From: Bryoerythrophyllum caledonicum
Taxonomy: Eukaryota > Streptophyta > Bryopsida > Pottiales > Pottiaceae
DNA length: 64,000 nucleotides
Assembly (NCBI GenBank): GCA_963971425.1
Contig: OZ020521.1
Coordinates: forward strand, 10,619,519-10,683,518
Direction of reading: 5' to 3'
Of the stretch, positions 1-64,000 are shown one piece after another. The position numbers and the translations under genes are program-made. Numbering within the stretch: the stretch's first letter is position 1; each line of letters starts with the position of its first letter. A model generated the notes under the pieces. That model saw only the letters and a list, made by a program, of their open reading frames with translations, searched no databases and was not told the DNA's origin.

Positions 1-331
1 ACACAAAGACCCCAGCATCAATAGAAACCCAGTCCTCGGAAGCCAACATACTGAATTAGAACCGATGCACCTCACAATATCCCCCATCAAAATGTATGTA
101 CCCAAAATGAAAGCAGAATCCACCTTCATAAACCCTAAAACTCCAACACAAACACCCCACCATCCCTCGTCAAATTGTCGCCATAACGCAACAAGAATGT
201 GCTCAAAATTAGTGCAGAAAAAAATACAAAAAAAAAAACACGCCCGATCAACAACAACAACCCAGGAGAGGTATTGAGATTGGAAGACTGATGAGACGGA
301 ATCTGACCCTTGCAAGGCAGGCAGGTGACAC

Positions 332-548
332 CGGAGGCCGGTAAGCCGATGCCCACTCCCACGAGCGTGACGCCCATGCTGAAGCCGACGCCGCAGCCCG
401 AGCCCACGAAGCCCACGACCTCGGGCCCGAAGCCCGGCCCCCACCCCACGCCGCAGCCCACGCCCACGCCGAAGCCCCAGAACGCGCCGTACGTCGGGTG
501 CACCGGGTTCCAGCGCTTGTACCCGCGGATCAAACCACCGATCGCCAT
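332..548 (-). CDS. AS8: Cadmium-induced protein AS8-like, first exon (partial)
   Basis: The frame opens with ATG at 548 and reads about 72 residues that match the small plant AS8 family: an N-terminal RWNPVHPTYGAFWG block, then glycine-rich blocks CGVGWGPGFGPE and SGCGVGFS, ending GIGLP. The repeated GxGxG segments look membrane-associated. The family is known from cadmium-responsive transcripts in Arabidopsis; its biochemical role is not established. Similarity fades just after GIGLP, where a GT donor lies at 330-331 (another is possible at 306-307), so the rest of the protein should be in exons at lower coordinates or outside the window. Reading on without splicing gives an unlikely tail. 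Third codon positions are GC-rich, unlike the AT-rich flanks. The family assignment is from memory of the sequence; the exon end is uncertain. Confidence 0.72.
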
Positions 549-608
549 CCCTCACAGGCCCACAAACAACACCTCATCCGACACATGCATCTACAGAAGA
601 AGCTCAAA

Positions 609-838
609 AAGCAGAGAAGGAATCATTGAGCTCACGCTTCACAGTTTTCTCTTCACAAATCCAACCTTCAACACATGATCGCATATTCACCTACAAATTC
701 AGCTTGAAAACCAGAAAAGGAATTCACATCGTCACAGCGCACACAGTTTTCTCCTCACAAATTCAACCTTCAACACATCACATATTCACCAACAGATTCA
801 AGCTTGAAAACCAGAAAGGGAATTCTCATCACCATAGC
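609..838. repeat. Tandem ~100-bp duplication upstream of the AS8-like gene
   Basis: Two adjacent units at 641-742 and 743-838 share the order ACAGTTTTCT, CACAAAT, CAACCTTCAACACAT, ATATTCACC, AGCTTGAAAACCAGAAA and GGAATTC. A weaker third copy of the unit's tail lies at 609-640. The array starts about 60 bp upstream of the ATG at 548, so it lies in the 5' UTR or proximal promoter. Confidence 0.8.
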
Positions 839-1055
839 TCCGTTCTTAAGATTTCACAACCTAATTCCAACCTAACCATGCAAATTGAGATTTAACACAT
901 CCAGGACCACGTTTGGGCCTCTCAGCCTCTAAAGGGTTAATTCTCTTCTTTGCAAATACAAATAATACGAACTCTGGTCCCCCAGATGGATGCCCAGAGT
1001 GTTAAATTTGAAGAGATGATGTGCGAAGGTTAAATGTGTTTTCTTCTTAGAGTTT

Positions 1056-1256
1056 TTAGGGGATATCATTTAATTCTGGGAAGGGTTGGATATTTTCAAT
1101 TTTTTGTTTATGTATAAGTATGGACATTGTGTGTTGGATAGCAATGGTATTGGTTTTAGTGAATGTCTTTCTAATTGGATTGATGGGGATATTGAATGTA
1201 TTTTCAAGACTTTTCATAGAGGAGATAAAGATTCTGCGAGGGATTGATCTCAACAT
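1056..1256 (-). mobile_element. LINE 3'-end fragment, same family as the 32.7-42.2 kb LINE
   Basis: The minus-strand frame ends with the same residues as the C-terminus of the large LINE ORF2: NTIAIQHTMSI and HKQK are shared with the protein end near 32,710-32,790. Nucleotide similarity covers about 190 bp. The fragment is 5'-truncated, the usual result of abortive reverse transcription. Confidence 0.75.
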
Positions 1257-1499
1257 TCAATACAACTTAGGATCAAGGAATGGACCACTTAGAGCCTCAA
1301 TTCAACTATGAATTTATATTTGTTATATTCTCAAATTCCCCTTAAATTATGATTGTTAAATTATTAATTTACTAGAGTTGTTAACTTTGGAGGCATAAGA
1401 TTTTGATGATGTCTGCATTTAAGTGAAAGCAACATACACTCTGATACCCATAATTGGTCGACGCACATATACCAGTAAAGGTCATTTATGGGATTTTAC

Positions 1500-1775
1500 G
1501 GATTTGCCTAAATACCCCGGTCGAGCGTTGCATCAAGCCTCAGGCTTGGAAGGGTAGGGAGGGTAGGGACAAAACTAGCCCCTATTTTTATGTTGGAGGG
1601 GGGCCCTATTTGATCTAAATGGGGCCCACCGAGGGTAATTTGGGGTTGCAGGCCCCAATTTTGTAAAAAAAACCCAAAAAACCCTCTAGAACCCTCAATC
1701 GAGCAGGGCCAAAAAAATGGTCCCACCCAAGCCTGGCGCCCGACCCATGCTCGACCAGGGTGAATAAGGAGATCC
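1500..1775. mobile_element. MITE family A, copy 1 (MULE-like)
   Basis: The ends form an imperfect inverted repeat of about 50 bp: left GGATTTGCCTAAATACCCCG, right end (reversed) GGATCTCCTTATTCACCCTG. Nine-base flanks GGATTTTAC (1491-1499) and GGACTTGAC (1776-1784) agree at 7 of 9 positions, as expected for an old 9-bp target duplication of the Mutator-like superfamily. It is internally related to copies at 23.9 kb and 55.1 kb. There is no coding sequence. Confidence 0.7.
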
Positions 1776-1784
1776 GGACTTGAC

Positions 1785-2740
1785 CTCCATGTTTTGGAAC
1801 CTCATCACCTTTTCTGGCCCTGACATGCTGAGCCTCATCGCATGTAAGTGTGGAAGTCTGTTAATATGTTTGGCAGCAAAACTGCAGAATATTTTCCCAT
1901 CACCGCCCTTCGTTTTACCATCCCTCCCAAAATTCATCCAACGACTTAGTTATTACACCCAAGAAATTACTGTTCGTGTTTGGTTCATTTCCTAGGTTTT
2001 TGTGCTTTTCTTTCATGTGGAAAAGAGGGGCTTAGGATACTTATCTTTCAAGTGGCCAAGAGGGGTGACATTTTGAAGAACGTGCACATGCTAATAAACC
2101 CCTTAAAACTCAAGTGTACTTACGGGGTCTAAAAATGTATACTTTGACCACAATTATCTTTCAATCTGTAATGTCAAACTTCATAAAATTTTCATGACAT
2201 CATCTCTTATAAGTTCAAAATAAGATCCTACAATTACATTTTCAATAAGTTCATCTTTGTAGTTTCTAATCAACCAAATAGAGATTCCTCTAAAATGGCT
2301 TGGACTTGTAGAGGTTAACTTGATGTTGCAAGGACATAACAAGGACAGAACCTTACATATTCTTACAAGGACACAACCTTTCCAAAAAAGTTCAAAAAGG
2401 GAGAAAGAAGCAATGAACAAAACTCAAAGATAAACACAAAAAACCAATTAGAATAGAAATGGAATAAATTGCATATGGAGTTCCAAATTCATACTAAAAA
2501 CCCGAAAAGAATAAACAGCTGCAAGTCTCCTCCTTAAACCCTGCAAGAAAAACAGGTAAGAGAAAAAGACAAGAGAAATAGAGTTCTAAATTCAATAGAA
2601 CTATTGCATATGTTGGCTGGTGAGATAATTCTGAGGCATTGGCCGGGTAAACAAGGCGAGGGGGTGGGGGAAATTGCAGCTGGAAAAAAAGGAGAAAACT
2701 GCTGGCGGCGGAAACCGTAACTCGACCATGTGCGAGTTCG
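1785..2740. other. No gene seen
   Basis: AT-rich sequence between two MITEs. The short open frames have no recognisable protein similarity and no splice-consistent extension. Confidence 0.5.
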
Positions 2741-3018
2741 GCCAGGGAGAATTGACCCCCTCGCTCGTCCTTACCCGAGGTGGGCTCCGTCTTAATTGCA
2801 TGGGGTCGTTTTCTGGCCCTCTTTTTTTGAGGGGTCCAGAGGCTTTTTTTGGAATTTTTTTTGACAAATTTGGGGCCTATGTCCATTGTTTTTCACAGAG
2901 CACCCTCCCTTGCTATATATAGGGCCCCATCCAAAAACAAAAATATGGGCCAGGTTTGGCCCCCCCACCTTGTGGCCCACATGGGTAAGGACGAGCGAAG
3001 GGGTCAATTCTCCCTGGC
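2741..3018. mobile_element. MITE family B, copy 1
   Basis: A 36-bp terminal inverted repeat with one mismatch lies at 2741-2776 and 2983-3018 (outer bases GCCAGGGAGAATTGACCCC). The interior shares GGCCCT, GGTCCAGAGGCTTTTTTTGG and a TTTGGGGCCTA segment with the copy at 55.9 kb, and more distantly with family A. No clean target duplication was found. Overlapping open frames here are only the element read in several frames. Confidence 0.85.
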
Positions 3019-3756
3019 CATACGGGTTCGGGGGCTCCGTCAGGTGGGGCCCACCACCTGACGGCATCGCCGGAAACCATCGCGTGCGGATGCATGTGCG
3101 TGCATCAAATGTTAAGCACACTCATTGAGTTAAATTTTGCAATATGCATAGCACTTATAATTCCGTCATCTGCTGGAGTAGCTAGTCCTTCAAGACCAAT
3201 GTTCTTTCTTCTGTAGCTGGTTCAATAGAGTTGCTGTGTAACCATCTGAGTGCTCCCATTGTCATTGTAATGAATCATAGCTGTCGTGGAGATGTAGCAG
3301 CATTAGAACCTGGAACTTGCGTATATGACTACTCCTGTATGAAGATGTACATTCATTATTCGCCAATTTCATGGTTGCCAGAATGAGATTTTTGAGTCTT
3401 CCAAACACGTCTAGCGAGGGCTTCCCAAACTAGCAGAGTTACCGGAACAACAGTGAACGACTCCATCTGTCAAGTTTGGAGCCGCTTCTTGTTGCATGAA
3501 GTGTCGAACATTCGCGTGGTGAGAGACGTTAAATTTCTCATGGCCAACATGATCAGAGGCAAGAGAGAAGGCACTGCTATCTCCTTCAGCGTGGCCTGTA
3601 CAGTGAGCTATCGCACGAGATTCTTGATGACGTCTTGACTTGGATTCCGGGATGGAGGTTGCGGCGACGAGAACGCCTCTCGAGTAACTCAGATAAAAGA
3701 TGCCGACCTGATGAACGCTTTGTCGGTTTGACTGCGGCAAGTCTTGTCGTCTGGCT
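3019..3756. other. Possible decayed coding sequence, not recognised
   Basis: From about 3411 the base composition becomes more balanced and gene-like and leads into the open frame at 3757-3969. I recognise no domain and see several breaks in every frame. It may be the 5' part of the host gene that the CACTA element interrupts. Confidence 0.25.
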
Positions 3757-3989
3757 ATGGAGTACAGTTTCTGGAGAACCGAAGTGAAAGATTCCACGGC
3801 CGCGTGGACGCTGAAGATGTCTCGCACCTTACATACATCGGGACCTTACATACATCGGGAAATGTGTTCTATGCAGGAGATGCTTGCGCTCTTCCCGACG
3901 GACAACGCGCTCTTTGAGAAGCTGGTGCTGACGCGCGAGTGCCGTGGGTCGGATCATTCGTGTGGGAAGCACTAGTGCAAAACAGTGTT

Positions 3990-4200
3990 CAAACACTACT
4001 ACAAACACTATCCCAATAGTGTTTCAACCAGTCTCAAGCATTTTCATGGGCTGGTTGAAACACTATGAAAATAGTGTTTGAAATAGTGTTTCAAAGGTAG
4101 TGTTTCAACCATGTTGAAACACTACTATGTTGAAACACTATAGCTGCGACAGTGTTCCAACATCTTCACATTTGTAGATGTAGCTGCGATAGTGTTTCAA
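3990..4200. repeat. CACTA left subterminal repeats
   Basis: At least seven copies of a GTTGAAACACTA-like 12-mer in direct and inverted orientation, matching those at 8335-8455. In this superfamily such units bind the transposase. Confidence 0.8.
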
Positions 4201-4708
4201 CATCTCCAATTCGTAGATATTGGACACCACGGAAGAATCTCTATTTCAGTGGATTACAGTATCTAAAATCTGGAGATTCCAATGTCTCAAATCCCTAGAT
4301 TTTAGTATTTCGGACCCGTAGATTCCACAGACGAAATTCGTAAATCTCACTTGTCAAAACATAGATTATAGACCTGCAAACCGTAGATATTCAAGCATTC
4401 AATCTGTAGATATTCAAGCATTCAATCCATAGATTCAAAACATTTGAGAAGTGGAATTCGAACGATTGATCCATAGATTTCACAGTTATAATTTACATAT
4501 TACGAACTTGTGATCCATAGATTACCTTCTCCATCCAAATACCCGTAGATTTTCTAAAATCTATTAATATGCCTTGTTCTTCCAGCATCCCGAGGGAGTT
4601 CTACATGCTAAATTCCGTAGTATTCCTGCAGTAGAAAAAACTTCATGTGAGATTCAAAGTCTACTGAATGTGAGATTGTAACCACGAGGATGCGATCGGT
4701 GAGCTTAC

Positions 4709-5586
4709 ACGAGCCACGAGGCTTCCAAGTCGAAACTCGGGGTAGCTTCCATTGAAGTAGTTGCAATATCTGCGAGATAACAGCCACAAATCAACACCTT
4801 CCAAGTAAAACCTCAAAACGACGCCAAATTCGATACAAGTACTTACAAGCTCATATTGGCTTTCGTTGCCTTGAGCAACGGAGGCGTCGCTATCAGATTA
4901 GGAAGCGAGTCTTGAAGCGAGTTCCTCGACAAGTCCCTGCGGACAGCAATCACATGAGCACGTATACAAACAATCATATCAATGTAACGATTCATGATCA
5001 GAACTTACAATAGCTCAATGGGGATATTCACCACCCAATCCGGAAAGGAGCCAGAAAGAGTATTTTGACCCAAATGCCTGCGCACTGACCATGAACACGC
5101 GACGTCAAACTCCCACGTATTCGATAGGGTTTTGAACAAGCTTATATTTCGAAATGCGAGTAATGTGCTTACAACTGCTTTAAGGATGTCATCGCCTGCC
5201 AACTTGATGGAATGTATCCCGTGAGGTCGTTATTGTATATCAGCCTGCATCGCATTGCAGAGAGTGAGAAAAGCTGGAGCAAAATCATTTAAAAACATGG
5301 TCGACTCGGAAGCTTAATTATATCGAACTTACAGTCTACTTATGTTCCTCATGTTTCCCCACGATGAAGGGAGCCCACCCCAAAGCGTGATCGAATGCAT
5401 ATTCCTGCAAATGATAAATCAACATGAACCTTAGCCAAATGCTCCTGTTCAAATCATAACGTGATCGCAGTTTACAGCTTCACGGAATGGGTCTCTACGA
5501 AAGGATTCACGTACAAGTATTGCAGGTTCACCAGACTGCCGAACTCAGGTGGAATTGGCGATTTATATTGACTGCCCCACAAAGTC
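4709..5586 (-). pseudogene. Captured LRR-receptor gene fragment, six exons inside the CACTA element
   Basis: Minus-strand exons at 5515-5586, 5333-5404, 5173-5244 (72 nt each), 5009-5077 (69 nt), 4847-4936 (90 nt) and 4709-4769. All are bounded by AG and GT sites (GTACGT, GTAAGT, GTAAGC) and joined in the same phase (break after the second base of a Leu codon). One LRR per 72-nt exon is typical of plant LRR receptor genes. Visible repeat cores include IPPEFGSLVNLQYL, GGLPSSWGNMRNI, LTGYIPSSWQAMTSLKQL and LSGSFPDWVV. The spliced frame of about 145 codons has no stop. No signal peptide, transmembrane segment or kinase is present, so it is a fragment of an ectodomain carried as cargo. A putative upstream exon near 5830-5880 does not keep the frame. 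Confidence 0.85.
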
Positions 5587-7140
5587 CTGCAAGCATTAAT
5601 GACGAACAGGCGTCGGTCAAAACTCTAAAGACGGCCAACTGATTATGTTTCAGACTGCTCTAAATTCCAAGTACAGCTGCAGCGTCATTTACAACTGAAA
5701 TCGCTCCACATGCATCATGTTTCCACTACATGAGCACATGCAGGCCGCTTCACCACTCGAGGATCTGATGGTCATTCTGCATCACAGCACAAGCCTATGA
5801 TTAAGGAGATCACTTACTGGGGACGGGATCTCTACTCCATCACAACATATCTTGAGTATTCGTCCCATTCACCTGCAACCGGTGCTTCGTATCCTGCGCA
5901 CATGCCGACTTAAAAGATCAGCCAGCTTAGCCAAGTGAATCACAAAGTTTGAAGCATGAGAACCTGCATGGTATTGACTCTAGTAGCCAGTCATAAGCTC
6001 TGGCTTGAGTGGATAGAATGTCGTGACAGTCAACTAACAAACGCATATATCGTAAGAATCTGTTAAGAAATAGCTGCCAGATTGTAGAAGCTCCTTGTTA
6101 TAAGCACACAAGAAGGCGGAAGATGGTCGTCAGTCAGCCACACTACAAAGATTCTCGAGAAAGAAGCCTCTCAACCTTGTATAGACCATCAACAGCATCA
6201 CGCCTCCACGCTAATCACATCATCGCCAATTCCTCTGCCTTGTCGATATCACTAGCCTCAGTATAACCCACTCGGATTCTCGTCACACTGGACTGTACAA
6301 CCATTTCATACACCGCAGAAAACCTAATTTCCATCAAAAAGCATCAACACTAACTGAATCACGAATTTCCCTCGCTCAGTCCACATCTCCCAGAGCCGAC
6401 TACACTTCAAGTCCTGTCCACACCAATTTGCAGTTAACTATTTGCCCCAGAAACCACACTTTCTTCATTTCCGTAACGCCAAACATTACCGTTAAAAGAA
6501 GATCACCACCACGACTCACGAAAACCGTAATAAACTGCAAACAACCTAAAACCATGCTCCCAAAACCCTGAAACCTGGATGCTACAACCACTCGCCTCAA
6601 CCTCAAAAACCCACCATGAGAAACAGGACAGTCACACCAGATGCTCGAATTCCAATCCCCCCAAACACAAACCGGGCAAAATTGACGAAGTGAACCACCG
6701 AACTCAACAAATTCGACCCATTAAACCATCCAAACCCTCCCGAATTCCACACTAACATAAACAACATACGCAAGTCCCACAAAGGAAAAAACCCACCACC
6801 GCCACGAGTGAAAAAAAAGACGCCAACACATAACCAACAAACAAAGCTCAAAATCCAGCAACAGAGCACCCACACGAAAGCCCAAGGTCACAACCTCCCA
6901 AACCAGACCACCCCAAAAAAAACCCACTTGAGAGAAACATCCCCCAACCCATGTGAAACGGAAAATCCTTAAACCCCACCGAATGAAAATACACACCTGA
7001 CCCAATCGTGCAAACTCCTCCCACAGCTCGTGAGGTCCGAGAGCGAGGCAAGCTCCAGATGGGAAGAGTCTGAAGGTCCTTCTCCTTGGCAGCAACCCAC
7101 TGACTCCCTCCTTGGTCTGCAATTCACTAAGTTACTCTCC

Positions 7141-7149
7141 CCAACTCTC

Positions 7150-7184
<35 letters not shown>

Positions 7185-7188
7185 TGTC
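7141..7188. repeat. (CT)n microsatellite
   Basis: About 48 bp of nearly pure CT dinucleotides. Read on the minus strand it is a GA tract upstream of the possible captured leader. Confidence 0.9.
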
Positions 7189-7909
7189 TTTGTTACTAGG
7201 CCTATACATAATTCATTCAGAATTCATACAAAAAGCACTTTCTATAAAGCCAGGACTTGGACGCTATGAACCCTAGAACTCTATTTCCAACTCTAGTCCA
7301 TATGATTCCTTAAGCCGTTCCTCCATGGACAATGCCACATGCTACTTAAATTTAGCAACAAATAATTCAATAGTGCTCATTTGCTACCGGTCAGGACTTA
7401 ATTGCTCATGTAGAGCAAACTATGCAAGGACATTACTCGTCTGCACTACTACATAGAAGATTCATGCAGAAGAAAAACACTTGAATCAGAAATTCTTTCC
7501 CTTTTTCTCTTTTGATATCCCAGATGGCCATTCAAAATCGAAAGCAACATCCATGCCAGTCCTGCTGCAACTGCCGTATGACTTTAGATCTCTTATTCAT
7601 GTATTTGTCGAAATTATCTTGGCAGTTTGGGGTTAAAACATAGTCTTCTGATTAATTGTATAAATACTACTAAGGTTGTAAAACACGGTACTCTATAATA
7701 CCGCCTATGAACAAGTGCGATTTTTTCCTATGTTGTGGATAAACAAAATTCTTGAGAACCTAGGGAACATGGAAGGTTGAGTTTTATCTTGGATTGAGAA
7801 CAAACTACTACAACTGCAAATGAACAACCACTTTTCAAAACAACCCAATGATGTGACGATTAACGAAACTAATACACTACCTTCAAACAACACAAACTGT
7901 ATCTTAGAG

Positions 7910-7984
7910 AACATTTTTTTTTTGTTTTTTATTTTTTATTTTTTATTTTTTATTTTTTATTTTTATAAATATTTTTTTATAAAT
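7910..7984. repeat. (TTTTTTA)n low-complexity tract
   Basis: Tandem T-rich 7-mers inside the CACTA element; no coding meaning. Confidence 0.9.
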
Positions 7985-8334
7985 TTATTGAATTTGGTTT
8001 TGTATAGTGTCCAGATAATATTCACGAATGACATAAGCAAATGAATGATAATGGGTGACCTGATCCACGTAATCTTCATAATCAAGTTTGCAAAGCAATA
8101 GTGAAAAAAAGGCACGGGAGATTAAAGTTTGCCAGGTTCCCAAACCGTCTCGGCGGAATTGGATGGTCAATCATCGAGGAGGTTCCCGAGACGTTCCCTA
8201 GAAGTTTTCATTAACATTTTCCTAAACTTGAATAAATGTTCATTTCGTGATATGTACTTGGTGTAACAATCTTTGGCCTGCGATGATATAAAAAAACAAT
8301 ATCTAAGAATACTTGATTGGATTAAAACACTATC

Positions 8335-8455
8335 CTAGGTTGAAACACTAACTGAGGTTGTGATAGTGTTTCAACCGAGTTGAAACACTATCTCTCAATC
8401 TTCATGGTTGAAACACTATCCCAAACCACAATAGTGTTTCAACATAGTGATTCAA
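8335..8455. repeat. CACTA right subterminal repeats
   Basis: About six GTTGAAACACTA-like units in both orientations, mirroring the left end. Confidence 0.8.
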
Positions 8456-8986
8456 CACTGTTTTGCACTAGTGAAGTGCCGGGAAGACATAGCCGATCTG
8501 GTAACGCCCAACGTCACCGCGCTCGAGCGGCTAAATGCGGGTGCGTATTGCATTTCTTCCAGAGATTCATCTCCAGCCGCGGACGCCCAAGCGGTGGCGG
8601 GGCCCTGCGATGCAACCGATCGCTGAAGGAATCTGAGTATCGCTGCACACTAGAGGAGCTCCACGAGCTTGAGCGAGTTTTCGTACCAGGTCCGGGTCAC
8701 GAAAGCAACACCTCTCTCTCTACGCTCAAAGTTCACCTCGCCGGGAGTTGCCCTCCAATGGTCGATTGCGTAGTCACCCTGGCGCAATTGAACGGGGCGA
8801 CGGTCGCCGCGTCGAAGGAGGTGATTGTCTACGCTGAGGACAACCCAAGCCGGTTCCCGTGATGCTCATGAGCTCTGATGATTCGCAGCCACATCCGGAC
8901 AATGGTTGTATGACTCTTTCGGGACTCCGAATGCGTACTCTGTGTTTGCACGGGACCTGGCCAATGGATGAACTTGTGCGGGTGTT

Positions 8987-10074
8987 TGTTGATTATTCAA
9001 AATCCTAGGGTTATCATCGTACAATACACACATTCATTGTGATAGACTTAGATCTAGATCTTACATTGTGTACTTAACCCCTAACGTACCGTGACAGTTT
9101 TACACCAAAAACACTTCAAACTAAATGGATTCTAGTGCAACGAATAAAGAAGGAAATAAAAACTTTGACTTTTAGTTCTGACCGTAGGATCTCAATAAAG
9201 GCTTATTAAGTAATACATGTTCAAAATTTCATAAACTTTGACCGCAAGGATTGAAAGATTATAGTGTTTGAAGTCAAGCAAATGGTCATTTTCTTCCCTG
9301 CATTTAGTGGATCAGCAGACTTTGACTTCAGTTTGTGTCAAAAAATTTCACTACAAAAGGTCTAAATCTATTACCATCTTGTTAAGCATGATGTTAGCTC
9401 CTTACACACCAATTTTTAGAGGTAGAGACCGGGTGTAGCATATTCAAAACAAGTGTGCAAGGAGTGGAGGCTCGAAATTTGTTAATTCACACTTTAATTT
9501 TTTTTGAACTTAATATGTTTTTGATTGATAATCCGAATGGTTGATAAGAAGGTTTACAGTACATATTGTTGTGGAAAAAATAAAAAGTGAAAAATATGAA
9601 GATCTCTAGGTTGTATGTGGAAAAGAAGAAGTTTTTTTGGTACCTTGCCCGACAATGAGTGACAATGTGTGAAAATGTTTGACTTGGGTTGGTATGCTAT
9701 TTTTCACTAAAGACAAAAACTTTTTTTTGACAACATGAAGGGAAATGATATTACTTGCGAGTACTGAAAATCTCACTTTGAATAGAGTGTCCTATCAAAA
9801 GTTTTTGGAGGTGCCCGAGGTGCCCGCCCTCCCCATTTAAAATTCAAAACCCTATAACTTTTTCATCAAATGTCCAATTTATGAAAAAATTGTTTTCCCG
9901 CTAAGGTCTTGGTAATGTCTTTCTATAGTGAAAATTTCAAAGAAGAATGTTGGAAATTGACACCATAGGAACCTGACCGAACTTTCAAAAAGCCCATTTT
10001 TGACACTTGGTCCTTTAGGGGTTAAGGGCTTCGCCTTCCTGCATACAACATCTTCTCTATTGCACAATCTATCA
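8987..10074 (+). repeat. Copia 5' LTR, split by the TTAA element
   Basis: LTR sequence lies at 8987-9077 and 10026-10074; the inserted element and its duplicated TTAA lie between. The two parts add up to the 140 bp of the 3' LTR. Confidence 0.92.
9078..10021. mobile_element. TTAA-type (piggyBac-like) non-autonomous element, copy 1
   Basis: 944 bp inserted into the Copia 5' LTR, flanked by TTAA at 9074-9077 and 10022-10025, while the 3' LTR has a single TTAA at 14006-14009. The ends are CCCCTAA and its inverse TTAGGGG. A TTAA duplication with CCC...GGG ends is the piggyBac hallmark. No transposase frame. A second copy in inverse orientation lies at 55,890-57,245 and a fragment near 54.5 kb. 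Confidence 0.85.
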
Positions 10075-10145
10075 TGGTATCAAAGCGCAGGTTCTGGCTC
10101 TTACCTAGTGTGTAATTAGATCTAGATCTGTAGTACACATCTGGC

Positions 10146-13100
10146 ATGGCGAACTCTGACGAGAGCAACATGGTTGGTGAAATATCGTCTAAGCTAGGCA
10201 CTAACGCCCCACCACACACCACTCCTAGGAGAGACATAGAGATCAAGATTCCAAAGACCAGTAGATTAGATGGACAAGTGAACTATCAAGTGTGGTCTTA
10301 TAAAGCGCTTGCTAGAGAAGAACAATGTGTAGATCTACTGCACCAAACCTAGATCTAGAAATGCAGCTGCAATAGAAAGAGAAGGGAGAAAGATCACCTT
10401 GCAGGCAATCACAGACTCAGTCAAGGACTCCATGATATCTATTGTATGCAGATTTGAAGATCCGCAACTCCTGTGGAAGGCGCTCAATGACCGCTATCAA
10501 TCCAAGTCTCGATCTCGGAGGCTCATGCTGTTGCGGAAATTAGTGTCACTACAGAAGGAAGATAGCACAAGCATGGAACAATACATCACTGAGGTCAAGG
10601 ACGTCATGGACCAGCTTAAGGGTATGGAGGTAGAAATCCCTGAAGATCTATGCACCTTGTTACTACTAAACTCTCTGTCATCCGAATACAAGTTGTTCTG
10701 TAGGACACAAACAGGAAGAGACACCTTACCATCTTTTCTGGAGATAGAGTCACATTTGCTTGATGAAGAGATGCAGCTAAGCATGGATGCAAATAAGGAA
10801 GAAGATGCACAAGCACTGGTGTTCAAGAAACAATTGCGACGTCAAGGAGATCGAGCAACAAGCCGACATGGAGACAGTTGATCGGCGCGCACGCAACGCC
10901 ACTCCCGCAAGCAAGGCGGCAACAACAAAAGACCGCGACACAAAGGCCGCAGTGCATGAGCCTCAGGCGGCGGCACGAACTCACAAGGCGGCGGCGGCAG
11001 CGGACAGCAAGGGCGCAGAGATAGAACATGCGGGAAAGCCCACAGCGGCCACCGATGCTACTCCTCCCCTTCTCAGAGAAACCCTAACGAGGATCGGCCC
11101 TATCACCGTGGCCAACACAGGCCCTATGAACGTGGTCAAAATTGCGACTCCACCAAAGAAGGGCAGGAGTGTCACTACTGTAGTGAGCATGGACATTTTG
11201 CCCGAGACTGCATTAAGAAGGCTATAGACTGAGTAAAGACATTAGAGGACAAGATCAAATATCATCAACCCCGGCATAAAGCGCAAGCAAACAATGTATC
11301 TTATGGTAAAAACTCAAAACTTGACTCCGACTCATATCAAAGTAGCAGTGAGAGTGCGGGAAGCATATTAGAAACATATCTATATGAGCTCAACGAGATT
11401 GAAGCAAACACCACCATGGGTCAAGAGGGACCAGCATGGGTGCTAGATTCAAGAGCCACACACCATGTAACTGGGAATTCAAACCTAGTGCAAGATTTTG
11501 AAGCATGTGCTAGCAGCACCTCTATGTTAGCCGCCCGTGGAGAGACACATAGAATTGCAAAAAAGGAGATGTAAGCATTAATTTCCCTAGAGGGAAATAC
11601 AAGCAATTTAAGAATGTTCTTTATGTGCCTGGTATTCGTCGCAATTTATTATCGGTTCGGCGTATTGCGGATGAAGGGTGCAATATCCAATTTAACTGCA
11701 AGGAAGTGTTAATCAGGGATGAACATACACAAGACATCATTGGTCATGGAGCTAGGATGCATAAAAGCTTATATCAGTTAGACCTCTCACCAGTTCATGA
11801 GGTCCATTTTGTACAAGTTAGTGATCGAATGCGATCCAAAGTACTTCTTTGGCACCAAAGGCTAGGTCATATTAATTTCAAGACATTACACACCATGTCT
11901 CATCAAAGCATTGTGAACGGTTTACCCAAGTTACCTTATGTAGACATAGTTTGTGAAACATGTCAACAAGGCAAACAAGAGCGTTTTCCTTTTTCCCCAA
12001 GTACTTCTCAGACTACCAATATCCTTCAAGTTATTCATACCGACGTTTGTGGTTCCATAAAAAAACCATCATTCAATGGCGCCAAATATTTTGTTACTTT
12101 TATCGATGATTATAGTCGAAAACTATCGATTTTACTTATCAAAACCAAAGACAAAGTTATTGACGAATTCAAAAAAATTAAAAACCGCATAGAGAATCAA
12201 ACATGAAAGAAGATTATTACACTTGTACGGACAACGGCACCGAATATATGTCTTTAGCCTTCCAACAACTCCTCATTGATTCCGGCATTCACCATGAACA
12301 CACACAGTATCACACTCCTCGAAGCAATGGTGTTTCGGTGCGCAAAAAGCGGACTATAGTCGAGACGGCTCGATGTCTTTGCTTTCAACACAACATTCCA
12401 TCTTACTTATGGTCCGAGGCTATCAAGACCGCCACTTATATTATTAACCGAGTTCCTACTCGTGTTTTAACCAACACGACACCAAAAAAAGTTTTTTCTA
12501 GTATAAAACCCGATTTATCCCAGCTTCGTGTATTCGATACACGAGTCTTTGTCTACATTCCAAAAGAAAAAAGGTACAAAATGTCTCACAAAGCCTCTAG
12601 TTGTATTCTTCTTGGTTTAGATGAATCCACTAAAGGATATAGATGTTATTGTCCATACACACATCGCATTATCATTTCCAGGGATATTAAGATCGATGAG
12701 GAAAACTCATGTCACACCCCCCCTCCGACATTCCTTCTCTACTTGAAGCTAGACAAGGTCATTTCAGACTTGTGATTCCTCATATGGACCTTAGAGAAGA
12801 TACCATTCTCTCCATTGATAGTACTCAACCTCAAGACGTGATACATTTCCCACCTTCACCCCACACGACTACAACGGAGTCCGCACCTCACTCCAACACA
12901 CCGTGGCATTCATCGACTAAGGATCCATCACCAAGTCACCCACCACCACCACCCCTCTGTCATTTCAGCCGTATCAAACGACCTTCAGTGAGACTCAAAG
13001 GTTTCGTTGGCAATACAGAGAATTCAAATTCCACCTATAAGGTAGCATTAGACGACCCCAATTGGGTCCAGGCAATGCACGAGGAAATTGACAGCTCGTA

Positions 13101-13424
13101 GGACATGAAGACATAGACACTCACAAAATTACCTCCTAGGCATCATGCCATCTCATCCAAATCGGTGTTCAAGTTGAAACCTAAAAGTTGATCCTTGAAA
13201 GATATAAAGTGCGTCTAGTTGCCAGAGGTTTTCAACAATTAGAAGGTATAGACTATCATGAAACTTTTGCATCAGTAGCCAAATACAACACCATCAAAAT
13301 GGTCACCGCTCTCGCTGGAACTTTGGGTTGGGATATTCATCACATGGATGTCAAAAGCGCCTACCTCAACAATTACTTAGAAGAGAAAGTATATATGCGT
13401 CAACCACTTGGGCACATTGTTTAA
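10146..13424 (+). pseudogene. Copia gag-pol remains
   Basis: Domains in Copia order: a gag capsid-type region (from 10146), a CCHC zinc knuckle (near 11,170-11,215, CxxC...HxxxxC), the GAG-pre-integrase HxxLGH-type segment (near 11,850), the integrase core (about 12,020-12,500, DDY and NG-type motifs) and the start of the reverse transcriptase (13,190-13,424, with VARGFQQ and HHMDVKSAYLN). Order gag-integrase-RT is diagnostic of Copia against Gypsy. The coding region is broken; treated as a fossil. Confidence 0.9.
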
Positions 13425-13918
13425 GGACAAGAGCACTTGGTATGTGAACTACACCGATCATTATATGGCCTCAAACAATGTGCAAGGAATTGGAATCGCG
13501 AGATTAATTGATGGCTTTGCAAACACGGCCTTCAATCAACTCATGCTGACAATAACCTATATTTTCTACATTGCGGGCACCTATATATCCTCCTCATTCT
13601 ATATGTTTATGGTGTCTTTATTACTGGCAATTTCACGATCAAAATCTCATGGCTATGAGAGAGGTTCCATTCCCGATGGAAGATGACCTATCTTGGTCTC
13701 GTTTCCAAGTTTCTCGATATTGAGTACACAATATCTCCACAAAGAATCAACATCCATCAATCCGAATATGCAGAATCCATACTTATCGAATATGGAATGC
13801 AAGACTGCACGTCATGCAAACAACTTCTAAATTTCAGCCATACAAACATTATTAATCCTTAAAAACTATCATTTTTACGACAAACTATACAAATATCCTT
13901 CTCCGGATTCAGGGAGGG

Positions 13919-14058
13919 TGTTGATTATTTAGAATCCTAGGGTTATCATCTTACAATAAACACATTCATTGTGTTAGACTTAGATCTAGATCTTACGCTG
14001 TGTACTTAAGGGCTTCGCCTTCCTGCTTACAACATCTTCTTTATTGCACAATCTATCA
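13919..14058 (+). repeat. Copia 3' LTR
   Basis: 140 bp, TG...CA ends. It contains the uninterrupted TTAA target (14006-14009) that serves as the empty site for the element in the 5' LTR. Confidence 0.93.
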
Positions 14059-14477
14059 GTGTTGGATTCCTTGATTTCCATAGAAGCAGTGTTGAGATTG
14101 AGCACCGCTTTGGCACAGGTGGAGATTGCGTTTTACGAGACGTGGAAAATTGTCGTGCGGCGCAGAGGATCCTCTAGTGATTTGCAGCCCAATCTTCTGA
14201 GCTCTTTTTCAAATGCAATGCTAATCCTCTTGCCACTCGCACTGCATCCGAGTCTCCTAGAGACGTCGAGACGTGAAACTGGATGACGGTGGTCAAGAAG
14301 TTGCACCACTTTTGAGCAAGTGGAAGTGAAGCACGAGCCCGACAACCTTTCACCACCGTGCGAGTTTGAGAGGGGTTTGCAGGGAGGAGGTCAGGAAGGG
14401 GTTGCAACGTTTGCTCAAGAAGGGATTGAGAGGGAACACGTGTTTGCAATGTTTGCTGGTAGGATGGTGGCGATGTA

Positions 14478-14612
14478 CTAGGTAATGGTTTTTTTTAGGC
14501 TGGTTGTCGGTCGGGAACCGGCGGGCAAAAGCGAGTAGCGCCTTTGGCGCCCCGAGCTTGCGCACGTCGGTTACCAGCCGATGACTAGCGCAAAAAAACC
14601 GTTACTAGACAT
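14478..14612. mobile_element. Short foldback element
   Basis: Imperfect inverted repeats: left TAATGGTTTTTTTT...GGCTGGTTGTCGG, right CCAGCCGATGAC...AAAAAAACCGTTA, with a GC-rich centre. This is the shape of a small MITE. No superfamily can be assigned. Confidence 0.5.
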
Positions 14613-14924
14613 AGCCAATTCGCAGCGGTTCCACTTGTTGAAGGTCAACGAAACTTCAGTGGACAACTTGATTGGTTTTTATCTCTTTTGTCTTTTATGG
14701 GTCCCCGTCCGGATTTCTTGCAATGTTTTGTATGAAGTTTAAATTTGTATTTTAAAATTTGAAATTCGTTCGGTTAGCATGTGTGCAATTGCGGAGGTTT
14801 TTCTATTCATTAGGATTACGCTCTGATTTTTGGTTTGGCTTCTATTGTTTTGTTTTTGTCTATTTCGTTTTTGTTTGTGGAGACGACGCTTTGGGAATTG
14901 TTTGTTTCTTGTTCTTAGGGTTTC

Positions 14925-17460
14925 ATGATGGTTTCAAAGCGGAGTCGTGGTAGTTGCAGTACAACAGAGGCCGTAGTTCCTCCAAATTTTGACTTAGGTT
15001 TGGATTTTGAGGAAGATGTTTATCTTAATGTGAGAAGAGAAACATATAATTGCTTCATGTTACATAATGATACTATCCGATATTACCAGGTTAGTTCTCC
15101 ACCTAACTTTCGCTGTTGATGATCCACTCGCAATATGTGAATTATATCTGTGTGCTCAAAATAAATGGTACTAGTGAATTATATCTATATCTTTATGTTG
15201 TGAATGATACTAGATTTAATCTGATTTGATCAGAGTGTCTTTTCAATTGCACGAGCTACAAAGTAGTATCGCTGATTCATCCAAACTCAAATTCCCTTCG
15301 GCCAGGTAATTACTTCTGATTTGCATGCTCGCATGCATTGGTATATTCTTTTTTGCACTTGGCAACCTTGTTTAATGACATGTTTCTTGCTTTGCACAAG
15401 GGCGATGTGCAATGTGCGAAAGGTGCAATTGTAAACGATCAAGTTCATGGACAACAACTCACGATATATTTGACTCCCGAAGAGGCATCTCACTCTGGAT
15501 TTGATGACTTCGATGAGGAGGTGTTCAATGTTGAGATGAATGCAGCTAATAAAGGTGGTACTAGCAAGAGCAATCAATGGTGCAAGAATCGTTTTAATGA
15601 TTGGCGTCAAGACAATGGTATGGATTTGTCCACTCTCTTGAAGAAATCCCTCTTCATGACCTGTCCAAGATGCTTGTGAAGTTTTTTTTTGTTTCAAAAA
15701 AAAAGAATGGAAAGCACTATCCCAGTCAGTCACTCATGCAGATCTACAAAGGTCTAAATTGTATTCTCTGCAATGCTTAAAGAGAGAGGATAGATGTTTC
15801 TGGTATGCATGAGGCTGAATTCATCATGCATAGACATCCTTTTTTTGGACGTGTCAATAAAGTTGTCATCCTAGCTATGAAGAGGAGCATCTAGGCAAGG
15901 GCAAACAAGAGTCGAACGAAGGTTGACTTCTTCACGGCTGAAGATGAGTTGAGGATTTTGTCACATCCTGCTCATTAGGTGGACACACCTGAAGGCGTGC
16001 AGAAGCGGTTTGCAATGTACTGCACCCAGATTTTCTTCATCAGAGGTAATATGGAGCTATACAAGTTGCTCCTCATGGATTTTTTGCTTGGCTTGACGAA
16101 CAACAACGAGTCTAGTGCTTGCAATATGATGAGATTGTCTCCAAGAACCATGCTCCAAGTTTGTCCAAGTACCAAGTTGAACGTTTTAGAGATGTAGTGT
16201 ACTCGTACGATGTTGATGTCATTCAAACCTTCAAGGTATTTGTTGCATACATACGGGAGGATTCAGGTATTGGCCATTTCTTTCTATCCCCAAAGAAGTT
16301 TAGAGATGCCGCAGCGGCTGCTTTTGAAGCTGTCTGGTTTTGGAAGAATTCTAACTTGGGAAAGTCTATTGTGCATATCTTTATGAGGGATATGGCAGCT
16401 ACTCTAGGACTTGTTGGAGATTTCACCAACAAATCAGGCACGGTTACTAGCATCACTTGCATGATAGCATCAGATGTGCCCATGGATGTTATTGCATCCA
16501 ATACAGGGCACAAGAATGTTAAGAGCATTGAGAGATACAATCGTATCAAGAACCTCAAGACAAGAGCAGCTCAAGCAATTCCGAGGCCAGAATATCAAGG
16601 CTTGAGCTTTGAAGACATGTTGTCCACAGAGATGCCTGACTGGCAACGTCATGCACAGCATACACTGCAGTTGAACAACACTGTTGTGCTTGAGAAGATT
16701 AACACTATTGATAGTGCTGGTGCATGTGCCTTTACGTCCATATTGGAAAGTGGCAGGCATATTTCAAGTAACAGGGTTGTCTTTGCTCCAGTAAGGTTGA
16801 TGCAAGCTCGTCCAGTTATATGCAACTCATCTGGAACTGTAGAGCGGACTCCTTCTTTGGTAGAAGCAGAGATGAAATTTCTTGCCGAATATTATGAGGA
16901 TTTCTTGAATGATGATATGGAAAGTAATCTTCCGACATGTCACGTTCCTGAAGCTACCCAGGAACTCGGTTTGCTATGCAGAGGAGCCTTGCTTTACTCA
17001 GGAGAGAGAATTCTAAGTTATGTGACGAAATCAATGTTAGTGCCGCAGGTCGAAGCAGTGCCTGGTCCATGCCCTCCATCTACGTTATTGAATACACAGG
17101 TTATTGAATTAGTGCCGCAGGTCGAAGCAATGCCAATGTTTAAACATCCAGCGCAGGTGCCGATGTTCCACCATGCAGTACAGCTGGTGCTGCAGGTCGA
17201 AGGAGTACCTACGTTCCAGCCCATGATGCAAAATACAGGGAGCCAGCCAACTATGATACAGAGTGCAGAAACTCAAGCCATGAATCTAACGGTAAGTACA
17301 TGAGCCTGGTTTTTTTGTTCGGTTTGAGGCACTTGCTTGTTGTGTGTAGAATCGCACTTTGAATCAGCTGCAATTTGTTTTGCATATGCAGTTGCCATTT
17401 CAACCATACAGTAAACCATACCGTTTTCTCCCATCATCTTGGAATGATGGTTCCTGGTAA
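14925..17460 (+). pseudogene. Crypton-like (DUF3504) tyrosine recombinase gene, decayed
   Basis: Segments align in order with the DUF3504/Crypton recombinase family: an N-terminal SAM-like part (SNQWCKNRFNDWRQDNGMD near 15,570-15,625, then DLSKMLVKFFFVSKKKNGK), an IFFIRGNMELYKLLLMDF helix (about 16,030), WFWKNSNLGKS (16,335) and TGHKNVKSIERYNR (about 16,505). The conserved HxxR region reads NKSGTVTSIT, so the catalytic His and Arg appear replaced. Frameshifts lie near 15,635 and 16,110; in-frame stops at 15,778, 15,891 and 15,976. The 3' part is well kept: a C-terminal segment with three VPQVEA-like repeats, a GTAAGT donor at 17,292, an acceptor before 17,392, and a final exon to TAA at 17,460. 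An upstream exon from ATG 14,925 to a donor at about 15,090 may belong to it. Domesticated or transposon origin cannot be told. Confidence 0.68.
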
Positions 17461-18059
17461 TGAGTATCAAGGCTCGACTCGACAAGTTGCACCAGTATTT
17501 GGCAATATTGTGTACAGTTATCATAATTTCGACATAAATAGGTTCACTTAGACTATCCACGACATAGCCGGTTCATGGTACTTGGTGTCGATCTGGGCGT
17601 CCACCAGGGCGTCTACCAGGGCCAACGTGATGAAGATCATGACCATGATCGGCGCTAGAGTGCAAGCTGTTGGTCGACGCCGGTGTGATACCATTGTTTT
17701 TTTTTTTTTGAAGAATATTAAAGATCAGTACGTGAATCTAGAGTTGAATTGGTGCAAGCGATGGAGAAATAGATTTGTGTGCATGATTTTTTGTGCTCTC
17801 AGAGGAGGATTTATGGACGTGAATTCGTCTTGATTGTGTAGTTGGTGGCGACTTATGCGAATGCACCTAATCTACTGGTAAGTGTCATCTTTTGCCCCAG
17901 AAAGCACCTAATCTGCATCTTTTTTTTGTTTTGGATTGGGGCTCATGGAGGTTCATTTGCTTGTCAAACGTCTTGCAGAATACCATGTCCCAGTAGGGCT
18001 GCAATGAAAGCTTGAATGCTTCGGACTTTCGAGTTACGAAAAATTTCTTATCAAGAAGC
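17461..18059. other. No gene seen
   Basis: Mixed-composition spacer with a poly-T run near 17,695; no supported coding sequence. Confidence 0.5.
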
Positions 18060-18627
18060 ATGAGCACTTCGTGTGAATTTCCTCACTCTTTCGTGAGAAC
18101 ATCCACCCTGTAGCCGATGGAGGGCTCATCGATGTCTGTACGAGGACCTTCCCAACTCACGGCGTGTTTGGCACCACGTTGTGTGCAGCCCCTTGCGCAA
18201 GCACTGGCATGAGATTCCGGGACTGCCCGAGCGCCGGTTCGACGGCTACGTCGACGAAGTGAACGAATTGAACTTCATTGTGTCATGTCGGTGGACGCTC
18301 GCACGTAACGCAATAAGATCGTCATGATAACACCGGACCATATATCGGCATTCAAGGCAGAAGTCTGCGTGTACCAAGCACTGGGGAGCCTACACCTCGC
18401 TACCATGCTGCCCCGTCAAGCGTCTTCGGAAGAGGCGGTTTCTACACTTTGATTGTCGATACAGGGCATAGGTTCCGCATATTGAGCTCGTGGGATGTGG
18501 AAACTGGCGAGTGGTGCTGCATTGAGGTTGAGTTGCCTCCGCTGATGTACAATCACAGGTCACAGCTGGTGTCCACCAGGGGTCACTTGTTCTGTGTGAC
18601 TTACATCGGAGTGCGCGCATGAGGTAT
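18060..18627 (+). pseudogene. F-box/kelch-type gene remnant
   Basis: A segment reading VCSPLRKHWHEIPGLPERRF (from about 18,175) matches the linker of plant F-box/kelch proteins (typically NPLTKxWxELPxLP). About 250 bp on, another frame reads the kelch part: FYTLIVDTGHRFRILSSWDV, then ELPPLMYN, LVSTRGHLFCVT and a stop at about 18,622. The two parts are in different frames with stops between, and the F-box itself is not visible. Such proteins are substrate adaptors of SCF ubiquitin ligases. This copy cannot make a whole protein. Confidence 0.65.
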
Positions 18628-19387
18628 CCGGTGGTGGCGGTTGGATTTGGAGACTCGGCTATTGAACATTCTGTAAGAGAAAAAAGTCAGATGTAAAATT
18701 TACAAAAGTGGCAATGAAAACTTTCATACATTTATGAACATGCAACCAAATGATTGATCGAAAGCTTAAAACTCAACTGACTTAACTCGACCGTGTGTGG
18801 GGCCCAAAGTTGGGTTAAAATCACTCAACCATAGTTGAAAACTCATCCCACCTTCAACTCAACTACATCTCAGATGAACCGCTTGTGCGGCCTACCTCAC
18901 AGTAGAATCAAATACAACACCGACAAAAAAAATACATGAACTGGAACTTGATCGATGTCAATTCCGAACTAGATTTTGGTGTCTCAAGCAAAGACCACTG
19001 AAAATTAAAGCGGTCTAACACCTCATAATCTGACGACGAGATAATTGTTCGGCAGCAGTGAGACGCTTCTTCTCCAACAAAAGCATGCACGTGCATGTTC
19101 CTTGGTCCATGTTTAAGATAGTGATTCGTCCGTACCTAGTGTCTCTGGTATTGGTTTTATAATCAATGGAGTGGTTTTGTTCCTCAGCTTCAACCATGTC
19201 GCTCCTTCCAGGTGCTTGGTTTCAGAAGTAAACACAAGCTCCAACCAATACAACCGTGTCAGGAGAACCCCGATGGAAGTAGCCTTACGCTTCTGACTGA
19301 AGATGATTACTCGAGGAGTGGACCATCCATGCTTGAGAATTCCCGCACTATCGGTCTTGAGATTATACTCCCATTCTTCAATCGTGC
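18628..19387. other. No gene seen; 3' flank of YCF54
   Basis: Intergenic sequence downstream of YCF54. Short minus-strand open frames continue past the YCF54 stop in other phases and have no recognisable content. Confidence 0.5.
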
Positions 19388-20716
19388 TCAGTGCCATACA
19401 CCGCCCCCACCAACAACGTCACTGTTCGCGTTCAAATTTGACTTGAGTGGATCAGGGACTGCTGTTGACGGCGAGATGAATTTGCCAATAACCGCCTGAA
19501 TCAACAAAAATAATTTCACATCACTAATGTAGTGGACAGTTTTGGAAGTAAATCTAAGTTTGGATCACGAACAAGATCGATTGGAGTTTTGATGCTATAC
19601 AAATTATTACAGCTTCGTACCTGGGGAAGACTCTTTTTCACGAATGAAAGCACCCAGTCAGCATTTGTTGATAAAATGGCCGCTGTTGGTTTTGAGAGCT
19701 GCGCATTTAAGGCTTTGAGACCAGGATGCTGGTTCAAGAATGCTGGCTCCATGATGAGCCACACATCTCTAGGCCTTTTCGCCCTGAAAACAACGTAACA
19801 ATGGATACCTTTAGAGTACATTATAAAGAAAACAATAATTGTTTCATATCAACATCAACCTCCTCCGCAGCTCTATTTCTTCAACTATCTCCTAAGAAGT
19901 TGTCACATATTATCTACACTTCAACTATTATCCCTTACCAGACTCTCTCCTCAAAGAAACACACAAGAATGTTCGAGTAACTCACCTTTCAGCTCTTTCA
20001 ATTCCATCCTGTAAAACAGATTCTAACGGGGCTCCTTCAAGCCTGCTCAGAAATCAACAATTCCGACAATCAGAATGGTTTCGATATTCGTACATGATGC
20101 CTAGCACACTGATACAATCATACACAAGCCAAGATGGTCTCGGGACGTGTTAAGCCTGCACACAACAGAACCATGCTCTTTTCGCTTCAACATGAAAATT
20201 CACAAATAAAAATCCAGCGAAGCGACACTCACATGAGCGACTGCGCATTGGCTATAGCGAAATAAAACACCTGCAAAGCAATTTCCTCACATGTGAGCCG
20301 ATGGAAACAACAAAAGTCTTACTATGAAACATACACACCCTGACCACATGCGGAGTGAGTCGCCTGAGAAAACATTATCCATGAACCTATCATATATGCA
20401 AATAAAATTCTGGACTCCTCACAGATCACAAATCTCACAGAGCAAGTACTCACGAAAGAATGAAAAGGAGAGAAAGGGCAACCACAACCTGAGGTTGATC
20501 GGCAACAAAAGCAGGAGGAGGCATCGAAATCTCGTCAGAATTCGGCTTCATTGCTCGACACGCACCCCGCCATGGCCGTGACTTATACGCCACAGCACAC
20601 CTCCTCTCCCCCCGAGAATTTCCTCCCGAAATACCTCTTCTCTGCCACCGCACAGCACATCGCGGCTGTGTCCCGGGTTGAAGAACAGGAACTGTAGCGA
20701 CCACGGCCATCGCCAT
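19388..20716 (-). CDS. YCF54: YCF54 / LCAA, Mg-protoporphyrin IX monomethyl ester cyclase accessory protein
   Basis: Five exons: 20716-20489, 20270-20233 (38 nt), 20042-19986, 19783-19621 and 19495-19388, all with GT and AG borders and compatible phases, give 197 aa ending ...VGGGGVWH. Residues 1 to about 70 are Arg/Ser/Ala-rich, as in a chloroplast transit peptide. The rest is the Ycf54 domain: VFYFAIANAQ, LESVLQDGIERAERAKRP, DVWLIMEPAFL, AILSTNADWVLSFVK and VIGKFISPSTAVPDPL match the cyanobacterial and plant order YYYALAS..., FWLV..PAFL, AIVSTD and IGxFxxPSxxxPDPL. In cyanobacteria and plants Ycf54/LCAA binds the aerobic cyclase (CHL27/CRD1) and is needed to form the isocyclic ring of chlorophyll. 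All domain blocks and splice sites look intact. Confidence 0.92.
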
Positions 20717-21912
20717 CTCTACAGCTCCGAAACATCAGAAATTTAGGGTTTCAAACCATCATGTCGTCAAACAAGGAACGGAGAGGATGACATGTTCTGA
20801 ACCGGAACCTAGGCGACTTGGACGAGGTTCCCAACCGGTATTGTAATCTATTTTTTCCTACAGATGAGATGAAGTGGAGGAAATAACATTCGTCTAAACT
20901 CGACTATCATATAAATCAGCAGATGTGCCTAGATCCAACTGCTGTGGAAAATCCTAACCCTGATGCTCATATTCATTGATATTTCAATATAGAAATATTT
21001 AGCTCATTACACTTGCAAAAGAAGGGCAGACACGGTGAAGTATAGCAAGTTGTTTTTTCATGCTTTCTAAGATTGCTGTGGGTTTTGCTTCCAAGCAGTT
21101 AATGATTGTCGAGCAAAATCAGTTTGAAAACACGACAAGCAGCAGATAATTTGAAGTGAGGAGTAGAGCTTATGCTGTACACTTAGTGTATTAGATTTTA
21201 CATGCTATACTAGCAATTGGCGCTTGCTTTGCAATGCATGTAGTCCAACCATTTTAATGTAGTTTTTATATTACAAACTACATTTTAAAAAAAAAGGTAA
21301 CATGATTCACTGCATGGTTGATTGCACAATTAACTGCACAGTTGACTAAAGCATTGTTGTAGTTCACTGCATGGTTGACTGCATGGTTGATTGCTGCATG
21401 GTTCACTGCATAGATTATCAGTCACTCCTGCTGATAGATCAGTCATTGAGATGCTGAGGGCAGTCTATGCTTGCCAAGAAGTATAATCTCGATAGCTAAT
21501 ACATTATCTTGTATTACATTTTCAACACAAAGCTCATATCCAGAAATATAAATGTTGTCACCTGCAATTAGAAAACTTGAACGAAACAGACGTCATTCAT
21601 TCATAGAAATTACCATCGTTACACCAACCAATCAATCCGAATTCTTTTCCTGGTTCCTCACTTCCAAACTCCAACACTTTCAGATTCACACGAGATGGAA
21701 GCAACCGAGAGCCACGATGAAGATCTGCTGCCTGAAAAGGAACACAGAAAATATATCGATGGTATTTACAGAATGTCTCCGCTCATGATCTTGTATCAAC
21801 CACGACGTCGTCAAGATCGACGACAGAGTGACAGATTGTATTCAATCTGCACTCCTTTATCAAATCGGATCAGAAAATCCTGCATCGGAATGTTCTCACA
21901 TCCAATTCAAGC
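20717..21912. other. Intergenic region between LDH and YCF54
   Basis: Holds the presumed YCF54 promoter and LDH 3' flank. It contains a palindrome at 21,258-21,284 (TGTAGTTTTT...AAACTACA) and a short minisatellite. No gene seen. Confidence 0.55.
21301..21415. repeat. Imperfect minisatellite CACTGCATGGTTGA
   Basis: About seven diverged copies of a 13-16 bp unit (CTGCATGGTTGA/CTGCACAGTTGA). Confidence 0.7.
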
Positions 21913-23171
21913 TCAGATATCGAGCTTCTTCTGAATCTCCGCCAGAGTCTTGGCAGAGTTGTGCAGCTGCTCGCGCTCTTCGTCTGTCAAGGGGCTGTCC
22001 ATGACGCCCACGATCCCCGCGCGCCCGATCTCCGCGGGCAAGCTGAGGTACACCTCGTCCTCAATCCCGTGAAACCCCTGCGCGCACACCGAAACCGGGT
22101 GGATCCGCCGCTGATCACGCAACAAGCTCTTCACCAGGCTCGCAGCGGAGTACCCGATCGCCCACGACGTGTATCCCTTCAGCTTGATCACCTCATAGGC
22201 ACCATCCACCACCAACCTGCCAGGGGTAGACATCAGAAAACGTGGAGGTGGAGGTGGAGGAGAAGCAGGAAAGCGTTGGGGGTTACGTCTGACCTGTGGA
22301 GCTCGGCGAGGGTATCGGAGCTGTGATCGATGTTGTGGTGCTTGAGGTAGGAGATGAGCGGGATGCCGCCGACGCTGACGCTGGACCAGAGCGGCACGGA
22401 GCTGTCGCCGTGCTCGCCCACGATGTAGCCGTGGACGTTCTGCGCGTTGACGTCCAATCGGTCCGCGAGGAGCCAGCGGAAGCGCGAGGAGTCGAGGTTG
22501 GTGCCCGAGCCGATGACGCGGTTGGGCGGCAGCCCGGAGAGCTTGTACGCGACGTACGTGAGCGCATCGACGGGGTTGGAGATCACAAGCAGCGTGGTGT
22601 TGGGGCTGTACTGCACCAGCTGCGGGATGATCTTCTTGAACAGCGACACGTTCTTCTCCACGAGCGCCAAGCGCGACTCGCCCTCGCGCTGGCGTGCGCC
22701 GGCAGTCACGATGCAGATGTCGGAGTTCGCAGTCACCTTGTAGTCCGTGTCGGCCAGGATGCGCGCGCGTGGCAGGAACGCCGCCGCGTGCTGCAGGTCC
22801 AGCATCTCGCCCTTCAGCTTCTCCTCCACCACGTCCACGAGCGCCAGCTCGTCGCACAGGTCCTGCGTCAGGATGGTCTGCGCGCACGCCATGCCCACAT
22901 TCCCGACTCCCACCACCGTCACTTTGTACGTCCGCCGCTCCTCCAGCTTCGTGCTCGTCACCGACCCTGGGATCGCCTTGAACATCTGGCTCGCCACCGT
23001 CTGCGTCACCTTGAACGCCGACCCGGGCGCATGCTCCGCCGCCTCCGCCCTCCAATCGAACACCATCTTCGCCTTCGTCGCACCCGCCATGTCGTCCGCT
23101 CGCACCAGCCCCTCGCCCAGAAAACTGCTCGCCCTCTCAGTAATCCCGATCGCCCCTGCTACAGCACTCAA
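21913..23171 (-). CDS. LDH: L-lactate dehydrogenase
   Basis: Two exons, 23171-22294 and 22216-21913, with a 77-bp intron (GTCAGA...CAG) that breaks the codon after LH; joined they give 393 aa. The enzyme interconverts pyruvate and L-lactate with NADH, normally in the cytosol and important in low oxygen. Visible motifs: NAD-binding GVGNVG (residues 88-93), the specificity loop ARQREGESR, where the Gln marks lactate over malate use, NPVD, the substrate-binding SSRFR, the catalytic His in GEHGDSS, and the C-terminal ...EIQKKLDI. It is longer than the usual ~350 aa because of an N-terminal tail. Met28 ([13 protein letters not shown]) is a second possible start giving 366 aa. Third positions are strongly GC-rich, which produces long antisense open frames. 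It looks intact. Confidence 0.95.
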
Positions 23172-23860
23172 AACTCAGAACTCTCAAACAAAGTAGCTAA
23201 CTGTCTTCCCTCCGATCGGAAAGCAATATCTTCACCAATCCGTACCATCCTACACGATGATCAATCCTAGCTTCTCCATAGATATCAAACACCCTCTCTA
23301 AACCCCCGATCACCTGCTTCCAACAATAGCCATGTCTCTGAAACCTCAAACAACATCACTCAACACCAACGATCGACTCTCAAGTACTAAACACCCAAAA
23401 GCACCACCTTTGATGCCAATCACAAAACCCTAAAACCTCAACAATACTCTAATTGCACCTAACTCGCCATCATACACTTAGCTCTAGTGAATCTAGACTG
23501 CAACCAGGACCCACCTGATCGAGATTATGGAATTTGCAGCAGTGGAACCCATGGGAGATGAGGTTACTGAGAGACTTACCTTGCATGAAATCGGTCGATC
23601 GATCGTCGTATGTCAGTCTAGAGGTGATCGATATATCGTTCGGCGAAATGGGCATTCTAGGAAGGAGCTTGGAGATAGCAACTAGGCCTAGTCTTGGATC
23701 CCAAGGCAGTACAGTACAAGGTTCTGCAGCTGAGTAAGCATTGGGGATTGTCTGCAAAATTCTTCTGTACAGTAGATGCATGTGTTTAGGATATTTTACT
23801 GTTTTTGATCGCGTCATTACAAAAGATCAATTCTTGTCTTGATGCATGCACGAGTGAAGA
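23172..23860. other. Upstream region of LDH
   Basis: Presumed promoter and 5' leader of the minus-strand LDH gene. It is pyrimidine/AC-rich on the plus strand near the gene and contains a (GATC)-rich patch around 23,585-23,605. No coding sequence is supported. Confidence 0.45.
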
Positions 23861-23884
23861 TTAATGGATCCCCGGCATATGCCG

Positions 23885-24181
23885 CTGTCGATGAGATCAC
23901 TTTATTTACCCCCGGTCAAGTGTTGCACCAAGCCTCAGCTCTTGGGTGGGTCCATTTTCTGGCCTTCTTACTTTTGGGGCTCCAGAGGCTTTTTTCTGGA
24001 AAACAATTTTCCAAATTTGGATCCTACGGCCGCATAGTCCGTCCCCTCTAAGTAGATAGACTCCCCTCCAGCATGAAAATAGGGGCCGGTTTGTCCATAC
24101 CTTCCCCCACCCTCCCAAACTTGCCCAGGGCTAGTTGACCCCCTCATTTGTACCATGACAAATGGAGCAATGGGGGTCAAT
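23885..24181. mobile_element. MITE family A copy with a family B-like end
   Basis: The left end TTTACCCCCGGTCAAG...GTTGCACCAAGCCTCAG and the interior GGCTTTTTTCTGG and AGGGGCCGGTTTGTCC match family A. The right side ends instead in a B-like repeat: GTTGACCCCCTCATTTGT is followed by its inverse (ACAAATGGAGC...GGGGGTCAAT) at 24,134-24,181. It is a chimaeric or nested copy. Confidence 0.6.
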
Positions 24182-24189
24182 CCGCTGAC

Positions 24190-24640
24190 CCGCGCCATGC
24201 TCCCGGGCCCCGCCCTGCGCCCTGGCCGTCAGCCTGTCAAGGCGCTGTCTCCCCGCTTCCCCCGCGAGTCGCCCAAACCAAAGCCCCCTGTTACCTATTG
24301 CCCCTCGATACCCGGCAACTTGAGCTTCACTCATCCATCAGAAGTACAATTTTGGAAGTCTTTTGAAGGTCTAGGTGCTATTGACTTGGATGTGAATGAG
24401 TTTGCAGGCCTCTCTGAGAAAAAAAATAAAAAGGCCATTGCCAAGAGGGATGCTGATGATAAGAAGAAGGCAGCTCGAGTCCAGGATATTTTGAGCATCA
24501 AAGAAAAGAAGGAAGAAGAGCGATTGGCAAAGTTGGCAGTTAAGGAGAAGGAGAAAGAAGAGAAGGGGAAGGGGAAGAGCAAAGGCATGAGTAGGCCCGA
24601 CGGCATTGCTCCTATTCCAGTATCTTCCACTTTAGATCAG
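24190..24640 (+). CDS. Lys/Glu-rich hypothetical protein fragment
   Basis: An open frame of about 150 codons: a folded-looking start (SFTHPSEVQFWKSFEGLGAI) followed by a long charged helix (KKNKKAIAKRDADDKKKAAR, then KEKKEEERLAKLAVKEKEKEE), then SRPDGIAPIPVSS. It runs into what looks like the left end of the hAT element at 24,638, after which the reading is only repeat sequence. A Ser/Glu-rich frame beyond the gap (31,108-31,286) might be its other part. Family not recognised; it may be a transposon accessory gene or a host gene cut by the hAT. Confidence 0.35.
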
Positions 24641-24840
24641 GGTTGTTTACATAGACGGACAGGGGCCCGAAGACAGCGGACGGACGGTAGGACGGACGGA
24701 CAGGACGGACAACACTTTTTGGCGGACAGTTGCATGTAAAAAAAAATTACAAACCCTAAATCTAATTTTCAACTTACCCCTAGTAAAACACGTGTGCATG
24801 ACACGTCAGACGGCATTCCACGTCACATCATGGGGCGGGC

Positions 24841-25110
24841 GCGTGCCTTCGGACCGCGCGCGCAGCATTTGGGGCCGGACGCGTACCAATCTGGACCGGG
24901 CGCGTTCATGTAGGGCCGGACGCGTGCATACAGGGCCGGGCGCATACCCCTAAGGGCCTCGCGCGTGCATTTCAGGGCCAGGCGGGTACCGTCAAGGTCG
25001 GGCGCATACCGTTAGGGGCCGGGCGCGCAGCGTCACGGGCCTGGCGCGTTCCATTGTAGGTCACGCGCGCACCTGCCTATCGGGCGCCCCGATTAGGGGC
25101 CGGGCGCGCG
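24841..25110. repeat. hAT left GC-rich subterminal array
   Basis: About ten diverged units built on GGGCCGGGCGCG(T/C)AC spaced about 20-25 bp. Same unit and same orientation as the arrays at 28.8 and 30.3 kb. Confidence 0.8.
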
Positions 25111-25342
25111 CGATCGAACACTGCGTCTGCCCCTCAAAAGGGCTGAGGTTTAGAGAATGTGAAAGAATTCAATTGTACCAGGGTGTTCTAACATTAAAAT
25201 TATTTATTTCAACGTGGTGTTTTCATGAATGGGCACTCTCAACACCAAGTACATAGTTTAAAACCGCGGTGCTATTGTACCATGCTATCACCACACCACT
25301 AAAGTCACTTTTAACTTGTAGTACCCTCATGTCCGTCATCTT

Positions 25343-28300
25343 TTAATCATCTGAGCTTGAGGATTCTTCATTGTGTTTTCGCTTTCGTTTTGATCGGCAA
25401 ACATTTTGGGGAAGAGAAAGCCCGCGAAGCACCACTGTATTGTCGCCAGGTACCTCATCGCAATCCTCATCGTCTGCATCATCGCCCGATGATGAGAAGT
25501 TCTCCGTTGCATTTTCCAAGACTGGTGCCACGTACTCCTCAATCTCTGAGGCCAAGTTTCGTAATTGTAGCTCGGCTCCAGTAGTTGATGCGGCGTTCAC
25601 AAGTCGTTTTACTCGGATATTCTTCATTTTGTCTGTTACTCCATCCATGTTTTTGGAGCGGTTGCCTTTGGCCCCAATGACTCTCTCCGAGGTTCCACTT
25701 CGCCAAGGTCCCGTGAAGAAAGGGAGAGTACCATTGTTCTCGCCCCTCCGTGTCCCTAAATGGCTGCTCATAGTAGAGGACCCAACCCTCGCGGAGGGAA
25801 GTTGTGGGGTTAGTATTGCACGCTCCACACCACCATTTGGGCCGAGTGCGCTACGGTGGACGGGTGGCCGAACTATTGTTGAAGAGGTCTTTTTCTTTAC
25901 ACGTAAAAGAGTTCTTCCGATCGATGCGGTACTCTGATCACGGGGCCACCGAAACAAATCTTGTAGTGGCATGTCTTCCTCTGAGTCCGGTTCTATTGCT
26001 TGAAGCAAAACCGGAGAGCTTCTCATAACTTCAATGGACCCCGTGGTGGCCATTGGCTCATGGGATTCATTATTGTTTCCACCACTGCTCACTTCGTTTC
26101 CATCGTGAGGAAATGTATCGTTTGCTGCAATGCCAATGCCATGACCGTCGAGTTCAGCGCCATCGCCACTAGAAGGGTCCGAGGCGCTAGAGCCGTTTGA
26201 GTTGGAAGACTGATTCTCCGAGATGTTGTCATCTCCATCAAGATTGCCCCCCAATGCCGACCCATCTTCGTCTGCCCTAGCTTCTTGGGCACGGTCTTCA
26301 CCCGATAATTCTACTATGGTATGGACTGCCGCTCCGTCGACATCATCAAACACAAAAGGATCCACTGGGTCACCGTGGACGTTGTGAAAATGGTCATGTA
26401 GTGCATCTCCACCGTGCTCGTTGTTTGCAGAGTTGTCCCTAGGTGGGCTATGATCAGACACAAGGTTGTTGTCACCGGCAAGGTCTTCCCAATCGCCGCC
26501 CATCCAGTTATAACCCTCATCATCCGACTCCAAACCCTCGTCCTCTGTGTTTGAAGGAAGTACCCCATCTGGATCAGACTCCTCCGAATGCACATTCCCC
26601 TCATACCATCGAATCGGGTTTGGACGAGCAAGTTCTCGGAGCAATCGACTATTCGTGTAGATGTAAACCAAATCTTCCGCTTTCTGCACTCCCAAGCGAT
26701 TTCGGCTCTTACTATGCACGAACGAATACATGCTCCAATTACGCTCACATGACGAAGCCGAGCAAGTTTGTGCTAGTATACGCTTCGCAATGATAGGCAA
26801 TGATTGCCAGCCCACGCGGTTCCACCATTGGTGAGGCAAGAGGTTGTTGTTTTCAATTTCCCCAGCTTCCTTTGGTGAATATGGGCCTCGCAATTCTTCA
26901 TACTCCGTGATTTCGAGCATTACTGCCGAAAAAGACACTCCGAGTGGATCACAAAGTGTCATAACAACCTTGTTTAGGGCCCTTTTGGCCTCACCATTGT
27001 TTTCAATTTGCAACTTATTGGCTAGATAAGGATTCAATAAAGCCCCTACATAATGGAGATCTGTTGTCATCATCTCCCAATGCCGTAGGAATGATCCTTC
27101 AAGGCGAGTTGCAATTCCGTCAAGCATGTTGAATGGCGCATTGCGCAGCTTGAACACATGCTCCTTTAGCTTGTTCATGGTCACCCAAGCAATTCCCATT
27201 GCCGGAGTGTCACCATCAAAAGTCCGCAATGCCTTTAGTACTGGTGCCACTACAAATTCAAAGTTACTGCACCGATGCCAGAAAGTCTCGTCTAGAACGG
27301 TGGCTCGCACCTGCGATGCCTTCGCATGGGCACGGTGCCCGTTTTGCCTATCAAAAAGAGAGGATACGTAGGATATCCATGCTGGGTCTATCACAACCAT
27401 CTCCAGGGCATTCTTCACTTCCAATAGACGATGGATCATTATGTAATTGCATGCAAACCTTGTTGCTGCTGGCCACAACAAAGACAATTGTGGCGAAAAT
27501 CGACGAAAAAGGGCCATGGGCACATGGTGGTTCCGGATATACAATGCAATATGTTTTGCCTTCTGGACGAGGTCTGCAAACATGCCTTCCTTCCCCCAGT
27601 CCTCGAGGAGGAGGTCCAAAATATGTGCACAACACCCTTGAGTATATATGTGCGGGTACTCATCGTTGACCTTCTTCATTGCCCCCAACATGTTTGAAGC
27701 ATTATCGGTGCACACTTGGACCACATTCAATGGTCCAACCTTACGGATAAAACTTTTCAATTGGTCCCCTATATATGCCGTAGATTTCTTCATACCCGTG
27801 GTGTCTATAGACCCCAAGAAGATATCACCCATTGGACATACGAGCATGATATTCATGAGAGGGCGACGTGTAACATTGTCCCACCCGTCCGAGCATATTG
27901 TTGCCCCATACTTGGCAATATCTACGCCGGTCTTCTTGTCCACAAGGTCTTTCACTTTTTTTTTTAGAGGCTCAATGTATGTTGTCCTCATGGCATTCTA
28001 CGATGGCGGTGTATAATCGAAACCCGCCTTTGACGTTGCGAGGGTGGCCTTGATGAAGGCCGGATGTCTAACCACGTTGAATGCAACGTTGGCTTCATAA
28101 AAAAATTGTGCCCATAATTCGTCCAATTCTTTTCGTTTTTCTATTTGGTAAGCCTCTGGAAAGCTCCGTTGTCGTATAGATCTTGGTGTTGATGATGTTG
28201 CTTGGCTTAGAGGATTCGTGGACTGCGTGTTCTCCTCATTTCGAGTTTCCAAGAAACTACCTTGTTGGATGGATTGGCTAGAACAAGGTTTAGTGGAACA

Positions 28301-28570
28301 TGTTGCTGGTGCACTAGGAAGGCCAACGATCTCCGCGTCGGTCATCCTAGTAGGAATAATATTCCCGCATCTTTTAAAACGGGCCTTAACAGTTGCTGGG
28401 GCCTTAGTGCACGAAGTCTTCGTCCATTGTGGATACCCATAGTGTGACATGCACCTCCCACGTTTGTATGCGAACGTGTAATTGCACCAAACACATGTCA
28501 CTTGATCCTTCTTGTTAAATGTGTACCATGGAGCCCACTCCTTCGTTTGAGCCCTTTGTTGAGACGACAT
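25343..28570 (-). pseudogene. hAT transposase (BED zinc finger, DUF659, hATC), one in-frame stop
   Basis: From ATG 28,570 the frame gives 1,076 codons interrupted only by a TAG at 27,998-28,000 (codon 191). Domains: a BED-type zinc finger near residues 25-60 (CVWCNYTF...HYG), the DUF659/RNase H-like catalytic region (ATICSDGWDNVTRRPL near 225, VCTDNASNM near 285), the hATC dimerisation domain (LPIIAKRILAQTCSASSCER near 610-650), and a very acidic Ser/Asp-rich C-terminal tail of over 300 residues with late basic patches. hAT transposases cut and paste their element with 8-bp duplications. Apart from the stop it looks well kept, so loss is recent or the stop is read through or spliced out; I see no intron around it. 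Confidence 0.88.
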
Positions 28571-28784
28571 CACAATAAAATTGGCGCGCAATGTTGTGCC
28601 AAAGAGAATCCGCCAAAAGTAATAGGAAATTGTGTGTGCATAGAAAATAATGACCCAAAGGTCACTCACAAACTTGTAGATTCATACAAGGAGCCCAATA
28701 AGGAGTTCCAGGACACGAAGCCAAGGATGTGAGGTGAGTCAAGCACATCGCATATAGTTCTTATATAGTATGGAGCAGGAGCAT

Positions 28785-28930
28785 CTAGGGCCGGGCGCGC
28801 ACAAGAGTGGCCGGGCGCATTCTCTATGTGGCCGGGCGCGCACGCTGCGGGCCGAATGCGCACGCTTCTAGCCGAGCGCGCACGCTATGGGGCCGGGCGC
28901 GCACGCTTTGGGGCCGGGCGCGCACAATGT
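28785..28930. repeat. hAT middle GC-rich array
   Basis: Seven units of GGGCCGGGCGCGCACGCT type just upstream of the transposase start, about 215 bp from the ATG. Confidence 0.85.
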
Positions 28931-29166
28931 TGGGGCGTGCGCACTAATTCCTACTATATATTGAAACATTGCAATACCTAACATTTTGATATGTAAAACA
29001 TCTCATACAAAACCACGAAATATGCATGATGCCATTCAATTTACAAGGTTTTATTAAATATACAAAATATCGCTCAATATTAAATGGCAGTTATAAAATT
29101 GTAGAAAGCTCTTGTTCCAAAACAATTCAACATTGCTCTATGTACATTTCTCGCATTGTTGTAGTT

Positions 29167-30093
29167 CTAGAATCCCTTAAAGCCAGTAAAAAATGAAAGA
29201 AGATTGTCTTTCTCCTGAACTCGTGTCTTCAAGTCTTGAATTTCTTCAAGACACTTTGCAACTTCATTATCCTTCTCATGGAGCTCTTCTCCTAGATCCT
29301 CAATTACGTCCAAGCTTTCTTTTAGTCGCTTCACAACTCGAAGATAATCGTCACGACTCACCCAGTCACCCTCCGTAGACTTTTTTTTATTATCCACGCC
29401 CTCCTCAGGTACCGCATCCATCTTCGTGGCATCTCCGTCTTGTTGTGAAACCGACGGTTTAGGGTTTGACACTGATATGATGGACAATTCTTGAAGCGTG
29501 TGCACAGACTGATGACATCCAGTATCCGAGTCGGAAGATGAAGACGCGGACCACTCGATTGTTTGATTCAAAGGTTCAACTTCCATGGTTTTCCCGAGAC
29601 CTTCTCCTGGAAACTTCCGCACAAATGGTATTGTTAATCCAATGACTGGCGCCATCTTGGAGTGTGTTTGGATTTCCATTGTCCTCCAATCAACCGGTAC
29701 GCCAAGTACCACCTCCGCGTAAACCATTCGTAAAATTGAAATGTTTACCGAGTTGCGGCTCAATTTCGCCTCATCGTAAATGTGCTGGTACGCTTGGATA
29801 CAACGCTCCTTGAAGAACTCATTGGTGCAGTACCCCAAGTTGGCCCTATTTGTACGTCACATTAGAGAATATCGCGAGTATGGCCAGAGGTGCCCCAAAT
29901 GACACCATCCAATGTATTTTGCACATTGTGCAAATGTCCATGGGGTTGGAACTGACTCCCAACCATAAAATGCCTTCATCTTCTCATCCATCAACACGTG
30001 AAGGCGCTTCTTCTGCTTTGAGCGTGCGTGACGAAAATCACGTTGTCGCTCTCCGTGGGGACTGTTAGTGGTAGATGGTTGTCCAGAATCCAT
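29167..30093 (-). pseudogene. hAT accessory ORF, one in-frame stop
   Basis: From ATG 30,093 (MDSGQPSTT) one frame runs 308 codons to 29,167, with a single TGA at 29,857-29,859 (codon 79). Before the stop: KMKAFYGWESVPTPWTFAQC; after it: RTNRANLGYCTNEFFKERC, so the protein continues smoothly across the stop. The C-terminal 70 residues are a predicted coiled coil (LKESLDVIEDLGEELHEKDN). No known domain. It lies upstream of the transposase on the same strand, between two repeat arrays, and is probably a second element-encoded protein. It could instead be captured host sequence. Confidence 0.6.
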
Positions 30094-30297
30094 GGTGACG
30101 AGGTGGAGGAATACGAAGGTGGCAAAATACAAAGGTGTCAATAGACACCGTAAAAAACTTCCCAAAAGTGCCAAGCAAGCAGCCGCCACGTGGCAGTTGC
30201 AGGCCAAAGCGCCTAGGAAGTGGAGTCCGTAACTTTGAAATCTCATATTTATAGTAAATTAGTGACCTCTGGCGGACGCATACGACCAAGAGGCGCG

Positions 30298-30425
30298 CGT
30301 ACGCTGGAGGGCCGGGCACGTACGCTGGAGGGCTGCGCGCGTACGCTGGAGGGCCGGGCGCGTACGCTGGAGGGCTGCGCGCGTACGCTGGAGGGCCGGG
30401 CGCGTACGCTGGAGGGCTGCGCGCG
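30298..30425. repeat. 42-bp (2 x 21-bp) tandem array of the hAT
   Basis: Six 21-bp units alternate between two versions: ACGCTGGAGGGCCGGGCGCG(T) and ACGCTGGAGGGCTGCGCGCG(T). The regular alternation shows amplification as a 42-bp dimer. Open frames on both strands across it are repeat artefacts. Confidence 0.92.
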
Positions 30426-30439
30426 AGAGGGGTGTACCT

Positions 30440-30610
30440 TGAACTTGTGCCTTGAACTTGACATACAATACTTCTACTTACTTATAACCTAGTGCCTTGA
30501 ATTTATACTTACTTATACAATACTTATACTTTTACATACAATACTTAATACTTATACTTACTTATACAATACTGATACTTAGGCACACAATACTTATGCT
30601 TACTTGATGA
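30440..30610. repeat. Imperfect AT-rich repeats
   Basis: Many diverged copies of ACTTATACAATACTTATACTT; low complexity. Confidence 0.7.
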
Positions 30611-30907
30611 TTTTTTTGGGGAAAGTTAGTACCTTCAATTAGCATGCTCAATGATTTGTTCCGCAAACTTATACTCATTTTAAGATATAATATGGATAAT
30701 TTGTATGGTAGAATGCCATCTCTTATCATTTGGAAGGCCGTTGCAATTAGTTACATATAATTCAAGCAAGAATAATAATGTTGCATTAATATTGGGGATT
30801 TTGTTACATCCCAAATCATTTATTATGCAAGAAAGTAACATGATTTTTTTTGTTTAGTCTTATGATTGACATGTTTGAGACAAAAGTTTAAGTTTTATTC
30901 TTCAACA

Positions 30908-31107
30908 NNNNNNNNNNNNNNNNNNNNNNNNNNNNNNNNNNNNNNNNNNNNNNNNNNNNNNNNNNNNNNNNNNNNNNNNNNNNNNNNNNNNNNNNNNNNN
31001 NNNNNNNNNNNNNNNNNNNNNNNNNNNNNNNNNNNNNNNNNNNNNNNNNNNNNNNNNNNNNNNNNNNNNNNNNNNNNNNNNNNNNNNNNNNNNNNNNNNN
31101 NNNNNNN
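30908..31107. other. Assembly gap (200 N)
   Basis: A round run of N marks a scaffold gap of unknown true size. The right end of the hAT may lie inside it. Confidence 0.99.
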
Positions 31108-31286
31108 GCTGTGGAAGATTGACTTTAGCAGAGACAGTGATGAAGAATCAGGGCCTTCTCTTATGAAGAATCAGGGCCTTCACAATTTATAGATGGGTCA
31201 GCAACAGAGGGTAGAGAGTCTTTAGATTCTTCTATGGCTGAGGATTCTACATATGAGTCCACATCATCCTAGCTGGGCCGTTGAGA
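31108..31286 (+). other. Possible Ser/Glu-rich C-terminal coding piece after the gap
   Basis: One frame reads DFSRDSDEESGPSLM and, in a neighbouring phase, GRESLDSSMAEDSTYESTSS followed by a stop near 31,280. It contains an 18-bp tandem duplication (ATGAAGAATCAGGGCCTT at about 31,140 and 31,162). It may be the 3' part of the Lys/Glu-rich gene left of the hAT, but the gap prevents proof. Confidence 0.25.
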
Positions 31287-32071
31287 TTCACCAAAATCTT
31301 AGGATTCTAGCCTATTATGTATTGGTATTTTATTTTAATAGGATTTGTGTGTTTTATGGCTATATACCTTGTTGAAGTGTTATTGATATTTATATTTTTT
31401 GGTGGATAATCTCCTTCAAAGTAGACTACACTTTTCATTGCATATAATATTAGTTACATCATTTACAAAGGCTTTAAATTTATCCAAAATGATCTAACTA
31501 TTTAACACCATTGATATTTCTTAAACCCACGATCATAGGTCCTTCCACATTTTATGAGATACAAAATGGTAAGCTCACAGGCTCATAGGCTCATGCTCAT
31601 AGGCTCGCGCGCTAGGAACCATGTGACACCAATGAAGGGTGCAACCTCACCTAACCCTGCAACACTGGACTTGACAAAGTAGCTCATGGTAGGTAAGCGT
31701 CCAACAAAGGGGGTGCAGCCACCTTTGAGTCGTAAGGCAATACCTTCGCGGATAGTGTCGCAAGCTCTTTCACGAGCCATGACGATAATGTCACCGCAAC
31801 CCACACGTGTGACACTAGCCACTAAGACGACTCATGTTTAGCCTATTGCAAAGTGAGTTGTTATAAAATCGCCCATAGCTTCATCCCCATCTAAAGTGCC
31901 AAGGACAATTGATCATGTGCAGACCGCTTGCCAACCATAATTACTCTTGTCTACTAAAAGAGTGTTAAAGGAATCAGATAGGCAGTGACTTTGTAATATC
32001 GATGATTATGTCTGTGGTGGCTTCGGTCTTGTTATGGATGTATCCAGTTAGGTGGTACATGCCTATATCAA
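31287..32071. other. No gene seen
   Basis: AT-rich spacer with a few short open frames; nothing supported. Confidence 0.5.
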
Positions 32072-32635
32072 TTGCGAGGAGCTTGTATCCACATGTCTCG
32101 ATTTGGTAAATGGTTTGTGGCTGCACGGAATGAACACTTGGACAATGAAGTATTGGAGGTGGAAGGTGAGGATGAGCTCATGGTGGAGGCATGGTTGATT
32201 GCCGAGTATAGAGACCGGATTATGGGGTTGAAGACGAAGAAGCCTAGAAAGGCCGTAGCTAGTGGCAAAGAAGTTGTAATTGTGGTTGGCAAGACCGATT
32301 CTATTGGCGCACAAACGCGGGCAAAAGGGAAGGACAAAATGCAGACACAAAGCCCTAAAGCTATTGAAGTGGCAGCCAGCATATGTACAAAGAAGAAGCC
32401 ATGTATGAGAAAGAATATTGATGCTGCAAGTAGTGAGGATGGAGTGGGGGGCGATGCTTGTGGGACGAAAGCTGGAGAAGAAGAAGAATGCCGGTCCCCG
32501 AAGGGAGCCGGCGTGAATAAAGTGTCCGTTCATTCCACCACTAAGTCCATGCCCACCGGGCATGGGTTAGTAGTATGGAACTACTTCCCCCTTTCGAAGG
32601 TAGACACTATGTCCCCGGTAACAAGTAACCAATAA
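32072..32635 (+). CDS. Hypothetical protein, unsupported by family
   Basis: A 187-codon open frame with a plausible charged N-terminal half (RFGKWFVAARNEHLDNEVLE) and a Lys/Ser-rich, disordered second half. No domain is recognised. It stops close to the 3' end of the LINE, and its last 30 residues may be read from LINE 3' UTR; a palindrome (CATGCCCACCGGGCATG) lies near its end. Confidence 0.25.
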   Translation: MRGACIHMSRFGKWFVAARNEHLDNEVLEVEGEDELMVEAWLIAEYRDRIMGLKTKKPRKAVASGKEVVIVVGKTDSIGAQTRAKGKDKMQTQSPKAIEVAASICTKKKPCMRKNIDAASSEDGVGGDACGTKAGEEEECRSPKGAGVNKVSVHSTTKSMPTGHGLVVWNYFPLSKVDTMSPVTSNQ

Positions 32636-32703
32636 CAAAGGACCCTAGGTCCCAAAAGTCTCTAAAAGAGGGAGGGCGTGTACGGTGAAGTGCAAATGTA
32701 GGT

Positions 32704-35700
32704 CTATAGAGGGGGGTTCGATGCGTCAGGAAGGGGTTGGTTGTTTTTAAGTTTTTGTTTATGCAGGAATATCGACATAGCATGTTGAATTGCAATAGTG
32801 TTAATATTAAAAAAGGTGGTTTTGATTGAAGTGACGGGGATTTTAAATGTTTCTTCAAGGGTTGTCATTGAGGGAATGAAGGTGGTGGCTCTAGCACCCG
32901 CAGTGATGACAATGAGGGGGTCTACTTTCCATCCTACTGCTTGAATATCGTCAAGTAATGGTTGGTATTTGTTTGTTTTGTTTGCAATAGTGTCCGGAGA
33001 GAATCTATCATTGCAATATGTGAATTCAATAAACTGAATAGTGAGACTCGGGTCTATGTGGTTTGGTGGGGGGTCTTTGTATGAAAGTCCTCTAACACAT
33101 AGTAGGTCCGGTTTGAATCTTGCATTGCAGTAGCATCTTTGAGTGTGACAAATGCATGGTAATAGCCAAGGAGGGACCGTATTTTCTTGTGGGTTGTCAT
33201 TAAAGGTTCCGGCATTCATGAGAATGAAGTACCGGGATTTGGTTGATGAAATAAGTAGTTTACGAATAGCCCACACGGCTATGTTATGTCTTTCGACAAT
33301 TAGTGAGTGTGTATGGGGGTTTTGGCACTTGAGTAAGACATGTAGCCATGTGTCCGGGTCCGTGCTGTTGCAAATTGGACATGTTATTGTAGGAAATCTT
33401 TCAATTCCGAAGAAGAGTTATTTGCGGGCATTTCCCATGTACTGTCCGGTGCGGAATTTGATTAGGCATGTGATTTGTGAGTCCATAATTATGGGGTTTT
33501 CCCAAAAATTGTTGGACAGTGCGTTGTGAATATTTGGGTTTCCGGTCCATTTATCAATATTGGGGAAATTTTCTATGAGTTTTTCCAGGTTATTTACAAG
33601 ATCATGTTTTTTGAGGTATTTGTCCAAGAATCGTATGGGGCCTTTGTTGGGAGTTTCGCCCATAGAAGGCCATTCATATCTATGAAAGTAATATGGGATG
33701 GCATGGGCGTGTTCGTATGGGTGTTCCGCATTTTTGTGGGTTTTTTCTCTTCCTTCCTTTGCTAGTTTGTCGGATTGTTCATCTCCGTCGATATTAGCAT
33801 GAGCACGGACTTTGTGGAGTGTAGTAATTTGTGTGCGATTTTGAAGCATTACAACCATAGATGTGAGGATAGTTTTGTCCAGGTGGTTGTTGTGTAAAGT
33901 GGGGTGTATTAAGGAGATATAATGTATTTATGCAATCTGTAAAAATGTGAGCGGGTTTGTTTGGGTATTGAGTGGTGATTATCTTAAGGGTTTTGTGTAT
34001 AGCCATCATTTCGGCTCTTAGAATATTTTGGTGTCCATGTAGTCTTTTACCTAAATTTATTTGTTTGGTTGAATTATATACCCCATAACCGGCTTTTTCT
34101 CGGTGCCAATGTCCCGGGCTTACTTCGGTTGGTTCTTTAAAAGAGCCGTCAGTATAGTAGCTAAAGTTGGGGTCGAATTTGAGGACGGTATTAATTTGGT
34201 AGTTGGGGAGTGGGAGGTTCAATTCGGTAGCTCGTAGTGCGGAGATGTTTGTGTGGGGGGTTTTAGACCATTTTTGGTTACAGTATACCCGGATTGAAAT
34301 AGGTGTGGGAGGGGCAATTGCGGTGTATACCTTGTTAATGTTTAGATTTTTTGCTATCAAAGTGAGATGAGTGAGGTTTTCTAGAGTGCCTATTTCTCGA
34401 GTTTGTTGATGTATACATAGGATACATAGGGTTGGTGGCTCAAGGCGGGGTGTTTGTATTTGCGGTGGTCTAGTGGGTTCTTTGTAGGTCATAGAGTCCG
34501 CTTCAAATAGTACTATGATGTGGGAGTCCGGGAATGGGCCTAAGTGTGGGTTAGAGTTGTGGTACCATTGAGTGTCTGGAGTAATAATAATGGTGATGTT
34601 GTGGTTGGGATCATTGTTTGCCGCTAGGCGTGCCCAGTGTGTTGCTTGTTGAGTTTCTGCTTCATTGCGAGGGTGTGCAAGGCCTATTCCGCTCCACCTA
34701 TAATCAAAGGCTTTTCCAAGAGAACCAAAAATCTTATCCCGTTCGAATGGAGAGTAGAATTTTGAAATTTTTGTGGAGCATGTAACGGGGGATGAGAAGT
34801 ATGAGTGTGAGATATTCATAGATGTAATAAGGTAGTTTAAGATGGGATCGGGTAATGTGTCGTGTGCATTTTTAAAGGGGTCATTTTTGGGTATACGGTA
34901 TTTATTTCTTTGATATAGCCAAACAATTTCAGTTTCAAATGTTTGGGGTATTGGTTCAATGCTAATAGGGTTTTGTAGTGCGTTGTGATATTGGTTCCAC
35001 AACCATTGTAGTCTATCGAGTGGTATGGTTATTAGGTGTCTGCCATTACCTTCGTATATGTGAGCATTATCTTGTTGTATTTTGATTGTGTTTGTTTGTG
35101 TGAGGATGTCCGTTTCGGAGTTGCATTTCGGTTGTAAAGATGTTGAGGAGGGGGATAATAAGAGGCGGCGTGACAAATCTTCTCTCTCAGGGTTGTACTT
35201 GGGGGTGGTGTAGTTGTATGATATTTAGGTAATAATTGTTTTGAGTTCTAAGGTAGTATTGTATGAGAATTTTGGTGTTATGTACGGAAGTATTTGGGTT
35301 GTGCCAAGGAAAAAGATTTCTTTGTGGGAGCCATTTGGCGTAGGTGGTGTTATTGTGGAGCCAATGGCATAGGTATGACGTATATTGCTTGCTTATGTTG
35401 TTAGAATCAATGTATTTTTTATGTTTGTGCGCGGTTATGTTGTTTATTGGGTGCATGGAGGGGTTTTTTAATATATGTGGTGGAGGGGCATGTGGTCGTC
35501 AATGTGGCGGGTTTGGAGGGGTTGGTGGGAGGTTAATGTTGGGGTGGATCTCATTGTGACCAATGATGTACGGGTCTTTAAGTGTGTAAGGTGGGGCGTG
35601 AGTGGTGCAAGGGTTGGGGCATATAGGGAGGCATGTAGGATGACAAAATAGTTGTTTAGCAATATTTGGTGCACTTTTTATTAATTTGTGAGGGGTACCG

Positions 35701-38700
35701 TAAAATGTTTTGTAGCTCTTGTCGTCCATAGGGTGTGTTACATTTGGTAGTGTAATTTGTTTTAGATCGGTAACGTTTGTGGAAAAAAGTTTTTGTAGGA
35801 GTTTGGCGGATAATTGTCGGTCAAGTCTAAGGAGGTTATGGATTTCATTTGCCCAATTTTGTTCTAGCAGCGTGGGGCCTAGTAGGAATTCTTCTAGTGT
35901 GCTTTTTAGAAATGTTTGGCCTTCTGTTTTGAGTAGAAAAAGTGTGCGGGTAATGGGAGATCAATGGCAATCAAATTTTTTAAGTCTTTGGAGGTATTGT
36001 GCTCCTCCAATAATGGCAAGGATGTGCCGAAGGAGTCCACAGTAAATTAGTCCTAGTCGTCTCTTGTCGTTAAGTGCATTTTGGAGTTATTCACCAATGC
36101 AACATAGATAGGCGTTTTTGAGGGAAAAAGCTTCTAATCCAAATAGTTCGTGGGGGAGTTGTGTTATGACATTGGGTGTACAATTAGGGAGTCCGCATAC
36201 TTTCTTTTGTATGGCTATGATTTTTTTATCAAGTTTGTTTATGGCGGGCATGGAATAAGGGACCGCATAGAAACTACATGAGATACGAGGACGTATGACG
36301 ATATCAATCATTTTAATTTTTTGTTGCAATGTAGCCGGACATATTGTAAGTTCCTTGCATTGTTTAATAAGTTTTGTAGTAGTAGCGTGAATTTGAATTT
36401 TCCATTTTAATGATGGGACTAGGTTTATTCCAAGGTATATGTAGGGTTGGTTTTGGTTGAGAACCGGAATTGGTTGGCTACGATAGTGGATATTGGTAGC
36501 TTGGATAAGGGCTTTGAAGGCCGTCGGATTTATTTTGGATTTGTTTGGGCATCCAGTTACGACTCATTTTTGGACCCCAAGTGCCATCCCGGTCCATAGA
36601 CAAAATTTGTCTATTTTGTCTAATTGAGTTTGGAGTGATTTAAGGCGGCCGAAGATGGCCGCTAGATCGTCGGCATATGCAGCCGAGTTTATGGTGACTT
36701 TTGAGGTGCCAAATGTGTAGCCATTATTACTCCTTTGGAGCCATCTCAGTAGAGGTTCTAGAAAAATAATAAAGAGGTATGGACTCAATGTATCGCCTTG
36801 GATGGTACCACGTTCGATGGGGATAGGGCGTGTATTACCAAAGAATTCTCTAGTGTATGTAGTGGTAGATTGGGAGTATATATTGCCAACCAGTGTGACT
36901 GCGTCTTCCGGGTACCCAAGATCGCTCATTATGGCTAGCAATCGAGGATGGTCAATGGAACCGAATGCGTTTTTGAAGTCAATGTGGAGTATGTAAATGT
37001 CTTTATTAGTGAATTTTGCATCCTCAAGAGCGGCAATGAGGGTTTGAAGTTGGCGTGTGGTACTTCTCTCGGCTCTAAACCCTTCTTGGCTTTCGTGTAA
37101 TATTTGGTGTTTTTCCCCGTAAGCCGATAATATTGATGTTAATGTGCTAGTATATAATTTGTAAATGGTGTTAGCTAAGGCAATAGGTCGGTGGTTAGGT
37201 AGCACGGATGGGTTGCCTTTTTGTATAGTAAGATTGTTAAACTTGTTTTCCAAGATGCGGGGATGGATTTTTGTTTGTAACAATGAAGGAAGAATAATGA
37301 TAGAAGGTCATGGAATCTTGGGGGCATGTTTTTAGAATTGAGTTAGGTATATGGTGCGGTCCGGGGGCTTTGTTGGTTCCCAAATTTTTTAGACACATGT
37401 TGTATGTGTCTCTGTTATAATATGTGTGGAGAGGTGTTGTTGGTTCGCCTCTTCTATCCATGGTAAATCCGTCCAAATCATGCCACGGGTATTGCCTAAC
37501 TCCGCACGTGCATGTTGATGTATGTTGTGGTTGGAAGTGACACGGGGGGGTGGATGGTCTATTGTTTATGGATTGTTGAAAATGTATTTCATTTAAGATG
37601 TCATCTGGGCTGGTTAGAGTATTATTGTTTTGATCTAAAATACAGTCTAGTGGCAGGTTTGTGTTGTTTTTAAAGACTTTTCTATTATTCTTTTTTGGGC
37701 TAGTTTCGTATAATTGACTATACTTAGAAATGGCTTTTTTGACACATTCGCTTGCATATTTTGTAGTAATTTTCCGAGCTTTTTTGTTGGCAGCTTTTGC
37801 AATGATTGCAATGTCTTTTAGCGAGTCTTCATGAGTTGTGTAGGGAAATGGTACTTGTTGGATTTGAGGGTGATGAAGGTTTTGTAGTTCAGAGAGTATG
37901 GGGTGGGTTTGCCAATTTTGGTTAGTTTTAGCAATGTAAATTGTTTTACGAATAGTGTGGTATGTGACAAGATGTTGTTTCCACTTTTTGGCTAGTTTTC
38001 TCGGGAGATACCCCCCTTGTTTCGAGGTTCTAGGTGTGAGTAGTGGAATGGGGGGCGCTTTACACGTCTTTTCTAATATAGTGGAAATTTCATTAATGAG
38101 CTTGTCAAGAGTCGTGCAAGCTTCTTGCCATTGTATGTGTGTGAGGTGTTGGTGGTTGGAAAGAATATCTGTAAGGGAGTCTATTTGTAGTGAGTTTTTT
38201 TCAAAGAATATTGTATTAAAACTATCAAGGTTTTCTTTTGGGATGGGGTTTAATATTTTAATATCATTTGAGTTGATGGTTGTGGGAGGTCTACTTATAA
38301 GGGTGTTGTGAGGTATATTGAGTTGGATTGGGAAGTGGTCCAAGTTTAAGTTGGTTGTGGTATTGGTGATAGATGTATATTGGGTATGGTTAGGTGTTTT
38401 AATGTAAAATCCATCGATTAGGCTATAGTGTGTGTAGTTAAGTCCACCTTGACGAGAGTATTGTGTATCGGTTGGGATTAAATATAATTCTGGGTCATCC
38501 GTATAATTTTGCCATTGATAGTCTATGTCTAGTGGGGGGGTAAAAACCCCTCCGTTTTGTCTTCCAATAAGGGCGATATCTTGGTTAAAGTCTCCGCAAA
38601 GTATTATAGTATGGTTAGTGTGTATATTTATTTGTGAAGTGATGGAATTTTGGATCTCTGGAATAAGCCTAGAGTCTTCTATGTGCAAAGGCATGTATAG

Positions 38701-39345
38701 ATGAAGAATGAGCCATGGTTGGAGGGGTTGGTTAGTAATTTCAATAATTTGAAGATATGGTGATATATTAGCTGGGCTAGGGATTTTAGTAATATTTCCG
38801 GGGAAGGCATATGATTGGTGTATGAGCATGAGTAGACCTCCTCTTGCCGGTGTATATGGCCTTCGTTGTTGGATGCATTGTGTGAGAGAATGAGTGTTAT
38901 TAAATATAAGTTTATAGTCGGGGAATGTTTTTTGGATGTATTTTGTGGATTTAGTAGCGGTTAGTTTAGTTTCTTGTATGGCAATTATGGCGGGTGGTGT
39001 GATGGTGTGGGTGGTTAGATTGTGGATGCATGGTAAAGCAGTGTTTAACGTTGAGGCGTTCCATGTAGTTATATATGTGTTTCTATTGTCTATGTTGTCG
39101 TGATTGCTAAATGTAGGGGAAATGTAGGCGGGTGTCGGGATGGGGTGCGTGTAAGCATGAATTGGTTCAAAGCATCTAAGAGCTTCAAGGATAAGATTGT
39201 GCGGGAAGTAGGGAAATTTTAATTGTAGTTCATCGGGGGAAGGTGGGGTTTGGCTATGAATAAAGTTATATAGGTCATTGTGTAGAGAGGTTTTATATTC
39301 AAAAAGGTATTGGTTTTCTTCTAGGAATTTGGTGTATGAGTGGGG
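32704..39345 (-). pseudogene. LINE ORF2: EN - RT - possible MTase - RNase H - Zn knuckle - C-terminal domain
   Basis: Endonuclease (about 39,110-38,240): TTWNAS, the catalytic Glu in IAIQETKL, ILCGDFNQD and NLDHFP. RT (37,283-36,090): HIDFKNAFGSIDH, RGTIQGDTLSP, AYADDLA and a YLG thumb motif. Between RT and RNase H, about 34.8-34.4 kb, is an extra domain with FGSLGKAFDYRWSG, GLAHPRNEAE and TQWYHNS. RNase H (34.16-33.72 kb): YTDGSF, RAEMMAI, IFTDC and the final Asp in ANIDGDEQSD. Zinc knuckle: CPIC...HVLLKC near 33.35 kb. C-terminal domain near 33.03-32.78 kb: FIEFTYCNDRF, GWKVDPLIVITAGAR. There are frameshifts near 37.25, 35.18 and 33.83 kb and in-frame stops near 36,565, 36,088, 35,968, 35,500 and 33,419, so it is inactive. 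Confidence 0.9.
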
Positions 39346-39813
39346 TGTATCTATATGTCTTTCAGGGGATTATGTAGAGAGGATAGGGTGTTTAGTAATA
39401 TATTTGTCCAATGTGTTGGGTTTGTGTTGGTAGAATGTTGGTTGGTGATATTGTTGCATTCGTCTATTGAAGGGTGGAGAGTGGTAATTAAGGCGAATAA
39501 GATGTGTGTGGATGGGTGGTTGTTTTTTTGATGTATGTAGCAAGAAATGTTGGGGTAGAGGGTGGAATAAGTTTCGTGAAGCATGTGGTTATTTTTTGGA
39601 AGTGGCGCAAAGGAAGATGCTAGGTGTTGATAATCGGGGTGGAGTTTTATAGTATTCGGAATGAAATATATTTTTGATACTCTTTTATGTGTTTTTGGAT
39701 GGTTGAGGAAGACATTTGGCATTGGGCCGGGGTTCGTTTCTATGTCTCCGCAAAGTATAATTAATAGTTTACAATGAGTAATGTGTATGGCTACTAGTGG
39801 GAGGGGTGTGGAG

Positions 39814-40185
<372 letters not shown>

Positions 40186-40473
40186 ATTTGATTTGTTTAG
40201 TAGTATGTAGATGTATCATGTGTTGCTGTTTATGTGTTTTTTTTAGAATCTTTGTATTTCTATAGTATATATATACTATATTATATATATTTTTGTTCTT
40301 GTTTATGTTTTTGTTGGATTTGTTGTGTTTAGTAGTATATAGATATACTAAAGTTTTTGTTTTTGTTTTTGTTTTGCATAGATTTTTGTATTGTTTTTTT
40401 TTTAAAACTACATATTATAGTATATATATATATACTGATGTGTATTGATTTATTACAGCGTTGTTTGACATTA

Positions 40474-42192
40474 TTAGTTTGACGTGTCCATCTTGCCCTC
40501 TATAGCTTGTTGCTCCCGTTCTGATGCTTGTAATTCAGCCGCCATGATCGTTTGGATGAGTTGGGATCGGAGGTTTGACATTTCTCCTCTGAGGGACTTG
40601 ACCGTGTTCGCTTGTACCATATCGGCGTATTGTCTTGCCTCGTGCACAATCTCTCCTTTCATGGTCTTCATTTCTCTTCGAAGTTGATCAAGGGTAACGC
40701 CATTGCTTTTGTTCGGTCCATTCTCCATGGCAATCACAACATTTACTACTGCTGAATTTACATCCGAGAACCCTAACCTTGTAAGTTCATCCATACTTGG
40801 TTTATTACTTCCATCCAAACTTTTAGGATGAGGGGTAAACATGACGTACTTTCCATGTAATATTTTTCTTTGTTTGACATGCTTTTTATATACTGCAGCA
40901 TTTAAACATTCGATGTTACATGTCCCTACATGGCATCCATGCTCGAGTTTGAAGAATATATCAACCACATTCTCCTCACCGAGTATGGACTTGATACCAC
41001 TTGTAAGTTCTTTTTCATTTTTTGTTTTGTTGAGGTTTTTAGCAATGAGAATAAGACAATTCTTTTTTGCAATTTCGTCTTCATCCATCTTCCTAGTTGC
41101 AAACATTGGAACAAAAATCTCATTAGAGAATGAGACTTTGTAGTCTTTCACTTTGGTTGCTTGCTCCAGGGAGGGGGTTTTGACCCATGCAAATTCGGAA
41201 AGACACTTTTTTTCCGCCCCGGTTATTTCAAACTCATGACCCCTTGCAAAGCTTTCTCTTACAATCTCTTCATGTAGTTCAAATGATTCTTTGTTGGCGA
41301 GATTTGGGCCGGATATCTTGACTGATAGTAGGTGTGAGAAGGCAAGAGAGTCATAAAATTTACACACTTTTCCCTTGTGTGGAATCCCTTCATTCAAGAC
41401 AAGAATGAAGGGTCTCGTGCCTTTCAACAAACCCCTAGCATGAATATCCGGGTTTTTTAGGTGTATTTTAAGGATCCCATTCCAATTGTTGGTTTGGTGG
41501 TAGCAAAATACGGCTATGGGCTAACCAATGCATGTTCCAGTAGGGATTTCCATTTCGTTTAAACTAACTTTTACCATACCTAATACCATATCTTTGGTCC
41601 AAACTTGATTACCAAGTTCAAAATGAATTGATACTTGGTAGTCTAATGCATAGCCATTATTATCCACCTCAACTTCACTTGGAAGTTGGGTGAGATTAAA
41701 GTGATTACCCAATTTTCCATCTATTCTTTCAGATGGCCATTTGTTTTGGGGGACGAATGGAAAAGCAAGCATGGCTGTGAAGCTTTCATTTGCTTCTTTT
41801 GTGTTTAGACCACATTTGACCGACTCTTCAATGCTAGATATTGGTGTTTTTTGGCTCCCATTTTTCTTTGCAATCATATTCATTGCATGAAAACCTAGCC
41901 AGTATTCGGTGAAAGACAAACTTGTTGCCTTCACTTTTTTTTGGCTGGTGTTTGTGATAAATAGGAGATTTTGACTAGTATTTATTGGGCAAGGGTTTTC
42001 CTCAACCACATCAACAAATAGCCGCTTGGAGGAGGAGGCAACATCTTGGAATTGAGACATACTGTTGCAGTCAAAGCAAAAGGTGTTAATCAATGGTGTA
42101 GGTTGTTTTATCTCAATATTCGCCCTTATCATCTTGTTCTCCACTTCTCCCCCCAACATACGTTGAGGGCTTTTTGAAGTTAAGATTGCCAA
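40474..42192 (-). pseudogene. LINE ORF1, one in-frame stop
   Basis: 573 codons in one frame from about 42,192, broken only by a TAG at 41,521-41,523 (codon 224). Before it: MEIPTGTCIG; after it: PIAVFCYHQTNNWNGILKIH, which reads on as one protein. The C-terminus (MKTMKGEIVHEARQYADMV, then SNLRSQLIQTIMAAEL) is long helical, as in the oligomerising part of LINE RNA-binding ORF1 proteins. No RRM or CCHC motif is obvious. Much less decayed than ORF2. Confidence 0.75.
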
Positions 42193-42240
42193 GAAGGGAT
42201 GGAAAGTAATATTGGAGACATACCAATAGTTGACAGACTC

Positions 42241-45200
42241 ATCTTAGAATTGGACTTGAGAGGGATAATACAACGCATAGACATTGACTTGTACACATAC
42301 ACACGCATGAGAGGTGCCAGAATATTGGTCACCTCCCCAAGCAGCTGGTTTATATATTATGTGTTGTATACATGCCCATAGGATTGCATAATAATCCCAG
42401 TGATGGCAAAAAGCAATTGATTGTGAGGAAGAAGTGAGAGAAGTATGACATGAATGAGTAGTTACCCCTTGCACACTATGGTGTGGAATCTTGGCTTGAT
42501 GAAAACACTTTGTGGTAGTGTGACTCTCGCTTGTCTCAACTACGGCTGAGCACCTCAATCTTGGATTTTTCAAAATTGTCCATGCTTCTCTTGGTCTCCA
42601 GTTACTCTCGAGCTTCAGCGTACTTCTTCTGCCAAAGAGCAAGCATCCCAAGGTGGTATCACCAAAGGGCTGGTGATGTGTGTTAACCTGCACTATGCTT
42701 TTCAGTACCCTAGCTACTCGCTCGTCTAGCTTGGTAACGGTTTTGGGAGTGTCACGGGATTGGATACCTGGGTTTGGCCTTGGAGGGAGGGATTTGTTGT
42801 CGTAGGTTGGCGACTTCACTTGCAAGGCGCCGAAGTTATGGGCTGAGGAAATCTCGCCGAACTAGACCACCTTAGTTTGCTCCGCCGATCCTCCCGGAGT
42901 TGGAATGCCTGTTTGTCCAAATTGGCCGGCCTGTTGACCTGTTGGCGGGGTTGGCGGCTCTTAGCTCGTGCTTCGTGCGCCGTTGGGCCTTGGCGCTTCG
43001 CGCGTGCTCAGGCTTGGCTGGAGGGTCTCCTGAGTTTGTGTTGACCGTTGGTGTGGAGGTTGGAGGTTCAGCCGTGAGGGTTCTAGGGTTTGTATGGGCC
43101 TAAGGTGGGGTCTCCTCCTTTGCCGTTGCGGCTGAGCAGTGGGTTGGTCGGCGGAGGGCATTGCGTACAGACACAGCGTCTAGGGGGTTCTTGTGGGGTT
43201 CAGGTATGCTTCTTCTCTCCCGTGTCTGCAGGCTGTGCGTACTTGCTCGGTCTTCTTGCTGCGGTCTGCAGGGGCTCTCTTCGTCTGCTTCTTTCGTTCT
43301 TTGGTCTCCAGTACGTGTTGTGTGTGCCTGCCGGGCTTGGGGTTGCAGTCATCGTGCTCCTTCCTTGTTGTCGGTAGTTGTTCTGCAGGTTCCTTCTCAT
43401 GGTGCTCGCGTCTGCCGGCTTGGGGTCTGCTGACTTCAGGTTCTTCGGGATCTGCTGACTTCGGGATCTGTTGACTTCGGATCTGCTGACTTCGGGATCT
43501 GTTGACTTCGGATCTGCTAACTTCGTGCAAATCTGTTGCTTCTTTTGCAGGTGAGTCTTTACGGCTTCACATTGTCTATACTCCGTTGGATGTGTTCTGC
43601 GTGATGTGCTGCTTCTAACGTGTGTTTTTTTACATTTGTTAGCAGGTGCCTATGTGGGATGCAAATCAAAGGCAAGTTAGCGCTGGTCAATTCGCAAATC
43701 AACAACAAAAACGACAGCAAGTTTGCAAGGGGAGAAGTAGCCTGCTCTTCAGAGGCGAGGGGAGTCCAAGCTGGTCTTGAGGATATCGTCTCACTCCTCC
43801 GTTGGTGCTTCGCAGCTGCTTGCAGGTTCGTGATCTCTACATGGGTAACGATGTCGCGATGTTGCCACAGCGTAGGGAGTGGATGTCTGCGCAGTAGAAC
43901 AATATGAGAGGATTTGAGAGTGAAATGAGGGCATGATATATACCTGTTGTTGTGTTGGTGTTTGATAGATTCAATTGTGGTCGATGAACGTCTTTGTTTT
44001 GCTAATCGTTTAGGGTTAGCTCCTTCTGGAAGCCGTTGGGTTGCGGCTGGTCGGTTGTCATGACTCAAATAGAGGTTTGGATCTTGCTCTTTCGTAGATT
44101 CGTCATTTTTGTGGTTGTTGTGGCGGCTAGGATTTTGTCTGTATAATTGCTGTTGGCCATGCTTCCCTGTATGTTGCATGTCCTTTGGCAATCTGTCACT
44201 ATTTGGTAGTGTTTTACTAGCAAGAGAGAAAGGAGATGTAGTGGTGGTGGGGTTGCTTACCTGATTGTGCACATACCTAATGCTCGTTTGCTGTCTCAAG
44301 GACTTGTTTTCTTGTTGTTGGTGTGCTTGGTATTGGGGTTGGTGTTGGCGTTGTGTTGGTCGTGACGTGAGGCTTCTCAAGTTGTAGAGTCTAGGTGCCT
44401 GTACTTCCTTCATTTCTGATTTTGGTGGAGTCTCATATTTCGGTGTTGTGTCTTTTTTCAGTCCCTGCTTGATATGTCGGCATATCCTTCTACTGCTCGC
44501 TGCCCATCTAGAGAGTCCGCTGTTTTTTCTGGTGGCATGGAAAAACAAGCAAATTGTCAGGTGAGAGGTCAGCGTACGTACCTTGGCCAGGGGTGTTGTT
44601 GTGTTGATGTTGTATGTCTTGTAGTTGGTGACGGCTGCGTTGATTGCTGAATATTGACGTTGTTGTGTTGTTGATTGTGCAGGTGATTTGGCGTTCTTCC
44701 GCGGGTGCTGCTACTCCCTGTGTTGTCCTTTGCGCTGTAGTGCTGATCTCCTCGTACTATGGCGGCTTTATGGCTTCTTGTAATATAGATTAGTCATGAG
44801 TATAACATCATCAGTAGTCACTAGCATGTTTCTACCAAGTCTATAAAGGCAATATTGACGCTTTTCTAAGTACAAAATACACATATAAAACTTAGCTGGT
44901 CCTTGGAAGTGTTGGTCCTTGTGGGAAGATCTTGTATCTTGGCGTTGGTCTCGTGCATATTGTAGGCAGTAGTCGGTCTTCATGTGTGTGTGCTTATGTC
45001 TTAGTTGAAGAAGTGATAGGTGTGATGTTTCTAGTTGTGATATGGTATCCAGATCTAGATCTACTTGTGCATATTTGACGTGGGTAGTGCAGGATCTAGA
45101 GCTAGATTTGGGCCAACACATAGCCCCACTTAAGATCTACTCTCCCATACTAGTGCTAAATCCTTTGCAGCCCATTCAAATTTGTGACAACAGATCGAGA

Positions 45201-45480
45201 ACTTGCAATCCCTGCCAACACTCTACACATCTAAGAAACATTTTCTAGCAGCAAAACGAGGTGTACAATGGGATTTGCAATGACACCCAGCATCCCTCAT
45301 TGCCTTGTGCTTCGTGTTTGCGCCTAACACCTAAACACCTCCTCACCAGGTTTTGTGGAGCTACTCTCTAAACATCCCTCGGTCCACCACCAACAATAAC
45401 CGACAAAAGCTGGAAAGGTAAAGAGTACAAAGAAGAAGTAGCAGTATTAGTACATGTGCCTAATGGGAGTTCTTGTAGGC
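42241..45480. other. No gene supported; possible LINE leader
   Basis: GC-richer sequence upstream of LINE ORF1, with long but low-complexity open frames on both strands (Arg/Ser/Gln-rich on the minus strand). It could be LINE 5' UTR or unrelated. About 44.8-45.5 kb is AT-rich. No recognisable protein. Confidence 0.4.
43425..43524. repeat. Minisatellite, ~16-bp unit
   Basis: Six to seven copies of TCTGCTGACTTCGGGA with TGTTGACTTCGGA variants. Confidence 0.85.
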
Positions 45481-46323
45481 ACTCTATGCGGGAAGGACAT
45501 TTTCATCTTTTGTAGTTTGGCTATGTGCTATAGCACATTGTATAAGTTTTGAAGAAGTTATGGATAAGTGATTCTGATTGTAGCATGGGCAATATGTATG
45601 AAGACATTCATCGCAATACATATACCGTTTGTATGTCTTTTTGCCGAAATTGCATTCGTGTGCTCGATCCTTCAATGCAACGCATACACATTACTCCCTC
45701 CCAATTCTACGTATTATGTATTGCACTCTGACCAATGGAACATGTATGCATTGAATGGTATATTTTTTTATTTACATGGGCAGAAATACTTGGAGACTTG
45801 TCCGCTTCAATATTATAGTATGTTGATGTATGTTGCAAAAGACTATATTATAATACATCATACAATATGATACTGTGGAACACTATAGTACACTACAGGT
45901 CACTGTAATGTATTGTAGTATAGTATAGCATACAACACTGTTGTATATGTCGCATTATTTAAGACTGTACTGTGCTCTTGATTTCTACAAGGAATAGAGA
46001 TCTTGGAGTTATCTTTCACTCATGGGCATCATTGTTAAAATCATTGATCTCTAGTACATCGTAGGAGGGTATATGCTGTGGGTGGTTTTATAATGCAAAT
46101 ATTGGCTTCATGTATGCATGGTGTTGAATCTGAACAATGGTCTTATGATTTTTCCGGTGGTCGTGAATGGATTCCCATTATTATCGTTGTGACAGAAGAC
46201 CCACCCATGGAACTAGCTTCTTTTGAGTAGGTATGCATTTTGTCATCCCGGTATTGAAGTTTACAATAGAAATCGTTAACTTTGTCGTTTTGCACCTCAC
46301 CAAAAGTTTACAAATAAATTGTT
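45481..46323. other. No gene seen
   Basis: AT-rich with many TAGTA/TATAC motifs (about 45,840-45,960). No supported coding sequence except a possible upstream part of the SET pseudogene. Confidence 0.45.
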
Positions 46324-47285
46324 GTTGTCTCTTTGCAGGCAATGGAAGAGAGTGTTGCATTGGATACCATATTGTATGAGTACTATGATAGTGCAGGGTG
46401 CTTTAATACAAAGGGTGGGCAATTTACTGGACATATAACAAGGACTTTTATAAAGGAATGTGGGGTTGCGTATAGGTCCAACTCTCATTGTAAAAAACTT
46501 ATTGTCAAGATGAAAGTCACGCGGAAGCTCTAGGTTTGTAATTTCATTATCTCCTTGAAATATAATGTCCTATAGTGATCTCATTCATTTGTGGACCTCA
46601 ATTTGGAAATTGTAATATTCACATTTCATGCTCAACTTCTTGTAGGTCTATTAGGTTAACTACTAGAAGGGGTGGGGCATAAAGACCTTGGAGGATTTGC
46701 CAAAAGGCACCTTTGTATTTGAATATGTTAAAGAGGTATTGTACAGCAAAGATGTAGACATCCGAAGTCACGGCCAAGGTAAGTATGCTCTCGACTTGGA
46801 TGTAAATTGGTGATTGAAAGGCGAATGCAACAACGCAGAGTGTCTCTCAATTGAGGCGAATAGATGTCGAAACATCTCCTAATTTCTAAATCATAGGTCA
46901 GTGCAAACCGGGTACTCATTAATCACCTTTCTATGAAGGTTTTGATTTATTTTGGACATCAACGTTTGCTTTTAAATATTGTTGTCGTCTTCTTCAATGC
47001 ATGTGCTCTAATGCAAACTTGTTGGATGTACTGGTCATTGTTGATTGGCATTTGACAAGCTACTACGATGTATGTAGCAACCTTCACTTTTATTGTTGTC
47101 ATACATATCTCCTCATTTCAAGCCTGTGCTATAGCTTTTCCATACTTGACGCTGACGTTGGTCTGTAACTAGGTAGCGTTCTTCACGAAAGAAAAGGTGT
47201 CGACAGGGAAAGAACTCACATGGGACTACGGAATTGATTTCAAAGATACAACCAACAAGGTGCCTAGTTTTATGTGCAAATGTGG
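46324..47285 (+). pseudogene. SUVR-type SET-domain histone methyltransferase, dead copy
   Basis: Pieces align in order with plant SUVR2/SUVR4 proteins: pre-SET ITRTFIKECGVAYRSNSHC (exon ending about 46,532), then after an AG acceptor near 46,645 KGWGIKTLEDLPKGTFVFEY, then KYALDLDVNW (like YPVLLDADW), CLSIEANRCRNIS, FLNHRSV (normally FINHxC), and after another acceptor VAFFTKEKVSTGKELTWDYG and IDFKD (47,175-47,250). SUVR proteins methylate histone H3 lysine 9. In-frame stops occur in several segments (two before KGWG, one after DVNW, one in the NISxFLNH stretch), so no full enzyme can be made. Intron positions are partly kept, so this is a decayed genomic copy, not a processed one. Confidence 0.8.
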
Positions 47286-50200
47286 AGCGTTGGTTGTTGC
47301 GACACCCTTGAAAATTGGCCAATATACCTTTGAGTACACCACACTCATTTTGTGCCTTGCAATTTTGTGTACAGGATTCTCACAGATGTATATTAAATAC
47401 AGCATATAGTATACTGCAGAGTCTATGCATGCATGTAGTCCATTAGATGCATACTAGTGGTATATGAATTATACCATAGATTATACTACAGAGTACTAGA
47501 TAATACTTCCGTCTATTATATACGACTACAGTGAAGTATTGAATCCTACATACGGGGATAATATATGCACTTTAAAATTAGTAAAAAACTATATTAGGCA
47601 AATTCATAATTTTGTGTAGGCCAAATGTATCCAATAAGAAGATGTGACAAAATATTTTGTAACTAACAAGCTACAAAAACCAATTCTTACTGTTAAAACA
47701 ATGCCAATATATTGTTGCACCATACTTTGTCGTATAATGTATACTGCATTGCAGTTTACATTGTTGTTACGTAGTGTGTATAGTGGGAAAAGTATACATG
47801 TGTATATTGCACAATGGATGATGTCACTATGCTATGAGGCTGAACATACTTGCGGTAGCCTATTGCACGCTGATCTCAAAACTTTCTAGTGAAGCCTTAC
47901 AATACTTCCAACAGTCTTTGTGTTAAGAGGCTCGCAAGTATCCACATCTATTGAAAATGCTAATTGTTTCCTATGGATTATAACTTCAAAAACTTTCGAG
48001 CAATGTCCTAATGACACCGATGGTCTTGTCACTAAGTTGGTACACAAGATCACCACCTTTGACCATGTGTAACGCGAGAACCATGAAGAATTTGCAAGCT
48101 AGTACTGATGACGCATCAACATGGCTACATGCAATTTTCTCAAGAATACATAAGAGCTTGGACTCGTACCCCGTCTTTTATAATACGTTCCAACAATGGT
48201 GTATTGTCCCACATCAAAGTCACTACCCTATGCGCAAGTGAACCTCTCTTGAACAATGGATTTCCGTTGTTGGCACTAGAGGATGTAAAAGTCCACCTCC
48301 TCCTCGTTGCCATGGTCTGCACGTACTGCAAAGTTGCAATACTATGGCTGAATTGCATGGTACGTTACAAGTATATGAACAACCAAGGCATAGTATATAA
48401 GTGAGACAATATAGTATATACACAGAACTGGATGATATGTCAATACTTGATAGGCCAATATAAGACTATAGAAGAATATATAGTATTTGTTTATAGGGTA
48501 TGCTAGCTACACAGTTTGCCACTATAAACGGCACAACATAGTATACTTACCCGCACAACTTAGTATACTTACCCGCACAACTATCACTCGAAACCCAATT
48601 GCGCTCGACCTCCACAACACTTTCACAAAGCCAATCTCAATGTCTAAGGAAGCAATGTTTTACAAACAAAGTGTCGTGTGTTCTATCATCTGATATGTAG
48701 AAGTGGGACTCTTTGATCACACTATTTGAAGTCGCTACATACCTATAGGCAATGTGGACTAACACACTAATTTGGCTCGATTGCCAATGCGTACGTTGAA
48801 TTTTATTTTGGATCTAAAAGGTGTAGTTTTCAGCAAAATCAACATGCAACAACATAATGTTGCAACGCAACTCCTTCATGCTCACCCTACACTGAACGTC
48901 TTACCACCTTGCTACGAAATTCTGAGTGATGAACCTGTGCAATTTAGGCCTCAAGTAGTCAAATAACTCACTTGGGGCAGACTTTATGTAAACCTCACCA
49001 ATACGTTTCCTTGGTCTTCTATCTTTACCGACGCCCACTATATGACTGTCAAAACGCCACCAGTTTAATTGAAATTTGGTCTCCAGAGGACAGACTAGCA
49101 ACGAATGCCCCTCTCAACTTGAACAACTAGCCATCAAACACTCCAGATAGTGAAATTCTTTGGTTGCCTCTTTTAGGCACACAACTACCTCCCACATCTT
49201 TGTGACTCCATGAAAATTGTTCATATGCGCCCTACACCCCACACCCCACGTCAACCCCGTCAGCACACACTACACATCTACAATGGTACAAGGCCCCAGT
49301 GTGGAAATCCCTCAATACATCCCTCACTGATTCTAGAGCTTGACATAGTATGTCAAACTTCACATGGTACCTCCAACAAGAAACATTCCAGGTGTTGCAC
49401 TTTTTCACAAAGTAGGGCCGCAATCTCTCAAAAGCTTGCATCAAAATGGGCTTGTTCGGATGCGATGCCATAAGTCGATCGTAGAAAGAATTTTGTGGGA
49501 CAGAGAAGAGAAGTAAATCTCAGTAATGTGTATAACATATCGCCACACATGTAGCCTTACAAAAGAAACATGACAACCGACAACGACAATGCATCCAATG
49601 AGTACTAGAAGATACCCTCTCGAATTGTATATGAATATATACCCTGGTATGTGCATACAATGTGATGTACTTCTGAAGTATCTCAAATACTTCTTCAAGG
49701 TATACAAATGGACATGGGTTCTATAGTGGGCACCAGTAGATACCTTGTCAAAGTATGTAAAAATGGTTGTGATGGGACCCCAATAGTACGTGAATGTCCT
49801 CACATAGTATTAAGAATACACTAAACACTAGTATGTTTACGAACACAGCAACTACGAATAAGACCACTAAGGTCTTTCCACAGGCGACGACTATGTATCC
49901 CATTAAGTACATACGTGTATACTCTATAGTGAAAGACTCATGGGTTCGTACTCTATAGTATGTCTAATACCTGTAACATACAAGGGCTCATGAGTTTCTA
50001 TTCTATCACGGTATATTTAAACCCTACACCCTATTGACATATCCTATGAAAGACTATGCATACATGTATCTCGGACCTATACAAAGTATACCGACATACA
50101 AAGACTAATAGGTTAATACTCTGGCAAGGTATATTTGAGGGCAAGCCCTATTGACATATCGTACGAAAGATTACTGGATATATTAAATACCTCTAAGACG

Positions 50201-53200
50201 TGCACAACATACATGGACTCATGGGTCTATATTTTCTTAAGGTATAAAGGAGAACAAATCCTTGTAACTTTTGACATGACCAAAGTCTTCTGGAATATAT
50301 TAAAGTCCACTACAAAACTTTATCAATTCTCCAAGGGACTGACAGCTTTATACCATGTCAAGGTATACACGAAGACAAACCATGTGGATATGCTCTATGG
50401 AAGAAGTACATAGCTTTCAAGGAGGAGATGAGTTGCATGCATCTTGAACAACGTTAGAATTGAGGATCCGCTTGACTATGGGCTTTGAAATCATCGCACA
50501 GTTGCAGCAATACACTTTGAATTTTCTCCCAAAATCTTTGACAACACTTGTACGCCCGATACTTTGCTACCAACCATAGCCTTCAGCAAGGTCTTTTTCC
50601 TCACCAATTTCTCCTTTGAACATGGATTTTTCAGCAACCGCAACTCATTTTTATACAATTGAAGAAAAATTCTTACTATCTCTAATATCAAAGTTACTAT
50701 GGTAACACGTTGACAAGTGCCAGGCTATCTTCTTGTTTGACAACACGTTTTACAATATAGATTGCTTGAACGTAGGACCCTCCCCAGCAATCAACAATTT
50801 CTTCATAATGAAATCTGAAATTTACAACGAGACCCGATGGACATCTTGTCGATCAACATTCTCTTTTACTAGAACCGGGCAACCAACGCCAGCTACAACA
50901 AAATCTCCTTGAGCTTCCTTCTTCTCGCTCTAGATCGTCGTTGTCTCTTTGTTGCACTCTCCCCAACCAGTGCAACGTCCTTTTCATCTCTATACATCTC
51001 CACGCTTGTCCTCTTCATCTGTAAACATCTCCATGCTTGTCCTCTTCATCTGTAAACATCTCCATGCTTGTCCTCTTCATCTGTAAACATCTCCACGCTT
51101 CACCTCTAAACATCTCCATTGACGTGATGCAGGCAGCCAATGCACACCAGACTTTGACAATCTCCAGCTCTAGTAGTAACCATATCTAGAATGCACACAT
51201 TACCAAAGTAAGCACTAATATGTATAAAGCATACCAGTATATTATACATCAAACAACTTAAATAAAGCAAAACCACCTACGTTATGCATATAAGATTGTG
51301 CATTTATTCTAAATATCAGAAGTTTAGCTACCAATGCATTGTATTCAAGTATATACACAACAGAGTATGGAGTAGAGGCACCGTTGCACATAGTATGTAG
51401 TAGTATATGTCGTACTACGTTTAGGAAATCTATGGAATATACTTTTACCTAAGACCTCACTATTTCTAAGGTTTATATTAGAAATCCTACAATTGTCCTT
51501 CAAATGTATTCCACATCGCTCTTATTCTTGATCATGTTCGATGGCCCAAATACTATCTACATCTAGGTTGTTCGGACGGACGGGACGTCCAAACGGGAGG
51601 GGACATCCGTCTGGGAGCTCCGCAGGATGTTTGTAACTTAGAGATTTTTTTTTAATAAAAATTACCTCTTTTACTGCCGGTCGCCACGGTTCCGGCCCGA
51701 GCCTAGACCGGGTGTAAATTGGGCAACCCCCAATTTACCCCAGTCCAGACGAAGTCTCGGATAGGACGGACGTCCGGGCCGCGGATTTTTGACATATGTG
51801 ATCTCCTTGATCTACATTGCCTTGGTTGCACATGTCGCCAAATGAGTCACAGCTTATGAAAGAACGTAAATGGCAACAATAACTAGGTGGATTGTAGATA
51901 TAAGCTGTAGTCTACACGGTAAGGAATCTTCACCTTAAATCGGAACATCCACCTCAACCAAGTACTGTAATCTTGCAACACAGCTAAATCATTGCACATT
52001 TATCTCCATTGTCTACTTTTTGTTGTTCTTCAACATCCATGCTCGTAAGAACTTGATACTATCTATGTTAGTTGAATAAATTCTACGGAAGACGTGACAC
52101 ATGCTACTAAGTTCCTCCATCTTGCTGAAATCATACTTAAAATCAGCAAGCCACTTCATCATGGCATAATGCATCTCCCCACCCCTACTGTAATCATGTA
52201 GTTCCATTTGCGTAAAGAAACTGCGAAGTATTCAAAGTTCCCCTATAGTCCCATTAACCGCTGCAATTTGATTTGTACTCGTGTTCATCCATTGCGTATA
52301 GGGCCACAACAACGTCTTCAACGACATCAGCTGCATCAAACAATATATCCCTAAGTAAAAATTGTGGTTGCAATTGTCTACATTGAATACATATGCATGT
52401 ATAGTTTCCACCCTACTAGGAAAAGGTATACAATTTGTAGTTATAGAAGTATAAGCCAACATAGCATATATACATGTGAATCACAAGAATATACATACAC
52501 GAGCACAATGTACACCCTATCTTTGAATATAAACAAGTCCCTAAGTATACCATGCGGGTTGTATATACATCGTATACGAGGTATATATTCTGGACGTGGT
52601 ATAAAGTTTGGGGCATGGAATAGATCTGGGCCAAGGTATATATAGTAAGCAGTGCATATACCCGACCACGGGCATATATACCATGTCCCGGGTATACACT
52701 CCAAGCATAGTACATGTACATTCGAGACAGATTGTGTACTGGTTAATGAGTACACCCTGGCCCGTACATGTACCCTTTGCAGAGCCCCAAACCATGTCCA
52801 GGGTATACATCGGCCACACGATGCATATTCCAATGAAGCTTTGTATGTCCGGCAAAAGTTCAAAATCCTAATACGGACATATACTCTACCTCAACCAACA
52901 AATCAACGTCGAGATATAAACATTGGTTGAAATACACATCTAAGCAAACACATGTTCGAGTAAAGTATAAGACCCTAGGTTGCCTATATATCCCCCAATT
53001 GACGTATTTTCGTGGGGCATATACTTGGCCCAAGCTATGCACACTTTGTGACCTGGATCTATGCGGATTGACAAAGGTAGAAACTCTACACCGACGTAGG
53101 TGCCAAACTACATGCCTCCATTGTATATCAGCAAACAATCATTGGCTTGAAGATTACTTACAACCTTTGAAATATCGTAGGAACGTCGACTTCAGATTGG

Positions 53201-54429
53201 CATCCTGTAACAAATTTGTTAAAGTACATAGAGATGGACTTGTCTCCATGGTCGGAATGCATGTCAATGACACTGAGGACAAGGAACATTATGTCCCTAA
53301 ACTAACACGAATTACAAGAAGTAGCGCGTGCTGAACAATCCTTTTTCATCGACAGACCGTGACCTCCAGCAACTTGCCTGTCATGTGCACATCACCTTCA
53401 AACTTATTGCAAACCAGTTCAATGTTTGTCGTAGATCCAGCCTCAAATTTTACATGAGCACATCACGCAGTGCTTAATGACATCCTTAGAGATAAGTGGA
53501 CCTTCTAACTTCGGTGTAGACCCTAAACCAAACCAACGACATTACCTTACAATGTAGAAGCTAAAGAAAACTCAATACAGTGCGGTCGTCCCACTCACCT
53601 TTTCCGTACCGTCAGCTTGCGAGGTAGAACTCATTGCAGGCACGGTTGTAGAAACTATAACTTTTGGTAGACGTCATTGTTGATGAGATAATGGTCTCAC
53701 ATTAATTTTGATGACAATCACTACGCCAACAAAGAAGACACACGTCAAGCACCAACTTTGCGTCGTGTGTCACATGGAGCATGGTGGAAGAAGTCAGAAG
53801 CTTGCGCACGCAGTTGGCGCAAAGACCATCCTCGGTAGCGCCGCATTAACTCTCCAACATGGATTAATGACATGAAGATGGCCATGCAACTCTCCAAAGT
53901 TTGAGTATCATCCACATTAAAGTCTTGGATAGCAAGTAGTTGAACTAAAGATTCACTGCCATTTGGCTAACAGCTTTATCTTCTTGAGGAAGACACGTGT
54001 TGCCATCTAATTTGCCCGACCCTTTCTTGTGTTTTGATACATTGCATACTGCAAGGTATGAAAAATATACCATACATATAATGAATTATATCTACAAATT
54101 CAGGGCCCTGAAAACTTGATTTCACCCAAATGAATGGAAGAAAGGCTTCTTCTAAGAAAGAATTTGTTTCAAGACGGATTTATATATGATGTATCTGACT
54201 CCATAAGAAATTGAAGTAGGAACGACATTGATCCCTATTTTAAAAGCCTTGAAAAAATAGCATGTTATTTAGCAATTAAAGTGAATGATGTTTTTAAGTA
54301 AAAAAGTAAGGGTTGTGAAGAACTTTTCTACACTACTACCCACCTCAAAAAAGTGCACTATTTAGGTCTAAAGTTGTACTCTTCAAGTTCATAGTAGTAC
54401 TATTGAAGTTCTCCAATAATACTATTCAA
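47286..54429. other. Long AT-rich region without a supported gene
   Basis: Minus-strand pieces such as KFQLNWWRFDSHIV (49.06 kb), KKTLLKAMVGSKVSGVQVL (50.6 kb) and MMKWLADFKYDFSKMEELSS (52.15 kb) look protein-like and may be exons of one decayed gene, but I recognise no family and the frames are broken. 52.4-52.9 kb is rich in GTATATA motifs. 50.99-51.11 kb is a minisatellite. Confidence 0.4.
50990..51115. repeat. 31-bp minisatellite
   Basis: Four units of AACATCTCCATGCTTGTCCT plus CTTCATCTGTA, the last partial. The unit length is not a multiple of three. Confidence 0.88.
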
Positions 54430-54625
54430 CCTTATTGTACCATGCCCACCTTGCCCACCTTCCATGTTTGAAAACTCAAAACCCTATAACTTTTTGTATG
54501 AAATGTAAGATTTATACACCCACAAAGGTTTTAGTAGTACCATCTACAGTATACAAATTTAAGAGGAATGATGTAAATTGAATGGGAATCTGACCAAACC
54601 TTCAAAAAGCAATTTTGGGGCATTC
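54430..54625. mobile_element. Fragment of the TTAA-type element
   Basis: It shares GCCCACC...TTGAAAACTCAAAACCCTATAACTTTTT and ACCAAACCTTCAAAAAGC with the 3' part of copy 1 (9.83-10.0 kb). No TTAA-bounded ends remain. Confidence 0.7.
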
Positions 54626-55124
54626 TGTTATCTGAGAATTGCCCTAGACTAATTATATGGGATGAATGCTCCACTCAACTAACAAAAGCTCATGGCTTGA
54701 CAAATAAATGGTAAAAAACATAAATCTTACACTCCTCACACTAGTTACATTCTTGTTTGTCATTAGCCACTTCTATAATCAATGGATAGATGTTACTTGT
54801 TACTTGTTTGGTAGTGTCTATTTTCAAGAGGAGGAAGTATTGTAGTTCCATACCGTACCTAGTGGTCACTTTCAACACCTCTATGTCAAAAGAATTATTT
54901 TTCTTTGACACAATGATTCGGACACAATGGATATCACCTGAGTATTACATGGGCATCACCTAGACAAAAACTTTACATTTTCCAATTTTTTTGACAACTC
55001 TCCGTTTGAACTAATTATGTACAAAAGCGACCACAGTGTGGGGTACTACTAACCCAGGCCCCATGAACATTGGCCCAATGGTGGAACAAACAGACGGTTT
55101 GTTTTTGTTTTACCACTGGAGTTT

Positions 55125-55404
55125 GGATTTGCCTAAATACCCCGGTCGAGCGTTGCAGCAAGCCTTAGGCTTGGAAGGGTGGGGGAGGGTAGGGACAAAA
55201 CCGGCCCCTATTTTTGTGTTGGAGGGGGGCCCTATTTGATGAAGGGAAAGATCTATTGTGGTAACTCGGGGCTGCAGGTTCGAAATTTGGCAAAACAAAT
55301 TCCAAAAAAAGCCTCTAAAGCGCCGAAATTTAAAAGGCCAGAAAAATGGACCACCCAAGGCGGAGGCTTGGTGCAACGCTCAACCAGGGTAAATAGGGAG
55401 ATCC
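55125..55404. mobile_element. MITE family A, copy 3 (MULE-like)
   Basis: TIRs of about 50 bp begin GGATTTGCCTAAATACCCCG on the left and, inverted, GGATCTCCCTATTTACCCTG on the right. The 9-bp flanks CTGGAGTTT (55,116-55,124) and CTGGAGTTC (55,405-55,413) differ at one base. Long TIRs with a 9-bp duplication indicate a Mutator-like origin. No coding sequence. Confidence 0.85.
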
Positions 55405-55911
55405 CTGGAGTTCTTCTTCTGGTGCGTGAGACAACAAGCTCTGCACATTAGGGCAGAAGATCCATGGAGGCAGAAATAGACTTGGGAATGCGAGCCTAGA
55501 CACACTGTAATGTGGAATATCATATGAGTTAACTTACAACTAATTCTGTCAATTCCAGTGATCCAACTTGCCAGGCTGATGGTCTGGTCAACGAATTGAT
55601 AAATTCATAAAAAAATGTAGAGGCGGGAGAGCAGAAGGAGCCTGGCCGCCGTTTCGGGTGGAGGAGGCTGAGCTAGTTAACTTAATCACACCGCATGATA
55701 TGCATGCCACATACAGCAACCAGAATTCAACTCCCCCACCTCTCAAGTCGTCAGCTTCTGCAACTTGCACGAGCCCTTCCTAGGTTCATGCATTCGGAAT
55801 GGAGGAGCCAGAGCCAGTGATCCTAGAATCGATTTCTGAAAATTAGTAGAAATGTTACAACCTGCACATTGAAGTATTGAAGTAGTTAACCCTTTAACCC
55901 CTAATTTACAG

Positions 55912-56190
55912 CTAGGGCAAATTGACCCCCTCACTGGGACTTACCCGAGGTGGGTTATGTCTTAATTGTATGGGGTCATTTTTTTGGCCCTATTATTTTG
56001 GAGGGGTCCACTGGCTTTTTTTGGATTTTTTGGGACAAATTTGGGGCCTATGTTCATTGTGTACCCGAGAGGATCCTTCATTGCTATAAATAGGGCCAAT
56101 CCAAAAACAAAATAGGGACCAGGTTTGGCCCCACCACCTTGTGGCCCCCTCCAATAAGTCCTAGCGAGGGGTCAATTCACCCTCGCCCTA
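55912..56190. mobile_element. MITE family B, copy 2, nested in the TTAA element
   Basis: It interrupts the terminal part of the TTAA element. Ends CTAGGGCAAATTGACCCCC and the inverse of AATTCACCCTCGCCCTA. Flanks AATTTACAG and AATTACCAAG may be a decayed target duplication. The interior is about 80% like copy 1. Confidence 0.8.
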
Positions 56191-57130
56191 AATTACCAAG
56201 AGCCCCTCCAGGGACTCTTAAAGGTTTGGGTAGGTTACTACTATGTCAATTTATAACACTCTTTTTTGAAATATTTACTGTAGATGGCCATTACTTAAAG
56301 CTTTGAGTGAGTCTAATTTATTTTTCCTAGATCCGACAATTAATGAAAAAGTTATAGGGTCTTGAAGTACAAATGGGGGGACCGGGCACGTCGGGCAACT
56401 CCAAAAACTTTTGCTAGGACACTCTATTGAAAGTGAGATTTTCAATACAAGCAAATAACATGATTTCCTTTCATAGTGTTAAAAAAAACTCTTGTCTTTA
56501 GTGAAAAATAGCACATCAACCCAAGTCGAACACTTTCACACAATGTCACACATTGTTGGGCAAGGTACCAAAAAAAACTTCTTCTTTTCCACATAATACT
56601 TTGAGATCTTCATATTTTTTACTTTTTATTTTTTTTACTTCAAGATGTGGTGTAAACCTTCTTGTTGACCATTCCGATTCTCATTTCTAAAACATATTAA
56701 GTCCACACAAAAAAAAAGTGAATTGGCAATTTTTGAATCTCCACTCCATGCACAATTTTTTTGGATATGCTACACCCTTTCTTCTACCTCTAAATTGGTG
56801 TACAAGGAACTAGTACCATGCATAAGTGATAGTAATGGATTTAGACCTTGAATAGTGCAAAAACTAGACACCAAGTGAAGTCAAAGTCTGCTAATCCATT
56901 AAATGCAGGGAAGAAAATGAACCCTTTTCTCTACTTCAAACAATTTAGTCTTTCAATCTGTGCAGTCAAAGTTTATAATTTTTTTGGATATGTTACTTAA
57001 TAAGTCTTAATTGAAATCATCTAGTTAAAACTATAAATATAAATTTTGTTTTTCTTCCTTATTCATTGCACTAAAATGAGCAGTTTTAAAGTGTTTTTGG
57101 TGTGAAATTGTCAAAGTAATTTAGAGATTC

Positions 57131-57238
57131 ACCTCAGTTTGGCTATGGCTGGACCATCATCTACAAGCGTAATAGATTCTGAAATATAATATCTACTACA
57201 CTTGTAGATGGATGGTTGCACCATAGCCAACCGGAGGT
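57131..57238. mobile_element. 108-bp foldback MITE
   Basis: Near-palindrome: ACCTCAGTTTGGCTATGG...CATCTACAAG and, inverted, ACCTCCGGTTGGCTATGG...CATCTACAAG. It sits at the end of the TTAA element. Confidence 0.8.
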
Positions 57239-57763
57239 TAAAGGGTTAAGTAAGCTATTCAAGGACATAATATGTGGAAATACCTAGGCCATACCCTGCA
57301 ATATCCGTGATATACATATATAATACTAGTGATATACCTATGGATGTCATCTCAAAAGGTGGCTTAAGAAGTCACCTAAACACTGTGCGGACGGGTGGAA
57401 CACCCTTTGTCACCATTTTATAGCAACTTCCATATCCAATGCTTCTTGGACCAAGTCGAAAACGATGAAACGGGAAAAGCCCCTACACTTGCTGCTTTCA
57501 CGTCGAAAAGCTTCATGAAGTGAGAACTCAAAGTGGCTCCATTTCTGCAATGAACACCCCCAACTGTAAGGTAAGCCCCCTTAAAACCGACAAGTTAAGG
57601 AATGTGTATATATGGAGAGAGGAGATGATTATACTATTATTTTTCAGTGATAGCCAATAGAATTACAATTCCAACCCAAGTGATTTCATATTTTTTCAAT
57701 GAAAGCTGAATTAGTTATGAATTTTCAAACTGTGCAGCCATGTTTAGTGGGTGGCCAGCAATA

Positions 57764-57923
57764 GGTACCCCCCACAACCAACGACCAAAAGTAAGGGTCT
57801 TGACTAATAGCAAACCTCCATTTGGATGGGTGAAAGGGTGGTAATGGGATGGAAGAGGGTTGGATATACTCCAATTTTATAGGCGTTGGCTATGGGTTTT
57901 TGTTGGTTGTGGGGAGGCTTACC
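57764..57923. mobile_element. 160-bp MITE
   Basis: Inverted ends GGTACCCCCCACAACCAACG and the inverse of TTGTTGGTTGTGGGGAGGCT. It abuts the Harbinger-like element on its right. Confidence 0.65.
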
Positions 57924-57926
57924 TTA

Positions 57927-58567
57927 GGGGCGGTTTACACTACGGACCAAGAACTCGTCCCATGACCCTCTTAAATCTGTGATTGACTCCATCAACTCGT
58001 CCCGGGATGACTTGGGTTTACACTAGGAGGAAAAAAGAAAAGTGACCAAAGGAGTTGAGGTCCTCTAAAGGCCTAGAAATAGGCCTAATGGATAATGTTG
58101 GAGGGTCCCCTGGATTTTGCGGCGAGAGAGGCTAAATGGGTTCTCTCGTTGCTGAAACGAGGAAACCCTGGGCCTGAAATGCTGTTTTATTATTTTTAAA
58201 TTGATAATAATAATATTATTATTATTATTATTAATTAATTAATTAATTAATTTGGGAGGGGGCCCAACATTACTGTAGATACAATGGCGGCCACCCTTTT
58301 TGTCTTTTTGGTTTTTTTTAATTTTCTTTGTTATTTTAGGAAATACTGCCCTTTTTAGGCATGCATTAAAAAAATCAGCACGCCCACTTTTTAGTACATG
58401 GTCATTCCTCCCGGTCCAAGTTCGGTTTACACTTAGTGAGAGGCCCAAGGGCTTTGAAAATGACATTTTTATGAAGTATGACCATGGAAGTGTGACCATG
58501 AAGTGTGACCATGGAATTAATCCATTTTCCTTGGTCACGGCTCTTGGTCTATAGTGTAAACCGCCCC
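57927..58567. mobile_element. PIF/Harbinger-like MITE, 641 bp
   Basis: Inverted ends GGGGCGGTTTACACTA extended with few mismatches over about 30 bp (ACCAAGA shared), flanked by the 3-bp target TTA at 57,924-57,926 and 58,568-58,570. TTA/TWA duplication and G-rich ends are typical of the PIF/Harbinger superfamily. No transposase. The interior contains an ATT/AATT repeat and repeated TGACCATGGAA units. Confidence 0.85.
58205..58250. repeat. (ATT)n and (AATT)n microsatellite
   Basis: Compound repeat inside the Harbinger-like MITE. Confidence 0.9.
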
Positions 58568-58570
58568 TTA

Positions 58571-59578
58571 GATGGTTTGCACCTAAACCCTGGTAATAAT
58601 CCTTGGGGGTTTGACATCCGGGGGTGGCATGTGGCAGGCTCGGGAGCTTTGGTCCACGGATTGATTCCGTTTGCTTTTATTGGCGGCACCCCCACAAGCA
58701 GTTTGTTTTCCGTTCCGGAGTGGCAGCCCTTCCCAGTCACTCGCAATCAATGCTCCGCTCTGGAATTTCGGCGGTTGTCATTTCCATAGGCTGGGGAGAA
58801 GCCTGGCCCTTCAGCTCCACCCTCCATCTCTTGAGCGCCGCGCCCCCTCCCTCCCCCTCAGTCCCACATGGTCCCCCACCTCCTCTCTCCCTCCCTCCCT
58901 CTTCTCTCATCTAGATTCTGTCTGCATTGGCAGCCTCTCCGATGCAATTTGGAGTATGAGTGTCCCAGATCAGGCCTAGCTTCACAGAAGGAGGTGGTGT
59001 GAGCGTTTCACGTTCTGAAGGTTGGTTCCTGGTTCTGTGATGGTGGGGAATTTGGACCTTCTTTGAGTTCATGCGTGTTTTTTAGCTCATTGGTGTGAAT
59101 TGTTGGTGTTTCATTGGGGATGTTGATGATTGCATTATGTTGCGCATGCCGCTGTCTTTGGGAAGTTGAGAGATATGTATTGGATTTGTAACGTGTGCCG
59201 CTTTTAGGTTATGGATGCATGTTTTTATGTTGTGTGCTGAATGTGGGTACGGCTTGGTAGGTGTTGAAGGTGAGGTAGAAGAAGGTGTGGCAATGTGAGA
59301 GGAAGTCATGAAAGCGTTATCGTGCGGCGGAGATTGTGGTGGGTGGTCGTTTCGGAGCCGGAATGAGGAGTTCTGGTATCGGGGCATTGCAGGGATTGAG
59401 TTCTCACAGAAACAATATGCCATGCTCTGAACGGGTTCTGCGTTCCTGGAGGAAGGGGAGGCGGAAGAAGAAACGTAATTAGGGTTTCCAGGTATCCCTA
59501 TCGCCATTCTATCGAGTCCCACATCCACGCGTCTCCAGCTTGAGGATAGAAGTTCGCTGCATTGCTTGGCTCTCAAGG
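58571..59578. other. No gene seen; possible promoter or leader
   Basis: CT-rich stretch (58,840-58,915) followed by GT-rich sequence. Long minus-strand open frames here (59,082-59,636) are low-complexity and not supported. Confidence 0.4.
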
Positions 59579-60146
59579 ATGGGTGATACTTGCGTATGCC
59601 CTCCTCCGCGCGTTCCACCGACACACTTCTACACAACTGCCAGCTCCGCCAGGGATTTGATCTGCAGGGGCTTCGTGGGAGGCCAAATGCTGTCTGTTTC
59701 GTGCTCCACCAAGCTCACATCCTCGGCCACCATAGCTCACGCCTTGTTCACCGGATCCCTATTTGAAGGCCGACGAAAACACGACCTCACTTTCAGCACC
59801 TCAGACAACCAGGTCTTGTCCTGCTTGCTCTTTCATGAGTTTTCAAACTTTTTGGTGCATCGAAATTCTTTTGGTGAAATTTTCATTCGATTTTTGAATC
59901 TGTTTTAATACCCTTTTGCAGACTCTCTTGAATGCGTGGTGCCCGGGCATGTCCACTTCGATCAAGGAAGGGGCCAGTGATGGTGCCATCAATGTACGTC
60001 ATTTTGCATCTCTCTGTATGTTTGAAATCTAAAATGTGGGGTCCTAATCACACAATTCTAATGTGTTCACTTAGGATCATGCCGGAGATGGTTCTACGCT
60101 GCATTGGGTGCGAAGGTGTTTGACACCAAAATTAGGCCTGCTGTAA
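59579..60146 (+). CDS. Possible small three-exon gene, unknown product
   Basis: Exons 59,579-59,812, 59,922-59,993 and 60,075-60,146 have lengths 234, 72 and 72, all divisible by three, with borders CAG/GTCTTG, TTTTGCAG, AAT/GTACGT and TTCACTTAG. Together they give a 125-aa open frame from ATG to TAA. Pieces: SSARDLICRGFVGGQ, SSATIAHALFTG, TLLNAWCPGMSTSIKEG, HWVRRCLTPK. I recognise no domain. The agreement of phase and splice sites argues for a gene; the lack of family resemblance argues for caution. Confidence 0.35.
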
Positions 60147-61326
60147 ACATGTGTGAACAATTGCCAGTTGGAGGTTTTGCGTGAATGCACTCTCCAGGAA
60201 TCTCAAACTGTTAGGTTGCGCTAATAATTCATCCGTAGTAGTAACGTCACCCAAATTTTCAGTAAGATCACCCCCTCTTCAAACTTCTCTTCTCACTCGA
60301 AATAGTAATCAAATTAATAGAAGAGCTCGGTGGTTTAATCCTCTTTAAACTCAACTCAAAGTAGTTCCACGTGTATTTGAAGGTGAAGATAGCCTCGGCA
60401 TGAATGTTAAATACTATTTAGAGGTGATCTGTGTTACCGAATATGAAAAAAGAGGGTTATCCGTGATCTTTCAAAGAACTCTGTTGTATTAATTGCTACG
60501 ATGGTGGGGACAGGTTGCGGTTACCGAGGGAGCGACACAACCGCCACCTTGTGTGATCCATTCATCAACAAGAGCATCGACTCCTACTTCACTCGTTCGA
60601 TCAACGCACAGACGCATGTGTGATTCAGCTTCCGATTCATGAGTGATAGTACTCGTGTCTAGTGGTGGAAACTATCATGTACCTTCCTGACACTTTTAGC
60701 GTTCATTTATTCATCAGAGTTGGAGACCGCTAATCACCATTTCATTTTCGTAGCAGGGAGTGTGATGGTGGAACTAGGCTCCAAAAGGTGATATTAAAAG
60801 GCGCGGCTCAAGGATATATTCTACTGTCAACTAGACTTTTCTACTTGTAATAGGGTTCTGTAACGCACAGGGTAGATGAGGATTTGCGTTTGCACAGCAA
60901 TATAATCCTACATCTCCCTTGTTTACATCAGTTCGGCTGCTCTTCACATCCCATCTTTGTGAATTCGATGATGATTATAGGTATCTAATCAGTGGAGAGA
61001 ATTGTACCGATGGGTAATAATCTCACCTCTTTTTCCTTCTGTTCTTTGATCTACTCAAAGAAAAAAGTTTAAAAATTGTCATGAAAAATGAGCTTTAGTG
61101 AATACATTGGGAACTCTAATATAATCACCAATGTTGGTAAAAGTTGATATATTGACACTCAGATCATGCCTCCTCAAGCATTGAAGGTTCACTTATGTGA
61201 ATTTGCTCCCTCCATAGAATATAACAATTCCCTTCACATGGGACTGAAAAAGAGTTGGTAATACTGTATGTACACAACTTGCCTAACAGTGACTTTCTCA
61301 GAACAAACACATGTACCTGTGACAAC
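60147..61326. other. No gene seen
   Basis: Intergenic stretch between the possible small gene and the 3' end of the coiled-coil gene. Confidence 0.5.
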
Positions 61327-63995
61327 TCACAACTCTTTGAAGGCATTCCACCGCCTGCGGTCACACCGGAAGGTGTCCTTGGACGCCATGGCCTGGCTCT
61401 CCTCCCAGTTATCTTTACTCGAAACCATGCTCGACAACGACTGGTTGCCGGAGAAGAAGAGATCATTCGTGCGCATCATATTCTCCTTCCCAACTAGTAG
61501 TGAGGAGTGGTCTTGTTCCAGCTCCTCATCCTCTGAGGACGCTGATCTTTTCACGTCCAAGCACGGAGAGTTCAGCCGCTTGATCTCTTCAGCTTCGGGG
61601 TATGTTGAGGAGTTGGACTTGAACAGAAATCTTCTCAGATTGTCCCGGGTTTCGGGTACTGACGCGGAGACTGTTGGGCTGCCGATTCGTACCGCGCCCG
61701 CGTCTGAAGTTGGAGTTATTTCGGAGCTGATCCCACCAGTGTAAGAAGAAGGGGTGGGCTGGGAGTGTGAGGTTGACAGGGCTTGTCTGTATCTGTAGTG
61801 ATTACCGACGTCTTCTCGATCCGGCGCTTGGTAGTCATCTGTACAGGCAAGGAAGCGCATCAGTGGAAGAGGATGAAAACAACATTCACTTGCCGTGTCC
61901 TCTACAGCAAAAAGAGGGGGCATCATTATGGCTGTGTATCGACATTATAACAGGTACTGCAAAAATAATGAGGGAAGTTGGGACAGGCATGCGTTACCTG
62001 AAGTGTCAAGAGCTTCAGGACGAAATGAGAAGCCGCTTGTGACTTCCTCAGGGCTGAAGCAGACTCTACGAGTTCTCGTTGGCTTCTCAACTCTTGCGTC
62101 CCACGTCAGTCCGTTCTGATACACTACCGACTTTCGAAGTGAGCTCTTCCCAGCTCCGAGGATGTTCACAGACTTTCGTGTCTTGCCGCCGCTGGAAAGT
62201 GTATCGAATGCTCCCAGTTGGAACTCGTAAAGCTTCTCCGCCGGAGATACAGTGTCTGCCTTGTTGGGGAGGGATGAGAAGGAAATCTGGCGGTCGAAGG
62301 ACTTGGAAGAACGGTCCTGTTCCTGTGCAGTAGAACTGAAAAGAGACAAACTCTGTGACTACCAATACAGACGAAGGATTCTACACCTGTCTGTAGAAAA
62401 CAGTGGTAACTTACCAAGATTTGGCAGACGGCAGGTCAGGGGAGATTGGAATGTCCTTGTGCAGTGCCCTTTCATAGACAGGACTACGTGATTGCCTACT
62501 TCCTTCCTGTAGCATCCTTTGCAGCTCTTGCTTCTGCACACCAGTCAGTCTTTTTATATAAGAAAATTCTAGATTTCAAAATATGCTAGATTGCAAATAC
62601 TTTGATAAAAGTCCTAATCAACCCGAATATGATTGGTACTTTGACCAGTAAACGTCCTGCGCAGCCGTATATTTTCCATTTTCTACCTATCAAAATTCCA
62701 AATCAGAGACCCGTGTTCGTCTAAATTCTGTCTTTAACTCTTATATGTATTCTGAAACTTAATATCTCATTTTGGCAAGAGAAAGTGATGAATATCTCTA
62801 TATTTTCTCTTCTGACTCAGACCCATTAGATATGCCGGATTTCGCCAAGTACAAAAATGCACCTTATTCTACTGCCACAAAGGCATGTTCCACATGATCT
62901 TTACACGGTTAAAGGAGTGAAAAGAGTACATACCTTAGAGCGAGGAACATAAGGTGACGAAAGCTGCAGTGACATGGACAGCTGCTGAATATTCGTGGAC
63001 GTCTCTCGCAATTGATCTTCCTGTAAGAAACGGAAAGAACATGTTTGAGTGAAAAATGAACGAATCAAAGTATCAGCATGAAAAGGGTGACTTGACGAGA
63101 AACAGCATCGAACCTGGACATCGAGTTTGTCAGCCAGATCTAAAATCATGCCAGCCATCCGATGGGCGGAGTCATTGGACGGCTGGTCCTTCTTAATCTC
63201 GGTATTGCATTTTGCAGTGAGCTTGGCTAGACGCGCCTTTAGCACTCTAATTTGATCCTGATATTTGCACAGAGCTTCAATCTCATCCTCCACTTGCTGA
63301 TGCTTTGCAACTTTCTCCAGCTTGTGGCTCAGTTCTTGTAGCTGTATAAATGAAAACATCGATATGAGTACGCAACAATATCATCGCCAATTCTGTATGT
63401 AGGAAGTGCAGTAGATGAGCACCTGCTCGGCCGATGTGCCATCATGGGAGAATGAGAGAACCTGCGACAGGTTTTGCCAGTCGTATTCCTCTGGTCCGAA
63501 CATTCCTGAGGAAGTTTGAGTTGTCTGCATAAAACATGTTCCAGGTTGAGACGACCACAAGCTTCATAACATAGCTCAACATTCGATAGGCAAGGAACAT
63601 TAACCTGAAATTCTGTCAGAACTCGACTTGTCTCGAACTTCCTCTGCAACACCTGCACATAAAAGCATGAAGGAGAACCTGAGACCACTGCAAACTTTTA
63701 GGATGGATAAAATAAGGAGCGTGTTCGAATGGTAGAAACACTCACCGATTTGGACCTGCTAGCTAGTGCATCTGATAGTTCATAAACTTCCTGCTGCAGA
63801 GACCACACCAAACTTAGAGTGACATCTTCATCGTCGTCAAAATCTGGTCCATCATAGTTTGGACTTCCATCACAAGCACTCCTGCTTGTACATCCGTGAG
63901 CGGTGGACCTTGATCCCGGCTTTGAGACGCTGCCCTCGATGTCTAGGCGACTAGGACTTTGCCTGAACAGAGTATTGTAGGATCGCATCAAGTCC
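61327..63995 (-). CDS. Coiled-coil protein, 3' part of a larger gene
   Basis: Eight exons on the minus strand: 63,995-63,746, 63,643-63,605, 63,524-63,423, 63,341-63,114, 63,020-62,934, 62,533-62,415, 62,335-61,998 and 61,838-61,327. All have AG/GT borders and consistent phases, giving about 557 residues to the stop; the first exon begins at an AG acceptor five bases from the window edge, so the N-terminus lies outside. The start is acidic (GPDFDDDEDVTLSLVWSLQQ). Residues of the fourth and fifth exons form a heptad coiled coil (LQELSHKLEKVAKHQQVEDE, IRVLKARLAKLTAKC, MILDLADKLDVQ). The C-terminal half is Ser-rich and probably disordered. It may be a cytoskeletal or division-related scaffold, but I do not recognise the family. 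Confidence 0.8.
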
Positions 63996-64000
63996 CTGCA

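Follow-up and report, generated by a model that had tools for sequence, protein, structure and literature searches.

The 64-kb stretch of DNA analysed here (the window) contains a CACTA element of 4504 bp, at 3970-8473, within which six LRR exons are chained on the minus strand. The features of the element and of its insertion site are listed in Table 1.

Table 1. Features of the CACTA element and of its immediate flanks, by position in the window
Feature	Position	Strand	Remark
Left target-site duplication, AAG	3967..3969	.	sequence read; equal triplets tested
Left terminal inverted repeat, 20 bp, CACTAGTGCAAAACAGTGTT	3970..3989	+	
Left subterminal block, 10 GTTGAAACACTA copies (up to 2 mismatches), both orientations	3987..4201	.	
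Left-only block, 10 CCRTAGATTT-like repeats (up to 2 mismatches) in 342 bp	4211..4552	+	
LRR exon 6, 61 nt	4769-4709	-	
LRR exon 5, 90 nt	4936-4847	-	
LRR exon 4, 69 nt	5077-5009	-	
LRR exon 3, 72 nt	5244-5173	-	
LRR exon 2, 72 nt	5404-5333	-	
LRR exon 1 of the open chain, 72 nt	5586-5515	-	
Remaining interior, no recognised protein family	5587..8320	.	
Right subterminal block, 7 GTTGAAACACTA copies (up to 2 mismatches)	8321..8456	.	
Right terminal inverted repeat, 20 bp	8454..8473	-	
Right target-site duplication, AAG	8474..8476	.	sequence read; equal triplets tested

Ends and subterminal repeats of the element

The terminal inverted repeats begin with CACTA and are perfect over 20 bp, and longer gapless arms of the two ends match at 27 of 29 positions. 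Transposition in the CACTA (En/Spm) superfamily leaves a target-site duplication of 3 bp, and AAG is found on both sides of the element, although flanking triplets alone agree by chance in 39 of the 1641 CACTA/TAGTG pairs that we tested (all pairs in the window lying 100-20000 bp apart). The 3970/8473 pair is alone among the 1641 in having both equal triplets and at least 9 bp of inverted repeat; the runner-up among the equal-triplet pairs has an inverted repeat of 8 bp, and the longest among pairs with unequal triplets is 10 bp (two pairs). Exact matches to CACTAGTG are confined, within the 64 kb, to the two outer ends of the element. The exact CACTA ends and AAG duplication (3967..8476) described in an earlier note on this DNA are thus upheld.

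With up to two mismatches allowed, the window has 26 matches to the motif GTTGAAACACTA, where 8.26 would be expected. Seventeen of these 26 matches lie inside the two end blocks, and the other nine compare with 8.3 expected window-wide; the 17 copies make up the subterminal direct and inverted repeats by which CACTA (En/Spm) elements are recognised. The CCRTAGATTT-like repeat of the left-only block is notable for its clustering only, because its count over the whole window is not above chance (121, against a shuffle mean of 112, with 18 of 100 shuffles reaching 121).

The LRR exon chain

All 12 splice dinucleotides of the six exons are AG/GT, and five of the six donors read GTAAG, the first being GTACG. 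The introns between the exons are, in order, 110, 88, 95, 72 and 77 nt long and are T-rich (T 0.351 versus A 0.233). When spliced, the exons give a frame of 145 codons with no stop, and both alternative frames contain stops; the five junction codons all encode leucine and are all split after the second base. GC content in this frame is 0.572 at third codon positions versus 0.428 at the first two. Of 20000 random sequences from an order-1 Markov model, cut at the coordinates of the real exons, 10 were open, a frequency in which the freedom in picking exon ends is uncounted.

These results confirm what the earlier note had said of six exons with good splice sites, three of them exactly 72 nt long, and of a frame with no internal stop. 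Its further claim that the chain keeps one phase holds for the five introns, which share a common phase, but not for the donor at 4708, which is in a different phase because exon 6 terminates on a codon boundary. Exon 6 also appears to fall about two residues short of the LRR consensus, from which exon 1 deviates at three positions.

Protein identity of the exons

The 145-residue translation matches the Pfam families LRR_1 (E = 1.6e-9), LRR_4 (E = 8.8e-8) and LRR_8 (E = 3.3e-7), all of which pass their curated cut-offs. A PDB sequence search with the same translation gave 199 matches at E ≤ 0.01. GSO1, a plant receptor kinase, heads the list, with 2.5e-75 for its ten stretches together and an i-E of 1.9e-13 for the best one alone, and the best 60 of the 199 are mostly plant LRR receptors or co-receptors, with two leptospiral LRR proteins included. 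The Pfam and PDB matches together point to a tandem LRR ectodomain of the kind that LRR receptor kinases possess.

The earlier note had called the parent an LRR-receptor gene. The LRR part of this identification stands, and the top PDB sequence matches are to plant LRR receptor kinases; however, neither a start codon nor a signal peptide was found for the exon chain, and no kinase family was found in the element. On these sequence matches, 'receptor' is a plausible label for the exons' source gene. The LRR type and its top matches also suggest a plant host. Plant LRR receptor kinases among the best PDB matches, such as GSO1 (PDB 6s6q) and FLS2 (4mn8), have LRR sequence in common with the element's exons, but the chain in the element has only about six repeats, and no kinase was found with it.

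Remaining interior and copies in the window

A six-frame Pfam scan of the element (X at stops, E up to 10) returned no family and no transposase. Its failure to find a transposase, a kinase or short exons is weak evidence, because it also overlooked the LRR exons, which have 24 residues each. Between 6 and 7 kb the minus strand is G+T-rich (GC skew -0.404 on the plus strand), and this stretch could represent an intron or untranslated leader of the minus strand. Exon-like pieces are present on the minus strand at 7116-6996 and 5872-5818, and are possible further exons of the captured gene; exon-like pieces upstream of 5586 could not be chained, and that at 5872-5818 meets a stop in the required frame.

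Elsewhere in the window, nothing matches the spliced LRR protein better than E = 0.65, and no second copy of the element's DNA was found in the other 59.5 kb, where the best blastn match is 25 bp long (E = 0.17). A scan of viral contigs gave five pattern matches, none of which (0/5) was confirmed by tblastn, and an Rfam search of the whole window gave no match.

Flanks and genomic neighbourhood

Joining the flanks at the empty site gives two open frames that are long, of 134 and 145 aa, and a third that is short; with two of them long, the joined flanks do not identify the insertion target. We therefore rejected the argument that a frame running across the empty site proves insertion; a part of one frame, 101 aa long, has no Pfam match. 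The left flank contains a perfect 17-bp tandem duplication at 3826-3859.

Judging from the Ty1/copia, hAT, LINE-type and lactate dehydrogenase matches in the window, the neighbourhood of the element is eukaryotic. Copia-type (Ty1/copia) remains in several frames occupy 10399-13101 on the plus strand (gag_pre-integrs, E = 1.7e-17; SH3_retrovirus, E = 2.3e-25; weak rve), and a hAT-type transposase lies at 25343-27991 on the minus strand (DUF659, E = 3e-32; Dimer_Tnp_hAT, E = 8.2e-6). A LINE-type region at 33794-38829 on the minus strand includes a reverse transcriptase match (RVT_1, E = 4.9e-27) at 36564-37283 and, at 33794-35176, a weak RNase_H match below its cut-off and a PCIF1_WW match just under its cut-off. 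A lactate dehydrogenase fragment at 22233-23171 on the minus strand comprises a complete N-terminal domain (E = 3.5e-46) and the start of the C-terminal domain, after which the frame breaks off, perhaps at an intron. A 394-aa open frame at 16119-17303 on the plus strand has a sub-threshold Phage_integrase match (E = 0.12) and is perhaps, on that match, a tyrosine-recombinase element. A long triplet repeat at 39794-40219 translates as poly-Asn or poly-Val.

Probable origin of the LRR fragment by capture

With six LRR exons lying as a coding-gene fragment between its inverted repeats, the locus is very probably a non-autonomous, Pack-CACTA-like element of the CACTA (En/Spm) type carrying an LRR-coding gene fragment. 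The structural side of the capture proposed in the earlier note is borne out, in that a single CACTA unit, with the target-site duplication at its outer ends, encloses LRR exons whose splice sites are intact. As gene-fragment capture goes, it appears to be a good example but an ordinary one.

Such an element would receive its transposase in trans from a related autonomous element, and everything between the CACTA ends would move as one unit. The LRR piece would have been taken in at an earlier stage; the simplest route is that two insertions close to each other lost their inner ends and then moved as a single unit. This follows the model set out for Pack-TYPE elements in PMC8903248, where a pair of adjacent insertions whose ends are compatible is mobilised together with the intervening DNA. 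The same model is given again in PMC13317346, where captured fragments are described as usually non-functional, with some expressed. Two matches with three mismatches to the terminal inverted repeat occur inside the element (6803 and 8096), and the window total of 12 versus 7.35 expected is not beyond chance. As loss of the inner ends belongs to the fusion model, their being missing neither favours nor excludes it.

Under capture, the exons would be a passenger, intact through the recency of the event rather than through use of their product. We take passenger status as the default because captured fragments are usually non-functional, although some are expressed (PMC13317346) and can be spliced, as described for the exons that soybean Tgm-Express1 contributes to host transcripts (PMC1947982). 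If transcription reads through the element, its exons could likewise be spliced into chimeric transcripts.

Significance of the open frame

The earlier note had drawn attention to a still-open frame in the captured exons. We simulated neutral change in the 899-bp exon region, with random substitutions only and 3000 runs per level, and found that the frame and all splice sites survive in 63.2% of runs at 1% substitution, 40.0% at 2%, 11.3% at 5% and 1.6% at 10%. Because 40% of neutral runs survive at 2%, the open frame fits youth as well as function. Thus the frame is indeed open over its 145 codons, but this openness requires no selection, and a young passenger is enough.

An open frame with every splice dinucleotide kept would also fit captured exons that are expressed and act on their parent gene, either as a truncated LRR decoy or through antisense or small RNAs that silence it. 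Against this stand the failure to find a start codon or signal peptide, the persistence of frame and splice sites in neutral runs at both 2% and 5% substitution, and the deviation of exons 1 and 6 from the repeat consensus, with exon 6 also ending in a different phase. Even allowing for the soybean precedent, in which captured exons are spliced into transcripts (PMC1947982), we regard such a role, which the earlier note had raised for captured gene pieces of this kind, as improbable. It is very improbable that a secretable piece of LRR ectodomain is working cargo of the element, spread by it, transcribed and kept open by selection, so that a DNA transposon seeds receptor decoys; if true, this would carry more weight were the host to belong to a plant lineage other than the flowering plants. 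Should the exons prove to be transcribed, the decoy or silencing idea becomes testable.

Capture itself would be called into question if a resident LRR gene or pseudogene had gained its CACTA ends from two independent insertions, so that the unit was never mobile. The exons do lie near the left repeat block, the last exon ending at 4709 and the block at about 4552, and no mobile copy was found elsewhere in the window; however, the 20-bp match between the outer ends and the triplet common to both are what one insertion predicts, and exact CACTAGTG is found in the 64 kb at these two ends only, which makes a resident gene quite improbable. That LRR-like open exons were assembled by eye from noise has a negligible chance of being true and is refuted by the Pfam and PDB sequence matches: the exon ends were reader-chosen, and some freedom was used, but the best E-values (1.6e-9 in Pfam; single-stretch i-E 1.9e-13 in PDB) and the rarity of random open chains (10/20000) tell against it. 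We therefore retain capture of an LRR gene fragment by a CACTA element as the preferred reading; copies whose cargo has other limits, if there are any, would make the capture model testable.

Comparison with known CACTA elements

Among the matches listed in a literature search on CACTA elements with captured LRR or receptor-like kinase fragments, no title reported a case of LRR capture; a search on CACTA gene-fragment capture in moss likewise gave no such case by title, and the phrase sought in a search on 72-bp LRR exons was absent among the matches listed.

Host gene fragments inside the element, together with subterminal direct and inverted repeats, are features shared with the Chenopodium CACTA elements described in PMC8978399; those elements retain transposase domains, whereas none was found here by what is a weak scan. 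With the Pack-CACTA elements of Arabidopsis, rice and maize, as described in PMC8903248, our element has in common its CACTA ends, the coding DNA between its inverted repeats and a non-autonomous character (here, no transposase found), but it is known from one copy, within a 64-kb window. Tgm-Express1 of soybean (PMC1947982) is comparable in size, at 5.7 kb versus 4.5 kb here, and is likewise a CACTA element whose captured fragments keep their exon/intron structure; it carries five fragments and its transcripts have been sequenced, whereas the present element has one recognised gene type and is known from DNA alone. Gene-fragment capture by CACTA elements is already well described in soybean (Tgm-Express1) and in Arabidopsis, rice and maize (Pack-CACTA), and to these our element adds one case: a clean, fully bounded example in which subterminal repeats, a target-site duplication and a gene piece with its ancestral exon structure are found together.
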